Below are positions 1 through 64,000 of a DNA stretch of 64,000 nucleotides, piece after piece. The stretch spans positions 100,794-164,793 of the forward strand of contig NW_001799034.1 in the NCBI RefSeq assembly GCF_000165425.1, given 5' to 3'. Position 1 is the first letter of the stretch; each line of letters starts with the position of its first letter. Below the pieces are notes generated by a model, which saw only the letters and a list, made by a program, of their open reading frames with translations, did no database searches and was not told the origin of the DNA. The stretch comes from Paramecium tetraurelia. Lineage: Eukaryota; Ciliophora; Oligohymenophorea; Peniculida; Parameciidae. Made by a program: the position numbers and the translations under genes.

Positions 1-568
1 GATCCGGCATAAAACTCTATAATTATGGACTCGATTGTTTCTTAGGGGCACTGATATGCTTTGTGAAGTCACTCTGTCTTAACTTCATCGTTTGGGTTAA
101 TTATTATAATTTTGTGTTGTTTGACATCATGTACTTAACACAGTCAGGCTGAGAGTATTCTCTTCCATACTATCGTAATTGAGCAGGGAATGCTGAATCC
201 GGATGATCTTTCCAACTCTTTAATTACACTTATCCACCATCATTAATCGTTACGAAATAATCTCGTCCTTTTCCATCCCCAAAATAATGTTGAATTCTTT
301 AATGTTAAGGAGGAAGCAATCCCCTGCTTCGAGAACTAACCTATTAAAATACATTTTACTTAGTTGCACTCTTTGGAAATATCATCTTTGTGAAATCAGC
401 CTTCGGAGACAAATCGAGCGAGCTAAGCATTTTTTAAGACATAAGACCACCATTTGTATGTTTTACATACTGATCCCTAATAATGATACATCAATCTTAC
501 CTTCCAGTCCCATCATTGTGATAATGAAAATGCTTGGCGTCAATCTTTGGATACTTATAATCTTGCAT
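1..568 (-). CDS. Repeat-containing protein of unknown function, C-terminus outside window
   Basis: The gene starts at 568 with ATG and runs off the left edge, so only the first 180 or so residues are visible. A 24-nt intron lies at 477-500 (GTAAG...TTAG). After splicing the frame is open to base 1 with TAA/TAG as Gln. Two copies of a short motif are visible, NDGTGRDQYV and GDGKGRDYFV. Each is followed within about six residues by a GG pair (NGG, NDGG). The rest is basic and Gln-rich, with no signal peptide or membrane segment. I do not recognise the family. Spaced DG-x-GRD repeats of this kind would suit a structural, perhaps axonemal, protein, but that is a guess. Confidence 0.7.
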
Positions 569-1325
569 TATTTTATTATTGTTCTTTATAAAAATAGTTT
601 TATAATTATATATATATATACTCAATAACTTAACATGTAATGGTCATATAAATAATCATATTAAAAATACTTCATGAATTGATTATTCAACATATATTAG
701 AATTCACTATTACTCAAGCATGTAATCTGAATATTTAGACTAGAGCTAAACTTTTCTCATTCCATTTTATATAGATATAATGTTGAATTAATTTCTCTTT
801 AAATAGCTACATTATTCAATTTTCAGCTTTATTAAAATACTTAAATGTTTTGATTTTAAATTATTTGGAAATTTTGTGTTTTCCAGATAAAATACTCTCA
901 TATTCTTAAATATTATTTATAATATCCTGTATTGAATCTGCTCTCCATTAAAATAACTTTATGAGCTTTCAATAGGTGTTGTTCTCGAAACCTTTGTGAC
1001 AGAGAAGGCTGAATTACATAAATCAGCTTGCTAATATATCTTTAATCATATTAGCAATCACTTATTAATAATTACAAATAATTGCCAAATCAGGTTCATC
1101 CTGCATTTCAAACTAATGAATATGTCCTATAATATTGCTAATTATTTTTTAATCAATCCATAGCTTGTTATATTTAAACATAATCTTTAAAATAGTTTTT
1201 ATGTATCAAACTTTCCTTTTGAATCAATTACTCACAATTAACCAATATATATCACTTTGGGAAAATTAAACAATTCGCTAAGAATATCATTAGTTTTCAT
1301 ATTATTAATATACAAAAAGGAATAA
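569..1325. other. Intergenic, AT-rich, no supported gene
   Basis: About 750 bases between the start of the left-edge gene and the stop of the membrane-protein gene. TGA (and TCA on the other strand) is frequent, so no convincing frame survives. A 51-codon frame from about 780 and a plus-strand frame from about 1117 that runs antisense into the next gene are open, but both are within chance expectation. Confidence 0.5.
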
Positions 1326-2144
1326 TCAAATTTCGTCTGTAAATTGATCGTTAATAGGTTCAAATGTATAAGATTGTAAGTGGCTGCCTTTCAATCTTAA
1401 GTATTCATTAAAAAGTCCTCCTAGACAACCTAATACAACAATAAAAGGAGATAATAACAATTCCTCAAACAAAACAAGGTTGAATGATGTGGTTTTATTT
1501 TCGACATCCTGAATTTAATTAATGAATATACCTCAATATCCAAAACGCTAAATATTAACCCTTAAAGAAATCCAATAGTGGTACTTATTACAATGAATGA
1601 TACAATCTAATTGGGGGTTTCCATAATGGTTCTTTATTAGACTTTTTGAGTTAAACCAACTAAAAAATTGATTAGATCAACAATTAAATAGCATATAGTG
1701 GAACTCAAAGACATTCCCAAAATCACAAATAAAGGAATTTTGCTATAAAAACTCAATCCTTAATGCCTAATCATATACTACTACTTTATTACCATTCTTG
1801 ATCAAAGTATAAATAGAAGCATGTAAAACCTGATAGAATTATAACAATCGCAAATGATAATACAAATTTTTGTTTTAAAGTCCATTGAGTAAAAATTCTA
1901 TAATTTACTAACATTTTAGTTTTCACCAAAATATAACAACCTGTTAATATGAATATTAATCCAAAATACTTCCTACATAACATAAATTATTTACAGCTGA
2001 AAATAAAATATTGAATCGAATCTCAATCAATATAAAATTCCCTAGAGTTGTTGAGAAAAAAAATAAGATTGCACCAAGCACTCCAGAAATAACCAATTGA
2101 GCTTGTTCTTTTTTGGTGATTTTCCACCAAAAATTAGATTGCAT
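1326..2144 (-). CDS. Multi-pass membrane protein, unknown function
   Basis: Starts at ATG 2144 and ends at TGA 1326. Three introns of 26, 26 and 23 nt reconcile the frames and leave 248 codons, an exact multiple of three. The first junction uses a GAAG acceptor instead of the usual TAG and is the least certain. The 247-residue product has five or six hydrophobic segments, including VISGVLGAILFFF near residue 20, YFGLIFILTGCYIL, FVLSFAIVIILSGF, IPLFVILGMSLSS and LSPFIVVLGCLGGLF near the C-terminus. It ends in a short acidic tail. The spacing recalls small polytopic ER proteins such as INSIG, but I see no diagnostic motif, so no function is assigned. Confidence 0.65.
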
Positions 2145-2177
2145 TTAATAAAATAATCTAATTTTATTAAAACTAAT

Positions 2178-2700
2178 TCACAAAATAATTTCTAATAATA
2201 TATCTGTACTTTTCTCCTTTTATCTTCTTAAAGACCACCACTTTAATGCTACAAACATCTTGGAGTGGAATGACATACTAAATATCAAACCCCTCCTAAT
2301 TTGAGGTGTTTCACTACTGTTCACTTTTTTAAATGCCTTGAATTAAGTTGCACATGATCAAAATAACATTGCGTATTATTTGAATTTAGATTCTTGTACT
2401 TCCCATAAAATAAAAATAATTCCCTTTATTTTAAAGAACATTTATTTAAATAGAAGGAGAAACTTGCTAAAAATGATGAATCAAAGCTTTGGTTTATTTA
2501 TAATTCTTTAAGGATAAATAAGTAAAATGAATCATTTATCATCGAATTATTATGTCTCTTTAGCTTGGGTTCAAATAATCATCTCTTTGAATTTGGCATT
2601 TAGATTTTTATTTTTCCTTGGTTGCTTCATTATCTCTTAAAATTGATCCGATTAGAGAGAGGGAGAATCATTGTGAGTTAAATATAATTTTGAGGAGATG
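2178..2700 (-). pseudogene. Probable degenerate gene with a GRAM-like segment
   Basis: On the minus strand, protein-like stretches sit in different frames with no clean intron to join them. They are an acidic/Gln segment around 2560-2650, then a segment starting MINDSFYLF at 2542 running to HLKK, then VNSSETPQIRR, then EGFDIQYVIPLQDV continuing to KGEKYRYIIRNYF near 2185. The last piece resembles the beta-strand pattern of a GRAM/PH-type domain. A 29-nt GTG...TAG intron would give a 112-codon ORF from 2542 to 2178 but discards the GRAM-like frame. The simplest reading is a decaying gene; unusual splicing or sequence error is possible. Confidence 0.35.
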
Positions 2701-2719
2701 TTGAGTTGATTGATACCAA

Positions 2720-3022
2720 CTTTTTCTTTTTCCTAGTATAATTAGGAATTATACTTATTTTATAGAGATTTATTTTTCAATATCATAGTATATTTCATCC
2801 ATTCTATCATCATCACCAGTTATGTTACTAACAATAGGAGTAAGTTTCAATTAAACGATATAAGGTTAGAATGATGCTTCAATATCGCTTATACTGTGTT
2901 GTTTGTATTGTTTCTCGGCTATGAATTAACATGTTCCCATATTGATTTCTTTGGAATTATTATTATTAGGGATTTAGCTTTATGAAATCCAGATAAATCC
3001 ACAATCAATTATATTTATTTGA
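2720..3022 (+). CDS. Possible small hydrophobic protein, start not found
   Basis: A plus-strand frame with a 25-nt intron at 2840-2864 (GTAAG...ATAAG) ends at TGA 3020-3022. It encodes strongly hydrophobic segments, including IIVYFIHSIIITSYV, ISLILCCLYCFSAM and VPILISLELLLLGIQL. The only nearby in-frame ATG is followed three codons later by TGA, so the start is unresolved and the gene may be broken. The last segment has the look of a complex I ND4L-type helix (Leu-rich around a buried Glu), but this is a weak resemblance only. Confidence 0.3.
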
Positions 3023-3145
3023 TTTACAATATTACAATAGGAAATTAAATTATAAATTGTTATAATTAACACTTTTCAGTAACTGCGTTCTTTGTGAATT
3101 ATATAAATATGAAAATGCGTATATAAATAATCACCATTCTCGCTT

Positions 3146-5542
3146 TCAAAATGTGGCTTGTCTAACTTATAAGCATTTTGACTTTTCATCCCATATAACC
3201 AAAAATTAACCATCATTAGTCAATGAACCATAATTACAATAATGACCTATGTCTATAACTTGGGAGATCTCCAAACTGTGGGACACGTTCATTTTCATGA
3301 TGTAAACGAACTAGCCATGCTTATTTATAAGAACCTACTTTTATTCATTGTAAATTGAAGGAAAAAAGTTTTAGTATCCCTCACTTGAATGTTGCAATGT
3401 TATATGATGTTTATCCAACTCAAATTGATTTGTTTTTGTATCATACTCATAGAAATACGTTTTGTTTTAACTTCGCGGTTACCAAGCTATTTTTATTTCA
3501 TCTATAAAGCAAATCCTATAACCAAAATCGTCATTCTTTATGCTTTGTTTTAAGTTCCATACCTTTGACTTGTTCAATTCCCATATCAAAATCATCTTAT
3601 CTTCCCCGCAAGAAACAAGCAAATTCTGGGATTTGCTCAGACTTATGCACCTGACATAAGCAGAATGATTTGTTAGAGTCTGAACTTGGAACCATTAGGA
3701 CTATTGGTTCTTTATCCAAATCCTTATTGTCTTGTCACAACTACAAGATATTATTTGGTTATTATTATTGCTCATCAATAAACAGTCAATCTATCTCTTA
3801 TGTCCTAAGAGTACTTATTTGCATAGCCAGATACTATTAATTAATTGCCAATATCGAATTGATTTATCAGTACTACCAGAAATAAATTCATTCTTATCAG
3901 CACTAAATTAAAGTGATATAACTTGATTCGAATGACCCTAAAGATTTTGGATATGTTTAATCTTCCCATTATTGAACTCCCAAATAGCTATGTCGTTTGA
4001 ACATCCGCTAATCATTATGGTTTAATCAAAATTAACAGATATTGCATAGCAATTTTAGACTTATTAATACTTACTAATAATTTGGTATTATATTGATTGC
4101 TTTTCTTCAAAATCCATATCTATTTGTACATCTTCAAAACCATTATTTTTTGGGGATGAAAAAGCACTATCAGTCTCCTTTCTTTGATTTTTCTTTATCA
4201 AATCAGATCCAATGTCATAAGATTGAATTTATGTTAATTCATACAGTTTTTGAGTATTTTTGGATGAGCTCCCATTTTCATTTATTTGATAATAGATATC
4301 ATTTAAACAATTTTGATCTGAAGAGCTAGCTGATTTACTAATTTCCTAAGAATGACACAAAGTAGATCTTAAATTGTCGTATAAATTTTATTATTAAACT
4401 TTCAACTCTTTTACTTATTCTTATAATAATTTCAAAGCAAAATCCGAAAATTACTAATATTCACTATGAATCATTTGATTTTGAGACTCTTCAGTTTTTA
4501 TCAGTATTTCCACTCTCTCCAAAATGTCATCTTAAGATAAATTTATCCAATCCTCATTAACCATATTAATGTTAGATAAGATTTTTCGTTTGTTTATAGC
4601 CAACGCATTTTCAAATTATACTCTTACTCCTTTTAACTATTCTATAATTTGCTACTCAATTTTCTTATTTTGCTCTCTTATTTACTCATATTAAGCTTCC
4701 ATATCAAAGATTTACTACTAAAGATAGGCTCTCTTTTTTTATTCAAATGTCTTCCATTTTTCTTTACATTTTGTTAATGACCAATATGTTTCTGGCATAC
4801 ATTCTATGCAGCACAATCTCATTGATTTTTCAATATTTTCATTCATATCTATCATTATAATTTCCTTTTGATGCTATTAACAAACTATATTTAATTTTGG
4901 TGTTTCACTTGAACTTCCTCTCAATATTTCTGGATCAGATTCATTCAGCAGTAATTTACCAACAATATTAATCTCATTTTTCATTTAATACTCGTTTTTG
5001 AAATCACGCAATAGATCTAAACAATTTTAAATTCCTTCGAAATTATTGATCTATTGAAGCACCTCAGAAAGGGATTGTGCCCAGTTCAAATCATTTAATA
5101 TCTTTTACTGCTAACAGTAACTGTATTAATACTCTATAATCTATTTGACCTGTTAATCGATGCCTGTAACTCCAAATTCCCTTTCTTTCATCACTCCCTC
5201 TTCTTCTCGTTTATCAAATTATAATTGAGTTTGTATAATATTGATTCCATTGTCGATAAAGTCATTGACCTCTTATTTCATTTTACATAAATTGTCCAAT
5301 AGTTACATCAAGTAAGTTCTTTTGAGTTGATTAATTTCATCGCTCTTCTATTATTGAAGAGTGATGAAATTCTCAAATATGTTTTTGATGTCTCTTATGG
5401 GTACTATTGATCGATATGTGCTTCCAACGAGGCAGTATATACATTACATCATTTCTGGCAATTATATGTTAGGATCTAAATTAATTGCTATTGCCTCAGA
5501 ATTGTGTATGGGACACTCTACTTTAATTAACTAGGATGACAT
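3146..5542 (-). CDS. B-box-like zinc/coiled-coil/WD40 protein
   Basis: A single uninterrupted 798-residue frame, ATG 5542 to TGA 3146, with dozens of TAA/TAG codons as Gln. The N-terminus has two CxxH...CxxC clusters (CPIH...CIYC near residues 10-40 and CQQH...CCIEC near 250-280) like the B-boxes of TRIM proteins. A long charged, Gln-rich coiled coil follows. The C-terminal half carries WD40 repeats with clear WD-type ends such as NDIAIWEF, DKSIRYWQL, DKTIRIWI and EDKMILIWEL. I infer a scaffold in which zinc/coiled-coil modules oligomerise and a beta-propeller binds a partner. No RING finger is visible, so ubiquitin ligase activity is not claimed. Confidence 0.85.
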
Positions 5543-5614
5543 TTATGCAAAGAAGAATAAATTATCAAAATTTATGGTTTAAGAATTCACTTTCAGTCCA
5601 TACAAATAATTAAA

Positions 5615-5881
5615 ATGAATAAATACCTTAATAAGATTCAATTATTAAGGTTTATCCAACAGGTGTATATCTATTTTAAGAAAATATTATATAAATTTAG
5701 TCCATTAATATTATTAATTACGAAGTAAATGAATTTTAGTAAATAAAATATTTAAAAGCACTTTACACAAACACCCATTCCTAATTAGAGTGTAAGCATC
5801 GTTGAATTTGTTATTTATTTTCTACCGAAAGGTGATGAACGAGAAATAAACTATAAGTATTTTAATTTATTTATGTATTGA
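5615..5881 (+). CDS. Possible small ORF in divergent intergenic region
   Basis: An 88-codon frame with ATG 5615 and TGA 5879 fills much of the roughly 500-base gap between two divergent genes. The product is basic and hydrophobic in the middle (FSPLILLI), with no domain. In DNA this poor in G, a frame of this length is expected by chance fairly often, so it may equally be untranslated promoter DNA. Confidence 0.2.
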
Positions 5882-6038
5882 TTTAGAAAGTATTATGTAT
5901 GATAATTATATTATAATTAAAGATGTATCTGTCAGAATTGATTATATTTTTATAATAGATAATAATAAATACCAAAAATGATTGGCTTTAGCTTGTATTA
6001 TTTTATTTATATATCTATTTATTATATCAAATCTGGAG

Positions 6039-6395
6039 ATGAGTATCTTTTCTAAATTATAGATTATAGGAATTGGAATGCTTTTAGCAGCAGTAATCTA
6101 TGCGTTTAAAAACAATTAAGTTAATGGATAGGTTATTGGAGAACTATAGATTTAAATAAATATTCTTAAAGCTGCAAACGAAGCCCTTCAAAATAAATTA
6201 AATGAATTTGAATAAGAGGGATCGAAGTTTCAGATTTATAAACAGAACTTAAGCCAATCAAGAGAAGAGAGATAATCTTTAGTAAATACCATGAGAAATA
6301 ATTTGTAAGTTGTGAAAGAAAGCATGAATGGATTAAAAGATGTAATTTTAGAACTAGATAATTACCTTTTATAATTGGAAGATAAGGATAAATGA
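6039..6395 (+). CDS. Small single-pass membrane protein with coiled coil
   Basis: ATG 6039 to TGA 6393-6395, 118 residues, no intron. Residues 7-23 form one hydrophobic helix (IIGIGMLLAAVIYAF). The remainder is a heptad-like stretch rich in Leu, Asn, Gln and Glu (ILKAANEALQNKLNEF and later LKDVILELDNYLLQLE). This layout suits a small membrane tether or SNARE-like accessory protein, but no SNARE zero-layer pattern is evident and the family is not recognised. It lies head to head with the WD40 gene and converges on SRP72. Confidence 0.65.
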
Positions 6396-6456
6396 TTAAT
6401 TCTTTTTCTATTTTGATAGAATTTTGTAATTATAACGATAATATAATATTAACTTA

Positions 6457-8162
6457 TCATTTTCTATACTTATTTGTTTTTTTCTAAGCTGCACTAACTT
6501 ATGCAGTGGAAGCTCCGCTCGCTTTGAATGTATTTACTGTTTCATTTCCTGCATTACCTCCTTAAGTTCTGCTATGTATTTATTTCTTCTTTTTCCACTC
6601 TTTTCTGTCATATTTAGGTAACCATCTCTCTGGATTCGGCAATGGTCCAGGGTTGGTCTTGTCAAAGTTTTTGGGATATCGAATTCTCTTCTTCTTCTTC
6701 TTTTGAATCTTCTTCACCTAAACTTCCACCTTTTTTGATAATCCTATGTTCCTCTCTAAATTTTCAATCTCATTCATATCTGTTATTCCGTCATATTGTA
6801 AAGAATCAATAAATTTAGCTCCTTATTCAAGCTACCCCTTTTCAATACAAAGCAAGGCCAATTGACTCTTGATTTGTTGGTCATCAGTATAATATTACAA
6901 AGCTTTTTGAAGATTGCTTCTTTTAATATAGTAATTGCAAACCAAGGACTTATGAAATTGAGCAATCAATTAAATTTATTTATCATAAGGAGAATCATCA
7001 GGCAATTTGAGGATATGAGCCAAGATAAAAGTACTCAAGACTTTATTCTGGTTCCAATTTTTGACATTGCACAATTCAATTATTTTGTTGGTGTTATCAT
7101 TGTTAGTAGCAAATATTAAATATTGATATGGATCCTCGATTGGTTATTCCCATTTTTATCTGTTAATTGCAATTTGAACAGAAAGAGGCAAACCGTGTTC
7201 CTTTGTTGGTCTATTCTTAATAATTTGTAGAATTGCTTTATTAATTTTTAACACATTAAGTTATGAAGGTGTAAATTTGTAATCTGATGACAATGCTTCT
7301 TCAACTCTTTTTAATGAGTCATGATGTGGATGTATAAATTCTTAAAACACTGCCAAATTATTCAAAAGCACTGCTTATTCTGAAGTCTTCTCTAAAAGTT
7401 CATATCTACAATTAGATGGATAATTACTATTTAACTTTGCTTTTGTAATCCCCTGGATTTATAACATCTAAAATTAATTGAGCTAAAAATAGATCCTCGT
7501 CCTATTCATTTTCAACCTTCACCATGTTTTCAAACCTAATAGTCAACTCTTTAGCAGTCTTTACACTAATTTGATATTATGTTAAATTTACTCATTCAAT
7601 TATAAATTAAGCAAAGCATGGTTAAGTAATAGCTCTCTGGCATACTGATTTTTATTCTTTTTAATGAATTCTGTAATCTATGAATTAATTTGTCTCATCT
7701 AATTCTCGTCATTTTATTGAATAGCTGCATTGGCGATATTTGTTAAAATATCTTGGGAGTCCTTTTGAAATTTGCTCTTGATAGATATATATACTATTGT
7801 ACATCTTTAAGCAATTTCTAAAACAGCTAAATAGCTTGTTCGAACTCTCCTAACTTCAAAAAGGCCTATCCCAATAATAGTTGATCTTCTGGGATATTTT
7901 TTCTAGATTCTGTCACAACCAATTGATATTATCCTTCTGCATAGAGTTGATAGAGTCTTGTGAATGGATAAAGGGGATGATCTTTCAGTCCCTTCAAAAG
8001 TTATTAGGCTTCTTAATAATTCTTATTGTTTAATAGCAAGATTGCTTTTGTTATTTAGATGTTTGGTGTTTATTCACATTGATTTGCCACTTCTAACAAC
8101 TAGGCAGGTGATCCTGTGTGCAATTCTTCCATTAACCTTTGTATTGGAGTTCTTTAGTCCAT
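6457..8162 (-). CDS. SRP72: Signal recognition particle subunit SRP72
   Basis: ATG 8162 to TGA 6457 with introns of 26, 26 and 22 nt. The spliced length is 1632 nt, 543 residues. The body is helical and TPR-like (for example LLLGQAFLKLGEFEQAIQ near residue 110). The C-terminus has the SRP72 signature: a Lys-rich block, then RYPKNFD, NPGPLPNPERWLPK and a basic tail. This motif is the RNA-binding region of SRP72. The protein pairs with SRP68 on SRP RNA and helps direct ribosomes making secretory proteins to the ER. Human SRP72 is about 670 residues, so this copy is shorter. The C-terminal motif makes the assignment firm. Confidence 0.93.
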
Positions 8163-8197
8163 AAACACGTGTTTACTAATATTAAATAATAAAATAT

Positions 8198-9119
8198 ATG
8201 GCAGAAGAATTAATTTTGAAAATTTTAGATGTCAATCCTTTTACCTCTTTATACGGTATTGGCAATGTCATCTTGGGAACAGGAGATTGGTTAACCACTG
8301 AGAAAGAAACCAAAATCATAATCGAATTTGGTAATGCTATCATCTCCAAATTATCTATCTGTATTTAAATTTAACTTAATTAGAAAAGAGAACTATAAGG
8401 CAGATTAAATTAATTTAACACTAAGGGGAGAAAATTGTGATGATCTTTATTTTGAAAAGGTAATTTGGAAGAAAAATGGCAATTGGAATGAAACAAGTAC
8501 TATTGAAATAGAGCCAGATTGTCAAGATGTATTCAATTAAATGATGGTTGAAGTCTTTAATTTTGGTTCCGCAGATTATAAGGGACTGAAAAGAATTAGG
8601 GTATATGGGATTCAGGATGGGTAATTGTATAGTTAGAGGAAAAATAATGTGAAATAATTGAAAAAGCAATCAAAGAGCAAGTAATAGCAGAAGGGCGATT
8701 CATAAGAGAAGAGTTAGCAAAGGGAGAAGATCTAAAAAATGAAAATAAATGAATCCTCTCTCAAAAAAAACAATCAATGGGGACTATATAATAGAGCCTA
8801 AAATCAAGTCAATAAAGAGTTTGTGTTTGTGGATCCAAGAGAGAAATTGAGGAATATTCACAAAAGCCCTTCTCCAATTAAGGAAGAAAGTCAGTAGTCT
8901 AGTTAACATACTTATCAAACGCCTAAGCGATCTGAAACACCAGTCAAAAAGGGGTGTAGCATTAATGAAAGGCATATGATAAGGTACAATCTTAATCAAA
9001 TTGATAAACAATTTTTGGAGCTGCATTAAGAATGTAACAATCCCATCTTTAATATAATTTATAGTATAAAAAAGCTCGGGTATTGGGAAAGAAATGTAAC
9101 TAACCTTTGCTAATTTTGA
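8198..9119 (+). CDS. Protein with an N-terminal beta-sandwich-like domain, unknown function
   Basis: ATG 8198, TGA 9117-9119. A 28-nt intron (GTATTT...AAAAG) after residue 51 or so restores the frame and leaves 298 codons. The first 130 residues look like a beta-sandwich, with GNVILGTGDWLTT, IIIEFGNAIISKL and, after an acidic stretch, VEVFNFG and LKRIRVYG. This is the pattern of discoidin or XRCC1 N-terminal-type domains, a tentative match. The rest is Lys/Gln/Ser-rich and disordered up to a short hydrophobic C-terminal segment. It is divergent from SRP72, with only about 35 bases between the two starts, so the two genes may share a promoter. Confidence 0.7.
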
Positions 9120-9472
9120 AGTCTACTGGCTTTAATGAACTTTGAATATTAATTCGTGTTATTATTATTTTAAGTAATTGATATTAGCTGGGTCATGCAC
9201 CTAACTCATTGAAAGCTTTTACAGATTTAAAAAGTTAAGATACTTCATTAACTCTGGTAAACTCTATGCAAAATGCTTGCAGCTTTTGTACTTATAAACA
9301 GCTTACTTCAGTCAGAAGATCTTTGGTCACTATGGCCTTCGTTTTTAAAAAGTGCCGAATAAAAATGCTGACATATTTAACTATTTTAGTTTAGGTGGGT
9401 TTTTCCTAATTGAATGTATAATATAATTTACTTTAATATTATTACAATATTAAATACAATAATACACATAAT
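9120..9472. other. Gap with a possible small minus-strand gene, unresolved
   Basis: About 350 bases. On the minus strand, coding-like exons (KAIVTKDLLTE, then LQAFCIEFTRVNE, then LSMSQVHDPANINYL) are joined well by two plausible introns of 24 and 28 nt (GTAAG...AAAAG and GTATC...AAAAG). I could not find a consistent start or stop. The frame runs into the 3' end of the plus-strand gene ending at 9119, so I do not call a gene. Confidence 0.25.
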
Positions 9473-9961
9473 ATGTAACGAAATCAGGAGGTATTTTCAT
9501 TGAATGATTTATCATAGCAATTAATTCAATAGTAGCAGGAGTGACATCAATATTTATAAAAACATCCAAATAACTTAAATAATTAAATGTTTTACTCTTA
9601 GAAATCAGAAGACTTCACATTTTTCATTAAGAAAAAGAGTACTAGGTTTGCATTATTTTCTATTAAATCAGGTAATTTTTAGGTTGTAAACCCACAATTC
9701 TTCAATAAATATTCATCATTTTCTAAAAAGTCTTAAATTAACTATGCTATAGATTTTTTGTACCTTGTATTCTTAATCGCTGACTTAAGTGCAACAGGCT
9801 TTCTATATAATTTCCTTCACTTAACTCAATTTATCGCTATTAATTTAAAGAGTGTAATTCCATTATAAATTATTAAGCATGCCAATCTCATTCCAATATA
9901 ATGTATTTGCTTTTACAAGTGCAGGAATAGGTCTTAGATGATCTATCTAAAATTAGTCTGA
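9473..9961 (+). CDS. Hydrophobic ORF with an in-frame TGA; possible pseudogene or later start
   Basis: From ATG 9473 the frame reads a Gln-rich N-terminus, meets TGA at 9542-9544, then continues open in the same frame to TGA 9959-9961. A 27-nt segment at 9490-9516 looks like an intron (GTATTTTC...CATAG), but it is in phase and does not remove the stop. If translation starts at the later ATG (9587), the product is a protein of about 124 residues with a hydrophobic centre (FLYLVFLIADLSATGFLY). The coding character on both sides of the TGA suggests a recently broken gene, a wrong start or a sequence error. Confidence 0.4.
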
Positions 9962-10027
9962 ATCCAAGTTAAGCTTCTTTATTTTATCCATTAAAAATCA
10001 AATAATAATAATTAAAATATATAATCA

Positions 10028-11238
10028 TCAAGGTATATATGATTATTAGACTGAAACATTTGAAAATTCATTAACACTTACATTCAAATTTGAGACCAAT
10101 TTCCAACCATCCAGATTAACTTTCTATAGCATTTATTATTCTTGAATGTGTATGGGGATCTAGCATATTACAGGGACAGACAACCAAGTCAGGAATGAAT
10201 CCTAATATTAAAAAATTGAATTACAACTATTGCCTCTAATTAAAAAAAGTATTAATTCTTAATAGTATTGGTTTTCAGTGAGGCTTTTAATTCTTTTGGT
10301 AATTCCAAAAGAGACACTATTCTATCCTTACTTTATCCTGCTAAGAGACCATCCCAATTTTGTGAAACAACCACTTAATCCTCAATAACTCTCTCTACCT
10401 CGTCGTTGTCAATGAAAATCAATTTATGAATAACCCTCACTTCAATTCTATTAACTGGTCTCTACGATCGAGTATTATCGACAGAGTAATCGACAGATAT
10501 CTTATCTCCAGGGAAAAATTTATTTGTCTTCAATCTCACTGACAATTCAACTGCTCCACTATTTAAACAAAGGAAATGAACGATATTCCCTTCTAACTAT
10601 CTGAACTATTCGCTTTCTTTGAATCTACCGTTGAGATAGACATCAGTACTTTCCATCATCACAGTTCTAGCTTCTTCTGTGGAATCAATTTTCAATGTAA
10701 TCATGTAGCCACATTTTCCTTATTTCTGTCCTTTTAATATTTTTTGATATTAATACCATCAGCACTCTTGTAATAGAAACTTGATGGCATGTTGAATTGC
10801 GTTGGAACAATAAAATTGAATTTATAATCTCCAGCCTTAACGCTACCATTATAGAGTTCCTGTGTGTATATAAAAGAGTCGTGAGTTCCATAGTGTCTAA
10901 AAACTCGAAATAATAGGTTTCCATTTAACTCATATTTCTTTTAAGTATATTTAGGTTATTTTAATGGAGAATCCAGAGTAATTTACACTTACTTCGCTTT
11001 CTCTATTAACTTATCAGGTATCATTTGGGGATTGCTTTCATCATAGGGAATCTAATTTAATCACTTAAACGTTTACTTGTTTTTTTTCTAAAACCTTCGA
11101 ATATTCCTTAGTTTCAAATGTCAAAACAATTTAGACTTTCGGCATATCTTAAGGTATTCTAACATAACAACACCCTGTTATTTATTCACCAGCAAGAGTG
11201 ACGGCGTCATTAAATTAAAATAAAATTGATTTGCTCAT
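10028..11238 (-). CDS. Arrestin-fold protein (alpha-arrestin/Vps26-like)
   Basis: ATG 11238 to TGA 10028. Introns of 25, 26 and 23 nt leave 379 codons, an exact fit. The product reads like a two-lobed arrestin: N-lobe signs are LAGEQITGCCYV, GNLLFRVFRHYG and AGDYKFNFIVP with SSFYYK. C-lobe signs are GKCGYMITLKID, PGDKISVDYSVDN and IPIHI near the end. Alpha-arrestins act as adaptors that bind membrane cargo and recruit trafficking or ubiquitin-ligase machinery. No PPxY motif was noticed, so recruitment of a NEDD4-type ligase is not supported here. Its neighbour, divergent across about 390 bases, is a UBR ubiquitin ligase. Confidence 0.8.
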
Positions 11239-11627
11239 TAGAAATATAAATATTTTTTAGATACAATTAATCAAGTTTTTAATTAAGTTCTTATGTGCAA
11301 ATAAAAAACTTCATTAAATAAACAATATCAAATTAAATTTTATATCATTTGTAACTTTTCTAAATTCCCTCTTTTTTCAAATTCTATGCATGCAATCTTC
11401 CAAAAATTGAATTCCAATTAAATTCAGAAATTTATAAATTGTCTAAAATTTTTGTTACTTAAAAATACTTTAAAGTTTACTTTTTTAGTCAAAAGAGTTA
11501 TTTTAATAATTTATATATGCTTTGTTCCTTAAAGGAATAATTGTGCCCGAGGTGTTTATTACTATTTATCCATAAATTTATCATTACTAATGAGAATATT
11601 TTAATAATTATTTTAATTAAATTATCA
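11239..11627. other. Divergent intergenic region, AT-rich
   Basis: About 390 bases between the arrestin-like gene and the UBR ligase, which are transcribed away from each other. A plus-strand frame stays open for about 140 codons here but has no domain or compositional signal and overlaps the ligase start in another frame. I treat it as promoter DNA. Confidence 0.5.
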
Positions 11628-14600
11628 ATGTCCAAAACACCCAAACTTGAATAATTTTTGACCAATACTAATTAAGAAATTGATAATGATTACATCTTTC
11701 ACCATTACATCTCCTCAAACTAAGAGGATTTCAAAGAATTTAACTAATCCAAAAACCCATAGCAATCCCTTTGTGGAGCACATGTCCCTTAACAAACACT
11801 TTCATTTCAATGCTTTGATTGTGCTCCCGATCCTCATCACATGTACTGTGGAAACTGCTTTTAGTTGGAATTGCATCAAAGTATTAATTTTTATTATAGA
11901 AAAGACCATAGAGCATTTTTTAAGAAAGAAGCAAATGGTTGTTGTGATTGCGGGGACCCTACTGCAATCGCTAACAGGGATTCATTTTGCAAATTACACA
12001 AAGAATAGAAAATTGATATCACATAAGAAATATCAAAGGTTAAACCAAATTTGAGAGAAGCAATATTAAGGTTTCTAAAAGACTCCTTTTAAATTTATTT
12101 TTCAAAATGCGAAGAGGGTTTGAGTTTAGTATCCAATATTCCTAATCCATTTTTATTATAATGTCGTCACATTAGTCACATAATAAATTATAAGTAGGTT
12201 TATAAATTATTAAACAATCATTACAATATAGGAAATATTTATTAAACTATTTTATCATCAATTCGTATTTCAGATATTATCATTGATTTTTTATGTTGGC
12301 TTTGTAAAGACAGGACTTGCTTTGCTTTACTAATAGCCGGGTTTCTGAAATCTCAATACACTGATGGGGTTACTTACTTCGAATAAATCATTCATTATTA
12401 ATAATTAAAAATATTTTTAGATTTTGAGAATGACAGTAAGTTTGATAAATTGCTTTATAATTTGAATATAGATGAGAATTTTAGGTTGTTTACCCAAGAA
12501 GTTTTTTTGACGAGACAGGATGATTTATGGAAATCTTTTGAAATTGAAACTTTTGATGGAGCAGTAATTATTGAGGAGTTCATTTCATCATTTGAAAATT
12601 TTGTTTAAACTGGCGTATTTTATACCAAGGAGAAAAATTAGTTATTATTATTTGAGAATTATTTTAAAAAGTTGAACACTTGCAAAGAAAAATATATAGC
12701 GTATACTATTAAAGCCGCTAAATTCTTTTCAATGTAATCTTAATTTGTTTCAGAAGAGTTTTAGGACATTCAATTCACATCTCCAAAAATAAAGAATTTA
12801 TTAGATATGAATACTAAACTATAAAACATATTAAATACTTGCCAATTGGGCAATTTAGACGATTGTTATTCAATGCTAGAATTCTTTTCTTTAAAATTTT
12901 AATACAATTACTTTATAAAGAGTTTTAACAACACTTTATCTCAGTTGTTTCAAAATTATTAAACTTAACAGTTGACAATTGAAGAAATTGCTTCACTAAA
13001 CCCTGAACAATTTTTTTTAACAGCACTATTTAAGAGTTAAAGTCATACCAAAGGATTTTCTAATTCAAATAAACTTTACTAGCCACTTATATCAGAAACA
13101 TAAATATAACTTAATCTTTTATACTTGGAATCAAGATACTTAAACATCATGAAATAGTGTTTGGCAAAATATTTAGCATCTCCATAAACTACAACGGTGG
13201 CTAAATCAAACTTCATCAATATCTTATTCTATTGGTCTTATGAATTAATAAGGACAAATAAAAATAATAAAGAATAATACAATTATTTACCTGAATTCTA
13301 TAAAAATAATATTCAGACAAATACTGAGAAGGACCAATAGAATACTATTATTCGATTAAATTACTGTATTTATAGAAGTGGATCAATAATTGATAAATAT
13401 TTCATCATTCTTTTAACTTATTTATTTCAATAAAATGAATTTTAATCATCAAATTAATTTAGAAAGTATCTTTAAACAACTTTGAAATAAGATGAGTAAG
13501 AATTACAATTCAATTTATCCAACATCTTTGAAAGATGTGTGCACAATTTCATAAGCCTTCTCTATACTCCTTTGCATGAGCAAGTTTCTAACACCTACTT
13601 TACCATAGGAAAAGAATAGCCGGAATCCTATGATATAGCTTTTATCAAATTCTATTTCATTCTTTATAAGGATTAGGCTTTAAGTTAAATGAGAAGCATT
13701 ATCCAATCCAGATAATACTTTAAGGATTACAGTTAAAATTAATACTTTATGTAATATTGATTCTCTATAATTAGATAAATTATTGCTAGAATCATCGCCT
13801 CCGATAAGAGTTTCTCCTGTGTATGTTAGGCTTTGTACAGCTAAACTAATCTACCTGAAGGCATGTCTTTTACTTTATTTTAAATCCTTTCAAACTTATT
13901 TATTCTCAATCATTATTAAGAGTATTCAGAAATTAAATCAACTTTTGAATAGGCTTCGTTTTCCGTTTCTAATTTGGAAATGTACATACTCAACTTTTGT
14001 GAACTGGATGAAGACTTAAATAAACTAAAATTAAAGACACATTAATAGATTTAACAATATTTTAAAATGTAACCATCAAACTAAACAGATAATCCAAATA
14101 ATCATACTTATTTCCATCCCTTATTATTTTTAAATCATTAATCAACTGCCTAATCAATTGGAGAGCATTTAACTTCATAGAAACGATCAGACTATTTTAT
14201 TTAATTTGGAAATTCAATTGAACAGCTTAGAGATTTTGGGTAACTAAAAGGAGTGAATTTGGAATTGATGGAGTTTTTTGCATTAGATACGAATATAAAC
14301 CTAATTATTTCAGAAATTCAACCATCTCTTAATTCAGCAACAGAAATCAAATTAATTGAAAGATTGATAAACATAAGTGCATATTTGAAAAAAGAAACAT
14401 TATAAATTTAAGAATCCTTAAAACAACTATAAATGAGCAAAGAGTAAGATTAATAAAGTATATAATTGATTTTGAATAAATATGGTAGCCCAAAACAAGT
14501 ATTGGAGGAAGAAGCAGAAGTTTTATAACTAAAATCTCTATAAAGTGTTAAAATGAATAAGATGAAAGCTAAATTTAAATAAAAAATTGAGTCATTTTAA

Positions 14601-16009
14601 CAAAATGATATTGCGGCAACTGATAATCAAAAAGATGTATAACTATAACATGATACTTGTGCATTATGTAGATTAGATTTGGAGGATAATCAAAATAACT
14701 GCATTCCAATTTTGATTTAATCAAGTCCCTATTCAAAATACTATCCAATTTATCCAGCTGATTTAAGAAATGATATCATGAAGGATGAGTTAAATTTATT
14801 GAAAATTTCAATCGTTAGCTGCAAACACAAATTTCATGATAAGTGTTTAATTGCTACTTATTCATATTCATAAAAATAGAAACTTCTACCATTATGGTTT
14901 CAATTATAATGTCCAGTTTGCAAATAGGCTAGTGAAACACGATTATCAATCAACAAAAATAAAAGCAATGAACAATATGATGAATTTAATAATTGGTTAT
15001 TAATACAAAGTTAAAATTTTGGAATAAAGAACTACCTTAAAGAAAAGTATGGAGAATCTATTGAACATAAATTAAAAGAAATTTACCTCTCTTTATTAGT
15101 TGATCTCTTACTTTAATTATTTATGGATTCTTTAGAATTCATAAGACAAGATAAACATTTTGTATTTCTAAATATACTAGATTTTTTATTTTAAATTAGT
15201 AAAAACATCACAATTAATCGTTTTGAATTCCAGAATTAATAGTCAATATTTTTAAATATACTCAACTTAATAATAGAATTATTAATATTGAATAACCAAT
15301 AATAAAAATCTCTAGCTCAATTTCTTGAGAACAATTAGAATTAAATAAAATCTTAAATCTTTTAATTTGATTTACCATTTTAAATTACAAATGAATTACT
15401 AAAATGTTTTGCAATAAATATTGAAAAAGAATAAAATTAAATCGTTTAAGTCAACTAATATATTGAATAATTTAATAGACATGTTATGATAAATATTGTG
15501 AAGAATTAGATTACTGATAAATTAGGATACAAATTTAAATAATTTTATGATCATTATTTTAATGAGCCATGTTCGTTTTGTAAAGGCTTTTCAAATGCAT
15601 CTAAAAGTTCTGATTAATTTGTATGCTTACTCTGCTTTTAAAAGGTTTGTGATGTAGAATGCAAAGTAATAATTTATAATTATTTAAGAAATTGTTTTCT
15701 AAAAATGGGAATATGAATGTTCACGCGTAGCTCTATCATTAAGGAAATACTATATTTGCAAGTCTTAAGACAGGCCAACTCGCATTGTTGTCTTCACCAT
15801 TAACTTGTTTTGGATACAAAAACTTATATCAAAATAAATTTGGATAATTAATAAAAATCACAAATATGGAGACCTAATGGGAAGATTATTATATCAATAA
15901 TAAAGTCTTAACAGACACAGCTGAAATCATGATTTCAAATTCACTGAAGTAAATAATAAAAAATCACAAGTTAAATTATAACCAGTTAGATCTAAGGGGA
16001 TTCTTTTGA
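11628..16009 (+). CDS. UBR-type E3 ubiquitin ligase (N-recognin), UBR box plus RING
   Basis: ATG 11628, TGA 16007-16009. Introns of 24 nt (near 13750) and 23 nt (near 15668) leave 1445 codons. A UBR box spans about residues 50-130, with CGAHVPQQ, CFDCAPDPHHMYCGNCF, RKDHRAFFKK and NGCCDCGDP. This is the zinc fold that binds N-terminal degrons. A long helical middle leads to a RING-H2 near residue 1000 (CALCRLDL, CKHKFHDKC, CPVCKQ). The end has further Cys pairs (CSFCKGF, CLLCFQ) and a GNTIFASLKTGQ segment typical of the UBR1 C-terminal cap. It should ubiquitinate proteins with destabilising N-termini. It is shorter than mammalian UBR1 (about 1750 residues). Confidence 0.92.
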
Positions 16010-16075
16010 GATATTCTCTTATAAATTATATTATATTATATTAATGTAATGAATATTTATGTTTTGATATGCTAT

Positions 16076-17882
16076 TCAATATTAATTTTCTGATAATCCT
16101 TCTTTAAGTTTGCGCACTTCTATTTCAGATAATTATCCCTTTTACAATTAGTCTAATAAATTTGTGACTATGACTTATAAACTTGATGATTCTTAGATGT
16201 ATTATTAATAATTTTCTAAGTATTCTTTAGACTAGTTAATTATTGCATAAGATTCATTTTTAAGTGCGTTACTTTTCTTAATTAATTTGTCGCTTTGTGT
16301 TTCTTCCAACAATAATCCAATATTATAATGACCAGGTTTTATTAATAATATAATTTTCTACTTATCTCTATTTCCATATTCCCGATTCTAAAATACTTTA
16401 TTTTCAAAAAATAATAGTTGCACAAATCTGAAAATAAATAAAAATAATAATTTACATATCCAAACTTTTAGCTAATTCTGAAATAACAAGCTCATTATTA
16501 TTACACTCCATTTCCCATCTTAATAAATTTATTTTGTCATCAATTGCATCTTTTATCTCACTGTTTTCAATAACATAATTTGAATAATTTCTAAAGAATA
16601 TAGTTGATAGTCCATATAAACAACTATCAACTTCATCTGATTCGTATTCATAGGCTGCAAATTATTTCAGAAATGTTTCTGATCTTGTAGGAATATCTGT
16701 AATTGACTTTAATTTAATTAATCTGAAAAGAAATTCTTATAACATTAATTTTTCTATTTCCTTATCATCAATGTTTGCATCTTGCTGCTCAGTCAGTATT
16801 TTCATCGGTAACTCAATTTTTTTAATCATCTCAATAAATTTAAGAAATTATTCAAAAGAATAATGAAATAGTAAAATGTGTAAGAATTAATATCCAAAAG
16901 CTGTGTAGAAACAATTACCATCACCTCTAACTTCTCTAAATGCATTACAATACTATGCTATATCACCGGCTGATTAAACTGTTAAACTATAGTTCCTTTT
17001 TAGATCTGATTTATCCTAAACTTGCCTTACATAGTATTTGTATTGATTTTCCACTTACCTTTTTTTATTTGTTTATTCATAAAGTTATATAAGGGTATCT
17101 CTAACCTTTTTCTAATTTTCTTAGTTGTTTTAATAAAGAGCCATAAAATTGTTTTTAAATGCTTCGAAGTTTTCTTCATATTTAGTCTCATATTTTTTAA
17201 TTGAAATCTTAACATAGGATAAAATAAATACTTTTATATTTTCTATTTAGTCATACATTGATTTGCAATCTCTTAATTTATCAATATTTTTCAATTTTTC
17301 ATCAATATTTTATATTTAAGCTTTTGCATCGATCATTTATTTGGAAATTTTTTCATCAATATCTAAATTTTGATTTTATATTTTTTCCTCAACCTCATTT
17401 TTTTGTGTTTTCAGCTTTTCATCAAAATCTTTTCTAAAGTGTTATAATTTTTCATCTAGCTCTTTATCATTTTATATTATTTCAATTAACTTGTCCCCGT
17501 TTTATTTTTCTATTTGTTTGTTTTATTCTTGTTAAGGATTTATGTGAATTACCATCTATTACCGATTTGCTAGTTCATCTTACTAAGAACCTTTCTATCC
17601 GTTTTAATCTATCTTTCTTACATCTTCCTAATTATTTAATAACCTATCATTTAAAATAGGATGATATTCATACGGCTTATATTCTTCTGGAAACAAATTT
17701 AGTACAGCATCACCTTACACATCTATGTGTTCATTCAATTTTTCCCGACTTTTATTTTTACAATAAGTATAAAGTTGCATCCCAAATGTAATTATTGTTA
17801 ACACAGTTGTTATGGGCAAAATTACTACAGCAATTTCTTAAATATATCCATAGAAGACGACTATGAATATTAAAAAATCCAT
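16076..17882 (-). CDS. Membrane-anchored otubain (OTU/C65 deubiquitinase)
   Basis: ATG 17882 to TGA 16076, with one 28-nt intron near the 3' end; 593 codons, exact. Residues 1-40 hold one or two hydrophobic helices (FLIFIVVFYGY, VVILPITTVLTIITFG). A Gln/Lys/Glu coiled coil follows to about residue 280. The C-terminal OTU domain has the otubain catalytic signatures: VRGDGNCFYTAFGY (Asp and nucleophile Cys) and KPGHYNIG (catalytic His). Otubains cleave ubiquitin chains. The membrane helix suggests work at an organelle or plasma membrane. It converges on the UBR ligase, leaving about 65 bases between stops. Two relatives lie at 48514-51109. Confidence 0.9.
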
Positions 17883-18270
17883 TATAAAATATAATTGATT
17901 TCTATTACAATAAAGACTCAACTTTTATTTATTCCTATTATAATTGAGTATAAATAGTGGGTATTTAGAATCTTATTCAATTCAAGAAATCTTTAAATTG
18001 AAAATAAAACCGTTCAAAAATTACATTTACAATTTACTGCTATTTGTTTCCTCAAATCAACTAACTAAATCATGTTTGAGAATTTTAACTATATTATTTA
18101 TTAAACTAAAAATGATAGCTTGAAAAATATAATTCTACTCTCTCAAAATACAAATATTAGATTATAATTCTTTCATTTTTATGAAATCCTTGAAATTTAA
18201 ATCTATTTAATAAATAGAGTACATTATTATTATTTTAACAATATATTATTATATTCAATTTTCGACGAGT
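17883..18270. other. Intergenic, AT-rich
   Basis: About 390 bases upstream of the membrane otubain start and downstream of the PUB-protein stop (both on the minus strand). No frame with coding character was seen. It probably holds the otubain promoter. Confidence 0.5.
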
Positions 18271-19680
18271 TCATTTTAAAGATTTTTCTAGTTGTTTTTT
18301 CCATGCAATTTCAATATCGGCTCTAGCCATTTTTATTTAGCCGACTTCAAATATGTTTTTGTAATCAGTTTCACCTTCTCTAAAACCTATTAATTATAAA
18401 ATTTATCTTCCTTCCTCATATTATAGTATATTAAGATTGACAGTTTTATTTGATTTTTGAATAGTTCTGAATTTTTCATCGCTAGAGTTTTCAATAATGT
18501 TAGTGATTAACTTTAAAAATAGGTTGTGGGAACTTTATAGTAATTATTAGGATTTAATCTTTTTCAACCAACTATCATAAAGATTGATTATTTCTTATTC
18601 TCTACTCAGTTGTATAACTTCCTATTATTACTTTTATCTACCAGTGTCTTGCTTTTGTAATTGCTAGGTTAATTATTCCGGTTTTATGTAGAGCGATCTT
18701 AATTAATCATTATATTTTTGGATGTCTTCGGGATGAATTAGCAATCCTCTTGCCATATATTATTCAATAGTAAACCTAGCACTTTTCAATCCTTGCGGTT
18801 CTCTACTTGAATAAATCAACACAACATTGCTGCCCATTGATTATAAATTCTACAAGTAAGGTATCAATTCCTTAACCAATTGATGAGTATTTAATGATCC
18901 AGAAGGTTATTGTATTAGACTGTAGCAGCTTACTTTGTATAGGCTTTCTTCCAATTTTTTAATTCCACTAAAATTGACACATTGATAGAGAAATATGAGA
19001 TTTCTGATTTACAGATTTCTATTGTAGAGACTGATTTAGTTCTTTTTCATCAGTATTTCAAAGGCATCTTCACTATGCAAATAAATTCTGAAGGTATCAT
19101 CTCCACGCTTTGTAGCATCTGAGACATCCTTGTAATCAAATATCAATAATGGATAATAACTATTCAAGATGTTGATCTCACTCAGCATCTAATATTGGTC
19201 CATGAAAGTGTTAAGAGGTTTTGTTAAAATATACACTTATTTGACCTTCACATTAATTTCCTTGAAAACATTTAAGACCGATTCTATTTTCTCGCCGTAA
19301 TCTCTGAATGCCCATAAGTTTTTGAAATCAAATAAGAATTTGTATTATTTTTTATCTTCAATTATTTTATTAGGTCTGCTAACATCTATTGGAGTGAATC
19401 CATATTCAAAAAAATTAGTTTTGGCTTTTTCAGAGAACAGGAAAACACCCTGATAATCCAAATCTTTTTACACTTACTTCTGCTGATTTACACCTAATCT
19501 AACAATAAAATTATAAGCCATCGATTCAGTTACTTCTATGATTTGAATCTATTCAAAGGATTTTATAACGCAAGGAAATCCCATACTCAACTTGGGTTTG
19601 GGCATGGGATATTAATCCTACAATACCTGGCTTGCATTTTATGAGATGTCGAGCATTTTAGGCTGATGAACATCTGTCAT
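18271..19680 (-). CDS. PUB-domain protein
   Basis: A single open frame, ATG 19680 to TGA 18271, 469 residues, no intron needed. The first 370 residues mix beta and helical segments (VLNVFKEINVKVKQVYIL, YYPLLIFDYKDVSD, GSNVVLIYSSREP) that I do not recognise. The last 90 match a PUB/PUG domain: an FLKLITNIIEN helix, then FRTIQKSNKTVN, then GRQILQLIGF and a basic helix. PUB domains bind the C-terminal tail of the p97/Cdc48 ATPase, or PIM peptides. The protein may therefore link substrates to p97. Its place beside a UBR ligase and an otubain fits a ubiquitin-pathway role, though ciliate gene order often carries no functional meaning. Confidence 0.8.
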
Positions 19681-19916
19681 TTTTTTTGTTTAACACATTC
19701 CCATTATAGTTTAATTAATAATAATATTAAATGCTCATTCTGGAAATAATTATATGAAAAAAGTGTCATAAGGATAAACCTACCGATCAGATCATGGCAA
19801 ATCACTAATTCATTTTGTTTAAGAATTTATATATTAAAAAATAAATTGAAAAATTTAAGCATTATAATAATCAATTTTATTTTGTTTAAAATAACAAATA
19901 AATATAAAGATTGATT

Positions 19917-20723
19917 TCATTAATTCAAAGATATTAATTTAATAGAGGATGATTTTTGAAACATTTTCGTTTTTCTCTGTTTCTTATAAAAATTATACAT
20001 GCTTAAAACCTAAGAATGTTCGGTCTTGCATATTCTATTTTACGAGTACAAGTCGGTATTCTATCTCACAATGAATTATTAGATAGGTCTCTTCATGAAC
20101 ATATCAAAACTGCCCATCGAGGAATGTTTTTACTTCATCTAACAAGGTGGTTCTCTTGATGTCATACTTTCATTCACTGTATTCGCCTTTTCTATTTGTA
20201 ATAGTTGAGGCAATCTATCGATGATATTCCTACTGCGAAATATGGAAATGCGAGGTCTTGAGAGTCTCTGCATTTTTTTTCTTTGTGGGTTGTATCGAAA
20301 GTACGTAAGCAGAAGACATACAGCCAATACCAATTTTCTAAATCTTTTTCTTATGAGACGCCTATGCATTTTAATTTCGATGGTTCCGCGAGACATTAGT
20401 CGTTTGAATTTTAAGCCTGCATCTCCAAATATGGAACCCTCTGTACTCTTGGCTCTTTATTGAGATTCAATATCCTGTTGCTTTTATTCAACATATGATC
20501 GATTCAACTAATTCTTAAAAAGAGAACGCGCATAATGCTTACGATTTGGCTTAGAATTCAAAAGGGATTTCAGCAAGGGATCAAAATGAACTATTTTTTC
20601 GATTTATAAACGAATGGCTTGCATTTTTAAATCATTCATATATTCTTCGCGATTCCTCACTGCGATCGGTAGAATATTAAGAGTAAATATCCCATTTCGT
20701 TTTAGTGTTACTTTCCTCTTCAT
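19917..20723 (-). CDS. Basic protein of unknown function, one weak hydrophobic segment
   Basis: ATG 20723 to TGA 19917, 268 residues, no intron. The protein is very rich in Lys and Arg (MHRRLIRKRFRKL, SRPRISIFRSRN), with one moderately hydrophobic stretch (LVLAVCLLLTYF). Codon use is less AT-biased than its neighbours: CGx Arg codons and GC-containing third positions are common. I recognise no domain. A nucleic-acid-binding or basal-body-type structural role would fit the charge, but nothing in the sequence proves it. Confidence 0.7.
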
Positions 20724-20887
20724 GCAATCAGCAAAATATTTGTTTATTATTTTAATTCTAATATTAACAAGAAATCTTGAATAATTATTACCAATTAAGC
20801 AATAACCAAATTAATATTTTATCAATATAATATTTCTGTTCTATTAATTCTCGAGTGTGAATGCATAATTTACAGAATTAGTTAAAT

Positions 20888-21205
20888 ATGGAAAAATCAT
20901 TAAATGAGGACAACCTATAACCTCAAATTCACCATCCCCTGCCTAGAATAATTAGAATTATTAAGATTTCCAGAAAATTTAATATTATATAATGCAAATT
21001 ATACTTAGTTGTAATTAGACATTTAAACTATCATGAATCATATGGAATAGGAAAAATTTATCTATAAAATTTGTAATAACCTTTAATTCTCAAACGATGG
21101 ATCCATTTATTCAAGGCAGAAGGTGTTAATTCTTGTTTATTATATATAAACCTGTTAAAATAAATCAGAAATAAAGATTAAATATATAAATAATATTATG
21201 GATGA
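20888..21205 (+). CDS. Possible short ORF upstream of bZIP gene
   Basis: ATG 20888 to TGA 21203-21205, 105 residues. It overlaps the start of the bZIP gene (21198) by a few bases in another frame, which argues against it. The N-terminus (NEDNLQPQIHHPLPRII) looks protein-like; the rest is basic with no domain. Confidence 0.22.
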
Positions 21206-22770
21206 GCATCTTGAGATGGAAGCAGAAAAACTTCGTATGTCAGGTTACTAGATTCTCTATATCTCATAGATAACATGGAAAATGAGGTCATGGGAGATCT
21301 GGAGAAATATTTTTAATCTTCTCATGCAAATAGGAAGGAGCAGTTGCCTGTGATCCGAGTTTTCGAGGATTCATGCTCGGATTTACCACAATCAGACCAA
21401 CCCTTCGAAAATCCAGGGGAATCAATTTTTGATGATTTGGGTCTTGAAAAGCTCTAAATTTAATCTGTTCACAGTGATGGAAGGGCAACCTCTTGGAGTC
21501 ACACTGATGACAACAATTCTTTGAATAAGCAATATTTGAAAAGACCCAGAACGAGACAACAATTAAGTAACAAAATTGTGGAGAGCAATCAGGATCTCTT
21601 TAATGTACACTATGCTAAGAGTCTATACACGAGCAAAATCAGTTAATTGGTTGATAAAAAGATTACAACAAATCCAAAATCAAATCGAACTTCGTAATTT
21701 TCTAAACATTAATATTATAGGAAAAGTCAATAGAAGATAAAAAGAAAGTCATCGCATTAGCTAATTGAAACTTCTGATTAATCTGAGTAGAAAAGCTCGC
21801 TCCAATCAGGTGGGGAGATGTCAGAGGACAGATTAGCAAAAAATAGAGTTGCGGCTCGAAATTCAAGAGCAAGAAAGAGATTGTATTTTGAGCTGTTGGA
21901 AAACAAAGTTAAGGATTTACAAGATGAAATTGATAGATTGAATGAACTATGTTAGAATTAGGCCAAATAAATATAAAAATATAGAGAGTGTTAAGAAAAA
22001 GTAAAAATATTTAAAAATTTTTAAAGTATTAGTTCTCCTTCGAGACCCAGAAAAAATTGATAGAGCAATTGGAGGTTTGTTAGATCAAGGATTAAGATTT
22101 ACATTCAACTAAATTTGTTTTAGAATAAATGAAAGAGTGCTAATTTAATTCTGATAAGAATATGGTTGGGGATCAATACATCGAAAACCTATTGGAGATT
22201 CTGTTACCCATAGAATTAAAATACATAGTCTACAGTTATGATCAAAATAAGGATTTGTTATCCGATTTTCAGGGGTATTTAGATTTCAGTATATATTTAG
22301 TTCTTTTTTGGAATGGACCAAAGAGACATTCTAGCTAATGGACATAAAACAGGAGTAATTTAGAAAGATTAGGAAACACAAGGAGAAGTTAAATTGTGTC
22401 AAAAAAACCATAACAAGGTAGGAATGTCTTTTGTATTGTTAATTTTAGTTGCGTAAATAATTTGTACACTTCAGTGAAGATGATAATTGGTGAGGCTTAA
22501 AAGGTCGATTCTATTTGGAAGTCTATTTATGAGACATTGGAGCCATTGCAATTGAGATCTTTGTTTTTGACTATTTATCAAGTAAGAGTGAGCATTGATT
22601 AACTTTAGAATTAACATAGATCTGTTTTCGATTGTTGTAATCTATTTAGTGATTGTAAATATTTCAAGCAAAACCCATAGGTATTAAGTTTACATATATT
22701 TTAGAGTTAAACTGATTCAAACTGCTAACGGCCTGCAAATCTAAGATAATATGTGAAAAAAAATATTTGA
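21198..22770 (+). CDS. bZIP transcription factor, first of a tandem pair
   Basis: ATG 21198 to TGA 22768-22770. Four introns (35, 26, 27 and 24 nt) leave 487 codons. The basic region is NRVAARNSRARKRLYFELLE near residue 215; its N-x-x-A-A-R-N-S-R-x-R-K spacing is the bZIP DNA-contact signature. A leucine-zipper heptad follows (LENKVKDLQDEIDRLNEL). An acidic, Ser-rich N-terminus may be an activation region. The C-terminal 200 residues share the layout of the next gene (WxSIYETLEPLQLRSLF against LWEQLKEKLQPQVLAQCL). The 35-nt first intron is long for this genome, so the first exon could be wrong. Confidence 0.85.
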
Positions 22771-22844
22771 TTAATGATATATATATATATTTTTAAACTA
22801 ATAATTTATGTGTGATCCTATAATTAGTGAGCAATATTACTTCA

Positions 22845-24402
22845 ATGAGTAATTCAACGTATTTATCTTCATTTTAGTTCTTATGATGTCAATGCTAATC
22901 AAATTGATTTTTCAGGAGTCTCAGATCCATTTTTGAAAAACTCACAACAATAACAGCAACAATTCCCTAAAATATAAATTTTTGAAGATGCTGACAATGA
23001 GACTAATAATTTTGGAGCCAACGAAATTTAGATTGAAGAAATCAAAATGGATAGGCTTAAGATTATTAATGATAGCTCTGTTGAAGCCTAACCAAGGAGT
23101 GGAAGTGAAGGTGATTATTCGAGAGATGCAAGTCAGAATCAAAGCAGCAGAAGAGGATCAAGTATTTTTATCTTGTAAATATAGAAAAATGTACAAAAGA
23201 AGAATAAAAAAATTTAAAAGATTCTTTGTAATCCTAGATTCTTTTGAACCTGCGATATACAAAGAGCACATACACAAATAAAATTCAGAATTTGGTTAAG
23301 AAGGAGAATAAGGACCAGTTAATAGTAACAACAAAAGCCAGACAATCGTATTGAAATATTTTGATTCATTTCTAGACGTAGCTAATAGAAGTTGGTAAGA
23401 AAAAACGAATAACAATTGTTAATGAACCTTGAACACACTGATTAGTCATCATCTGAAAACCCCGATTCGCTTAATGACCGAACCATGGATCCTAGTCGTC
23501 TCAAGTAAGTGAGGAACAGAGAATCTGCTAGAAATTCAAGAGCCAGAAAAAAGATATACTTCGAATTACTGGAGACCAGAGTTTAAGAGTTACAGGATGA
23601 AAATGATAAATTGAGGGGACAATGTACTATTTTATCAAAATCAATTGAAAATTACAATAAACAGCAGGATAAAGTAAGTACTCATATAAATATGTAATAG
23701 TTTTCACAGTTCTTGGAGTAGCAATAATAATTGTTTGGGAGATTGGAGGATTGCATTAATTAAGGGAAAGATGTAACAGAGATTGAGATATTGTTGGATG
23801 CACTCAAATACAGAACATCCTCGAATAAATAGGAGAGGATTGATGCTGCAAAATCATACTTGTATTCAATATTGAATGTTTGTTTGCCTTTACAGACAAA
23901 ATATTTGTTCAGTATATTGGATGACAAAGATTTCTTTTCTTAAAACTCAAGGTACGTTTTAATCTATGGAAGGAATTACACAGACTATTTGAGAGATGTT
24001 TTTAAGAAAGTGGATACGAGAAGTGATGACTTTGGGAACAATGAAAAAATAAAGCAAAAGTTAGGAGCTGCCAAGCAGAATATGTATGAGTAATAAATTT
24101 GATCTAATTATGAACGCAGCTCATTCAAGAAGATAAGGAAGGAGATCAAATTGATATAGAGTGAAGCAGGAAAGGTTGATTTGCTGTGGGAATAGTTGAA
24201 GGAGAAACTGTAACCTTAAGTCTTGGCTTAGTGTTTGTTGGCTTTGCATAAGGTATGAGTGTGAGTGAATGTGTAGAATGAGTTTAGAGCAGAGTTCTAA
24301 GCATTGACTATATTTAAGAGACCGAAGGACTCAACAGAGTAGGTAGGGATGTTAATTGAATAATAATCGTTGCAAAGAAAATAAGTCAAAAAATGTAATT
24401 GA
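22845..24402 (+). CDS. bZIP transcription factor, second of a tandem pair
   Basis: The start at ATG 22845 is chosen over the ATG at 22808 because only it joins in frame across a 19-nt intron (GTATTTATC...TTTAG). Further introns of 23, 28, 30 and 24 nt give 478 codons to TGA 24400-24402. The basic region NRESARNSRARKKIYFELLE and zipper (VQELQDENDKLRGQ) closely match the upstream gene. Downstream are Gln-rich and helical segments shared by both (LFGRLEDCINQGKD, YLYSILNVCLPLQTKYLFSILD). The two genes are about 75 bases apart on one strand, so this is a tandem duplication. The zippers may allow homo- or heterodimers. Confidence 0.85.
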
Positions 24403-24422
24403 TTTTAATCTGTTAATATTAA

Positions 24423-25752
24423 TCATTCAAATGTTTTATTTTGGAAACTGAAAACCCTAACTTTGCTTTGTTATTAGGAGGTTTTGGACAGATCAGAGCT
24501 GATTCTTAAAGAACTTTATTTTTTGGACAGACTAGATTGGCTGTTGTACAATAATGGATGATTGAGTGTGGGAGTTTGATCCATTAATGAGCATTCCATT
24601 TAATTAGCGATGTTCTCTAATGAAACAATATTCAATTAAGCTATTTGTTGAAGAAACAGATTGATAGCAAAATCTAATTGAGTTTTAGTTTCCAAAGTTT
24701 TTTCAATTAAAAGCATCGTTTTCTGCATTCCAATTTAAGTGATAACAGTATTAAGTAAATTCTTGAAATTTTAGACTTGCTAGTCTTCAAGATTAGGCTG
24801 ATCTGCCAATAATTCTTTTAAATAGCAATTCTTAAGTTGTTCATTTAACAGTTCCTATAGTTGATATATAAAGTACTTCATCTTAGATAAATCCGATGTA
24901 GACGATTTAGCATAAAGGGAGACCACCAACATTGATTTTCTAGATTTCGATTTATCTGAAAATATGATTATGGTTATGTGAAAAGGGACTCAGGAAAGCA
25001 CATAAATCATTAGTCTAAATTTTGGATGGTAGGACGATAACGATGTTTTCTGATAGTTCCAACGCTTTTTATAAGTAATTCTTGAGATTTGAATCTAGGA
25101 GGAAGGAGTTGAGAAATTGATATTGTATTATGATTGCATCTGCCTTTTCTTGTCTTTCGAAAAAGGAAGTCAAATATATGTTCTACACTTGCGTTGAGTA
25201 ATAGTGAAATTATTAAATATTATATTTGGCATTGTCATTTTCATCAATGGAGTAGGAATCCACTTACGCAGCATTTGATTAAGCGATTTCAATGGACAAG
25301 GTTCCAGGCCCAGTTATTGCATCTACAATTAGGTTTTTGGTGAATTAAGTTATTCGTTTAGCCAAATATTATGTAACACAAAAAGGAAGAACCGATATCG
25401 ATTATTCATGGGTTATTATTAATTCGTGCATGTAGGGGAAAATGTAAGGCATCAGTTCTTTCAGTTGTGCAGGATTGAGCGAGGATCTGTCAATGAATAT
25501 AGAATGCACATCTTTGGAAATGCTTTTAATTTTTTGGCCTGACTTTTTCAGGAGGAAATTGTGTAAGGTTACCTTGGCTGGAGACAAAGAATTTTGGAGG
25601 CCGTGGAAAGCAAAGGGCGATTGATATTTCTCATTTGTGATGAGAGGTTGGGTTTATTATTTTTATTTTTTGCCAAAGCAACAGTTAATTTTCTGGAGAA
25701 AGTTTTAACAACACGATAACTTGGCTTATTTATTTTTGTTATTATTGTTCAT
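24423..25752 (-). CDS. TGS1-like methyltransferase fold lacking catalytic motif (probable pseudoenzyme)
   Basis: ATG 25752 to TGA 24423, with one 22-nt intron (GTACTT...CTATAG); 436 codons, exact. Residues 90-330 follow trimethylguanosine synthase: a FCVTQYLAKRI helix, motif I-like LIVDAITGPGTLSIEIAQ, an acidic strand end (YSIDENDNAKYN), then IVIVLPSKI. Active TGS1 has a DxFxGxGGN loop and a PPWGG motif whose Trp stacks on the cap. Here the loop is DAITGPGTLS and the PPWGG position reads QYQF. I infer a fold that no longer methylates m7G caps, perhaps regulatory. The C-terminus is Gln/Leu-rich and unique. Its 3' end lies 20 bases from the bZIP stop. Confidence 0.7.
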
Positions 25753-25773
25753 GAATTAATTTAAATATATATT

Positions 25774-26073
25774 TCATTATTTAGTTACTTTTTGTTTGAT
25801 TTTATTCTTGAGTATGGACGGCGAAGACTATTTAGCTAGTGGAGAGGGTGATTTGTAGGATTGATGTCGTTTCGAGGCTCTATCGAAAATCCACACTTGA
25901 TTTTGTAGACTGAATCTAAGGGTCTTCATGGGTTTGCCCTTGCTTTCTTCAGTGTTCAAGATTTATCCGAGATCATCTTTGTCCGATTCAGGGACTGGAG
26001 TATCTGAATCATCCCCATCAGTTTTAATGAGTTTCTCACTCACTTATTGTTGTGCCTATCCAATACAGCTCAT
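25774..26073 (-). CDS. Small acidic/basic protein, 99 residues, unknown
   Basis: ATG 26073 to TGA 25774, intronless. The N-terminal half is acidic (DGDDSDTPVPESDKDD). The second half has a beta-like TLRFSLQNQVWIFD segment followed by a Ser/Pro/Lys tail (KSPSPLAKQSSPSILKNK). The SILK piece resembles the (S/G)ILK docking motif for protein phosphatase 1, an inference from four residues. It lies 22 bases upstream of the TGS1-like gene start on the same strand. Confidence 0.6.
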
Positions 26074-26196
26074 GGGAGCTATTATATAATTAGATATTTA
26101 TTTGATTTATAATAATGTGTAGAATTTACTACTGGATAAGAAATTATGATAACTAATCATGATTGTGTATATTGATGTATTCTCAAATATATCATT

Positions 26197-28525
26197 TCAT
26201 TTCTCTGCTTTTGCGAAATGTTTTTGACATGAAATTAGTAAACAGAAACTGTAAATCAGATACGGAATCAAGGGACAAGCGTTGCTCTCCTCGGTGGCAC
26301 AAGCGTAAGTGTCTCCAGACACATACATCAAATAGTGATGATCCTTTCTATTATCCTGAACTACAAACTCAATTCAATGTCATACTTTCATTGTACACCC
26401 TTGAGTTTTCCAGAGTCGTGCCCTTGATCAGTCCAGTGTATTGAATCAGGAATGTGGCAATGCAAGCCCCGATCATAATGGCCACACTTCCAGCATGTCC
26501 CAAAATCGATCCAAACATCAATATCATTATTGTAACGAACAAAACATTATATGCAACATACAACATACTATGAGTGTACTTGAACTTGGTGAATTCAATT
26601 ATTCTTATATCTTTCAAGTAATTGAGTTTTCCTTCTGCCTCATCAGATGGTTGGAAAATGAACTATTTATTAAATTATCAATTACATAGCTTTTTGCAAC
26701 GTTGATAATTCCCCAAATGTTGATGCCTCTACATACAAACATTATACTGAAACCAATGAACAATCCCAAAAATCCTTCATTTTTTACAAACAATGAATTC
26801 AATGCAGTTGGATATTAATAGAGTTGAGCACCAATTATTCCAATGCATACCAGGAATGCTGTACCTGCATTAGTGGCTTTAAGGAAAACCATGTAATTCT
26901 TGGCTTCCCAATAGATCTAAAAGATTTTGCCTTGCACGTCTGATATGAAGTGAGCAAAACATGTTAATTTATAAGAATCGGAGGAATTGCAACCAATGAA
27001 GAATATGACTCCGTAGATGATAAATAAAGATATGTAACCAGAAGCTGCAAATAACAATCCAGCAAATCCTTCAATTGAATAGACTATTGATATCAATAGG
27101 AACATCAAGATAGTTGGAATAGCAGAAAATAAATCTCCCAAATAATTTGAGTAGATCAAATTCATTGGCAATATACGATCACTTGTTGCTAATCCCTATT
27201 TGATCATAATAATTTACCATATTTCTGACATTAGGGCATCCATGAGATGTGTACCATTCGAACAAACTGATATGAAGTACATTAAATATCAATCCTAACA
27301 AATAACACCAACAAGCATGCATATTTGATTTACCCTCAAAATCAATGTCCTTTGTATTTTCACCTTTGAGGGTAAACTTATCAATAAGAAATGAAAAAGG
27401 GAATGAAACATGAATAATGAACGAAATCAAAGCAGCAATAATGACTTACCATCTCACATTGAGGGCAGCAAATGACCCAGTCTCCTAGTCTGCACACATT
27501 GTTTTTAAAAAATAGCATACAATAGATCCTAAATATCCAATGCATACCAAATAGATTGGTCCCAAAATAAAAGCACTTCTGTTTTTGCTATCCAACACTT
27601 CAGGACTATTGATAACAATTTATGAAACAGCACAACATAAGAAAACCAGTACAAATCCTGTGTCGAGGAAGTTCACAATTGCATTTCCAGCTTATTAAGA
27701 TACCATGTATGCTAATCTAGTCAATTGTGAGATATTGTTATTGCCAACACTCAAATTTAAGTCAGCTCTTATTAAACCAAATGAAGCAGTCTTCATTGAT
27801 CTACACATCATAGATATACCCTCTCTATACACGAATCCTCCCAGTATCATTCCCATCAAGAATCCAATCATCAATATTGATACTTTCTCGTATTCTTCTT
27901 TCTTCATGTCTCCTCCCCAAGCAGCCACATTGAAGTAATACATTAAGACATACATGCCAAATAGCAAACTAAACAATAAACTCACTATTGCAAAACCACT
28001 TTAGTACATGTATCCGAAGCTCTCCTCCTTCGAAAATTGTGACTTTATAATTGCTACATATTTATACTTATATCAAAGCTCTTGTCAACGATTTACTATT
28101 TGTCGTAGTAACATAATATGCAAATAACATCACAGTCACAGCGCCTAAAATTGCATTGAACATAAATGAGAATGGATAGTCGATAAACCAAATATCCACA
28201 ACCAAAAAAAATAGAAATAAGAGTAGAATCATATACAAAAATTGTGCTAGCCACAATCCACCTATTGATGTTTCTATTAAATCCACAATTCCTGATAAAT
28301 ATTATGGTTCTATTGTTGGCCTATAAGAACTAGGCTAAATATCATCCACTCCTAAGAGCCCTCTCAGTTGATCACTTACAAAGTCTTATTCATCTTTATA
28401 TTGCACCGTAAAACCCTTTTAATAATGCTATCATTTCTTACTTATGCTATCAAATGCACAAAATACCAAACTATCCCCACTATACAGATTAAAATTATCA
28501 CTACTAGCGATCCTAACCAACCCAT
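26197..28525 (-). CDS. Membrane pyrophosphatase (V-PPase) homologue without catalytic motifs
   Basis: ATG 28525 to TGA 26197. Five introns of 26, 25, 22, 23 and 25 nt leave 736 codons, near the family's usual 750-770. About 14-16 hydrophobic helices follow the V-PPase order, with landmarks FNAILGAVTV...TTTNSKSLTRA, FLMGMILGGFVYREG, FEWYTSHGCPNVRNM, HFISDVQGKIF, ATNAGTAFLV and VSGDTYACATEE. In working enzymes these sites read DVGADLVGKVE, DNVGDNVGD, ISDNAGG and GDTIGDPLKDT and bind Mg-pyrophosphate. Here nearly all those aspartates are gone, so proton pumping by pyrophosphate hydrolysis is unlikely. The open frame and intact splice sites argue against a dead gene. I infer a membrane pseudoenzyme. 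Confidence 0.75.
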
Positions 28526-28612
28526 TGATAAAAACGAATAAAAATTAATTTATTATATATCAATACCAGCAAACCTTTGCCAACTCAAAATATTCTCTAT
28601 TAACTGAATTAT

Positions 28613-29222
28613 TCAACACCACTCATCCTAATAAAGAACCAGTGTAATACAATAGGTGGGAGAATTCACTAAAATCTTATTCACCTCCAAAATTAATGCT
28701 CTAAACCAATTTAAAAAATATAAAAGAATTAGGCTTATGAACCAATCCAGATAACTTAATATATGAATCATACATCTCAATCTTAATACGTTCAACAATA
28801 ATATTCGAAAATATTGCTCATTTAAAATTGATTAAAAACATTAGAGCCAATTTGAGACTATATTGCCATAAATTCTAATAGTAATTTAAAAATTGATCTC
28901 AATTATCATTCGGAATCTTCAAACAATAAGTAATTAAATTATCTTATGAGAAAGTAATATTTATGATTTTGAATATCCTTAAAATTATTGAATATATAAT
29001 AATACACCACTTTGCAGTAAGTAATAGAGATATAATAATAATATCTTAATAAAATTCAATTTAAATCTCCAGATGAATTTAATGTATGATTTAGACATAG
29101 TAAGTACTTAATTGTCTTTGCTAAATACTTTTGGATTGCCTCCAATCATAGGGTTTAATAAAAAAGTTTTGAGTAATTAGTTTAGGAATCAGACTAAGAT
29201 CTGCTGTTGTCGTTTCTTTCAT
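28613..29222 (-). CDS. Possible membrane protein, unknown
   Basis: From ATG 29222 to TGA 28613, two proposed introns, 22 nt (GTATTT...TTAAG) and an in-phase 27 nt (GTTTG...TTGAG) that removes a TGA, give 187 codons. The product starts with a polar segment (TTTADLSLIPKLITQNFF) and then has several hydrophobic stretches (IKILLLYLYYLL, LDWFISLILLYFLNWF). Other frames in this stretch also look partly protein-like, so the model is uncertain and a decaying gene is possible. It sits just upstream of the V-PPase homologue on the same strand. Confidence 0.35.
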
Positions 29223-29298
29223 AATTGAGTATATATTTTATGATATATTTGTATAATTTTTAACGGAAAAAAAAGCATAATTAAATTCTGTTTGTAAA

Positions 29299-30013
29299 AT
29301 GAATTACCATTATCCTGCCTATCCAACTCCTCAAGCTTCAACTAACTTTATAAACTGCGTTCTTGATTTTGATAGTAAACTCTACATCGGAGATGCTCAA
29401 GCTTTTCAAAATTATCAGAATTATGATGTCAAAGCCATAATATCTTTCTCCACAGAACAAAGTAAACATTCTACTAACTGATTAACTAGATTTCCAAGCT
29501 AATTCAGATGCCGATCAAATGGTTTTGCAAGTAAACGACCGTCCATAATGTGATATCTCTGGATATTTTGAGAAAACCAATAAATTTATCAACAAACATA
29601 TGGATGAGAATCACAACGTACTTGTTCACTGTGTGGCAGGGAAATCTAGATCTGCCACTATTGTGTTGGCCTATCTGATGTTCTCTCAAGATTGGACCTT
29701 GTAGGAAGCGTTGATATACTTAAAAAGTGTGAGACCCTTGGTTTGTCCCAATCCTGGATTCATCAGATAGTTGTTGAAATATGAAGAGAAACTATTCGGT
29801 AAGGTCAGAAGCAATTTAACTCATGAGATTACACCGTATTTCAATGTCTAAAAGGCAGACACTATAATACCAGAAGGGCCAGCGGTGGGAAGGAATTATC
29901 TGAGTGATTAGAATGCTTATAGCAGGAGATCCTCGTTTGTTTCGCCCCCATCTCAACTCATGGGACACTAGAGGTCGTATTAGCAATTGCAATATGGATG
30001 GAGATATTATTGA
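29299..30013 (+). CDS. Dual-specificity protein phosphatase
   Basis: ATG 29299 to TGA 30011-30013, one 28-nt intron (GTAAAC...ACTAG), 228 residues. The core holds LYIGDAQAF at the start of the domain and the active-site loop VHCVAGKSRSATIVLAYLM, a canonical HCxxGxSRS. A conserved VRPLVCPNPGF segment follows. Proteins of this class remove phosphate from Tyr and Ser/Thr residues, often of MAP kinases. All catalytic residues are visible, so it should be active. The last 60 residues are Ser/Gln-rich with no domain, perhaps regulatory. No targeting signal is seen. Confidence 0.92.
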
Positions 30014-30120
30014 ATGAATTCTTTATTAATATTATTTGGTTTGCTTTTTACTTAAATGAAAAATATTTTTATATAGTTAACGAAGTTGTTATTAATTTTA
30101 ATAATTTGTAAATAACACAA

Positions 30121-30423
30121 ATGGTAAACTCTACAATATTAAGCAACACGAAACAAATACGAGGATTTAGCTTCTAATTGAAGAAACCAAAAGCATAGAA
30201 ATCAATTTCCATTGCATCTTAAAGAATAAGAAGAGGCTTTTCTTTTGTAGTTGAGTAATGGAAAATTAGTAAATTTTAATCACAGCTTTTTTCGCAAAAC
30301 GAGTCGCTTATTCAATCGTCCATCTCAATGGCAAGTTAGGATATTTCAATTATGAACTCGGACTTTAGCATTGCCAAGAAGATTCGTGGTTTCAGTTTTG
30401 TTAGGAACAAGAAGCAATTATGA
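30121..30423 (+). CDS. Small protein with three RGFSF repeats
   Basis: ATG 30121 to TGA 30421-30423, 100 residues, no intron. The protein contains three spaced copies of RGFSF: QIRGFSFQLKK, RIRRGFSFVVEQ and KIRGFSFVRNKK. Ser/Ile/Gln-rich linkers (SISIASQ, SSISMASQDIS) lie between them. The repeats are short, basic-aromatic and evenly placed, as in peptide motifs recognised by a partner or a kinase (RxxS-like sites). I do not recognise the family. It lies about 110 bases downstream of the phosphatase on the same strand. Confidence 0.55.
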
Positions 30424-30425
30424 AT

Positions 30426-30864
30426 ATGACTAGCATATTATAATCAACTTTTATATTTTTTATCTAATCCTTAATAATTGAAAGAAAGTGCACTGCTTAT
30501 TCTAAGAAATACGAATGGTTCTATTAAACAACAAAAATTGTATAATCCTAATCAGACATGCAACAAAAATTCTATGAGTGATTCAATGGGTAACACTTAA
30601 TCTTTAGATAAACACATCATTGAATCCTCATTTTCTTTGATAAAGACGACCTATTCGATAAGGAACAATTGTATTGGTAGATTAGAAACAAAATTTTATG
30701 TACTATTCGAAATAAATTAAAATAGCAAACCCTCTCTTGATCAATCTCAAAAAGAATAAGTGGAAGACAGGAAATTGAGATAACAGCCTAATTTTGGATT
30801 GAAATCTAAAATTCTAATAGGAGTGATGGTATAATATAAAATTAATGTTGACACTTGCCTTTGA
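30426..30864 (+). CDS. Hypothetical protein, 139 residues
   Basis: ATG 30426, three bases after the previous stop, to TGA 30862-30864. A 19-nt intron (GTGCAC...CTAAG) is needed to join the first 21 codons to the rest and gives 140 codons. The product is Gln/Asn/Ser-rich (SMGNTQSLDKHII, KPSLDQSQKEQ) and has no domain. The GTG-start intron and the tight spacing make the model doubtful. Confidence 0.35.
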
Positions 30865-31170
30865 ATAATATATGATTCATTCAGGTTAAAACAGTTATCT
30901 CTAAATGGTTCTCTCAATAAAAAGAGGAAGTTTTAATTATTTTCTATAAATAAATAATGATTGGAAATCATTTTATACAAATGGGATTTTGTGTAGTGGA
31001 ACTGGAAACAGAAAATAAGTTTAATGATTTATGGTGTTCTAAAGAATGAGTTTTTGTTTTAGTGTTAAGATTATATGCGATGGGATGTGATGTCAGTAGG
31101 GGGTGATATATTTTTGAGAATTTTGCAATAAAATAATTGATTTTATTAATAAAATAAATATATTTATAAG
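30865..31170. other. Intergenic, AT-rich
   Basis: About 300 bases before the cyclic-nucleotide-binding gene. The minus-strand ORF here (31186-30968) lacks domain character. Probably promoter DNA. Confidence 0.45.
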
Positions 31171-32888
31171 ATGGAGGATGTAACAATTTAAAATTCTCTA
31201 GGAATTAATTAGGTAATTAAAGAAACCCTTTGAAAAAAGAAGTGAGGATGATTTATATCCAATTGAGAGGATGGTTAGGAAGATCGAGTTCTTTCAAAAA
31301 TATTTTGCAGATCAAAGAGATCTGAATTTTAGTTATTACTTCGAACATGAATACGCAACTTAAAATACATCCATAATAAACATAGATTCAGTCGGAGACA
31401 AATTCTATATAATTCTTTAGGGACAGGTGGGCATATATTTTAAGCCTAATTTTATGGAGGACAAGGTGTCATCCACTAAGTTGTTGGAGAAGGTGAAAAT
31501 GAGATTTCGATAAGCAGTTAACAACAACAAGTTTAAGGATTACTAGATAAATAAGATATCGTCTCAACAATCGGATTTGGCTTTATTAAAAATCTTGTTA
31601 CCTGGGTAGTCATTTGGTGAAACTGCTTTAGTGCACAATAGACCCAGGGATTTCAAAGCAGTGGCATTATAACCATGTCATTTTGCCGTTTTAAGAAGAT
31701 AATACTTTAAGGAGGTGGTAAGGATTGGCTAGGAGAAATCTTCGATGAAGGAGATGGGGTTTTTTGCAAATTTGGAGATTTTTGAGGGATGGAATGTGAA
31801 TTCGATATACTAGGTTTACAAGGTGTTGGAATAGAGGAGTTATAGGATGGGAGATGTTGTGTATGCATCAGGGGAGAATGCAAATGCGATTTACTTGGTA
31901 AAGGAAGGAGCTGTGGATGTATGCAATGATATCATTTAAGTTGTAACAAGTATTTGTGGAGGAGAAGGAGGAGTTGGAGACGAGGTCGGCTTCTCCATTT
32001 ATGAAGTAGAGAGGGAAGAGTTTGTAGAGGAAGATTGCAACGTTGAGTAAACACCAGTTCTTGGGATTAGAAGATATTCACAGTTAAGAGCAGAAGCACA
32101 GATTCACTTGTGTTAGTTCTAGTTCAGACACAATCCTAATTATTATACCAGTGGAATTGTATATGAAGAAAATCTACAGTCAGCCTACTAGTCAATCGTA
32201 CGTTAAGGAGTTTATATAAGTTTAATGCAAGTACCAAGATCAACGAGTATTTATTGATATTAATCAAAAGAATTCCTAATTGTAAATAGCAATCAATTCC
32301 CAAAGACAGCAATAGTAACAGATCTTTGCGAGAATAAATTAATAATAAAATGCCGACATGTTGGAGTTTTTTTTTAATTTGGAAGCGAGATTTAAGACAC
32401 TCACACAAGAACCAATGAAGAGGTTGCCAAAAAGCCAGATTGGAGAGAGATCCCAAAATTACAGTGCTCATGAACAGTATGTAGACAGAAGGTGTTTTAC
32501 GAGAGCCAAGGACAGATCTTTATAGGGGAAGGTCCAGACACAGAGTTTATACTAAAATTAAGCATATAGATAAGTGATTCATGAATCAAGGGTAATCGAG
32601 AAGAATTTGCCAAATCTGACTTCGTTTATTGATAAGAATTCGTCTGGCTTGCATCACTCGAAATCAACTTAAGTTAAATACAGGAGGAGGAGTCCATAGA
32701 AACAATAGCAATTACAATTTCAGAATGTTTAAACTACGTTGAATGAAGAGGAATAATAATTAATATCAAATATTCTTTCGAAGAGAGCAATTCAACCTAG
32801 AAAACATACTTCTGTGAAACGAGTGAAGTCAACTGAGGATTATACACACAGAAGGACTTTAAAATTCCAGGATTAGCCAAAGATCTGA
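31171..32888 (+). CDS. Cyclic-nucleotide-binding domain protein, two CNBDs
   Basis: ATG 31171 to TGA 32886-32888; introns of 22 nt (after codon 3) and 22 nt (GTATGCAATG...TTTAAG) leave 558 codons. A first CNBD spans about residues 25-150. Its phosphate-binding cassette is FGETALVHNRPRDF, with the Glu and Arg that contact the ribose and phosphate of cAMP/cGMP. A second domain begins FFANLEIF...RMGDVVYASGENANAIYLV, but its cassette is replaced by a charged insert and looks unable to bind. The C-terminal 250 residues are Gln/Ser/Lys-rich and lack a kinase domain. It could be a PKA/PKG-like regulatory or sensor protein. Confidence 0.85.
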
Positions 32889-33026
32889 GCATATTTGCCT
32901 ATGGATTAATTAACTGATATAATTAGTAATTAATAAAATCCTATTGTGTATAATTAAAGCTAGTTATATATTCCTTCATATATCTTGATCCTTGGGGTCA
33001 GTTTCTGTTTAGGACATCGACAGTCA

Positions 33027-33236
33027 ATGGGTGAGTTGAAAAAGGTTGAGCCATTTGGGGTTTAAATAAGGGGAAGGAGAGAAAAACAAAGATATGGAAT
33101 TCAGTACAAATTAGTTGAATAATAAATTTGTTAGAATGTATTGGGGAAAGGGCCTTAAGCAAACAGAAGATGGAACCAAAGATTGGTAAGTAGGTAGTTT
33201 AGGTGGATGAAATTCTGTATTTAATTGTAGGAATGA
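33027..33236 (+). CDS. Possible short ORF, 69 residues
   Basis: ATG 33027 to TGA 33234-33236. The product is Arg/Gln/Lys-rich (IRGRREKQRYGIQYKLVE). Base composition here is richer in G than true intergenic DNA nearby, which hints at coding or at a gene relic. No domain is recognised. It lies between the cyclic-nucleotide gene and the cysteine-rich gene. Confidence 0.28.
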
Positions 33237-33318
33237 ATAATAGAGGGGGGTAAATTCTTTAGTTTATATAGGATGTGAATTAAAGATTTTAGTTATTAAT
33301 AATTATATTGTATAAAAC

Positions 33319-36300
33319 ATGAAAGTTGAGACATTTTTATACATTCTGCTAATCTTAGGGTATTTCGGAGTGAATGGTTTAACAAATTAACCCGCTGGAG
33401 TACAAGCAACAGCACAAACCGACAGTCAACCTGCATATCTTTGTTCGACAGGTAATAATGAAGAATATACAATAGGCTATTTTTTCAATGATTAGATCTG
33501 TATGTCTTGCTTAACAGTTGCAGGAGGATTATGCACATGTAAAGCATATAATGGCTGTGATACTCTCACTTGCAATGATGGTTATTACTAAGTTGGATAG
33601 TATATTTAAATATCATATTATGTAGATCTTGCATCACAATTCCAGACACCAATTGCGCCAAAGGTGGTTTATCAGCCGACGGAACAAGCATAGTGTGTTA
33701 CTCATGCAAAGCAGGTTCGTCGACAACATTGATTGGTATATTTAATAATTATATAATAGGTGGAATATGTGTTTCGAATAATAATTGTTAAACCTTCGAT
33801 TTGAACACTGGTATTTGTACAAAATGTAATGATGGATTCTACAACGTAATGGCTGAATACACTCCCAGCGAATATTTCGATACAACAGCATCCACTTGGA
33901 CCTCATCTAATTATCCTCTTTATTTCCAAAATATCTAATAATGTAAGGCTTGCAATGCAGATGTCTCATGCAAAACTTGTAATTTCCTGTAATTATATTC
34001 ATGATTAATTAATCTAGTACTTAATGCACAGCCTGCATTGACAATTTCTATTTGAGTGGAACTAAATGTAATGCATGCATTACAGGATGTCAAAAATGTA
34101 ATGACTCTTCAACTTGTACAACTTGTATTTCAACTTCTTCACCACCATATTATTTAACAAATACAAACACTTGTATATAATGTTCTGGAATCTAATATTG
34201 GGATACTTAATAGAAAAAATGTGTTGATTGTACAACAATAGATCCCAATTGCACAGCATGTACTTCTAATACATGTACGACCTGTAGTGCTGGTAACTAT
34301 CCTGTCAATGGAACATGTAAAACATGTACAGGATACCCCACTACATGTTCAGCTTGTGATGCTAATGGTACTTGTACAAGTTGTACTTCAAATTCAGTAA
34401 TGTCTATTTTGGTTTAACAAAACAATACATGTAAAACATGTCCTACTAATTGTTATTCTGCATCAAATTGCTAATTCAACTCATAAAACAATACTACAAT
34501 TTGTACTTTATGTCAAGATCTTTACTATGTTAATGCTTCAGGACAATGTGCTTTGTGTGATTCAGCTGGAGAAAGTAATGCTTTGAGATGTCACTATGAT
34601 GCAACTGTTACTGGTAACATAGTTTACACCTAATGTAAATCCCCTTACTTCTTGGCTAATAACAAATGTACTCAAGCATAATCTACTAACACTTGTGCCA
34701 AATTACAAGTAATAGATAGTCAAACTCAATTAAGTAACTAAAACTGTGCTGAATGCTGGCCTGGATATATTCAAAGTGGTGCTACTTGTTTCCAATGTAA
34801 TAATTGCCAATCTGGAAGCTGTTCATTAAATACAAGCAACTAACCATCATGTACTCTATGTGTTGATGGATACTATGCTGATACAAATCAAAATTGTCAA
34901 TCCTGTATTTCCAATTGTACTTCATGCAGTGGATCCGGGATCGGAGATTGTACAAATTGCTAAGCTGGTTATTTCAAGGGAACCACTTCATGCACAGCTT
35001 GTACTGTTGACAGCAACAATCATGCAACTTGTTTGGTTTGCTAAGATGCTACCAACTGTTCCAGTTGCATAAATGGCTACTATGTTTCAAATGGTTTATG
35101 TTTGGCCTGTTAATATGGATGTAGTTAATGTACTACCCCAGGAAACGTATGCACAGCATGTATCAACGGATACTACTTATAAAATGGAGGTTGTGTTCAA
35201 GACAATGGAAATTGCTATTCCACTGATAAGCAGAATGTCCTCACCACAATCCAAGCAAATTAAACCAATGGTTGTTAGATCTGTAATTATGGTTTCTACT
35301 TGACCAGTGGATGGCTAACTTAATAAACCTCATCATAGATTCAAGATTATGTTTGCATGTAATGTGTCTATCCTTAAACTGCTGTATTTTTATTTGTTTT
35401 TAATCTTTTTAGTTTGTTTGCAGAACCAACCCATAAGATGTTTCTGTATAATCCGTGTAACCCACAGTAACCTCCCTCACACCTAGCAGTCAATACTTTG
35501 CCAAGGGTTCAGTTGTTACTACTATTTCCAATTTCGGATTATTAGATACAAGATACACCTAAGCCACATGTGCCCCTGGATACTTCTGGACCAATCAAAG
35601 TTGTATGCCTTGCATGTCAGTAACTAATGGTACTTGCACATCATGCACTAATCTTACTGCTTGTACCCAAATTACATGTTCCACTAACTATTTCTTAACC
35701 ACAATCAATAACACTCAATTATGTGCACCCATACCAGCTGGATGCAGTGAATTAACATACTCAACTACTCTTCTTGCCTTAGCCTGTACAAAATGCAACA
35801 CTGGATACACTCTAGTCGGATCATCCATCTGTGTTTCAAATACTGGTTGTTAAACTGTTAATCCAAGCACTGGAATATGTACTCAATGTTCAGATGGCTT
35901 TTACTTCAATTGGGATTTCGTCTTGAATGCATAATAAAATCCTCCAACCACCAACACCAAATATTACTCCACATTCAATCAATTCTGTTCAGCATGTTAA
36001 GCAGGATGTTAGACTTGTCCATCCTAATACACCTGTACTTTATGTTTACCAGGATACTTCTGGTATTAATCAACAGTCACCTCTAACACTGGTGCATTTA
36101 TCAAATACAGTTCCAATTTGACATCAAATATTTCAGGATAATGTGTCACATGTCCTAAATACTGTTAGACTTGTACATCAGCTACTACTTGCAGTACTTG
36201 TTATCCCAATTTCTAACCAGATCCTAACTCAACTGTCGGTGCATGCATGTGTCCATCAGGATATAATTTAATTACTTCTGGTTCATCAATAACATGTATC

Positions 36301-37623
36301 TAATAAACACAAACTACTGCAATATGCAATATAACTGCTTGTTCTCAATGCAATGCCGATAACACTCAATGTTTGGCTTGCTTAGCACAATATTAAGGAA
36401 AGTCCTACACTTTAATGGGATCAACTTGTGTCACTTGCACATAAAATTGTAGCTCATGCACATTGATGACTGGCAGCACAAGTCAAACTACTTGTTAAGT
36501 TTGCTAGAACGGATATTATAAGACTCAAAGCGCCAATGATCAACCAGTCCTCTGTTCTATTTGCTCATAAACTGGAGCTCTCTTATGTCAAGGTCCTTTG
36601 GAGAATGCCACCTTCTCATAGGTCACAGTTATCCAATGTCAAAATAACTATTATTTATATAATGGAACTTGTGTTCCAGTACCCACTACAGCCACTTGCT
36701 ATACAATTTCAGCTTAAAACGGCAGCAATTGTCAATAATGTCTCCCTGGATATACATTATTTGGAAGCACTTGTTAAACATGTGCCACAAGCAAGAACTA
36801 GAATTGTGTGTAATGCAATGCAAATGCTGATTAAACTGGATTGTAATGCACTTAATGTTAAAATGGATATGTGATTGATTCTACCAACAACGTTTGTGTT
36901 GCATGCATAAGTGGATGCACTAAATGTACTTTGATTGCTGCCACTTAAAATACTGCATAAAGTACTTTATGTAGTGCCTGCAATGATGGAAATTACTTGG
37001 ACAACACAACTGGAAGATGCTTTGCTTGCCCATATGATTGCAAGACATGCGATACTAAATTTGTACTTATTTTATTTTATAATATCATAGACATGCACAA
37101 CATGCAAGGATGGATTTTATTTGAAATAATCACAAACTACATTCAATGCCAAATAATACACCTTCAAACCATGTTACCCATGTTAGTCTAATTGTGCAAC
37201 ATGCTCAGCAAATGGAAATGTCTGTTTGACTTGCTCATCTGGATATGTCTTATAAAATGGTGGATGTGTCAATTTGTAATAATCAATCGTCAATGATGCC
37301 AACCAAGTACAATTATGCCAATTGTTATTAACTTGACACAACTAACACAGGATGTCTTAACTGTTTAGCTGGATTCTACTTAGATGCCTCTAAAGTATGT
37401 TAAGAATGTGTTTCTCCATACAACAACGTAAGATTAATCAATTAACCTTTAGTTTGTTTGTGGCCTCAAACCAGTTAGTCCAACCAATCCAGTAGACCCA
37501 GGAAATAATAATAATGGTAATACAACACCAACTGACACCACTATCCAAATTGGATAAAATCCAGCTCCACCAAGTTCATATTCAATTATATTGGGAATGC
37601 TAATAGTCATAGTTTTATAATGA
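33319..37623 (+). CDS. Large cysteine-rich GPI-anchored surface protein, first of tandem pair
   Basis: ATG 33319 to TGA 37621-37623, roughly 1,400 residues. It is interrupted by several short introns (for example 26 nt near 33600 and others near 33750, 34000, 35400, 37070 and 37430) that I did not all fix. Residues 1-20 form a signal peptide (FLYILLILGYFGVNG). The body is dozens of CxxC units (CTSCTNLTACTQITC, CKTCTGYP) separated by 5-20 residues, like furin-type or Giardia VSP-type repeats. A larger module beginning ICTQCSDGFYFNWD recurs. The protein ends in a short hydrophobic tail (SSYSIILGMLIVIVL) after a Pro/Gly/Asn stretch, as expected of a GPI signal. A ciliate surface-coat role is likely. 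Confidence 0.8.
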
Positions 37624-37663
37624 GCATTTTTAGATAATCATAATTATATTTTAAATACGGTTT

Positions 37664-39838
37664 ATGTATATTAAGTTTGCAACTATCTTTATCCTGACTT
37701 TCACATCATTCGCTTAAACCACTGGGCAGGATTGCACTGAGTTGAGTTGCATATCTACTGGTGCTCTCAAACAACAATACACCACAAGAGTATCATAAAA
37801 GTGTATGGAAGGTAAGCTTGATGATGATCAATTAAATTAGGGTATTTTTGGGCAGGACAATCATGCTAACCTTGTAAGCCAATCTAGGGTGGACATTACG
37901 CTTGCACTTCTTATTGGGGAACTGGTACATTGTATTGTTTATCTGGTTGGACAATCCTAAATGGGTAAATAATAAAATTACGTACATAGGGTTTGTGTGA
38001 ATCTACCCAATGGATGCTTAACCTACTAGTTAAATCAGGATTAGAATGCTTATGTTTGTGGTTCTTGTGATACTGGATTCACTCTGATAGCAGGAGTGTG
38101 TGTATAAAATTAAGCATGTGTCACTTACAGCAGTACTAAATATGTGTGTACTTAATGCTAATAAGGATATTATTTAAATTGGGATTATATACCTGATGTC
38201 TCTTCTGCAAGCGACAACTATTATAATTATTTTGGTAGCTTTTGTAATCCTTGCAGCATTTCAAGTTGTGCAAATTGTCCATCAGCGTAATCATATGCTT
38301 TATACTTAGCAATACTTGTACTTAATGTAAACCAGGATTTTTTTGGTCATTTAGTGGATTAACATCTACTTCTGTAACATCAGGATCTGGAACATGTGAA
38401 AAATGTCTTGATAATTGTATAAATTGCACAAACAATACAAATTGCACATAATGTTCTGATGGCTATTATGCAAACACAATTAATGGTATAACAACATGTT
38501 CTTCATGCTAACCTTCTACAACGTGTGTCAAATGCAGCAATTCAACAACATGTACTTAATGTCTAAGTAGTTATTAATTATTAAACCCAACCACTTGCGA
38601 GAAATTGTATGATGGTTGTACTTAAATGGATACAAATAAGAATTGTACATCTTGTTAAAGTAATTACGTATTGAATACATAATCACCCAAAACTTGCACA
38701 CCTTGTGGAACAGGATGCGCGACTTGCTAATTAAGTAATAATATAGCCACTTGCACTGCATGCCAAGAATTTTACTATGCAACAAAAGATTCCAATGGAA
38801 TTGTCACTTGTGTTGAATGCAAATCCAATCCATAATCCACTGGTTGGTTGAGATGTGGAGGTCCATATGATAGCCCATCATACACCACAGTTTAAGTAAC
38901 CCAATGTATCGATGGTTATTTCTTGGTCAATATAACATCCAATAACATCACTACACCCACTTGCATTGCAGCCATTCCTTCATCAGCTTGTCTGACACTT
39001 ACCACAACATCCACCAACACAAATAATATCTGTGCCACATGCATACCTAATTACAATCCTTATGTTGATGGAACTTGCTTATCTTGTCCTCCTCAATAAG
39101 GAGCCAAATAACAACTCTCCAGTCAATGTAACAAATGTAGTGGAACATCCACAACCAATATCTCTTGTGCTGGATGTAGTCAAAGATACTTCCTTTAATC
39201 TGCAAATTCAGCAGTTTCAGCCACATGTGCCACTTGTTCTGCTAGTGGTGGATGTCTTGAATGTCAATCTAATCTTAATTGTACTAAATGCGATGTTGGC
39301 TACTTTAAGACTGGGGATTCGAACAATTCTGTATGTCAACCTTGTCTCAAAAATTGTGCTGTTTGTACTGATTCAAATGTATTGATTCACTCATATTTTA
39401 GAAATGCACAACTTGCATGGATGGCTATTTTGCTTATACTGGTTCACAAACAGCTTAATCTGCTTGTGTGGCTTGTTAATTTGGATGTGCTACATGCAAT
39501 AACCCTGGAAGTACATGTTAATCCTGTATTGATGGATATGTACTCTAAAGTGGTGGTTGTGTACCTTTGAATTAAGCTAATTGTGCAGTAAAACTTAACT
39601 CCGCAACAACAACAACTATTCAAACCTATAATTCAAATGGCTGTAGTATTTGTAAATATGGATTCCATATGATATCCAATCGTTGCTTTTAATCAGTCCA
39701 ACCTTATGCAGGAGTATTTAAATATCTTATCTTTAGTTTGCTTATAAGCAATTAAGCGAATAAACAATTATTAATGACACTCCACAATTTGGATTTATTT
39801 TGACATCGATGTTCATAATGTTACAATTTGTTTTTTGA
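37664..39838 (+). CDS. Cysteine-rich GPI-anchored surface protein, second of tandem pair
   Basis: ATG 37664 to TGA 39836-39838, about 700 residues, several small introns including a 23-nt one before the last exon (near 39717). A signal peptide (FATIFILTFTSFA) leads into Thr/Ser/Asn-rich CxxC repeats. A module KYVCTQCQQGYYLNWDY matches the larger module of the upstream gene, so the two are paralogues only 40 bases apart. The C-terminus (FGFILTSMFIMLQFVF) is a hydrophobic tail without basic residues after it, typical of GPI attachment. It would be exported to the cell or ciliary surface. No ligand can be inferred. Confidence 0.8.
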
Positions 39839-39874
39839 AATGGATATGCAAATATATAAATCATACAATATTAA

Positions 39875-41808
39875 TCATTTAAAAAGAGTACTATATAATT
39901 CACTGATCTTTAACTCCCCAGATTTAAATGTCCTCTATAGTAATTGATCGCTCCTCATCTTTCTATGTCTAAATGACAATTGTAGTTTGTACAAGTTTAA
40001 TGTATCGTTCTATTCAGTTATTATTCTCTTTGGTTCATTATTCTTCTTTAAAGCATCTCCGTAGAGCATTTTTAAATCAGTCAACTAACTTAAATTGATT
40101 ATAGTCCTTAACTTAATCTGTTTGGACTTCACTCTCTTAGTAAAATCTTCAGATGATTACTTGCTGTGTATCTTAGCAGAGGATAACAGTATTTAAGCAT
40201 ATTCAATAGGAGGAGAACGTTCTTTTGATTCCTTTGGTGAATTCAAGGGATGTGTATGAGCAGTCCTTTTAACCACTCTATCCTCCTTGAATATTTTATC
40301 AATCAATTTCTAATTAAAACTGGACAACTTCCTTTCTCTAACTGTTTTCACTACCTTCTTCTCTTCCTATTATTGTTCCGGTTCCTAAGATTCCAAAATT
40401 TCAGTTTGTTGCTTTAAACTCTCAAATGGTTTAATTTAGGATGGACTTCTAATTATTAAAGTTGGCGATTCCAATCCACTCGATTAAAATGTCTTGCCCT
40501 GCTGTAAACAAGTAAAATCTCTGGCAATCATCAATGAAGAAGTCATTGATTTTTTGGAATTGCCCCCATTCCCTCCACTTATCTTAGTGTAATCCCTTTT
40601 TATTATCCCTTTTGGAAACAACTTGGAGGGAGCCTGGAGTGTGCTCTGACTTTTCCTCAACCAAGGATGACCCAATACCTAATAAGCTGAATACCTCTCA
40701 TTTGGATCTGGATGCAACATCAATTGAACGAGTTCCTTGTATTCCTTGCTCAAAGTAATGTTTGGAAATTAGTAGTTTAATTTTAAGATGTTCTGAACAG
40801 TCTACTCTTAGATTGGTCGAGTGAAGGGCAGAGTGCCACACACTAGAGCAAACAATATCACTCCCATTGCCCATATGTCTATAGATGGTCGTATCTATTG
40901 GATTTATCCTGATAGCACTTCAGGAGGCATGTAACTTAAACTTCCCAAATCTATCTTATCAATGATAAAGTTTGTAGCCACAGTAGCAATACCAAAATCT
41001 ATGATCTTGACCTATTTGTCTGTTTTAGATGTTAAAAGAATATTCTCCAGCTTCAGATCTCTATGTACTAGCTTTTAATCGTGGCAATAACAAATGGCAT
41101 CTGCGATTTATCGAAATATAATGCGTGCCTCTTCCTCAGTAAGTTTTCCCTTCTCTAAATGATTACTCTATGAAATATTACATTGAATATAATCCACTAA
41201 GTCCCCTCCTTCTAAAAATTCCATAATTAAAACTACCTACATACTTGGAAGTGTGTAGCAATTGATAATCTTTATAATGTTTTTATGTCTTAGATTCTTC
41301 ATTACTTCTGCTTCTCTAAATACCAAGTCTATATCAGCAGCATTCCATAATTTCCCTGAATCGATAATTTTAATGGCAACTTATTCTTGAGTCAGCTTAT
41401 GTTTACCCAGCATCACTTTGCCAAATCCTCCTTCCCCCAAGGTCTTCATAATCTGATAGACACTGAATTGGGAATAAGCATCAAAATCTCTAGCTAAAAG
41501 TGAACTTTATAGGAAGAATGAAATTACAATCGGAAACGTATAGCAATGTGCCATCTTTCAGAAACATTAGATCTTCCTCAAAGATCTCAACCCCTTATTA
41601 GGTAAACAATCGAAGTCGATCTAATTCTATTGAATAGAAATGTTCAGCCTTCTTTTTAATATCTTTCATACTGATCTGATTATTATTAAGCTCATTTTAC
41701 TAGCGAATACTCCATTGTAATGATCGCACTATTCAAATCTCCATTAAGTGTAAGCAACAACTTTTGTTTGCGATTCTCTTCAAAATAATTATCATAAATG
41801 TCTAACAT
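39875..41808 (-). CDS. Serine/threonine protein kinase with ubiquitin/DCX-like N-terminus
   Basis: ATG 41808 to TGA 39875; introns of 25 and 34 nt leave 625 codons, exact. Residues 1-95 include LFTQQGVEIFEEDLMFLKDGTLLYVSD, a doublecortin/ubiquitin-like strand pattern common before kinases in ciliates. The kinase domain (about 105-370) has TLGEGGFGKV, VAIKII, VHRDLKLENILL, IIDFGIA and YMPPEVLSG, with DIWAMGVILFAL and GHPWLRK at the end. All catalytic residues are present. The family is CAMK/AMPK-like. The C-terminal 250 residues are Ser/Lys/Gln-rich and unassigned. No EF-hands follow, so it is not a calcium-dependent kinase of the CDPK type. Confidence 0.9.
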
Positions 41809-42038
41809 ATTTATTATAATCAAAAATAAAAATTATATCAAACTTATCAGGTTGTACTCCGTTACTTAATGATATATTAATGAGAATCTGTAGTATATTT
41901 TATTTATTATGTTGTAATAACTAATATCATTATTAAACCTATTTGTTTACAAAATTAAATACTAGATGATCACATTTACTGAAACATAAATAAATTGACG
42001 ATTTTAATATATTTTATATATTTATTTGTGTATATATT

Positions 42039-43543
42039 TCAATGTGACTCTTTCTTGCCTGGTAACAACTTAGACAAAAATCCATGATCATTGCTCTCAC
42101 CCTCTGGCAATTTGAAGCTCTTCTTGATCTTGTAATAAGGGGGTCCCCAATTCTTTTCCAAGTAGATGTCTATGAATGCTTTCTTGAAGTTCTTGCACCA
42201 ATTATAATATCTAAATTATTATAATGAATGATTTACCTAAGAGAAGCCAAGAAGCCTCCATTTGAGAAATAAAGGTTGTGCCAAGCATTCTCATTGTTAT
42301 ATTTGTGACACAAGAATGTTAGGGTATTTTAACCTAACAAAATTGGTACTTTACTATATCCATCATATTCGGCATTTAGTGATTTACCTGCAATGTTTCT
42401 TTCGATATTATTTCTAACAACGTGAAGTTGATGGAATCCTGCCCAGAAACAATTAGTTGTAGGAACATCATTTACATCACCAAGTCCGAAAATGTTCTTA
42501 AATTTGTTGTGCTATAAGGTTTTGATGTTGACATCCAACAATCCCTTTGATGTGGTGAGACCAGCCTTAACTAATTAGTCATGAGGCTTTGTGGGTGCAA
42601 CTGCATACAAATGATTGAATGGTCTTGTCTATCTGCTGCCAGTTTTAACATCTTCGAAAATTGCTGTATTTTGTTATTTATTCACTTCAACCAATTTCAA
42701 ACCATATTCCACATTGATGTTTCTTCTTTTTATCTCCTCCTTGAAGAATTAATCTCCTGCATCATTGTACTAAACAAATCGCTCATTTGGTTAAATAATT
42801 GTGAGTCTCTTTATTGGTGATTGACGACCATTTGCTGTCTGCCATTCCCATATCCTTTAACTCAACAGGAAATTATAGGACTCCACTTCTCCACTGAATG
42901 GGAATTAAGGAATGCAGAAATATGCTTCACCGTGGTTGAAGTTGTAATGCCATCTTGTATATTTATGATTTGAGGAACGCCAACTTGGATGATCAAGATT
43001 TGTGAAGACTGGAGAATCAAAATCTTACCAAGCCTCTTCGAATCCCTTGATTGCATCATAATTCACTTATTAACCTATAGAAATGTTAACATTGATATTT
43101 AATACCCATAGCCACAACTAATTAACCATAACTGATACGTCTGCCATTTCTCAATATGATGGCATTCTCTTCTGGCAAGATTGTTTGGGATCCCACTTAA
43201 TCTGAGTGAGCTGTGTACATATTGAGTGACAATTTGGCATTTAATAAGAAATCAGTCTTTGGCTGTCTTCTATTATTCATAGATCTATCTGATTGGTGTT
43301 ATTTAATTGATATTCTAATCCAATACTACCATGGTCTTGTATTTTCCATGTGAAACCTAATCAATTATCAGAATATCCTAATACCTTATCAAGTTGTCTG
43401 CTTAAAACACCACCCAAATTACATCCGATAATTACAACATCATAATGATCAAGATCTTTCTTTGTAGGCTTACGCTTGTTAAACACACCCGCGAAGTAGC
43501 GAGGTGTAAGCGAATGCCTCAATTGCATTCCAGATATTAGCAT
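42039..43543 (-). CDS. SQR/NDH-2-like FAD-dependent oxidoreductase, possible frame break
   Basis: ATG 43543 to TGA 42039. A basic, amphipathic start (LRHSLTPRYFAGVFNKRK) could be a mitochondrial targeting signal. YDVVIIGCNLGG is a Rossmann FAD-binding strand. Later signs are GQLVVAMG, AVAPTKPHDQLVKAG, KNIFGLGDVNDVP and a C-terminal KNWGPPYYKIKK. This order matches sulfide:quinone oxidoreductase and type II NADH dehydrogenases. Introns of 28, 31 and 26 nt fit, but the coding frame shifts by one base near 43255-43275 with no GT...AG to explain it. It could be a sequence error, a pseudogene or a misread exon. The usual GxGxxG glycine pattern is also imperfect. Confidence 0.65.
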
Positions 43544-45356
43544 TTTTAAATTAATCAAATAATATACACTAAACTTTCATATCTCAATGGTGTTTTCGGC
43601 ATTCCTTTATAAATTACCTTTGATTTAGAAATGCAAAAAAGTCTAGAACCATTTAGACTATTTTTCTTGAATTCATTTTATTAATTGATAATCAACAAAA
43701 AATTACATCTATTTTAAAATATTTATTTATCTGGAAAGTTGAGTTTCAGGACTTTCGAAAAGCCATGTAACTGTAATTTAAATGTGTTTAAATATACAAA
43801 ACTTAAATCCTATTTGGTAATTGAAAAAAAGCATAAGAATTTATTTATATTAGTTGTGACCTAATGGATGTATGGACCATAAGATCTTGTCTCCAAGCAG
43901 TATTAAGAAATTATTAATAAAAAATTATAATATTTATTGTAGGTCTAATATATACAAATCATAAATACAGAAGAGTAACATATAACTTCAATTTATATGA
44001 CATATCTATGAGACATAATTAGAATAAAGTTATTAATAACAGGAGAATTCACTAATTTATAATTGTTTTTAATTATTAAGATATATATTGAGGAGTTCAA
44101 TAAAGAGTCCAAAAGAGTTAAAATATAATTTATTTATTTTTAAAGCAGAACATTTCAAATTAATTCAAAGAATTTGATTAGAAATAAAATATTGATAATA
44201 TAGTAACCAAACTGTTAAATACAATTTAGATTAAATAAGAATTATAAATATCAGATTAAAAAAAATAATTAACTAAACCTAATTTAGATTGATTAATCTA
44301 AACCTAATAATCATTTAGAAATTAACTTTACTTCAATATATTTTGCCAAATATATATTTATTATATTATTTATATTGGATTTAATTGGTCTATTTATTCA
44401 ATACATTTTGATGGAAGTTAGAAAATATAGAACAAACAAAGAGAGATTGAGTAACTAAACTAAGTAAAGATGAAATAAACTTATTAATTAGATTTGATTT
44501 AGAAGTAGAAATATATTAATTTTCAACAATTATCGATTAATTAGTTCATTAGATAAAAAAAGTCTGCATTTGTCTAAATTCAACTAGTAATAATTAATTA
44601 GTTTGGTTAGTATATCAAAATATTTTACTCAAACATCAAATTATTCTTTTATTATAAATCACATAATAATTTAACATACTTTATAAGATTATATATGTGA
44701 TTTTATATGTATTTGTTAGAATTTATTGAATATATTAAAAAATAAAATTTGAGCAATAAAATTGAAATTAGTAACCCTAATTTATATGAAACTGAATTCT
44801 TATTACTAACACCATCGGAAGATTATGCTCAGCATATGTTTAGTAAAATAATTCCTTTTAAAAACTCACAATATTCGATTTATATATTTTTTTTATTCTT
44901 GATCATTAATTTGATAGAGAAGTTGAGCAGAAGAAACTCTTGATATTCATTACTTATTGAAATCTGTCTTAAATTTTGAAAAATTCACTACTTTGATATA
45001 AATTTAATGCTTAATTCTTATAACAAAATAAGTGAATAAACTCTTCAGTCAAATAAACAACAAAAAATCATCTTCTTTATATTGTATAATCCAATAGAAA
45101 CAATCGATGTATGATATAACAACGTGTTCATTTTTTGAAAGTTAGTATAAAAATTCAAAATTTCTTTTTCCTACTATCACCTTAAATTTTTCGAGGTTGA
45201 ATTATGTTATTTTATTTTACTTTACTTTTTTGAGGCTGCATTTAATTCTATGAACTCCTATAATATAATGAATCTATTTTTTGCTTATTGATTAAAAAGT
45301 TGGAATAGAAATACAGTTTTGCATTGATTTGCATTTTGATGATATTGAAGATCATA
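43544..45356. other. Gene-poor, extremely AT-rich region
   Basis: About 1.8 kb with the highest AT content of the window. Two frames stay open: 43631-44011 plus (126 residues, MQKSLEPFRLFFLN...) and 44707-44943 plus (78 residues, YETEFLLLTPSEDYAQ and a hydrophobic end). Neither has a domain, and both are within chance expectation for DNA where TGA is rare. The second is the more protein-like. I see no repeats or mobile-element marks. Confidence 0.4.
44707..44943 (+). CDS. Possible small protein, 78 residues
   Basis: ATG 44707 to TGA 44941-44943. The middle is polar and codon use is plausible (NPNLYETEFLLLTPSEDY); the end has one hydrophobic helix (YSIYIFFLFLIINLIE). No family is recognised. 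It may be the remains of a larger gene. Confidence 0.25.
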
Positions 45357-45512
45357 ATGTAATCGTTGGAAAAAAATGATGAAAACACTATTAAAAATAG
45401 AAAAACTACCACGACATAAGGGTATTATGAGGATATCAGAAGTTCAGAAACAGTAAAAGATAAGTTTGGATGGATTAAAATCAGAATGAATCTTGATCTC
45501 TATATTGAATGA
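45357..45512 (+). CDS. Possible small ORF or gene relic, 51 residues
   Basis: ATG 45357 to TGA 45510-45512. The product (ENTIKNRKTTTTQGYYED, ETVKDKFGWIKI) looks protein-like. A second protein-like piece (VGIEIQFCIDLHFDDIEDH) lies just upstream in another frame with no clear intron, which suggests a decayed or mis-joined gene. Confidence 0.25.
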
Positions 45513-45542
45513 TGAATATAGACAAAATTGACTTATAATATA

Positions 45543-45755
45543 TCAAGTTCTGGCTTTCTTGATTCTTTTGGCTAAGGCACATTTATATTTTAAAAGATTT
45601 CTAGACGAAAGTACATCATTTGATGTTTCAAGGACTAAAAAATTTATTCGTTATTGATAGATCTCCATCTTCTTAACTGTTTATGCTTCTGAAGCTACTT
45701 CTATATCGTCATTCCATATTGAAATTGACCCATCTTTGTTGAAATTTGAATTCAT
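45543..45755 (-). CDS. Small protein, 70 residues, unknown
   Basis: ATG 45755 to TGA 45543, no intron. The sequence has good amino-acid balance (NFNKDGSISIWNDDIEVAS, VKKMEIYQQRINFLVLE) and a basic end (LAKRIKKART). NKDGSISIWND slightly resembles a calcium-binding loop but lacks the full EF-hand pattern. It is the most credible gene in an otherwise sparse 2.6-kb stretch. Confidence 0.4.
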
Positions 45756-46175
45756 TTGTTTGGTTTCTTTGCAAAAATGGTTTGAGTTGAGGAAAATTTA
45801 ATTTAATAAATAAATAAATAGGAGCTTGAAAGAAAATCAATTTAAATACTAATTTCTACTTGAAGATCAAATTTTTGTGGATTTGCCGAGAGCCTACTAT
45901 ACGACATCACTATCAAGAAAGATTTTCTAAGAATGTCAAACATAAGAAATATTTAAAACGGATTTATAATATTTAAATATATGCCGCTAATATTAGTATT
46001 AATGAAATTTATTGATTATTCATAAAAATATGTTCTTTACTAAGATGTAAAATTTTGAAATAAAAATATTCTCTATCACTTGATTATTTAATCTCTTCCT
46101 CTTTTATATAAAATGAAAACATATCCTTACAATTTAGAATGATAGAGAAAATAATAAAATACGTAATAAATAATA

Positions 46176-47738
46176 TCAAAATTCTGCACCACAGAATAAG
46201 CATAGTAAATCAGAATTTGGATGTCCCTTTGTTATTATATCCTTTAAAGAATGAAAATCTATTTCCTTATCATATGAGATATTCACAGAATCAAAGATGA
46301 CTCTGGTGAAAAATTCAGATATATCATTCAAGAAATTCGTATCTTATGTCTTGACTATCTTACTCATGGTTTGATGACTTAATTTAGAAACTTCAGGGTA
46401 AGAGAGTTTCCCATTTCTATCCATATCAGCGATTTTGATGAATAAGTCAATGCGTTCTTCCTTAGTTTTGGCTTATACTGAACTCATCAGGAATAAAAAT
46501 TGTTACCAATCCAAAAAGCCTGAACATCTAGAATCTATGATATTAAATATTCCTTTAGCCATATATTCTGATTAATCTTAGATATTCTCTATTCCTTATC
46601 TATAAAAATCGTATGATATCCCTTTAGTCAATTTGTTTTTTTCTCTCTTTTAAGTTATAGCAGTTAAAAGTTGAAGCACTTTAAAAAATGAATAAAAAGC
46701 ATACAATTAAGCTCTATTCAACTTATATTTAGCTTAGATATCTGGGATATTCATTTCAGTGAGTAATGGTATGCTTTCCAACCAATTCTGTTCATCTGAA
46801 AAATAATTCCTGGGTTTAAATTTGTTTTTTTATTATTCTTTATCCAGAATTAATTGTAAAGGGTGACTAATTCTTTTAGAAAGAGTCTTTGATTCAAATG
46901 CTCTACTTTTGGGAGTAGGATATTAAATTTGGTCATAAAATTTAATAATCTTTTTGACATCATCAGTTTTTTGAGATAATTAATTATGCATATTTTCAAT
47001 ATAATTTTGTAATTCTTCTTAACATTTTTCCATGTTTTCTATAAAATATTTCTCTTATTTATTCATCTTAATTTTACTTGTGAAAATAAAACTAGATTTT
47101 TATGTCTTTGGTGATAGAAAGGGTCTTGAAGATTATACACTAGTAGTTCTTGTGTAATTATCGTAAACAGATTGCAAATTTCTCATTTCTTTTGTTAAAA
47201 ATGTCCCTCTATGTGTGGTGGGAGGTGATTTTGGCACATCTTAATGAACTGATATAAGGGAGAGACATGATTTTAATTTGCATACAGGTATTTATTACAA
47301 TCCTTCATTGGAATGATAGCTTTATGAAGCTCCTCTATCAATCTTGTTGATTTATTTAATATAGTGATCAAATGGGCGAACAAATAGCCAGAATAGATTA
47401 GATCTGGTACTAAATAAATAGGATTTGCTTGACTTCGAATAGTATTTTATTTAGTTGCCATAAATATCATAAAAAAATATAGTCTTATTCAAGAGATTTC
47501 TCTCCTTCAAAAATTCATTCAATTCCATTTTGATAAGAGTGTCTATTTTATATTTGATCAATTGTTTAAGATTTATTTCAATGTGTAAAGGAGTGATTTT
47601 CTAATCTGTTAAAATATCATCAACAAATATAGCTAAAATCTTTTCTTTTTGAACAGGGATTTGTTCATTATCAATAAAACCCCATTAGGATTGTCTTTAT
47701 TGAATTTTTGAATTTCCTGTGATCATCAATCGAGCCAT
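46176..47738 (-). CDS. EF-hand calcium-binding protein
   Basis: ATG 47738 to TGA 46176, one exon, 520 residues. Near residue 435 a canonical EF-hand loop reads DMDRNGKLSYPE inside a helix-loop-helix (IDLFIKIADMDRNG...VSKLSHQTM). A degenerate partner lies about 45 residues before it (IIDSRCSGFLDWQQF). The upstream region is helical and Gln/Lys-rich, with conserved-looking EIPLLTEMNIPDI-type segments but no enzyme domain. It is probably a Ca2+ sensor or a cytoskeletal protein of the ciliate calcium system. The last residues contain CLFCG. There is no signal peptide. Confidence 0.8.
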
Positions 47739-48090
47739 TTTTAATATAATATTTTAATCAACAGAGTATAATAAATCTCATTTAAAATAAAATTCTTAAT
47801 CAGCAATTTAATTTCAATTAACCAGCAAACTCGTGTTGATGATTACATATTAATAAAAATATTAATTATTTTCATTGTATTTCTATCTATGGATCATCAT
47901 TGATTTACCAGCCTGTTAAATCAGCCATAGACTTGAAATGAGTTAGAATTTCTTGGTTTTAAGTACTGTGATTTTATTTTTACTCGAAAATAGTTGTCAA
48001 TAATTTTTGTTTTCTTTTGATTCTTTCAAATGGATACCATGGTTTAGTTTCCTTTAGAGATTGCCTAACCTATCCTCCCTTTTTAAAAAA
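47739..48090. other. Intergenic, AT-rich
   Basis: About 350 bases between the EF-hand gene start (minus) and a plus-strand membrane ORF. No supported gene; likely a divergent promoter. Confidence 0.45.
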
Positions 48091-48513
48091 ATGTTATTGT
48101 TTTATGATATTTAGATGAGTATCCAAATTCAAACTTCTCTTTTGCTTCTGATTTTCTAGAGTGAGTTGTTTATTATTCGAGGCAACTCTATGGGTGTGGA
48201 TAATCATTGGTTGACAGAGTTAACTCATAAGAATCTTGTTATCTTGGGGCTGGAGTATCGATTACTATGACTCCTTTGTAGTTTCTTACCCTAACTATTT
48301 AACCTACTTACGATTCTTCGCTATTAATTTTATGACATCGGTTTTGGAGTTTATGGTGGATTTATTTGTTTATTTTGTATCATTCTAATATTTGATCTTA
48401 TTTGTAAATTGTGCATTGTTTCGATATAAATTCAATCTCGCTCGACTTAGCTATCCTTGTATTTCTTCATTTAAATATAATATTATATTATTAGTAACAA
48501 TTAAGAAATTCAC
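48091..48513 (+). CDS. Membrane ORF in frame with the downstream otubain
   Basis: ATG 48091 opens a frame containing one TGA, which lies inside an in-phase 27-nt intron at 48255-48281 (GTATCG...TTGTAG). Spliced, it encodes TSLLLLIFQSELFIIRG, a polar loop and a strong membrane segment (GFICLFCIILIFDLICKL). No TGA separates it from the ATG of the otubain at 48514, and the frame is the same. It could be an N-terminal membrane extension of that otubain, like the membrane helix of the otubain at 16076. It could also be a separate short gene or leader; the last 60 bases are AT-rich like a promoter. Confidence 0.4.
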
Positions 48514-50081
48514 ATGGGAATATGTAGTAATAATAAACCAACCGGAGATATTAAACTAAATATTTTTCTAAAATCTCTGCTTTATCACAACAACATAAAT
48601 GAATAGTTTACAGCCCCTATTGGTACCATCAAGGATGAACCTTAATTACAAGCAGAATATTTCAACATATAAATTTGGAATTAATTTGAAGCCTTAAGAA
48701 AAGTTAGGGAGGATTAGAATTAGCTTTATAACATGCTTGCTTTCTTTGCATTTAAACAGGTTATCGAGAGAAATGACTAGGTTTTGTTATAAAAAATGTA
48801 AGCGGTATCCCAATCTTTACAATGGTAAGTGTAGGTAAAAGGAAAACAAAACATAAGCAACAACATGAATTTGAAAAATGAATTCCTCAATCTCCTGCAG
48901 AAGGTTGTTAAAGACAATTATCTTTTTGAATTGTATTATTCTGATATTAAAAACAATCGTAACTTCTATGTGTTATGTATAATATTTTTTAGAAACTGGG
49001 CTTTTGATATTGCATCAAAATACAAAGCGATACCTAGCAACTCAAATGAAATACAAAAAATGTTAGATTGGACTGTCCCATTCAATTTGACAGATTAAAT
49101 ACTATTTGGAGAAATAGTTCTAAATATGAACCTGTAATTGTTAATCTTATATTTATAGGAAAATTAACATATTCGATACATAAACTAAATCTCTATAACA
49201 ATTTGGGACAGCATAAAATGAAAATTATATTATAAAAAATAAAGATCAAATTTTCATCGGCTTGCCCAAACAGTATTTTAGCAGAGTCAAGCCTTCTGCC
49301 ATTATTTATCAATTATACAAGTACACAAATTAGGCTAGAAATGTGGCTGCAGAAATGCAGAGATTTGTTAGCGAAGATTTAAATTAATAAGAATTAATTT
49401 ATGAATATTAAATGACTCAAGAAATGTTTTAATAAATCAAGCTTAGAGGATTTAAAAGAGTGAGAGGAGATGGGAACTGCTTTTACACAGCCTTCATCTA
49501 TTAGTATCTATCAATAGTAATAACAAAGTTTGGAGATTAAGACTTTAAACAATTTGTAGAAATTTTACAAAAAATTGATTTCAATCTTACTCATGAAACT
49601 ATATAAAATTTCCCAGTCGAAATTAGAAAGGATCTAAAGTAAATATTTCTAAGTTTTATTTATGAAATAATTGGGAGTAACAATTAGATTTAAGCCTTTG
49701 AAAATGAGTTTTAAAATACTAGAAGTATCTTTTATGCCTTATCCATAATATATGCAAAAAATTTAATTCATTATTTTGTTGAGTAAAAGTAATCCAATTC
49801 TTATATTTAGTTACGAGTATAAAGTATTATTGGGAGAGGAAGCAGAAGAATAAATTTAGCAATGGGAACTTGAGACGGATAACATTTAAGTATTGCTTGT
49901 GATTTTAGCCAATTGTTTAAATCTTATTCTCCATTTCTATTTCATTGACGCTGATAACAAAACAATTGATTTACAACTCTATTAACAATCTTAGAATGAA
50001 CTAACAATCCCAAAATAAAACGTGTATTTACTATTTTGCCCAGGACATTATTGTATAGGATTACCTATAGAAAAAAAATGA
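48514..50081 (+). CDS. Otubain (OTU/C65 deubiquitinase), first of tandem pair
   Basis: ATG 48514 to TGA 50079-50081; introns of 25 nt (GTAATTG...TTATAG) and 22 nt (GTAATCC...TTTAG) leave 507 codons. The start MGICSNN is a textbook N-myristoylation (Gly2) and palmitoylation (Cys4) signal, so membrane anchoring by lipids is likely if this ATG is used. A helical linker of about 290 residues precedes the OTU domain. RVRGDGNCFYTAFIYQYL holds the catalytic Asp/Cys; FIDADNKTIDLQ and LLFCPGHYCIGL hold the closing strand and His. It should cleave ubiquitin from membrane-associated targets. Confidence 0.88.
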
Positions 50082-50164
50082 TTTTGAAAAAACTATTCCG
50101 CATATTTTATATATCACATATAATTTGATTGATCAATTTATATTTCTATTTATTATTTGATTTA

Positions 50165-51109
50165 ATGTTTTAAATACCCAAAGATTACCTAGTTAATTGC
50201 CTATATAAAAAGAACCAAGATCCTAATAAAAACTTGGAAAATAATGAAGATGACGAGATATTTAAAAAAAAAATCGAGGAAAGAGTATTTACTTATAAAA
50301 AAAATAAAAACGATAAGGACTTAGAAGTTCTATAGTAAATCTATAATGAAGCCTATAAATCTAAACCAATGGATGATTGCCATAAAAGATTCATAAAAAG
50401 TATAAGGTCCAATACTTAGTTATTTAATTATTATTCTATCAAATAATTATAAGAAAAACATAAATTGCTGAAGTTATGTAGTAAATACAGGGAAGTAAGA
50501 GGTGATGGCAATTGCTTTTATACTGCCTTAGGCTACAGATTCTTATAGATACTATTGTGTGAATATAACTTAGAGGAATTTAACTATTTTTTGGATAAAA
50601 TTGAGCAAATAGACCTCCCATTCAAAGTATATTGCAAGACTATAAAAATACCTGAAGAAATCCAGAAAAATTTACGAAATGAATTTCTATTCCGATTATG
50701 TGAGATTAGATAAATTGAAGACAAGAACGAAAGACTTAATAAATTGATGGAATAATATTCAGCCTATGAATCTAAAGGAGATATCGATGGTAACTTTTTT
50801 GCTTTGACAACAATCTTCTTTCGAAATGTTTCATATTATGTAGCTGCAAAAAGTGAGTTTGCCGAAAGTATCTTTGATATTGATAATCTGTTAATTTGGG
50901 GAGAGGAATGCAACAATAATGAGATAGTAATCAAAGAACTTTCAGAGTTCTTGAGAGTGTAATGAATTATGTTTAAATATTCTAGAATGATTGTTTTGGT
51001 GTTCATAAAAAATGGTACTACTTCGAGCATTGAATATTCTGGGGAGCTTCATTACCATCAAATATTGCTTCTTTTCCAGCCTGGACATTATAATATTGGA
51101 TTTGAATGA
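50165..51109 (+). CDS. Otubain (OTU/C65 deubiquitinase), second of tandem pair
   Basis: ATG 50165 to TGA 51107-51109, one 27-nt in-phase intron (GTAATGAATT...CTAG) that hides a TGA; 305 residues. It is shorter than its upstream neighbour, lacking the long linker. The catalytic motifs are complete: EVRGDGNCFYTALGYRFLQILL and LFQPGHYNIGFE, the latter at the very C-terminus. The N-terminus is charged with no membrane signal. OTUB1-like proteins of this size cleave Lys48-linked chains and some inhibit E2 enzymes; which applies here cannot be told from sequence. The gene begins 84 bases after the upstream otubain stop. Confidence 0.88.
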
Positions 51110-51125
51110 AATTATATATATTATA

Positions 51126-54102
51126 TCAAGAAAACTTGGATTTATGATGTCCTTTAATTAGTTTGGTTTTGAAAGCATTTTTGCTTGAATATACACCTGA
51201 TGATAGTTATTATTATTTGAATTCTTAAAGATCAGTTAGAATATTATAATTATCTTCTTCTTCTTCATCATAGTCTTATTATTAGAATACATCTTTATAT
51301 TCTGAGTCATCATATTTTTTTGGATCTTGATCATTTAGATTTTGTTGATTCTAGTAAGTAAACTGTTTTTATTTGAATTATTCATATGTCTTCAAAGCAT
51401 TCTTTGCTCTACTCAAGGCCTTCTCTTTCTTGTCTTCTTTTTCTGCTTAAATTAATTATTATTATTATTCCTTTTGCTACTTACTACCATATAATCGGTC
51501 CAATAATTGTTGTTTAGATGAACTGATTTACCCATCAGTTTTTTCAACTTTAGTTGGAATAATAGTGTCTTTGAGTTCTTCTAATAATTCATTAGCTTCC
51601 TGTTCTGCGGCATCGGCCCTAGATTTTTCATCTATTCTGTAACCCCAATTAACATCATGGCCCAAAATCAATGCTCCTATTTTTGAGATTTATCCATTTC
51701 TAAATGCCCACAAATAACAACAACAATCAAATGAGGATGTTGCAAAATGCGATCCATCTTTACAGACTTCGATATAAGTTATCCCATCTTGATGAGCCTT
51801 TCTTTGATATCCAACCTCCTTAATATCTCCGATTACAAATATCTATTAAATATTTGATTCTTTAATACTTAAGCAATATCTTCTTATCCATAATCCATGG
51901 CTGTTACAAATGTATCAGCATCATTGTTCTTTCTCGTCTTTATCTTTTACTCTACTTAATGTAGATCCACTTTATCTAAGACTTGTTTAATATTCCAGAT
52001 TTTTAGATTACCTAATTCATCACCCAAATATAATAAATCATCATCATAATTTATTGAAGTCACAGGAAACTATTGATAGATGTTAAATTTACTGTTTCTT
52101 CTTAATTAGTCAAAGAGATGGCTTTATATGTTTTTTACAATAATAATTTTGATTTGAATTTGCTTTCCAAAACTCCTATGAAATACACATTTCCGATAGA
52201 ATCAACACTTACAATGCAATTATGGGATTCCAAAAACATTACTTTTTTCAACTCATATTAGCATTTCCAGACTAGTTCTTGTCTGTAAGAAACTAAATCT
52301 ATAATAAAGATAGCTCCATCATCAGCACAACTGACTAAATGTTCACTATCTTATTTAACATGCAATGAATTAACACTTAGATGATGCTGTTTCATTTTGT
52401 ATCTACATGATTTGTGAGCATCTTGAGAGTCCTCATCATGAATGTTGACAGTATCTTCTCTGCTGCAACTAATGACTCTTCTATTAGTATCATTGCTCCA
52501 ATGAGCTAAATCAGTGATCATCTTGTGATGTCTTTCAAATTTTTTCATTTTAGCACCATTCTTAATATTGACAGTGAATATTCTGCCTTCAGCATCTCCA
52601 ATAAACAACTTCCTTTATCTTGCATCAATAATCATAGTAGTTAATTCAGCAACACTCAATTCTCTATAAACCTATTGCAATTTCCCAGTTCTAGCATCCC
52701 AAGTTTTAACGCTATCAGGATGAAGAGTGATAAAACATGTTAGAGTTTAATTATATAAAACTTTTAAACACATTTTCTCATCTGTCAACATCTAATCTTT
52801 GGGCTCATCATATTCATAAAAGAACATCTTTCTTGCACCTACAACAATTTATTTTTTTGGATAGGTTAATGTAAATGCTTAGATTTCATCTGCAGGAACA
52901 TTGAAAGTTTAGATTTATAAAAAGTTTCTGACATCCCAAACTTTCACCATTCCAGAAATATCTGCTGTAACTACTTAAGATGTTCTAGGCAAGCATTTTA
53001 CTCCAACTAATGGATGATTATGACCTCTAAGTAAGAAAATCTTTTCTTTTACATAAGTATTCCACACAAATGCTTCATGATCCAATCCAGCACTAATCAA
53101 ACACTAATTCATGGGACTCCAATCACTCCAATCTAAACTATACACACCTTTTTCATGGCCTCTTAGCTCTTTCTTAGGTTGATGTGTAGCACTGTCCCAT
53201 AAACAAATATTGCCATCTAAACCACCTGTCACTAGAGTGTTTTACTAATCTATTGCCAATATATCACCGATAGGAGAAGAGTGTCCGTATTATTGGGAGT
53301 CTCTTTTAATAAAAGGGTTCCAACCTGATAAGGTCCCTCTTTCTTTTAAATCGTATGTGTCATATATATGAATTATAGAATCCGATCCACCTGTGTATAA
53401 GAAATTAGATTAAGAGGAACTCCACCTTGCATATCTCATACACAATTATATTTCTGGGACCGAGAGAATTTACTTTAAGTTGAAACTACTTGAGTCCCAG
53501 AAATTTATTGTTAAATCATTACTGCTACTCGCAATTAAATTTTAATCAGGAATAAATTCTGCAGATAATACATATCCTTTGTGAGCATTTACATTCCAAA
53601 TTAGTTCACTTGTATTAGAGTTGTATACCTTAAATTTTGGAGACTCTTTCTCCAATACTAAAAGCATTTTCAATCTGTCAAAGAAATACACTCTATCGAT
53701 CACTGTCTCATGCTTTTGTTCATCTTTAATGTTTTCTGCTGGATGATAACTTTTTATTACATCTTTAAATGATCTGTCATTTCTTAATAATCCTAATTCA
53801 ATTATGTGATTGCTAAATTCCACCCATTCCATCGTACCATCACCATTAACATCTATTTCTTTAAATAATTCAATTAATGCTAACGTTATTTTCTTGGTCT
53901 CCTCTTTTGAATCCTTATTGTAATCCAAGTGCTCCAACATGACTTTGAGAAACTGTTAGATGGTCAATCCTTATCCTTTTGAATTTTTATCTGGGAAGCA
54001 TCTTTCTATTACTGCCATTTTCTTCTTATGCAATTTCTCCATAATATCTATTTCTTTTTTTTCATAATCCTAATCATAATCCTCATAATCTTAGTTCTTC
54101 AT
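51126..54102 (-). CDS. EF-hand/WD40 protein (WDR49/EFCAB8-like)
   Basis: ATG 54102 to TGA 51126; introns of 23 and 26 nt leave 976 codons. An acidic, Tyr-rich start leads to an EF-hand near residue 80 with a complete loop ([12 protein letters not shown]). At least ten WD40-type blades follow ([50 protein letters not shown]), enough for two beta-propellers. The last 200 residues are Gln/Lys/Glu-rich. The domain order resembles vertebrate WDR49/WDR64-type proteins linked to cilia, so a calcium-sensitive axonemal scaffold is a reasonable inference. It converges on the tandem otubains, with only 16 bases between stops. Confidence 0.88.
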
Positions 54103-54228
54103 TATTCTTTACAATTATTAACAATAATAAATTAATTATAAATACACATTGATTGTGTAACATTCAAATTAATATTATCTTAGTAATCATCTTACTGTCA
54201 CCTGACATTGGATGAAAGGAAACAAGAA

Positions 54229-57200
54229 ATGTTATTAGTCATAATTACTATACAAAAAATAGACATGTCGATTAAATTTATATTATTTAATAATATGATA
54301 AAAAAAGAATGCAACAAAAATATATTATTACAAAAAAATCACTTTTTGTTAGGAACAGATGATACTCAAACTGAAATAGTCATTAAATATGCAAACAAAT
54401 AGTTTAGTTTCAAAGCCTATAATTAGAAAATCCATTTTTCTTACGATGAATTTATATAGACAATCAAAGTTCTTTCGTAAACTAATTCCAATATTTTTCG
54501 TTGTTATAATGAGATTTAACAAAGCAGGACAGAAGAGGAGGAAATTTATAATATCTCATAAGCCTTATAATATTATTAGGACATCTTCATATATAAAGAT
54601 AATCAAATATTTTTAATTGATGAATATCAAAGGTTTTAGAGATTAGAGTTAAAAAGTAAGATTTTAAAGGATAAATAGAAGAAGCTGCCTATTGCCAATT
54701 TTTATAAAAAGAAAAACATCTAAATAGCCAAATTCAAACCGTTAACTATTATAAAATTAGAACAAGATTATTGTATATTATACTAATCTAGCAATTAATA
54801 TTATCTCAAATTCCAGTAGTCAAAAAGAATTACTAATAAACTTAAAATATTGCCTATTGTAGAATAGAAATTTGGAAAAATCAATAAGGATAACTTTAAT
54901 GATATCTTCTCAGTTTAAAATGAACAACTCGATTACTCTGATTATATTTATAATCTTTGCTAAAATGTTTAAGAGCTTAAGATTGATAGCAAGTATATCT
55001 CTGCCATTAATCGAATTCAAAGATTTGTGCTTAGAAGATAATTAAAATCTAAGTTGTCCATAAATTAAAAGTAACAAAAGTATAAGATTTTATGGAGAAA
55101 ATCCTTAATTTGGGAGGACAGTGCCTTTTTTCTATTAATAGCATTGAACCAAGATACTAATAATAATTAATCTATTTTGATTGAAGGGAAATAAATAGAC
55201 CATTCCTTAGGTAGAGAAGTTTATGGATTATAACAAAAACTATTTTTGAAGTATGAAATGAGAGATATTTTAATTACTTCCAATAAAATGTTATAATAAG
55301 TTGAAATTGTTCACGAAGGATCAAATTTGAGACTGAAATCAGAATAATTTGATTAAATTTACGGAAGAATATTCCAATATGATAATTCTGAGATGGAGTA
55401 AACATTGAATTTAAGAATTGCAAAGTCGAATTCATATCGAAATTAATATGTCTAAAATGGGTTTCTAAATCATTTACAATTAGATAACCAATAAGAAAAT
55501 AAACTTGACTAAAAAAACATAAAATCCCTCTTTAAGTTGTTTTACTTTTAATATAGGAGACACAAATTATAGAACATTGTCTAATATACCCCAAAAGATA
55601 TATTATCATTCCCAATTCACTTTTTAACTGAATCAGAAATGGCAAACTTAACTTAACATGACCATGACACAGATATTTAAAATGTAGAAAATGAAGAACA
55701 TCAAATACAATATAAAAGTATTGAATACAAAACAACACTTAATGAATGGGATTTTATTCACTCTATAATGTTTGAAGAAATTAACTTCTAAAATTATTTA
55801 TATAAAGTAAGGATTTACTATTCTAAAGAATTCTTCAAGGAATTAACTCTTCAGATTTAAAGTATAAACTTATTCCATAAATATGTTATTTCAAGCATCT
55901 CAAATATGGTTTTTAACAAAAAGTTGATTGAAATTGTTCATAATATAAATTCTAATTTAGTCTCAAATTCTTTTGTTGTTAATAATGATATAATGCAGGA
56001 AATAGTGAAAAATCTAATGGTTTTCAAAATTTAAAGGAGAGTTAGATTCTTCTAATTTATATAGCGCTATCATACGAGAAATTCAAATTTTCTATTAAGG
56101 ATTTCATACATCTTCTCGTAAAATCAATACTTCAAAATTATCTTTAGATATAAAAAGAAAAAAATTAGAATCCTTTTTAATCAACAATTATTTTTGCTAG
56201 ATCTAGTAAAGTTAGCCAACTTTTACACTTTAACTAAATCGTAACAATCACATTATTAAATATCAAGCTTTTCGCAATTCTTAGCCATTTAGAACTCAAC
56301 TAATTAGAATGATTATAGATTTAAATTAAGTAAATTAATAAATTTTCTCGAAAACATTATTAAGATCAGACATAACTCCTTGTATTTTTCCTTAAAATTG
56401 CCAATATCATAAGTTAAATAACAGTATCTTAAATCGAAATCCTACACTCCAAACTAAGCTTATCATAAAAAAATTATAACCATTCAAAGATTCTATCGAT
56501 TAATATTAGCTTAATCCTTTCTAAATGCTCTTAAAAAAGCACAATAAAAACAATAAAACAAATTGAGGCATCAATGTATTAGAAAAATACAAGGAAAATA
56601 TTATATTATATATTGCTATGAAATATCACAAGTCGAACTTTTAGCAAAAGCAGTTCAGTACAAAGAGAAGTGTAATTGTTTCTAAAAGTGTTTCAAATTT
56701 AAGCAATCTGACTTTATCAATTATAAATAAATGAACAAGTATCAATTCTTGGCAAATTGTATTGATTTAGTTGATGGTGAAATTCAATTCATATTAGAGA
56801 ATTACTAAGTGTAACAATCTAGTGAAGTTGCTCAGAATGATAATGAATATTAAAACTTACAAGATTAGTCATACCATAGATAGATTCGATCAAGGTTAAT
56901 CAATACTAAGAGAGATCGAAACGTACTATATAATGTTGTTTACTCTAATCAAAAAATTCTAAATTCTTCGTGTGATTCATTTTTAATTAATATCAACTTA
57001 AAATCAATGAGAAATGTTTATCATTCAGAAGATAAGCATACCTTAATTAGAAATGTAGCAGAAACAAGCTTAGATAATATCAAATATGAAAATAACAATT
57101 TAAAAGTCAATATATCCAAGATTATTCCTGAAAAGCTTAAATTTTCCTAAAAACCTCGATTTTAGGCATGCTAAAAAATATTGAGGTAAAAAGCCTAGGT

Positions 57201-57780
57201 GGAGGTTTTACACAAGACCACCTAAAGATTTGAAAATCAAAAGTATTTATTATAAATATAATTTGTAATCGAGTAAGCAAGATCAATAATTCCAATTCAG
57301 AAAGATAACCATTTTGGGTTATTTTAAACAGAATTTAAGATCCTGGCCATCAATATGAAAACTAAAATAGAAATACATTGGAATATATCATTTGAAAATG
57401 CAATATTGTTAACTTCTAAAACGTAGAAAGATGAAATCACACAAGGTATAATATAAAACCTTTCTTTATTGAATGATAGGTTTTTATTTGTGACATCTAA
57501 AACAGAAATTAAATTTGAAAATGTTATATTTATAAAATTAAAGTGTATCCAAGCGATTTAGAAAGTGTGTAGAACAAGAAAATTTTAAAAGAATTACTTA
57601 ATTTATAGGAATATCAAAAAAATGAAATCTTAGATAATTCTTCATACTACACATTAAGATTATATCATTATAGTATAAATCTCAAGAGAAATAATATATA
57701 ATTAGTCAATATGGTTATTTATTTGGGATTTGAAGAATTTTAATTTGAAAAAAATGGAAGTATAATTAACGAAAGTATGA
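54229..57780 (+). CDS. Large IQ-motif-rich protein, unknown
   Basis: From ATG 54229 (the frame is open from 54208, but with no ATG) to TGA 57778-57780, 1,183 residues with no TGA in 3.5 kb. Scattered basic IQ-like motifs are visible: INRIQRFVLRRQLKSK near residue 265, IQRRVRFFQF, IQRFYRLILAQSFLNALKKA and IQAIQKVCRTRKFQKNYL. These bind calmodulin or other EF-hand proteins in myosins and ciliary proteins. The rest is Gln/Asn/Lys-rich and shows no motor or enzyme domain. It may be a calmodulin-binding cytoskeletal scaffold. It diverges from the EF-hand/WD40 gene across about 125 bases. Confidence 0.75.
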
Positions 57781-58068
57781 TATAAATAACAATTCTAGTA
57801 TTTACATTTTTGGAACATTAGCCCCTAAGCTTTTGCAAAGACTCTCTTACATTAGGTAGTAATTACAAATGATAGAATATTCTTTAAAAAGTTTAATGAA
57901 CTAGAATTTTAAAATAAGTTTGAAAGATTTTTGAATTGATGGCGTGAATGATATTGTATCCATAAGAATAAATATTTTTTGCAATACAATTATCTTTTTA
58001 TTGATTTGTTTAAAATTCATCCAATTAAAAATATATTAATTATTTTAAAAAAAGAGGTAACTTTAGAA

Positions 58069-61000
58069 TCATTTAACAGATTCAAAAATTAAATGCGTAA
58101 CTCTTATGGAGCGTGTCTGCTTCTACTTATATTAAAGGCATCTATGTTTAATTTTTTAAATTATCAAAATTATCTATTTAATGAAAATTCCCAATAAACC
58201 AGATATCAGTACATATATTTAAGCAAAGCCTAGTAATATCTTATTTTCATCGCTAATCAAATAATTATAATCTTCTAAATGTAATATTGACGTCAGATTA
58301 AAGATTATGATTGATGTTTCCAATAGGATAATTTGGAATTTATCCAATTTCTCCAAATTGAATTTTACAAAAGCTAAAAATAATAAGTAAATCACATTTG
58401 TTGTGCTTAACATTAATAATTGAATTAAAGAATGATTTTGAAAACAAATTAAGAAGTAGCAAAAAAAAAACTGTTTAAGTAGGTAAATTGCCTTGAACCT
58501 TTTATTCAAATCAGAGTTTATTCTTGATAAGCCTCCTTTTAATGATGAGATAACAAATTTTACTGTAGCAAGCAAAGTCATATACGATAAGACATTTTAT
58601 ATTCGAGAAATAGTATCAAAATTTGATGTGGATTCTAAATATAAAAATGTTTTAAATAATATGTCCCAAGCATTTGCTAATAGCAAACTTTCTATTCCAT
58701 CCTGGTTAAATTAATAGACAAAAACTAAGATATAATGGAAAAAGCCAAATAACCAATTGAATAATTTAGGGAGTACCTTGGATTGTATATTTCTTAATTT
58801 GAAAACTAACAAATTTTAAATCTGAATTTTATAAACTAATCTAAAACTGACTTAACCGATGGCTTTCAATATAATTACAAATATAAAGGTTGAAAAACTT
58901 TAAACGACAAAAAATTGCAGATTAGTTATTAAATGGGCATTAAGATTGTAAAACCTTAATTTAGCATATGACTCAATAAAGTCGGAATAGAGAAATATTT
59001 AATAAAATTAACCTATTTTTAGAAATTCTAAAACTGGAATAATGCTTATTAAATTAGTGGCTTCAAAAAAAAGGTAAAGATTTTCAGGGTAGATAATATT
59101 TGCATACTTTAAATACGATTAATACTGTAGGCTGTCCAATATTTCTACAAAAATTTGGAAATTTCCAGAAATTAACATGATAACACTACCAATTCCTTAA
59201 GCCATAATCATAGCTTCTTAATATTTGGTGAGTTGCCTAGTTTTTTCAACATCGGATTAACTCAGCTTAGTAAATTATTTGAGTAATAATTATTCAGATG
59301 GATTTAGTAATTCCAAATTATATTAATTAAACGCCACATTCATTAGAGTTAATTATAATCTTGTGAGACTACTATTATTTGATGTTAAGAACTCTAATTT
59401 TACTTGAAATTAATAGTTAAGAATTTAATTTATAACTGGTTAGAAGTTCGATTCTAGATTTATTGCATAATCTTCAGGATTTATTTCATCAACACTGAAA
59501 TCAAAAAGAGATTATAAATCATAACTATCCTTAAAAAAGATTGCTTAGGAAAATGATATCTCAATATAATATTTATTATATGTTTAGTTTAAGAATTTCA
59601 CTATCATATAAGGAGACTCAGAGTATTCACATTCTGAGTAACTATTGTTTTTGTCTTAACATTTATAATCAATTTCAATTTTACAATTTGAAGAACAACC
59701 GTCCACATCATTAAGATTGCCATCGTCACATTATTCATCGTAAGATTTAATTCCACTTCCACAGTCATTCTAACAAATATTTTACTCAAATTAAAAATAT
59801 TGTTAGCACTCTTAACAAATTCCTTCATCGCAATCTATGCAATATTAAGAACAAGAATATTGGCAATTATAGCATCCATCAAATTAAATGTTATTTCCAT
59901 CATCGCATTATTCTGTTTATTATATTATACCATCACCACAGATTGGAAGGCATATCCCATCTTTATTGGTTTCTCCAGTTGGACAATTATCATAACAAGT
60001 ACCATCAATACAATTATTGCATTCAGTTAAACAAGATAGCTAGCATTTATGATTTATCTCAATAAAAGGCCATAAACAAAGAAAACATCTTTTTGAATCA
60101 ATACAAAATTCACAATTTTCAGGGCAAGCAAATCTACAATTTATACAATCATCTAAATTTGAATCACATTCTTCTTATGATATAATTGCTACTTAATTAT
60201 CCCCACAAATTTATTGGCATGATCCGTTAATAAGCGACCAACCTCCTATGCAAGAAAAACAATATGAATTCTAACATTAAAGACATTAAATCTGACAACT
60301 ACCATTACATTTATAGCATCCTATTTCAATTAAACTAATATGATGTTCATCTTTGAATACTAGTATTCCTTTGGTAATCTAAGATATACATTAGTTCTTT
60401 AATAGAAAATAATCAACCAAGCATTTTTTACATTTACCGTATTCGCAAATTTCGCAATATTAAGGACATTACAATATTTTACTGTCATTTTCAACCTATG
60501 ATATTCCAAGATTACATTGGATGTCATTATCCTCACAACAACTGACATTGTTCTTCTCAGTAATTTAATTTTGATTTACGTTTGAAGTAATACAATTAAG
60601 AAATCTAAAGTTAGTTTTAATCTCCAAACATTTACCACTTATTAATTAATATGTTGGGTTACAATACTAACAAACTCCAAAAATACATTCATAACAGTTT
60701 TATATACATTAAAAATAACAATTATTACATCCATCATTCGGAATAGTATTTCCATCGTCACATTCTTCATCCTATTGAATTATACCATCTCCGCATACTT
60801 TCTTTTCATTTTCCTCTTAAGCAAATGAAAATTAATTATAATCAACTTAACTTTGATCTAATGTAAATTCTCCATAATTTCGAATGCATATTCCATTTGA
60901 GTAATAATATCCTGAATTGCACATCTAACATTAACCAAATTGACATTTTTGGCAGTTCACAGGACATGCAAACTTACATTCATGACACCCATCAAAAGGA

Positions 61001-62276
61001 AAATTATTGCCATCATCACATTGCTCATTTCCTGTGATTAATTTATCTCCACAAGAAGGGTCGCAACTTTTATTTAAAGCATTATAATCCCATCTAGTAT
61101 CACACATCAGACATTCTCCTCTAACACAAAATGTACATCCTTCCAAACAAGATTCTTACTTAGCAAAACAACCATCAAACGGTGCTAAATTGTCATCAAC
61201 ACATGAGATTAAGTTTATTGGCCCTCGTAGAATTACAGACAATTCACGAATACATACAGTGCCATCTACACTATATATTTCTAATTTAATTTGATTTCTA
61301 GTATCGTCTATTGTCCAAGTTCTATAATCCACTTACTTTTTATCATTAATTAGTCCATACTTCCATTCATCATTTATGTAAACTCTAACAATTATAGGCA
61401 AGGCTGAAATATATTCAATTCTAAATTGTATTATTAAAGAAATATGATCTGGCAGTGTAAGATAAGTTATTGCAGAATCCCATTTATTTAATACAAGCAT
61501 TTTTAGTTAAACTATAATTACTCACACTATTACAATCATTTGTCATTTATGTAAAAGACGGAAATTTATTCTTTATCCAACCTTCAAGCCCATTATCAAG
61601 GTTTTTCAGTTGAAAAAAAGACTTCCACAATATCCACATCGTGCAATCATTCGTAGAATCTAAGCAAAATTGACATCCTGACTGACATTCATTTAATGTT
61701 ATAGAGAAATCAGTAAGTCCCCAATAGTTCTTAATATTTTAAAATAACACATACAGCGCTTGAACAATCAGAGCGTATTTCAACAATAATAGAATTTAAT
61801 GTATGCAAAAGCACATTACTATTTAATGAAGAACTAAAGTCTGAGCCAGTACCTGCACATAAATTCGATCCTATATTATCTGGATAATACCAAGATTTTG
61901 TCCATTAATCTATCACAATATAAAAGTACTGAGAAGTTGGCCAATCATCAATTCTAAAGATATTTTTTATATTAAACTTCCAAAAATTGAAATCTATGCT
62001 CACACCATAATGAGGTGGCAGTGAGAAATAATTCATTATTGCTGTTTGTTATGACGAATAACATCCGAAGATCTGGTATCCCCCAAACATTAGGTTTCCT
62101 CCACAACTGTATGTATGAACAGTGGCCCCATTATAAGGGTTTTTAATTAACCACCCTAAATGAATATGATAATATCTACCTTCGTCACCAGATATTGATG
62201 ATGTAACAAAATGTTAAATATAATATGCTTCAACAATTATTCCTAAAATCTGAAAATGGAAGAACCGAACAAACAT
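58069..62276 (-). CDS. Large cysteine-rich receptor-like membrane protein with CDDGN repeats
   Basis: ATG 62276 to TGA 58069, roughly 1,370 residues. A 25-nt intron (GTATGTG...ATTAAG) lies near 61740; other introns remain unfixed. A signal-like start (HFQILGIIVEAYY) is followed by an extracellular region with a beta-rich domain (HLGWLIKNPYNGATVH). Many Cys modules follow, several with EECDDGN or EQCDDGN...DGC, as in the DUF4215-type repeat. After about residue 900 come several hydrophobic segments (FVIILKAIGQVSF, WLFGFFHYILVFV, LLMLSTTNVIYLLFLAFV, IYVLISGLLGIFI). The protein ends in a Lys/Arg/Gln-rich cytoplasmic tail. Surface sensing or adhesion is likely. Confidence 0.75.
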
Positions 62277-62484
62277 TAAATAAATAATTATGTAAGAAAA
62301 CTAAAATAAGTCTGATATAATCAATGTTTTATGACAAAACAAACTGAATAGCTTGCTATTCTTAGTGATAATAATTAACCATCAGTGGTGCCTTTGATTA
62401 TTTGTATTTTATACAAAAGGTTTGACTTCAATAGCTGTAACATAATTCTAACACTATTATTTTTCTTGGACTTTTCTCGATAAA

Positions 62485-62697
62485 ATGAGTTTTTATTTAT
62501 ATTTATTATTATATATCATTTCATTAGGTAATCAGAAATATATTTTATAATTAAGGAATTTACTTATCAAAAATATTTTTTTCGGAAGTGAGTGGATTTA
62601 TTTTCTTATTCATTAAAACAGTTTATTTGAATATACATTAGATAAATATTCTGATTTTAGTTAGAATTATTCCTTTTTTGAGTTTTCTCTTAAATGA
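62485..62697 (+). CDS. Possible first exon of a secreted-type protein
   Basis: ATG 62485 to TGA 62695-62697, 70 residues. It opens with a strong signal-peptide-like helix (MSFYLYLLLYIISLG), about 210 bases upstream of and divergent from the cysteine-rich receptor gene. Protein-like segments in other frames continue to 63292, so this may be exon 1 of a longer gene or the start of a broken one. Confidence 0.3.
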
Positions 62698-62950
62698 GAA
62701 TCGTTTTAAAACCAAATTTGATGTCTTATTTATAAAAAGAAGATTAATAATATAATACAAATAAATAAAGTCAATTCAAGAATTTAAGATACATTTTCAT
62801 TTGTCTTTTCTTAAAATAATTTAAGAATATATCTTGTCTTTATTGACATAAGATATTGATTGATTTTAAATATATTTTTAATTCAATAGCCTTGTTCACC
62901 TCAAATAAATTTGTAAAAAATATAATTAAAATAATCCAACTTTATCATTG

Positions 62951-63292
62951 ATGAAAATTTAAGTCTTTTATTAAAATTACCTATTTATGACTTTTGAAGA
63001 TTTTCATGAATTCTAAACTTAACTTCATGATTTAAGGTTGGAGCTATAATTTTATGAGTTATTATAGAATTCATTCCAATTCTTCATGAATTTGGTTTCC
63101 AAAGATCAATAATTTAATTTATATTTATTACATTAGGAATATATCAATTATAACCAATACACCGATGCTTTATAAGGTGTCTAATTTATTGAATTATTTT
63201 TCTCTTTCAATAAATAATGGACTAATGTTGATCCCCAACAGCTCTTAAATAATACTATATTTAAAAAAAACATTATAAGGGGTAATGTATGA
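62951..63292 (+). CDS. Fragment of unknown protein, 113 residues
   Basis: ATG 62951 to TGA 63290-63292. The reading is protein-like and helical (FEDFHEFQTQLHDLRLELQFYELL, QQWTNVDPQQLLNN-type end), richer in structured composition than chance frames. It may be the 3' part of a gene starting at 62485, with introns I could not place, or a decayed remnant. No domain is recognised. Confidence 0.38.
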
Positions 63293-63406
63293 CACAGGTA
63301 TTTTCAGTATATTGAATCTGATTTAAAAATGAACTCTGATTGATTGGTCCAATATATAAAAAACAAATTTTCAACTTAAAAATGATAAGTTCATGTAAAT
63401 AATAAA

Positions 63407-64000
63407 TCAGATGAAATGGATGAGTCGGTTTTATACTCCCATTTCTTAAAGGATTATTGGTACTGATGATTACATCGGAGGAGGTCCACAAATCAAAAAT
63501 CTTTGATAATCCATAGTTTTCCCCAGGAATTTATCAAACATTTCTTTACTAAATCTCTCCTCAATAGTTTCTATTCCTTCAATTTTCTCTTTTATTTTAA
63601 TGATCAATCTCAAGTATTATTTATCTAAGTATTTTTATAATTAAATTATTGGGAATAGAATATCAGATCCAATTAATTCTGATTTATTGGCTGCTGCAAA
63701 AAATAAAGTAATGTGTATATTTGTATTGAATTAACAATCATAAGGATTCAAATTATCAGCTGTTTATTTGCCAAACTTGTTTAATGCTATTTGGTGAATA
63801 ATTGTTTTTAGAAGAAAATCTAATAAATCTAAAAATGGAAATATTCCTGTTCCTCCACATATAATAACAATATTGCCTCTATTGGGTAGACCATGAGGTG
63901 GCCCATAAGGTCCTTAAATATCATAAATCTCATCCTTATGATTATGAATATATTATGAGAAACCACCCTTTAGATCATAGCATTTAATCATTAATGGCAG
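63407..64000 (-). CDS. FAD/NAD(P)H oxidoreductase (ferredoxin reductase-type), C-terminal part
   Basis: The frame enters from the right edge and ends at TGA 63407; about 197 residues are visible and the N-terminus lies outside the window. It is the NAD(P)-binding half of an FNR-type flavoprotein: DIQGPYGPPHG before the domain, IVIICGGTGIFPFLDLL (nucleotide-binding GGTG), a TLFFAAANKSELI strand and FLICGPPPMQ, the conserved CGPPxM near the C-terminus. Cytochrome b5 reductases, ferric reductases and NADPH oxidases share this module. The missing N-terminal half would decide which. No intron is needed here. Confidence 0.82.

Follow-up and report, generated by a model that had tools for sequence, protein, structure and literature searches.

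V-PPases, the membrane pyrophosphatases of Pfam family PF03030 and EC 7.1.3.1 that pump protons, have 16 transmembrane helices arranged in two rings, and helices 5, 11, 12, 15 and 16 belong to the inner ring that forms the pocket. A pseudoenzyme is a catalytically dead, maintained paralogue; the two general marks of such proteins, loss of catalytic residues and purifying selection, are both seen in the family described here. The roles of residues in the hydrolytic centre and the ion gate are taken here from the available portions of PMC6882861 and PMC5150537, the second of which assigns activation of the water to two acids, D6.43 and D16.39. One polar residue is printed in PMC6882861 as N12.53 and is taken here as N534, which is 12.43 in that paper's own table. 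The same portion describes V-PPases as dimers with communicating subunits. Among ciliates, two V-PPase isoenzymes with activity are reported in the accessible text of PMC8055999. In the open-access literature, no relevant paper was found on pseudoenzymes among membrane pyrophosphatases (H+-PPases) or on ciliate paralogues, and the accessible portion of PMC13059789 contains nothing relevant.

The gene considered here, C81, lies in a window of 64,000 nucleotides (the whole stretch of DNA analysed) from Paramecium tetraurelia. It was translated with ciliate code 6, in which TAA and TAG encode glutamine, after splicing out five introns of 22-26 nt:

26197..28525, minus strand: whole V-PPase-like gene, ATG at 28525, TGA at 26199-26197, 735 aa, code 6
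28525-28442, 28415-28068, 28042-27218, 27195-26686, 26662-26386 and 26360-26197, minus strand: the six exons
28416..28441, minus strand: intron 1, 26 nt, GTA..AAG, position also present in C54, C28 and C180
28043..28067, minus strand: intron 2, 25 nt, GTA..AAG, AAG end also present in C54 and C28
27196..27217, minus strand: intron 3, 22 nt, GTA..TAG, position also present in C54, C28 and C87
26663..26685, minus strand: intron 4, 23 nt, GTA..TAG, position also present in C54 and C28
26361..26385, minus strand: intron 5, 25 nt, GTA..TAG, position and phase common to all five family members

All five intron positions and phases are identical in C81 and two of its paralogues, C54 and C28, so the C81 model is sound and is no chance open frame. 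The five short introns and 735-residue frame of the original prediction are borne out both by code 6 splicing and by the same structure in these paralogues, and all three genes have complete reading frames. Intron 1 ends in AAG in C81 but in TAG in C54 and C28; an alternative intron 1 in C81 (28466-28447) was rejected because an in-frame TGA remains. Readings of C81 as a chance frame or a pseudogene were likewise rejected, on the intron positions common to paralogues and on dN/dS.

Other open frames occur in the window. Just downstream of C81, a 303-aa frame (24844-25752, minus strand, code 6) has no Pfam match at 1e-5 and matches the C54 locus only in patches, while the flanking neighbours match well there; this interval may evolve fast or may be no gene. 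A few kilobases upstream, a frame on the plus strand (31178-32254) contains a cyclic-nucleotide-binding domain (E 3.7e-19). Farther away, a 1143-aa frame on the minus strand (58072-61500) has three DUF4215 stretches (E 4.7e-33), and we guess that its product is a surface or secreted protein.

A search of the genome with the C81 protein returned C81 itself and four relatives. Identity to C81 is 93-95% by piece for C54 (97% across the spliced protein), 57-69% for C28, 27-30% for C87 (the 27% link has E 5e-66) and 26-28% for C180, and some members of this divergent family are only 24-28% identical to one another. The same search weakly matched the canonical V-PPase genes C31 and C170 (E 2.5e-6 and 3.8e-6), which a genome search with a single C81 exon did not match. 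A whole-genome search with PF03030 matched ten canonical genes (C202, C196, C4, C39, C31, C170, C73, C198, C179 and C75) and did not recover C81. Gene order around C54 is the same as around C81 on both sides. The neighbours of C28 match those of C81 downstream only, with none found across the 3.9 kb compared upstream, and C87 and C180 have no neighbours in common with the C81 locus in the 5-5.5 kb compared. Such conserved neighbour order is the expected remnant of whole-genome duplication in Paramecium.

The canonical gene models are homology-bounded and have rough N-termini. In the C196 model a frame break is bridged by a spurious intron, dropping about 15 residues; the C73 model contains a small spurious intron, and those of C179 and C75 retain a few intron residues. 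Despite these rough edges, the 16 hydrolytic-centre sites counted below are intact in all ten. PF03030 matches C196 (locus L035, near 209015) in two frames that abut, 207625-209016 and 209015-209698, and this break in an otherwise intact gene is either a sequencing error or the early decay of one duplicate. In C180 (locus L030), an intron at alignment column 717, phase 0, is common to canonical C4, C39, C73 and C198, possibly a trace of common origin and possibly chance.

Searched by itself, the C81 protein matches nothing in Pfam (E up to 1) or in the PDB (E up to 10). With a profile built from the ten canonical paralogues, and E values scaled to a database of 40,000, the family members score 9e-16 (C180), 2e-9 (C87), 3e-6 (C28), 1e-3 (C81) and 2e-3 (C54). 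Comparison of the five-member profile with the canonical profile aligned 575 columns with a probability of 99.2 and a score of 161, as against at most 26.3 for scrambled controls (one reversed and twenty column-shuffled, n=21). The alignment is collinear over most of the length, at 14% identity. Among 177,635 PDB sequences, a profile of four members matched nine at E<=10 (best 1.1e-20), all named proton pyrophosphatase or vacuolar membrane proton pump. PF03030 matches two of four family members (best 5.8e-12), C81 not among them. With these profile matches, and controls far below them, the V-PPase descent of the family is secure, though not from the C81 protein by itself. The "full-length V-PPase homologue" of the original prediction is supported by the 575-column alignment and by PDB profile matches that are solely V-PPases; the search with an H+-PPase profile that it proposed as a check is positive with the family profiles and negative with the C81 protein alone.

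C81 resembles VrPPase (PDB 4a01; PF03030 type I) in length, in the order of its segments and in the presence of R242, K541, D723 and the E[YW]xTS segment, but it has other residues at 15 of the 16 hydrolytic-centre positions and at most gate positions. The YTS..PVR-like landmark noticed earlier is FEWYTSHGCPNVRN, which C81 does contain:

27239..27259, minus strand: EWYTSHG, residues 406-412, counterpart of the canonical E[YW]xTS segment

The hydropathy profile of C81 has 19 raw peaks, or about 15 once overlaps are merged by eye, for comparison with the 16 helices of V-PPases. Exon 3 modelled alone reached a pLDDT of 51, and of 66 with 23 prokaryotic rows added. At E<=0.001, Foldseek against the PDB matched neither model to any structure; at E<=10 the model of pLDDT 66 had one match, not a V-PPase, and that of pLDDT 51 had no V-PPase among the best 50 of 132 matches. 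The modelled fragment covers 275 of the 735 residues at low confidence, and this structural negative is given little weight.

The hydrolytic centre was defined as 16 positions in VrPPase numbering: 12 acids, three lysines and one asparagine. Each of the genome's ten canonical V-PPases has all 16 residues, which are also invariant in the 36 prokaryotic V-PPases used, with a bias at K250, D691 and K694, as the patterns through which the prokaryotic loci were found include those three sites. Unlike these, C81 and C54 keep one position of 16 (D723), C28 keeps two (K694 and D723), and C87 and C180 keep two each (D257 and D723); the count of one or two per member is the same in two alignments. Summed over the 16 positions, canonical proteins carry a net charge of -9; for C81, C54, C28 and C87 it is 0 and for C180 -3, again in both alignments. 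In all five members K250 is replaced by Arg, N534 by Lys or Arg, K730 by Glu and D731 by Glu. The segments of C81 concerned are the following:

27662..27826, minus strand: residues 217-271, counterpart of helices 5-6 (canonical FGRVGGGIYTKAADVGAD...DNVGDNVGD...)
26965..26985, minus strand: SSDSYKL, residues 490-496, within the counterpart of ISDNAGG(I); D507 is S491 and G511 is K495
26284..26316, minus strand: GDTYACATEES, residues 697-707, replacing GDTIGDPLKDT; D723 is D698, D727 is C702 and K730-D731 is E705-E706

In the helix 5-6 segment R242 is kept (R217), and K250, D253, D257 and E268/D269 have become R225, K228, F232 and V243/G244. No acidic residue occurs at residues 239-270 of C81, compared with six in VrPPase 264-293. 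The motif DxxxDxxxD is absent from all five members, whereas VrPPase and the ten canonical paralogues (11 proteins) have it twice each. In C81, 9 of the 12 hydrolytic-centre acids are non-acidic, and D731 and D691 are Glu, so that two acids remain by exchange. Of the water-activating pair, D16.39 has become Glu, and D6.43 either pairs with Asn or has no aligned residue.

These results uphold the earlier view of an erased catalytic site, given that C81 retains one position of 16 in the alignment of active-site columns, and they extend it to five paralogues. The replacement of DNVGDNVGD holds in substance, with no acids at residues 239-270, and an intact DxxxDxxxD elsewhere in the protein, named in advance as evidence to the contrary, appears in no member of the family. 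The exchange of GDTIGDPLKDT for GDTYACATEES, with the GDT landmark present, is as first described. The pairing of ISDNAGG with ISDVQGK is wrong: its counterpart, in an ungapped stretch, is NSSDSYK (residues 489-495), and ISDVQGK (503-509), found 14 residues further downstream, resembles ISDNAGG by coincidence. The corrected pairing leaves the loss of D507 (Ser in C81) unchanged, and the counterpart of K495 is Lys in all five members.

The ion gate was read at S5.43, D6.50, 6.53, S6.54, E6.57, N/D16.46 and K16.50. The register of helix 6 is ambiguous, since D294 pairs with D271 in the 16-sequence alignment or with N268 in the profile-profile and 52-sequence alignments. With D271 at D294, the seven gate positions are SDGSENK in VrPPase and IDFVFII in C81, and 6 of the 7 are hydrophobic, Cys or Pro. 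With N268 at D294, the C81 gate becomes INDTVII, with Asp at 6.53 (a position that is Glu in the type II canonical C202) and Thr at 6.54 (S298). The Asn and Asp of this register are present in all five members, and position 6.54 is Ser or Thr but Ile in C28. In both registers C81 has lost S5.43, E6.57, N16.46 and K16.50 (S235, E301, N738 and K742), where every member has a hydrophobic residue, Cys or Pro in both alignments, and the acids of DxxxDxxxD are absent in either register. As read from these alignments, the known V-PPase pump gate is absent from C81, and the presence of an acid in the helix 6 part of it depends on the alignment; under the INDTVII register, a polar cation site at helix 6 may survive.

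What the family has lost is accompanied by residues that it has fixed, among them one of its signatures:

26863..26910, minus strand: WEAKNYMVFLKATNAG, residues 515-530, family signature replacing AAGNTTAAIGKGFAIG; N534 is K518, and K541 is kept as K525

The signatures WxA[KR]NYxx[FYW]LKxTNAG and GDx6EES are common to all five members of the clade, and the ten canonical V-PPases of the genome lack both. Invariant columns number 78 among four members and 76 among five (16-sequence alignment). Out of 180 columns invariant in VrPPase and the ten paralogues, 17 are kept by all five members, 48 by some and 115 by none. One identical new residue occurs in all five at 18 columns (16-sequence alignment) or 19 (52-sequence alignment). 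The 16 common to both are G246S, K250R, G255A, A483L, G511K, I512L, A531W, G533A, T536Y, M642V, G688T, I697N, K730E, D731E, T732S and L740Y; all but M642V (15/16) fall within helices 5, 11, 12, 15 and 16 or at their ends, with helix borders set by hand. Conserved across the clade are R225, K518 (Arg in C87), K525, D698, E705 and E706. Among the three deepest members, identity in the inner helices is 29/113 in the cytosolic half and 15/106 in the membrane half (p 0.04), or 27/109 and 15/106 (p 0.06) in the other alignment; the outer helices have 23/253, so that the inner ring as a whole is conserved above the outer (42/216 vs 23/253). Canonical pumps have the same trend between cytosolic and membrane halves, and more strongly (79/113 vs 34/111); the contrast thus indicates a constrained pocket and not a new kind of constraint.

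That the gene is "maintained", as originally proposed, is supported by the closest pair. Between C81 and C54, dS is 0.49, dN is 0.016 and dN/dS is 0.032 (bootstrap 0.019-0.049), within the range of the five closest canonical pairs (0.011, 0.020, 0.038, 0.040 and 0.042), all ratios being computed between paralogues of one genome. The constraint on C81 equals that on the canonical copies, and purifying selection on this pair is strong. For C81-C28 and deeper pairs dS is saturated or nearly so, and those ratios were not used. The tree sample included 36 prokaryotic loci, all translated without a stop, hand-picked for spread over titles from 80 found by patterns around K250 and D691-K694 and biased there. 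The five divergent genes form one clade (1.00 in FastTree, 100 UFBoot). FastTree places it beside the eukaryotic type I pumps (0.94), IQ-TREE among the type I genes of the ciliate, with C31/C170 as its neighbours (59 and 63). The clade probably descends from a eukaryotic type I V-PPase; its placement in the tree is a hint only, because the stem is so long (3.8 substitutions per site in FastTree, 7.6 in IQ-TREE). Scans with the family alignment gave 52 pattern matches in prokaryotic genomes and nine in viral contigs, with no relatives among either.

By descent C81 belongs to the V-PPase superfamily, but judged from its residues it has neither the active site nor the ion gate characteristic of the family. 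With 9 of the 12 acids lost, including D6.43, and D16.39 exchanged for Glu, pyrophosphate hydrolysis is very unlikely, and the loss of the gate Lys and Glu makes proton pumping of the V-PPase type unlikely; we infer that C81 performs neither pyrophosphate hydrolysis nor proton pumping by the V-PPase cycle. The explanation that we tentatively prefer, at rather less than even likelihood, is a non-hydrolysing V-PPase descendant with a relined cytosolic pocket, acting as a sensor or regulatory membrane protein and not as a pyrophosphate pump. Under this proposal, the pocket once lined with acids for Mg ions would have been relined with R225, K495, W515, K518, Y520, K525, D698, E705 and E706, and, being roughly neutral, would probably bind another small ligand or a protein partner. 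The ion gate would have been dismantled, and ligand binding would shift the inner helices as in the pump, relaying a signal instead of an ion. The narrower form of the proposal, a pump turned receptor whose conserved basic residues and Glu pair sense a different cytosolic ligand after hydrolysis and gate were lost, is somewhat doubtful. Counted against a sensor are the p of 0.06 in the second alignment, the stronger trend in canonical pumps, the hand-set borders, fragment models that matched no V-PPase structure, the retention of D257 in C87 and C180, and the two exchanged acids. The INDTVII register, with its possible surviving cation site, also argues against a sealed gate, which lowers the odds of a sensor and raises those of a transporter of some other solute or ion, in which the inner helices would form a changed path no longer driven by pyrophosphate. 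Such a transporter is consistent with the roughly 15 merged hydropathy peaks, with the inner ring being conserved above the outer, and, in that one of two registers, with N268, D271 and a Ser/Thr (Ile in C28) at 6.50, 6.53 and 6.54. It is nevertheless unlikely, as S5.43, E6.57, N16.46 and K16.50 are replaced by hydrophobic residues, Cys or Pro throughout the family in both alignments, and in the other register 6 of 7 gate positions are.

The original prediction had suggested a regulatory role, dimerisation with an active copy or another substrate, and among these "regulatory" appears to fit best. A dead protein in mixed dimers, tuning or silencing an active V-PPase, would suit the dimeric nature and subunit communication of V-PPases (in the available portion of PMC6882861) and a genome with ten canonical genes. 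However, at 17 interface columns (helices 10, 13 and 15, from the accessible portions of PMC6882861 and PMC5150537) C81 matches any canonical paralogue at 5/17, no better than 155/599 overall, and the other four members match at 3-7; the test is weak, as the interface was defined in other species and the canonical paralogues differ there too. Helix 10 has 0/30 columns identical among C81, C87 and C180, and R13.62 is lost in 4/5 members. Dimerisation with an active copy thus finds no support here, and a regulatory subunit is quite unlikely. The residues conserved clade-wide, R225, K518 (Arg in C87), K525, D698, E705 and E706, might instead hydrolyse another phosphate compound through the Glu pair and the basic residues, but the nine non-acidic replacements among the twelve acids and the changes in the water-activating pair make such changed chemistry improbable. 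Decay, or a relic under relaxed constraint, could account for the very long stem; it is refuted by the purifying selection between C81 and C54, alongside complete frames and identical introns in three genes and a loss common to five, and retains hardly any probability. Nor does much remain for a resemblance that is compositional, without V-PPase kinship: the C81 protein alone has neither Pfam nor PDB matches and reaches only E 1e-3 against the canonical profile, and its folded fragments match no V-PPase among the matches listed, but the profile results are collinear and far above the scrambled controls, and C81 is tied to C87 at 27% identity (E 5e-66), while the canonical profile in turn finds C87 (2e-9) and C180 (9e-16).

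Membrane pyrophosphatases seem to be confined to a single reaction, the 16 positions being invariant in all 36 prokaryotic relatives used and all ten paralogues. If the pump-turned-receptor reading is true, these genes would be, to our knowledge, the first non-pumping lineage in a family otherwise devoted to that one reaction. A clade that has lost the chemistry while its scaffold is under strong selection makes non-pumping uses of the fold testable, and offers a natural comparison between residues that serve the fold and those that serve catalysis. For ciliates, a V-PPase-like profile match alone does not imply a proton pump.
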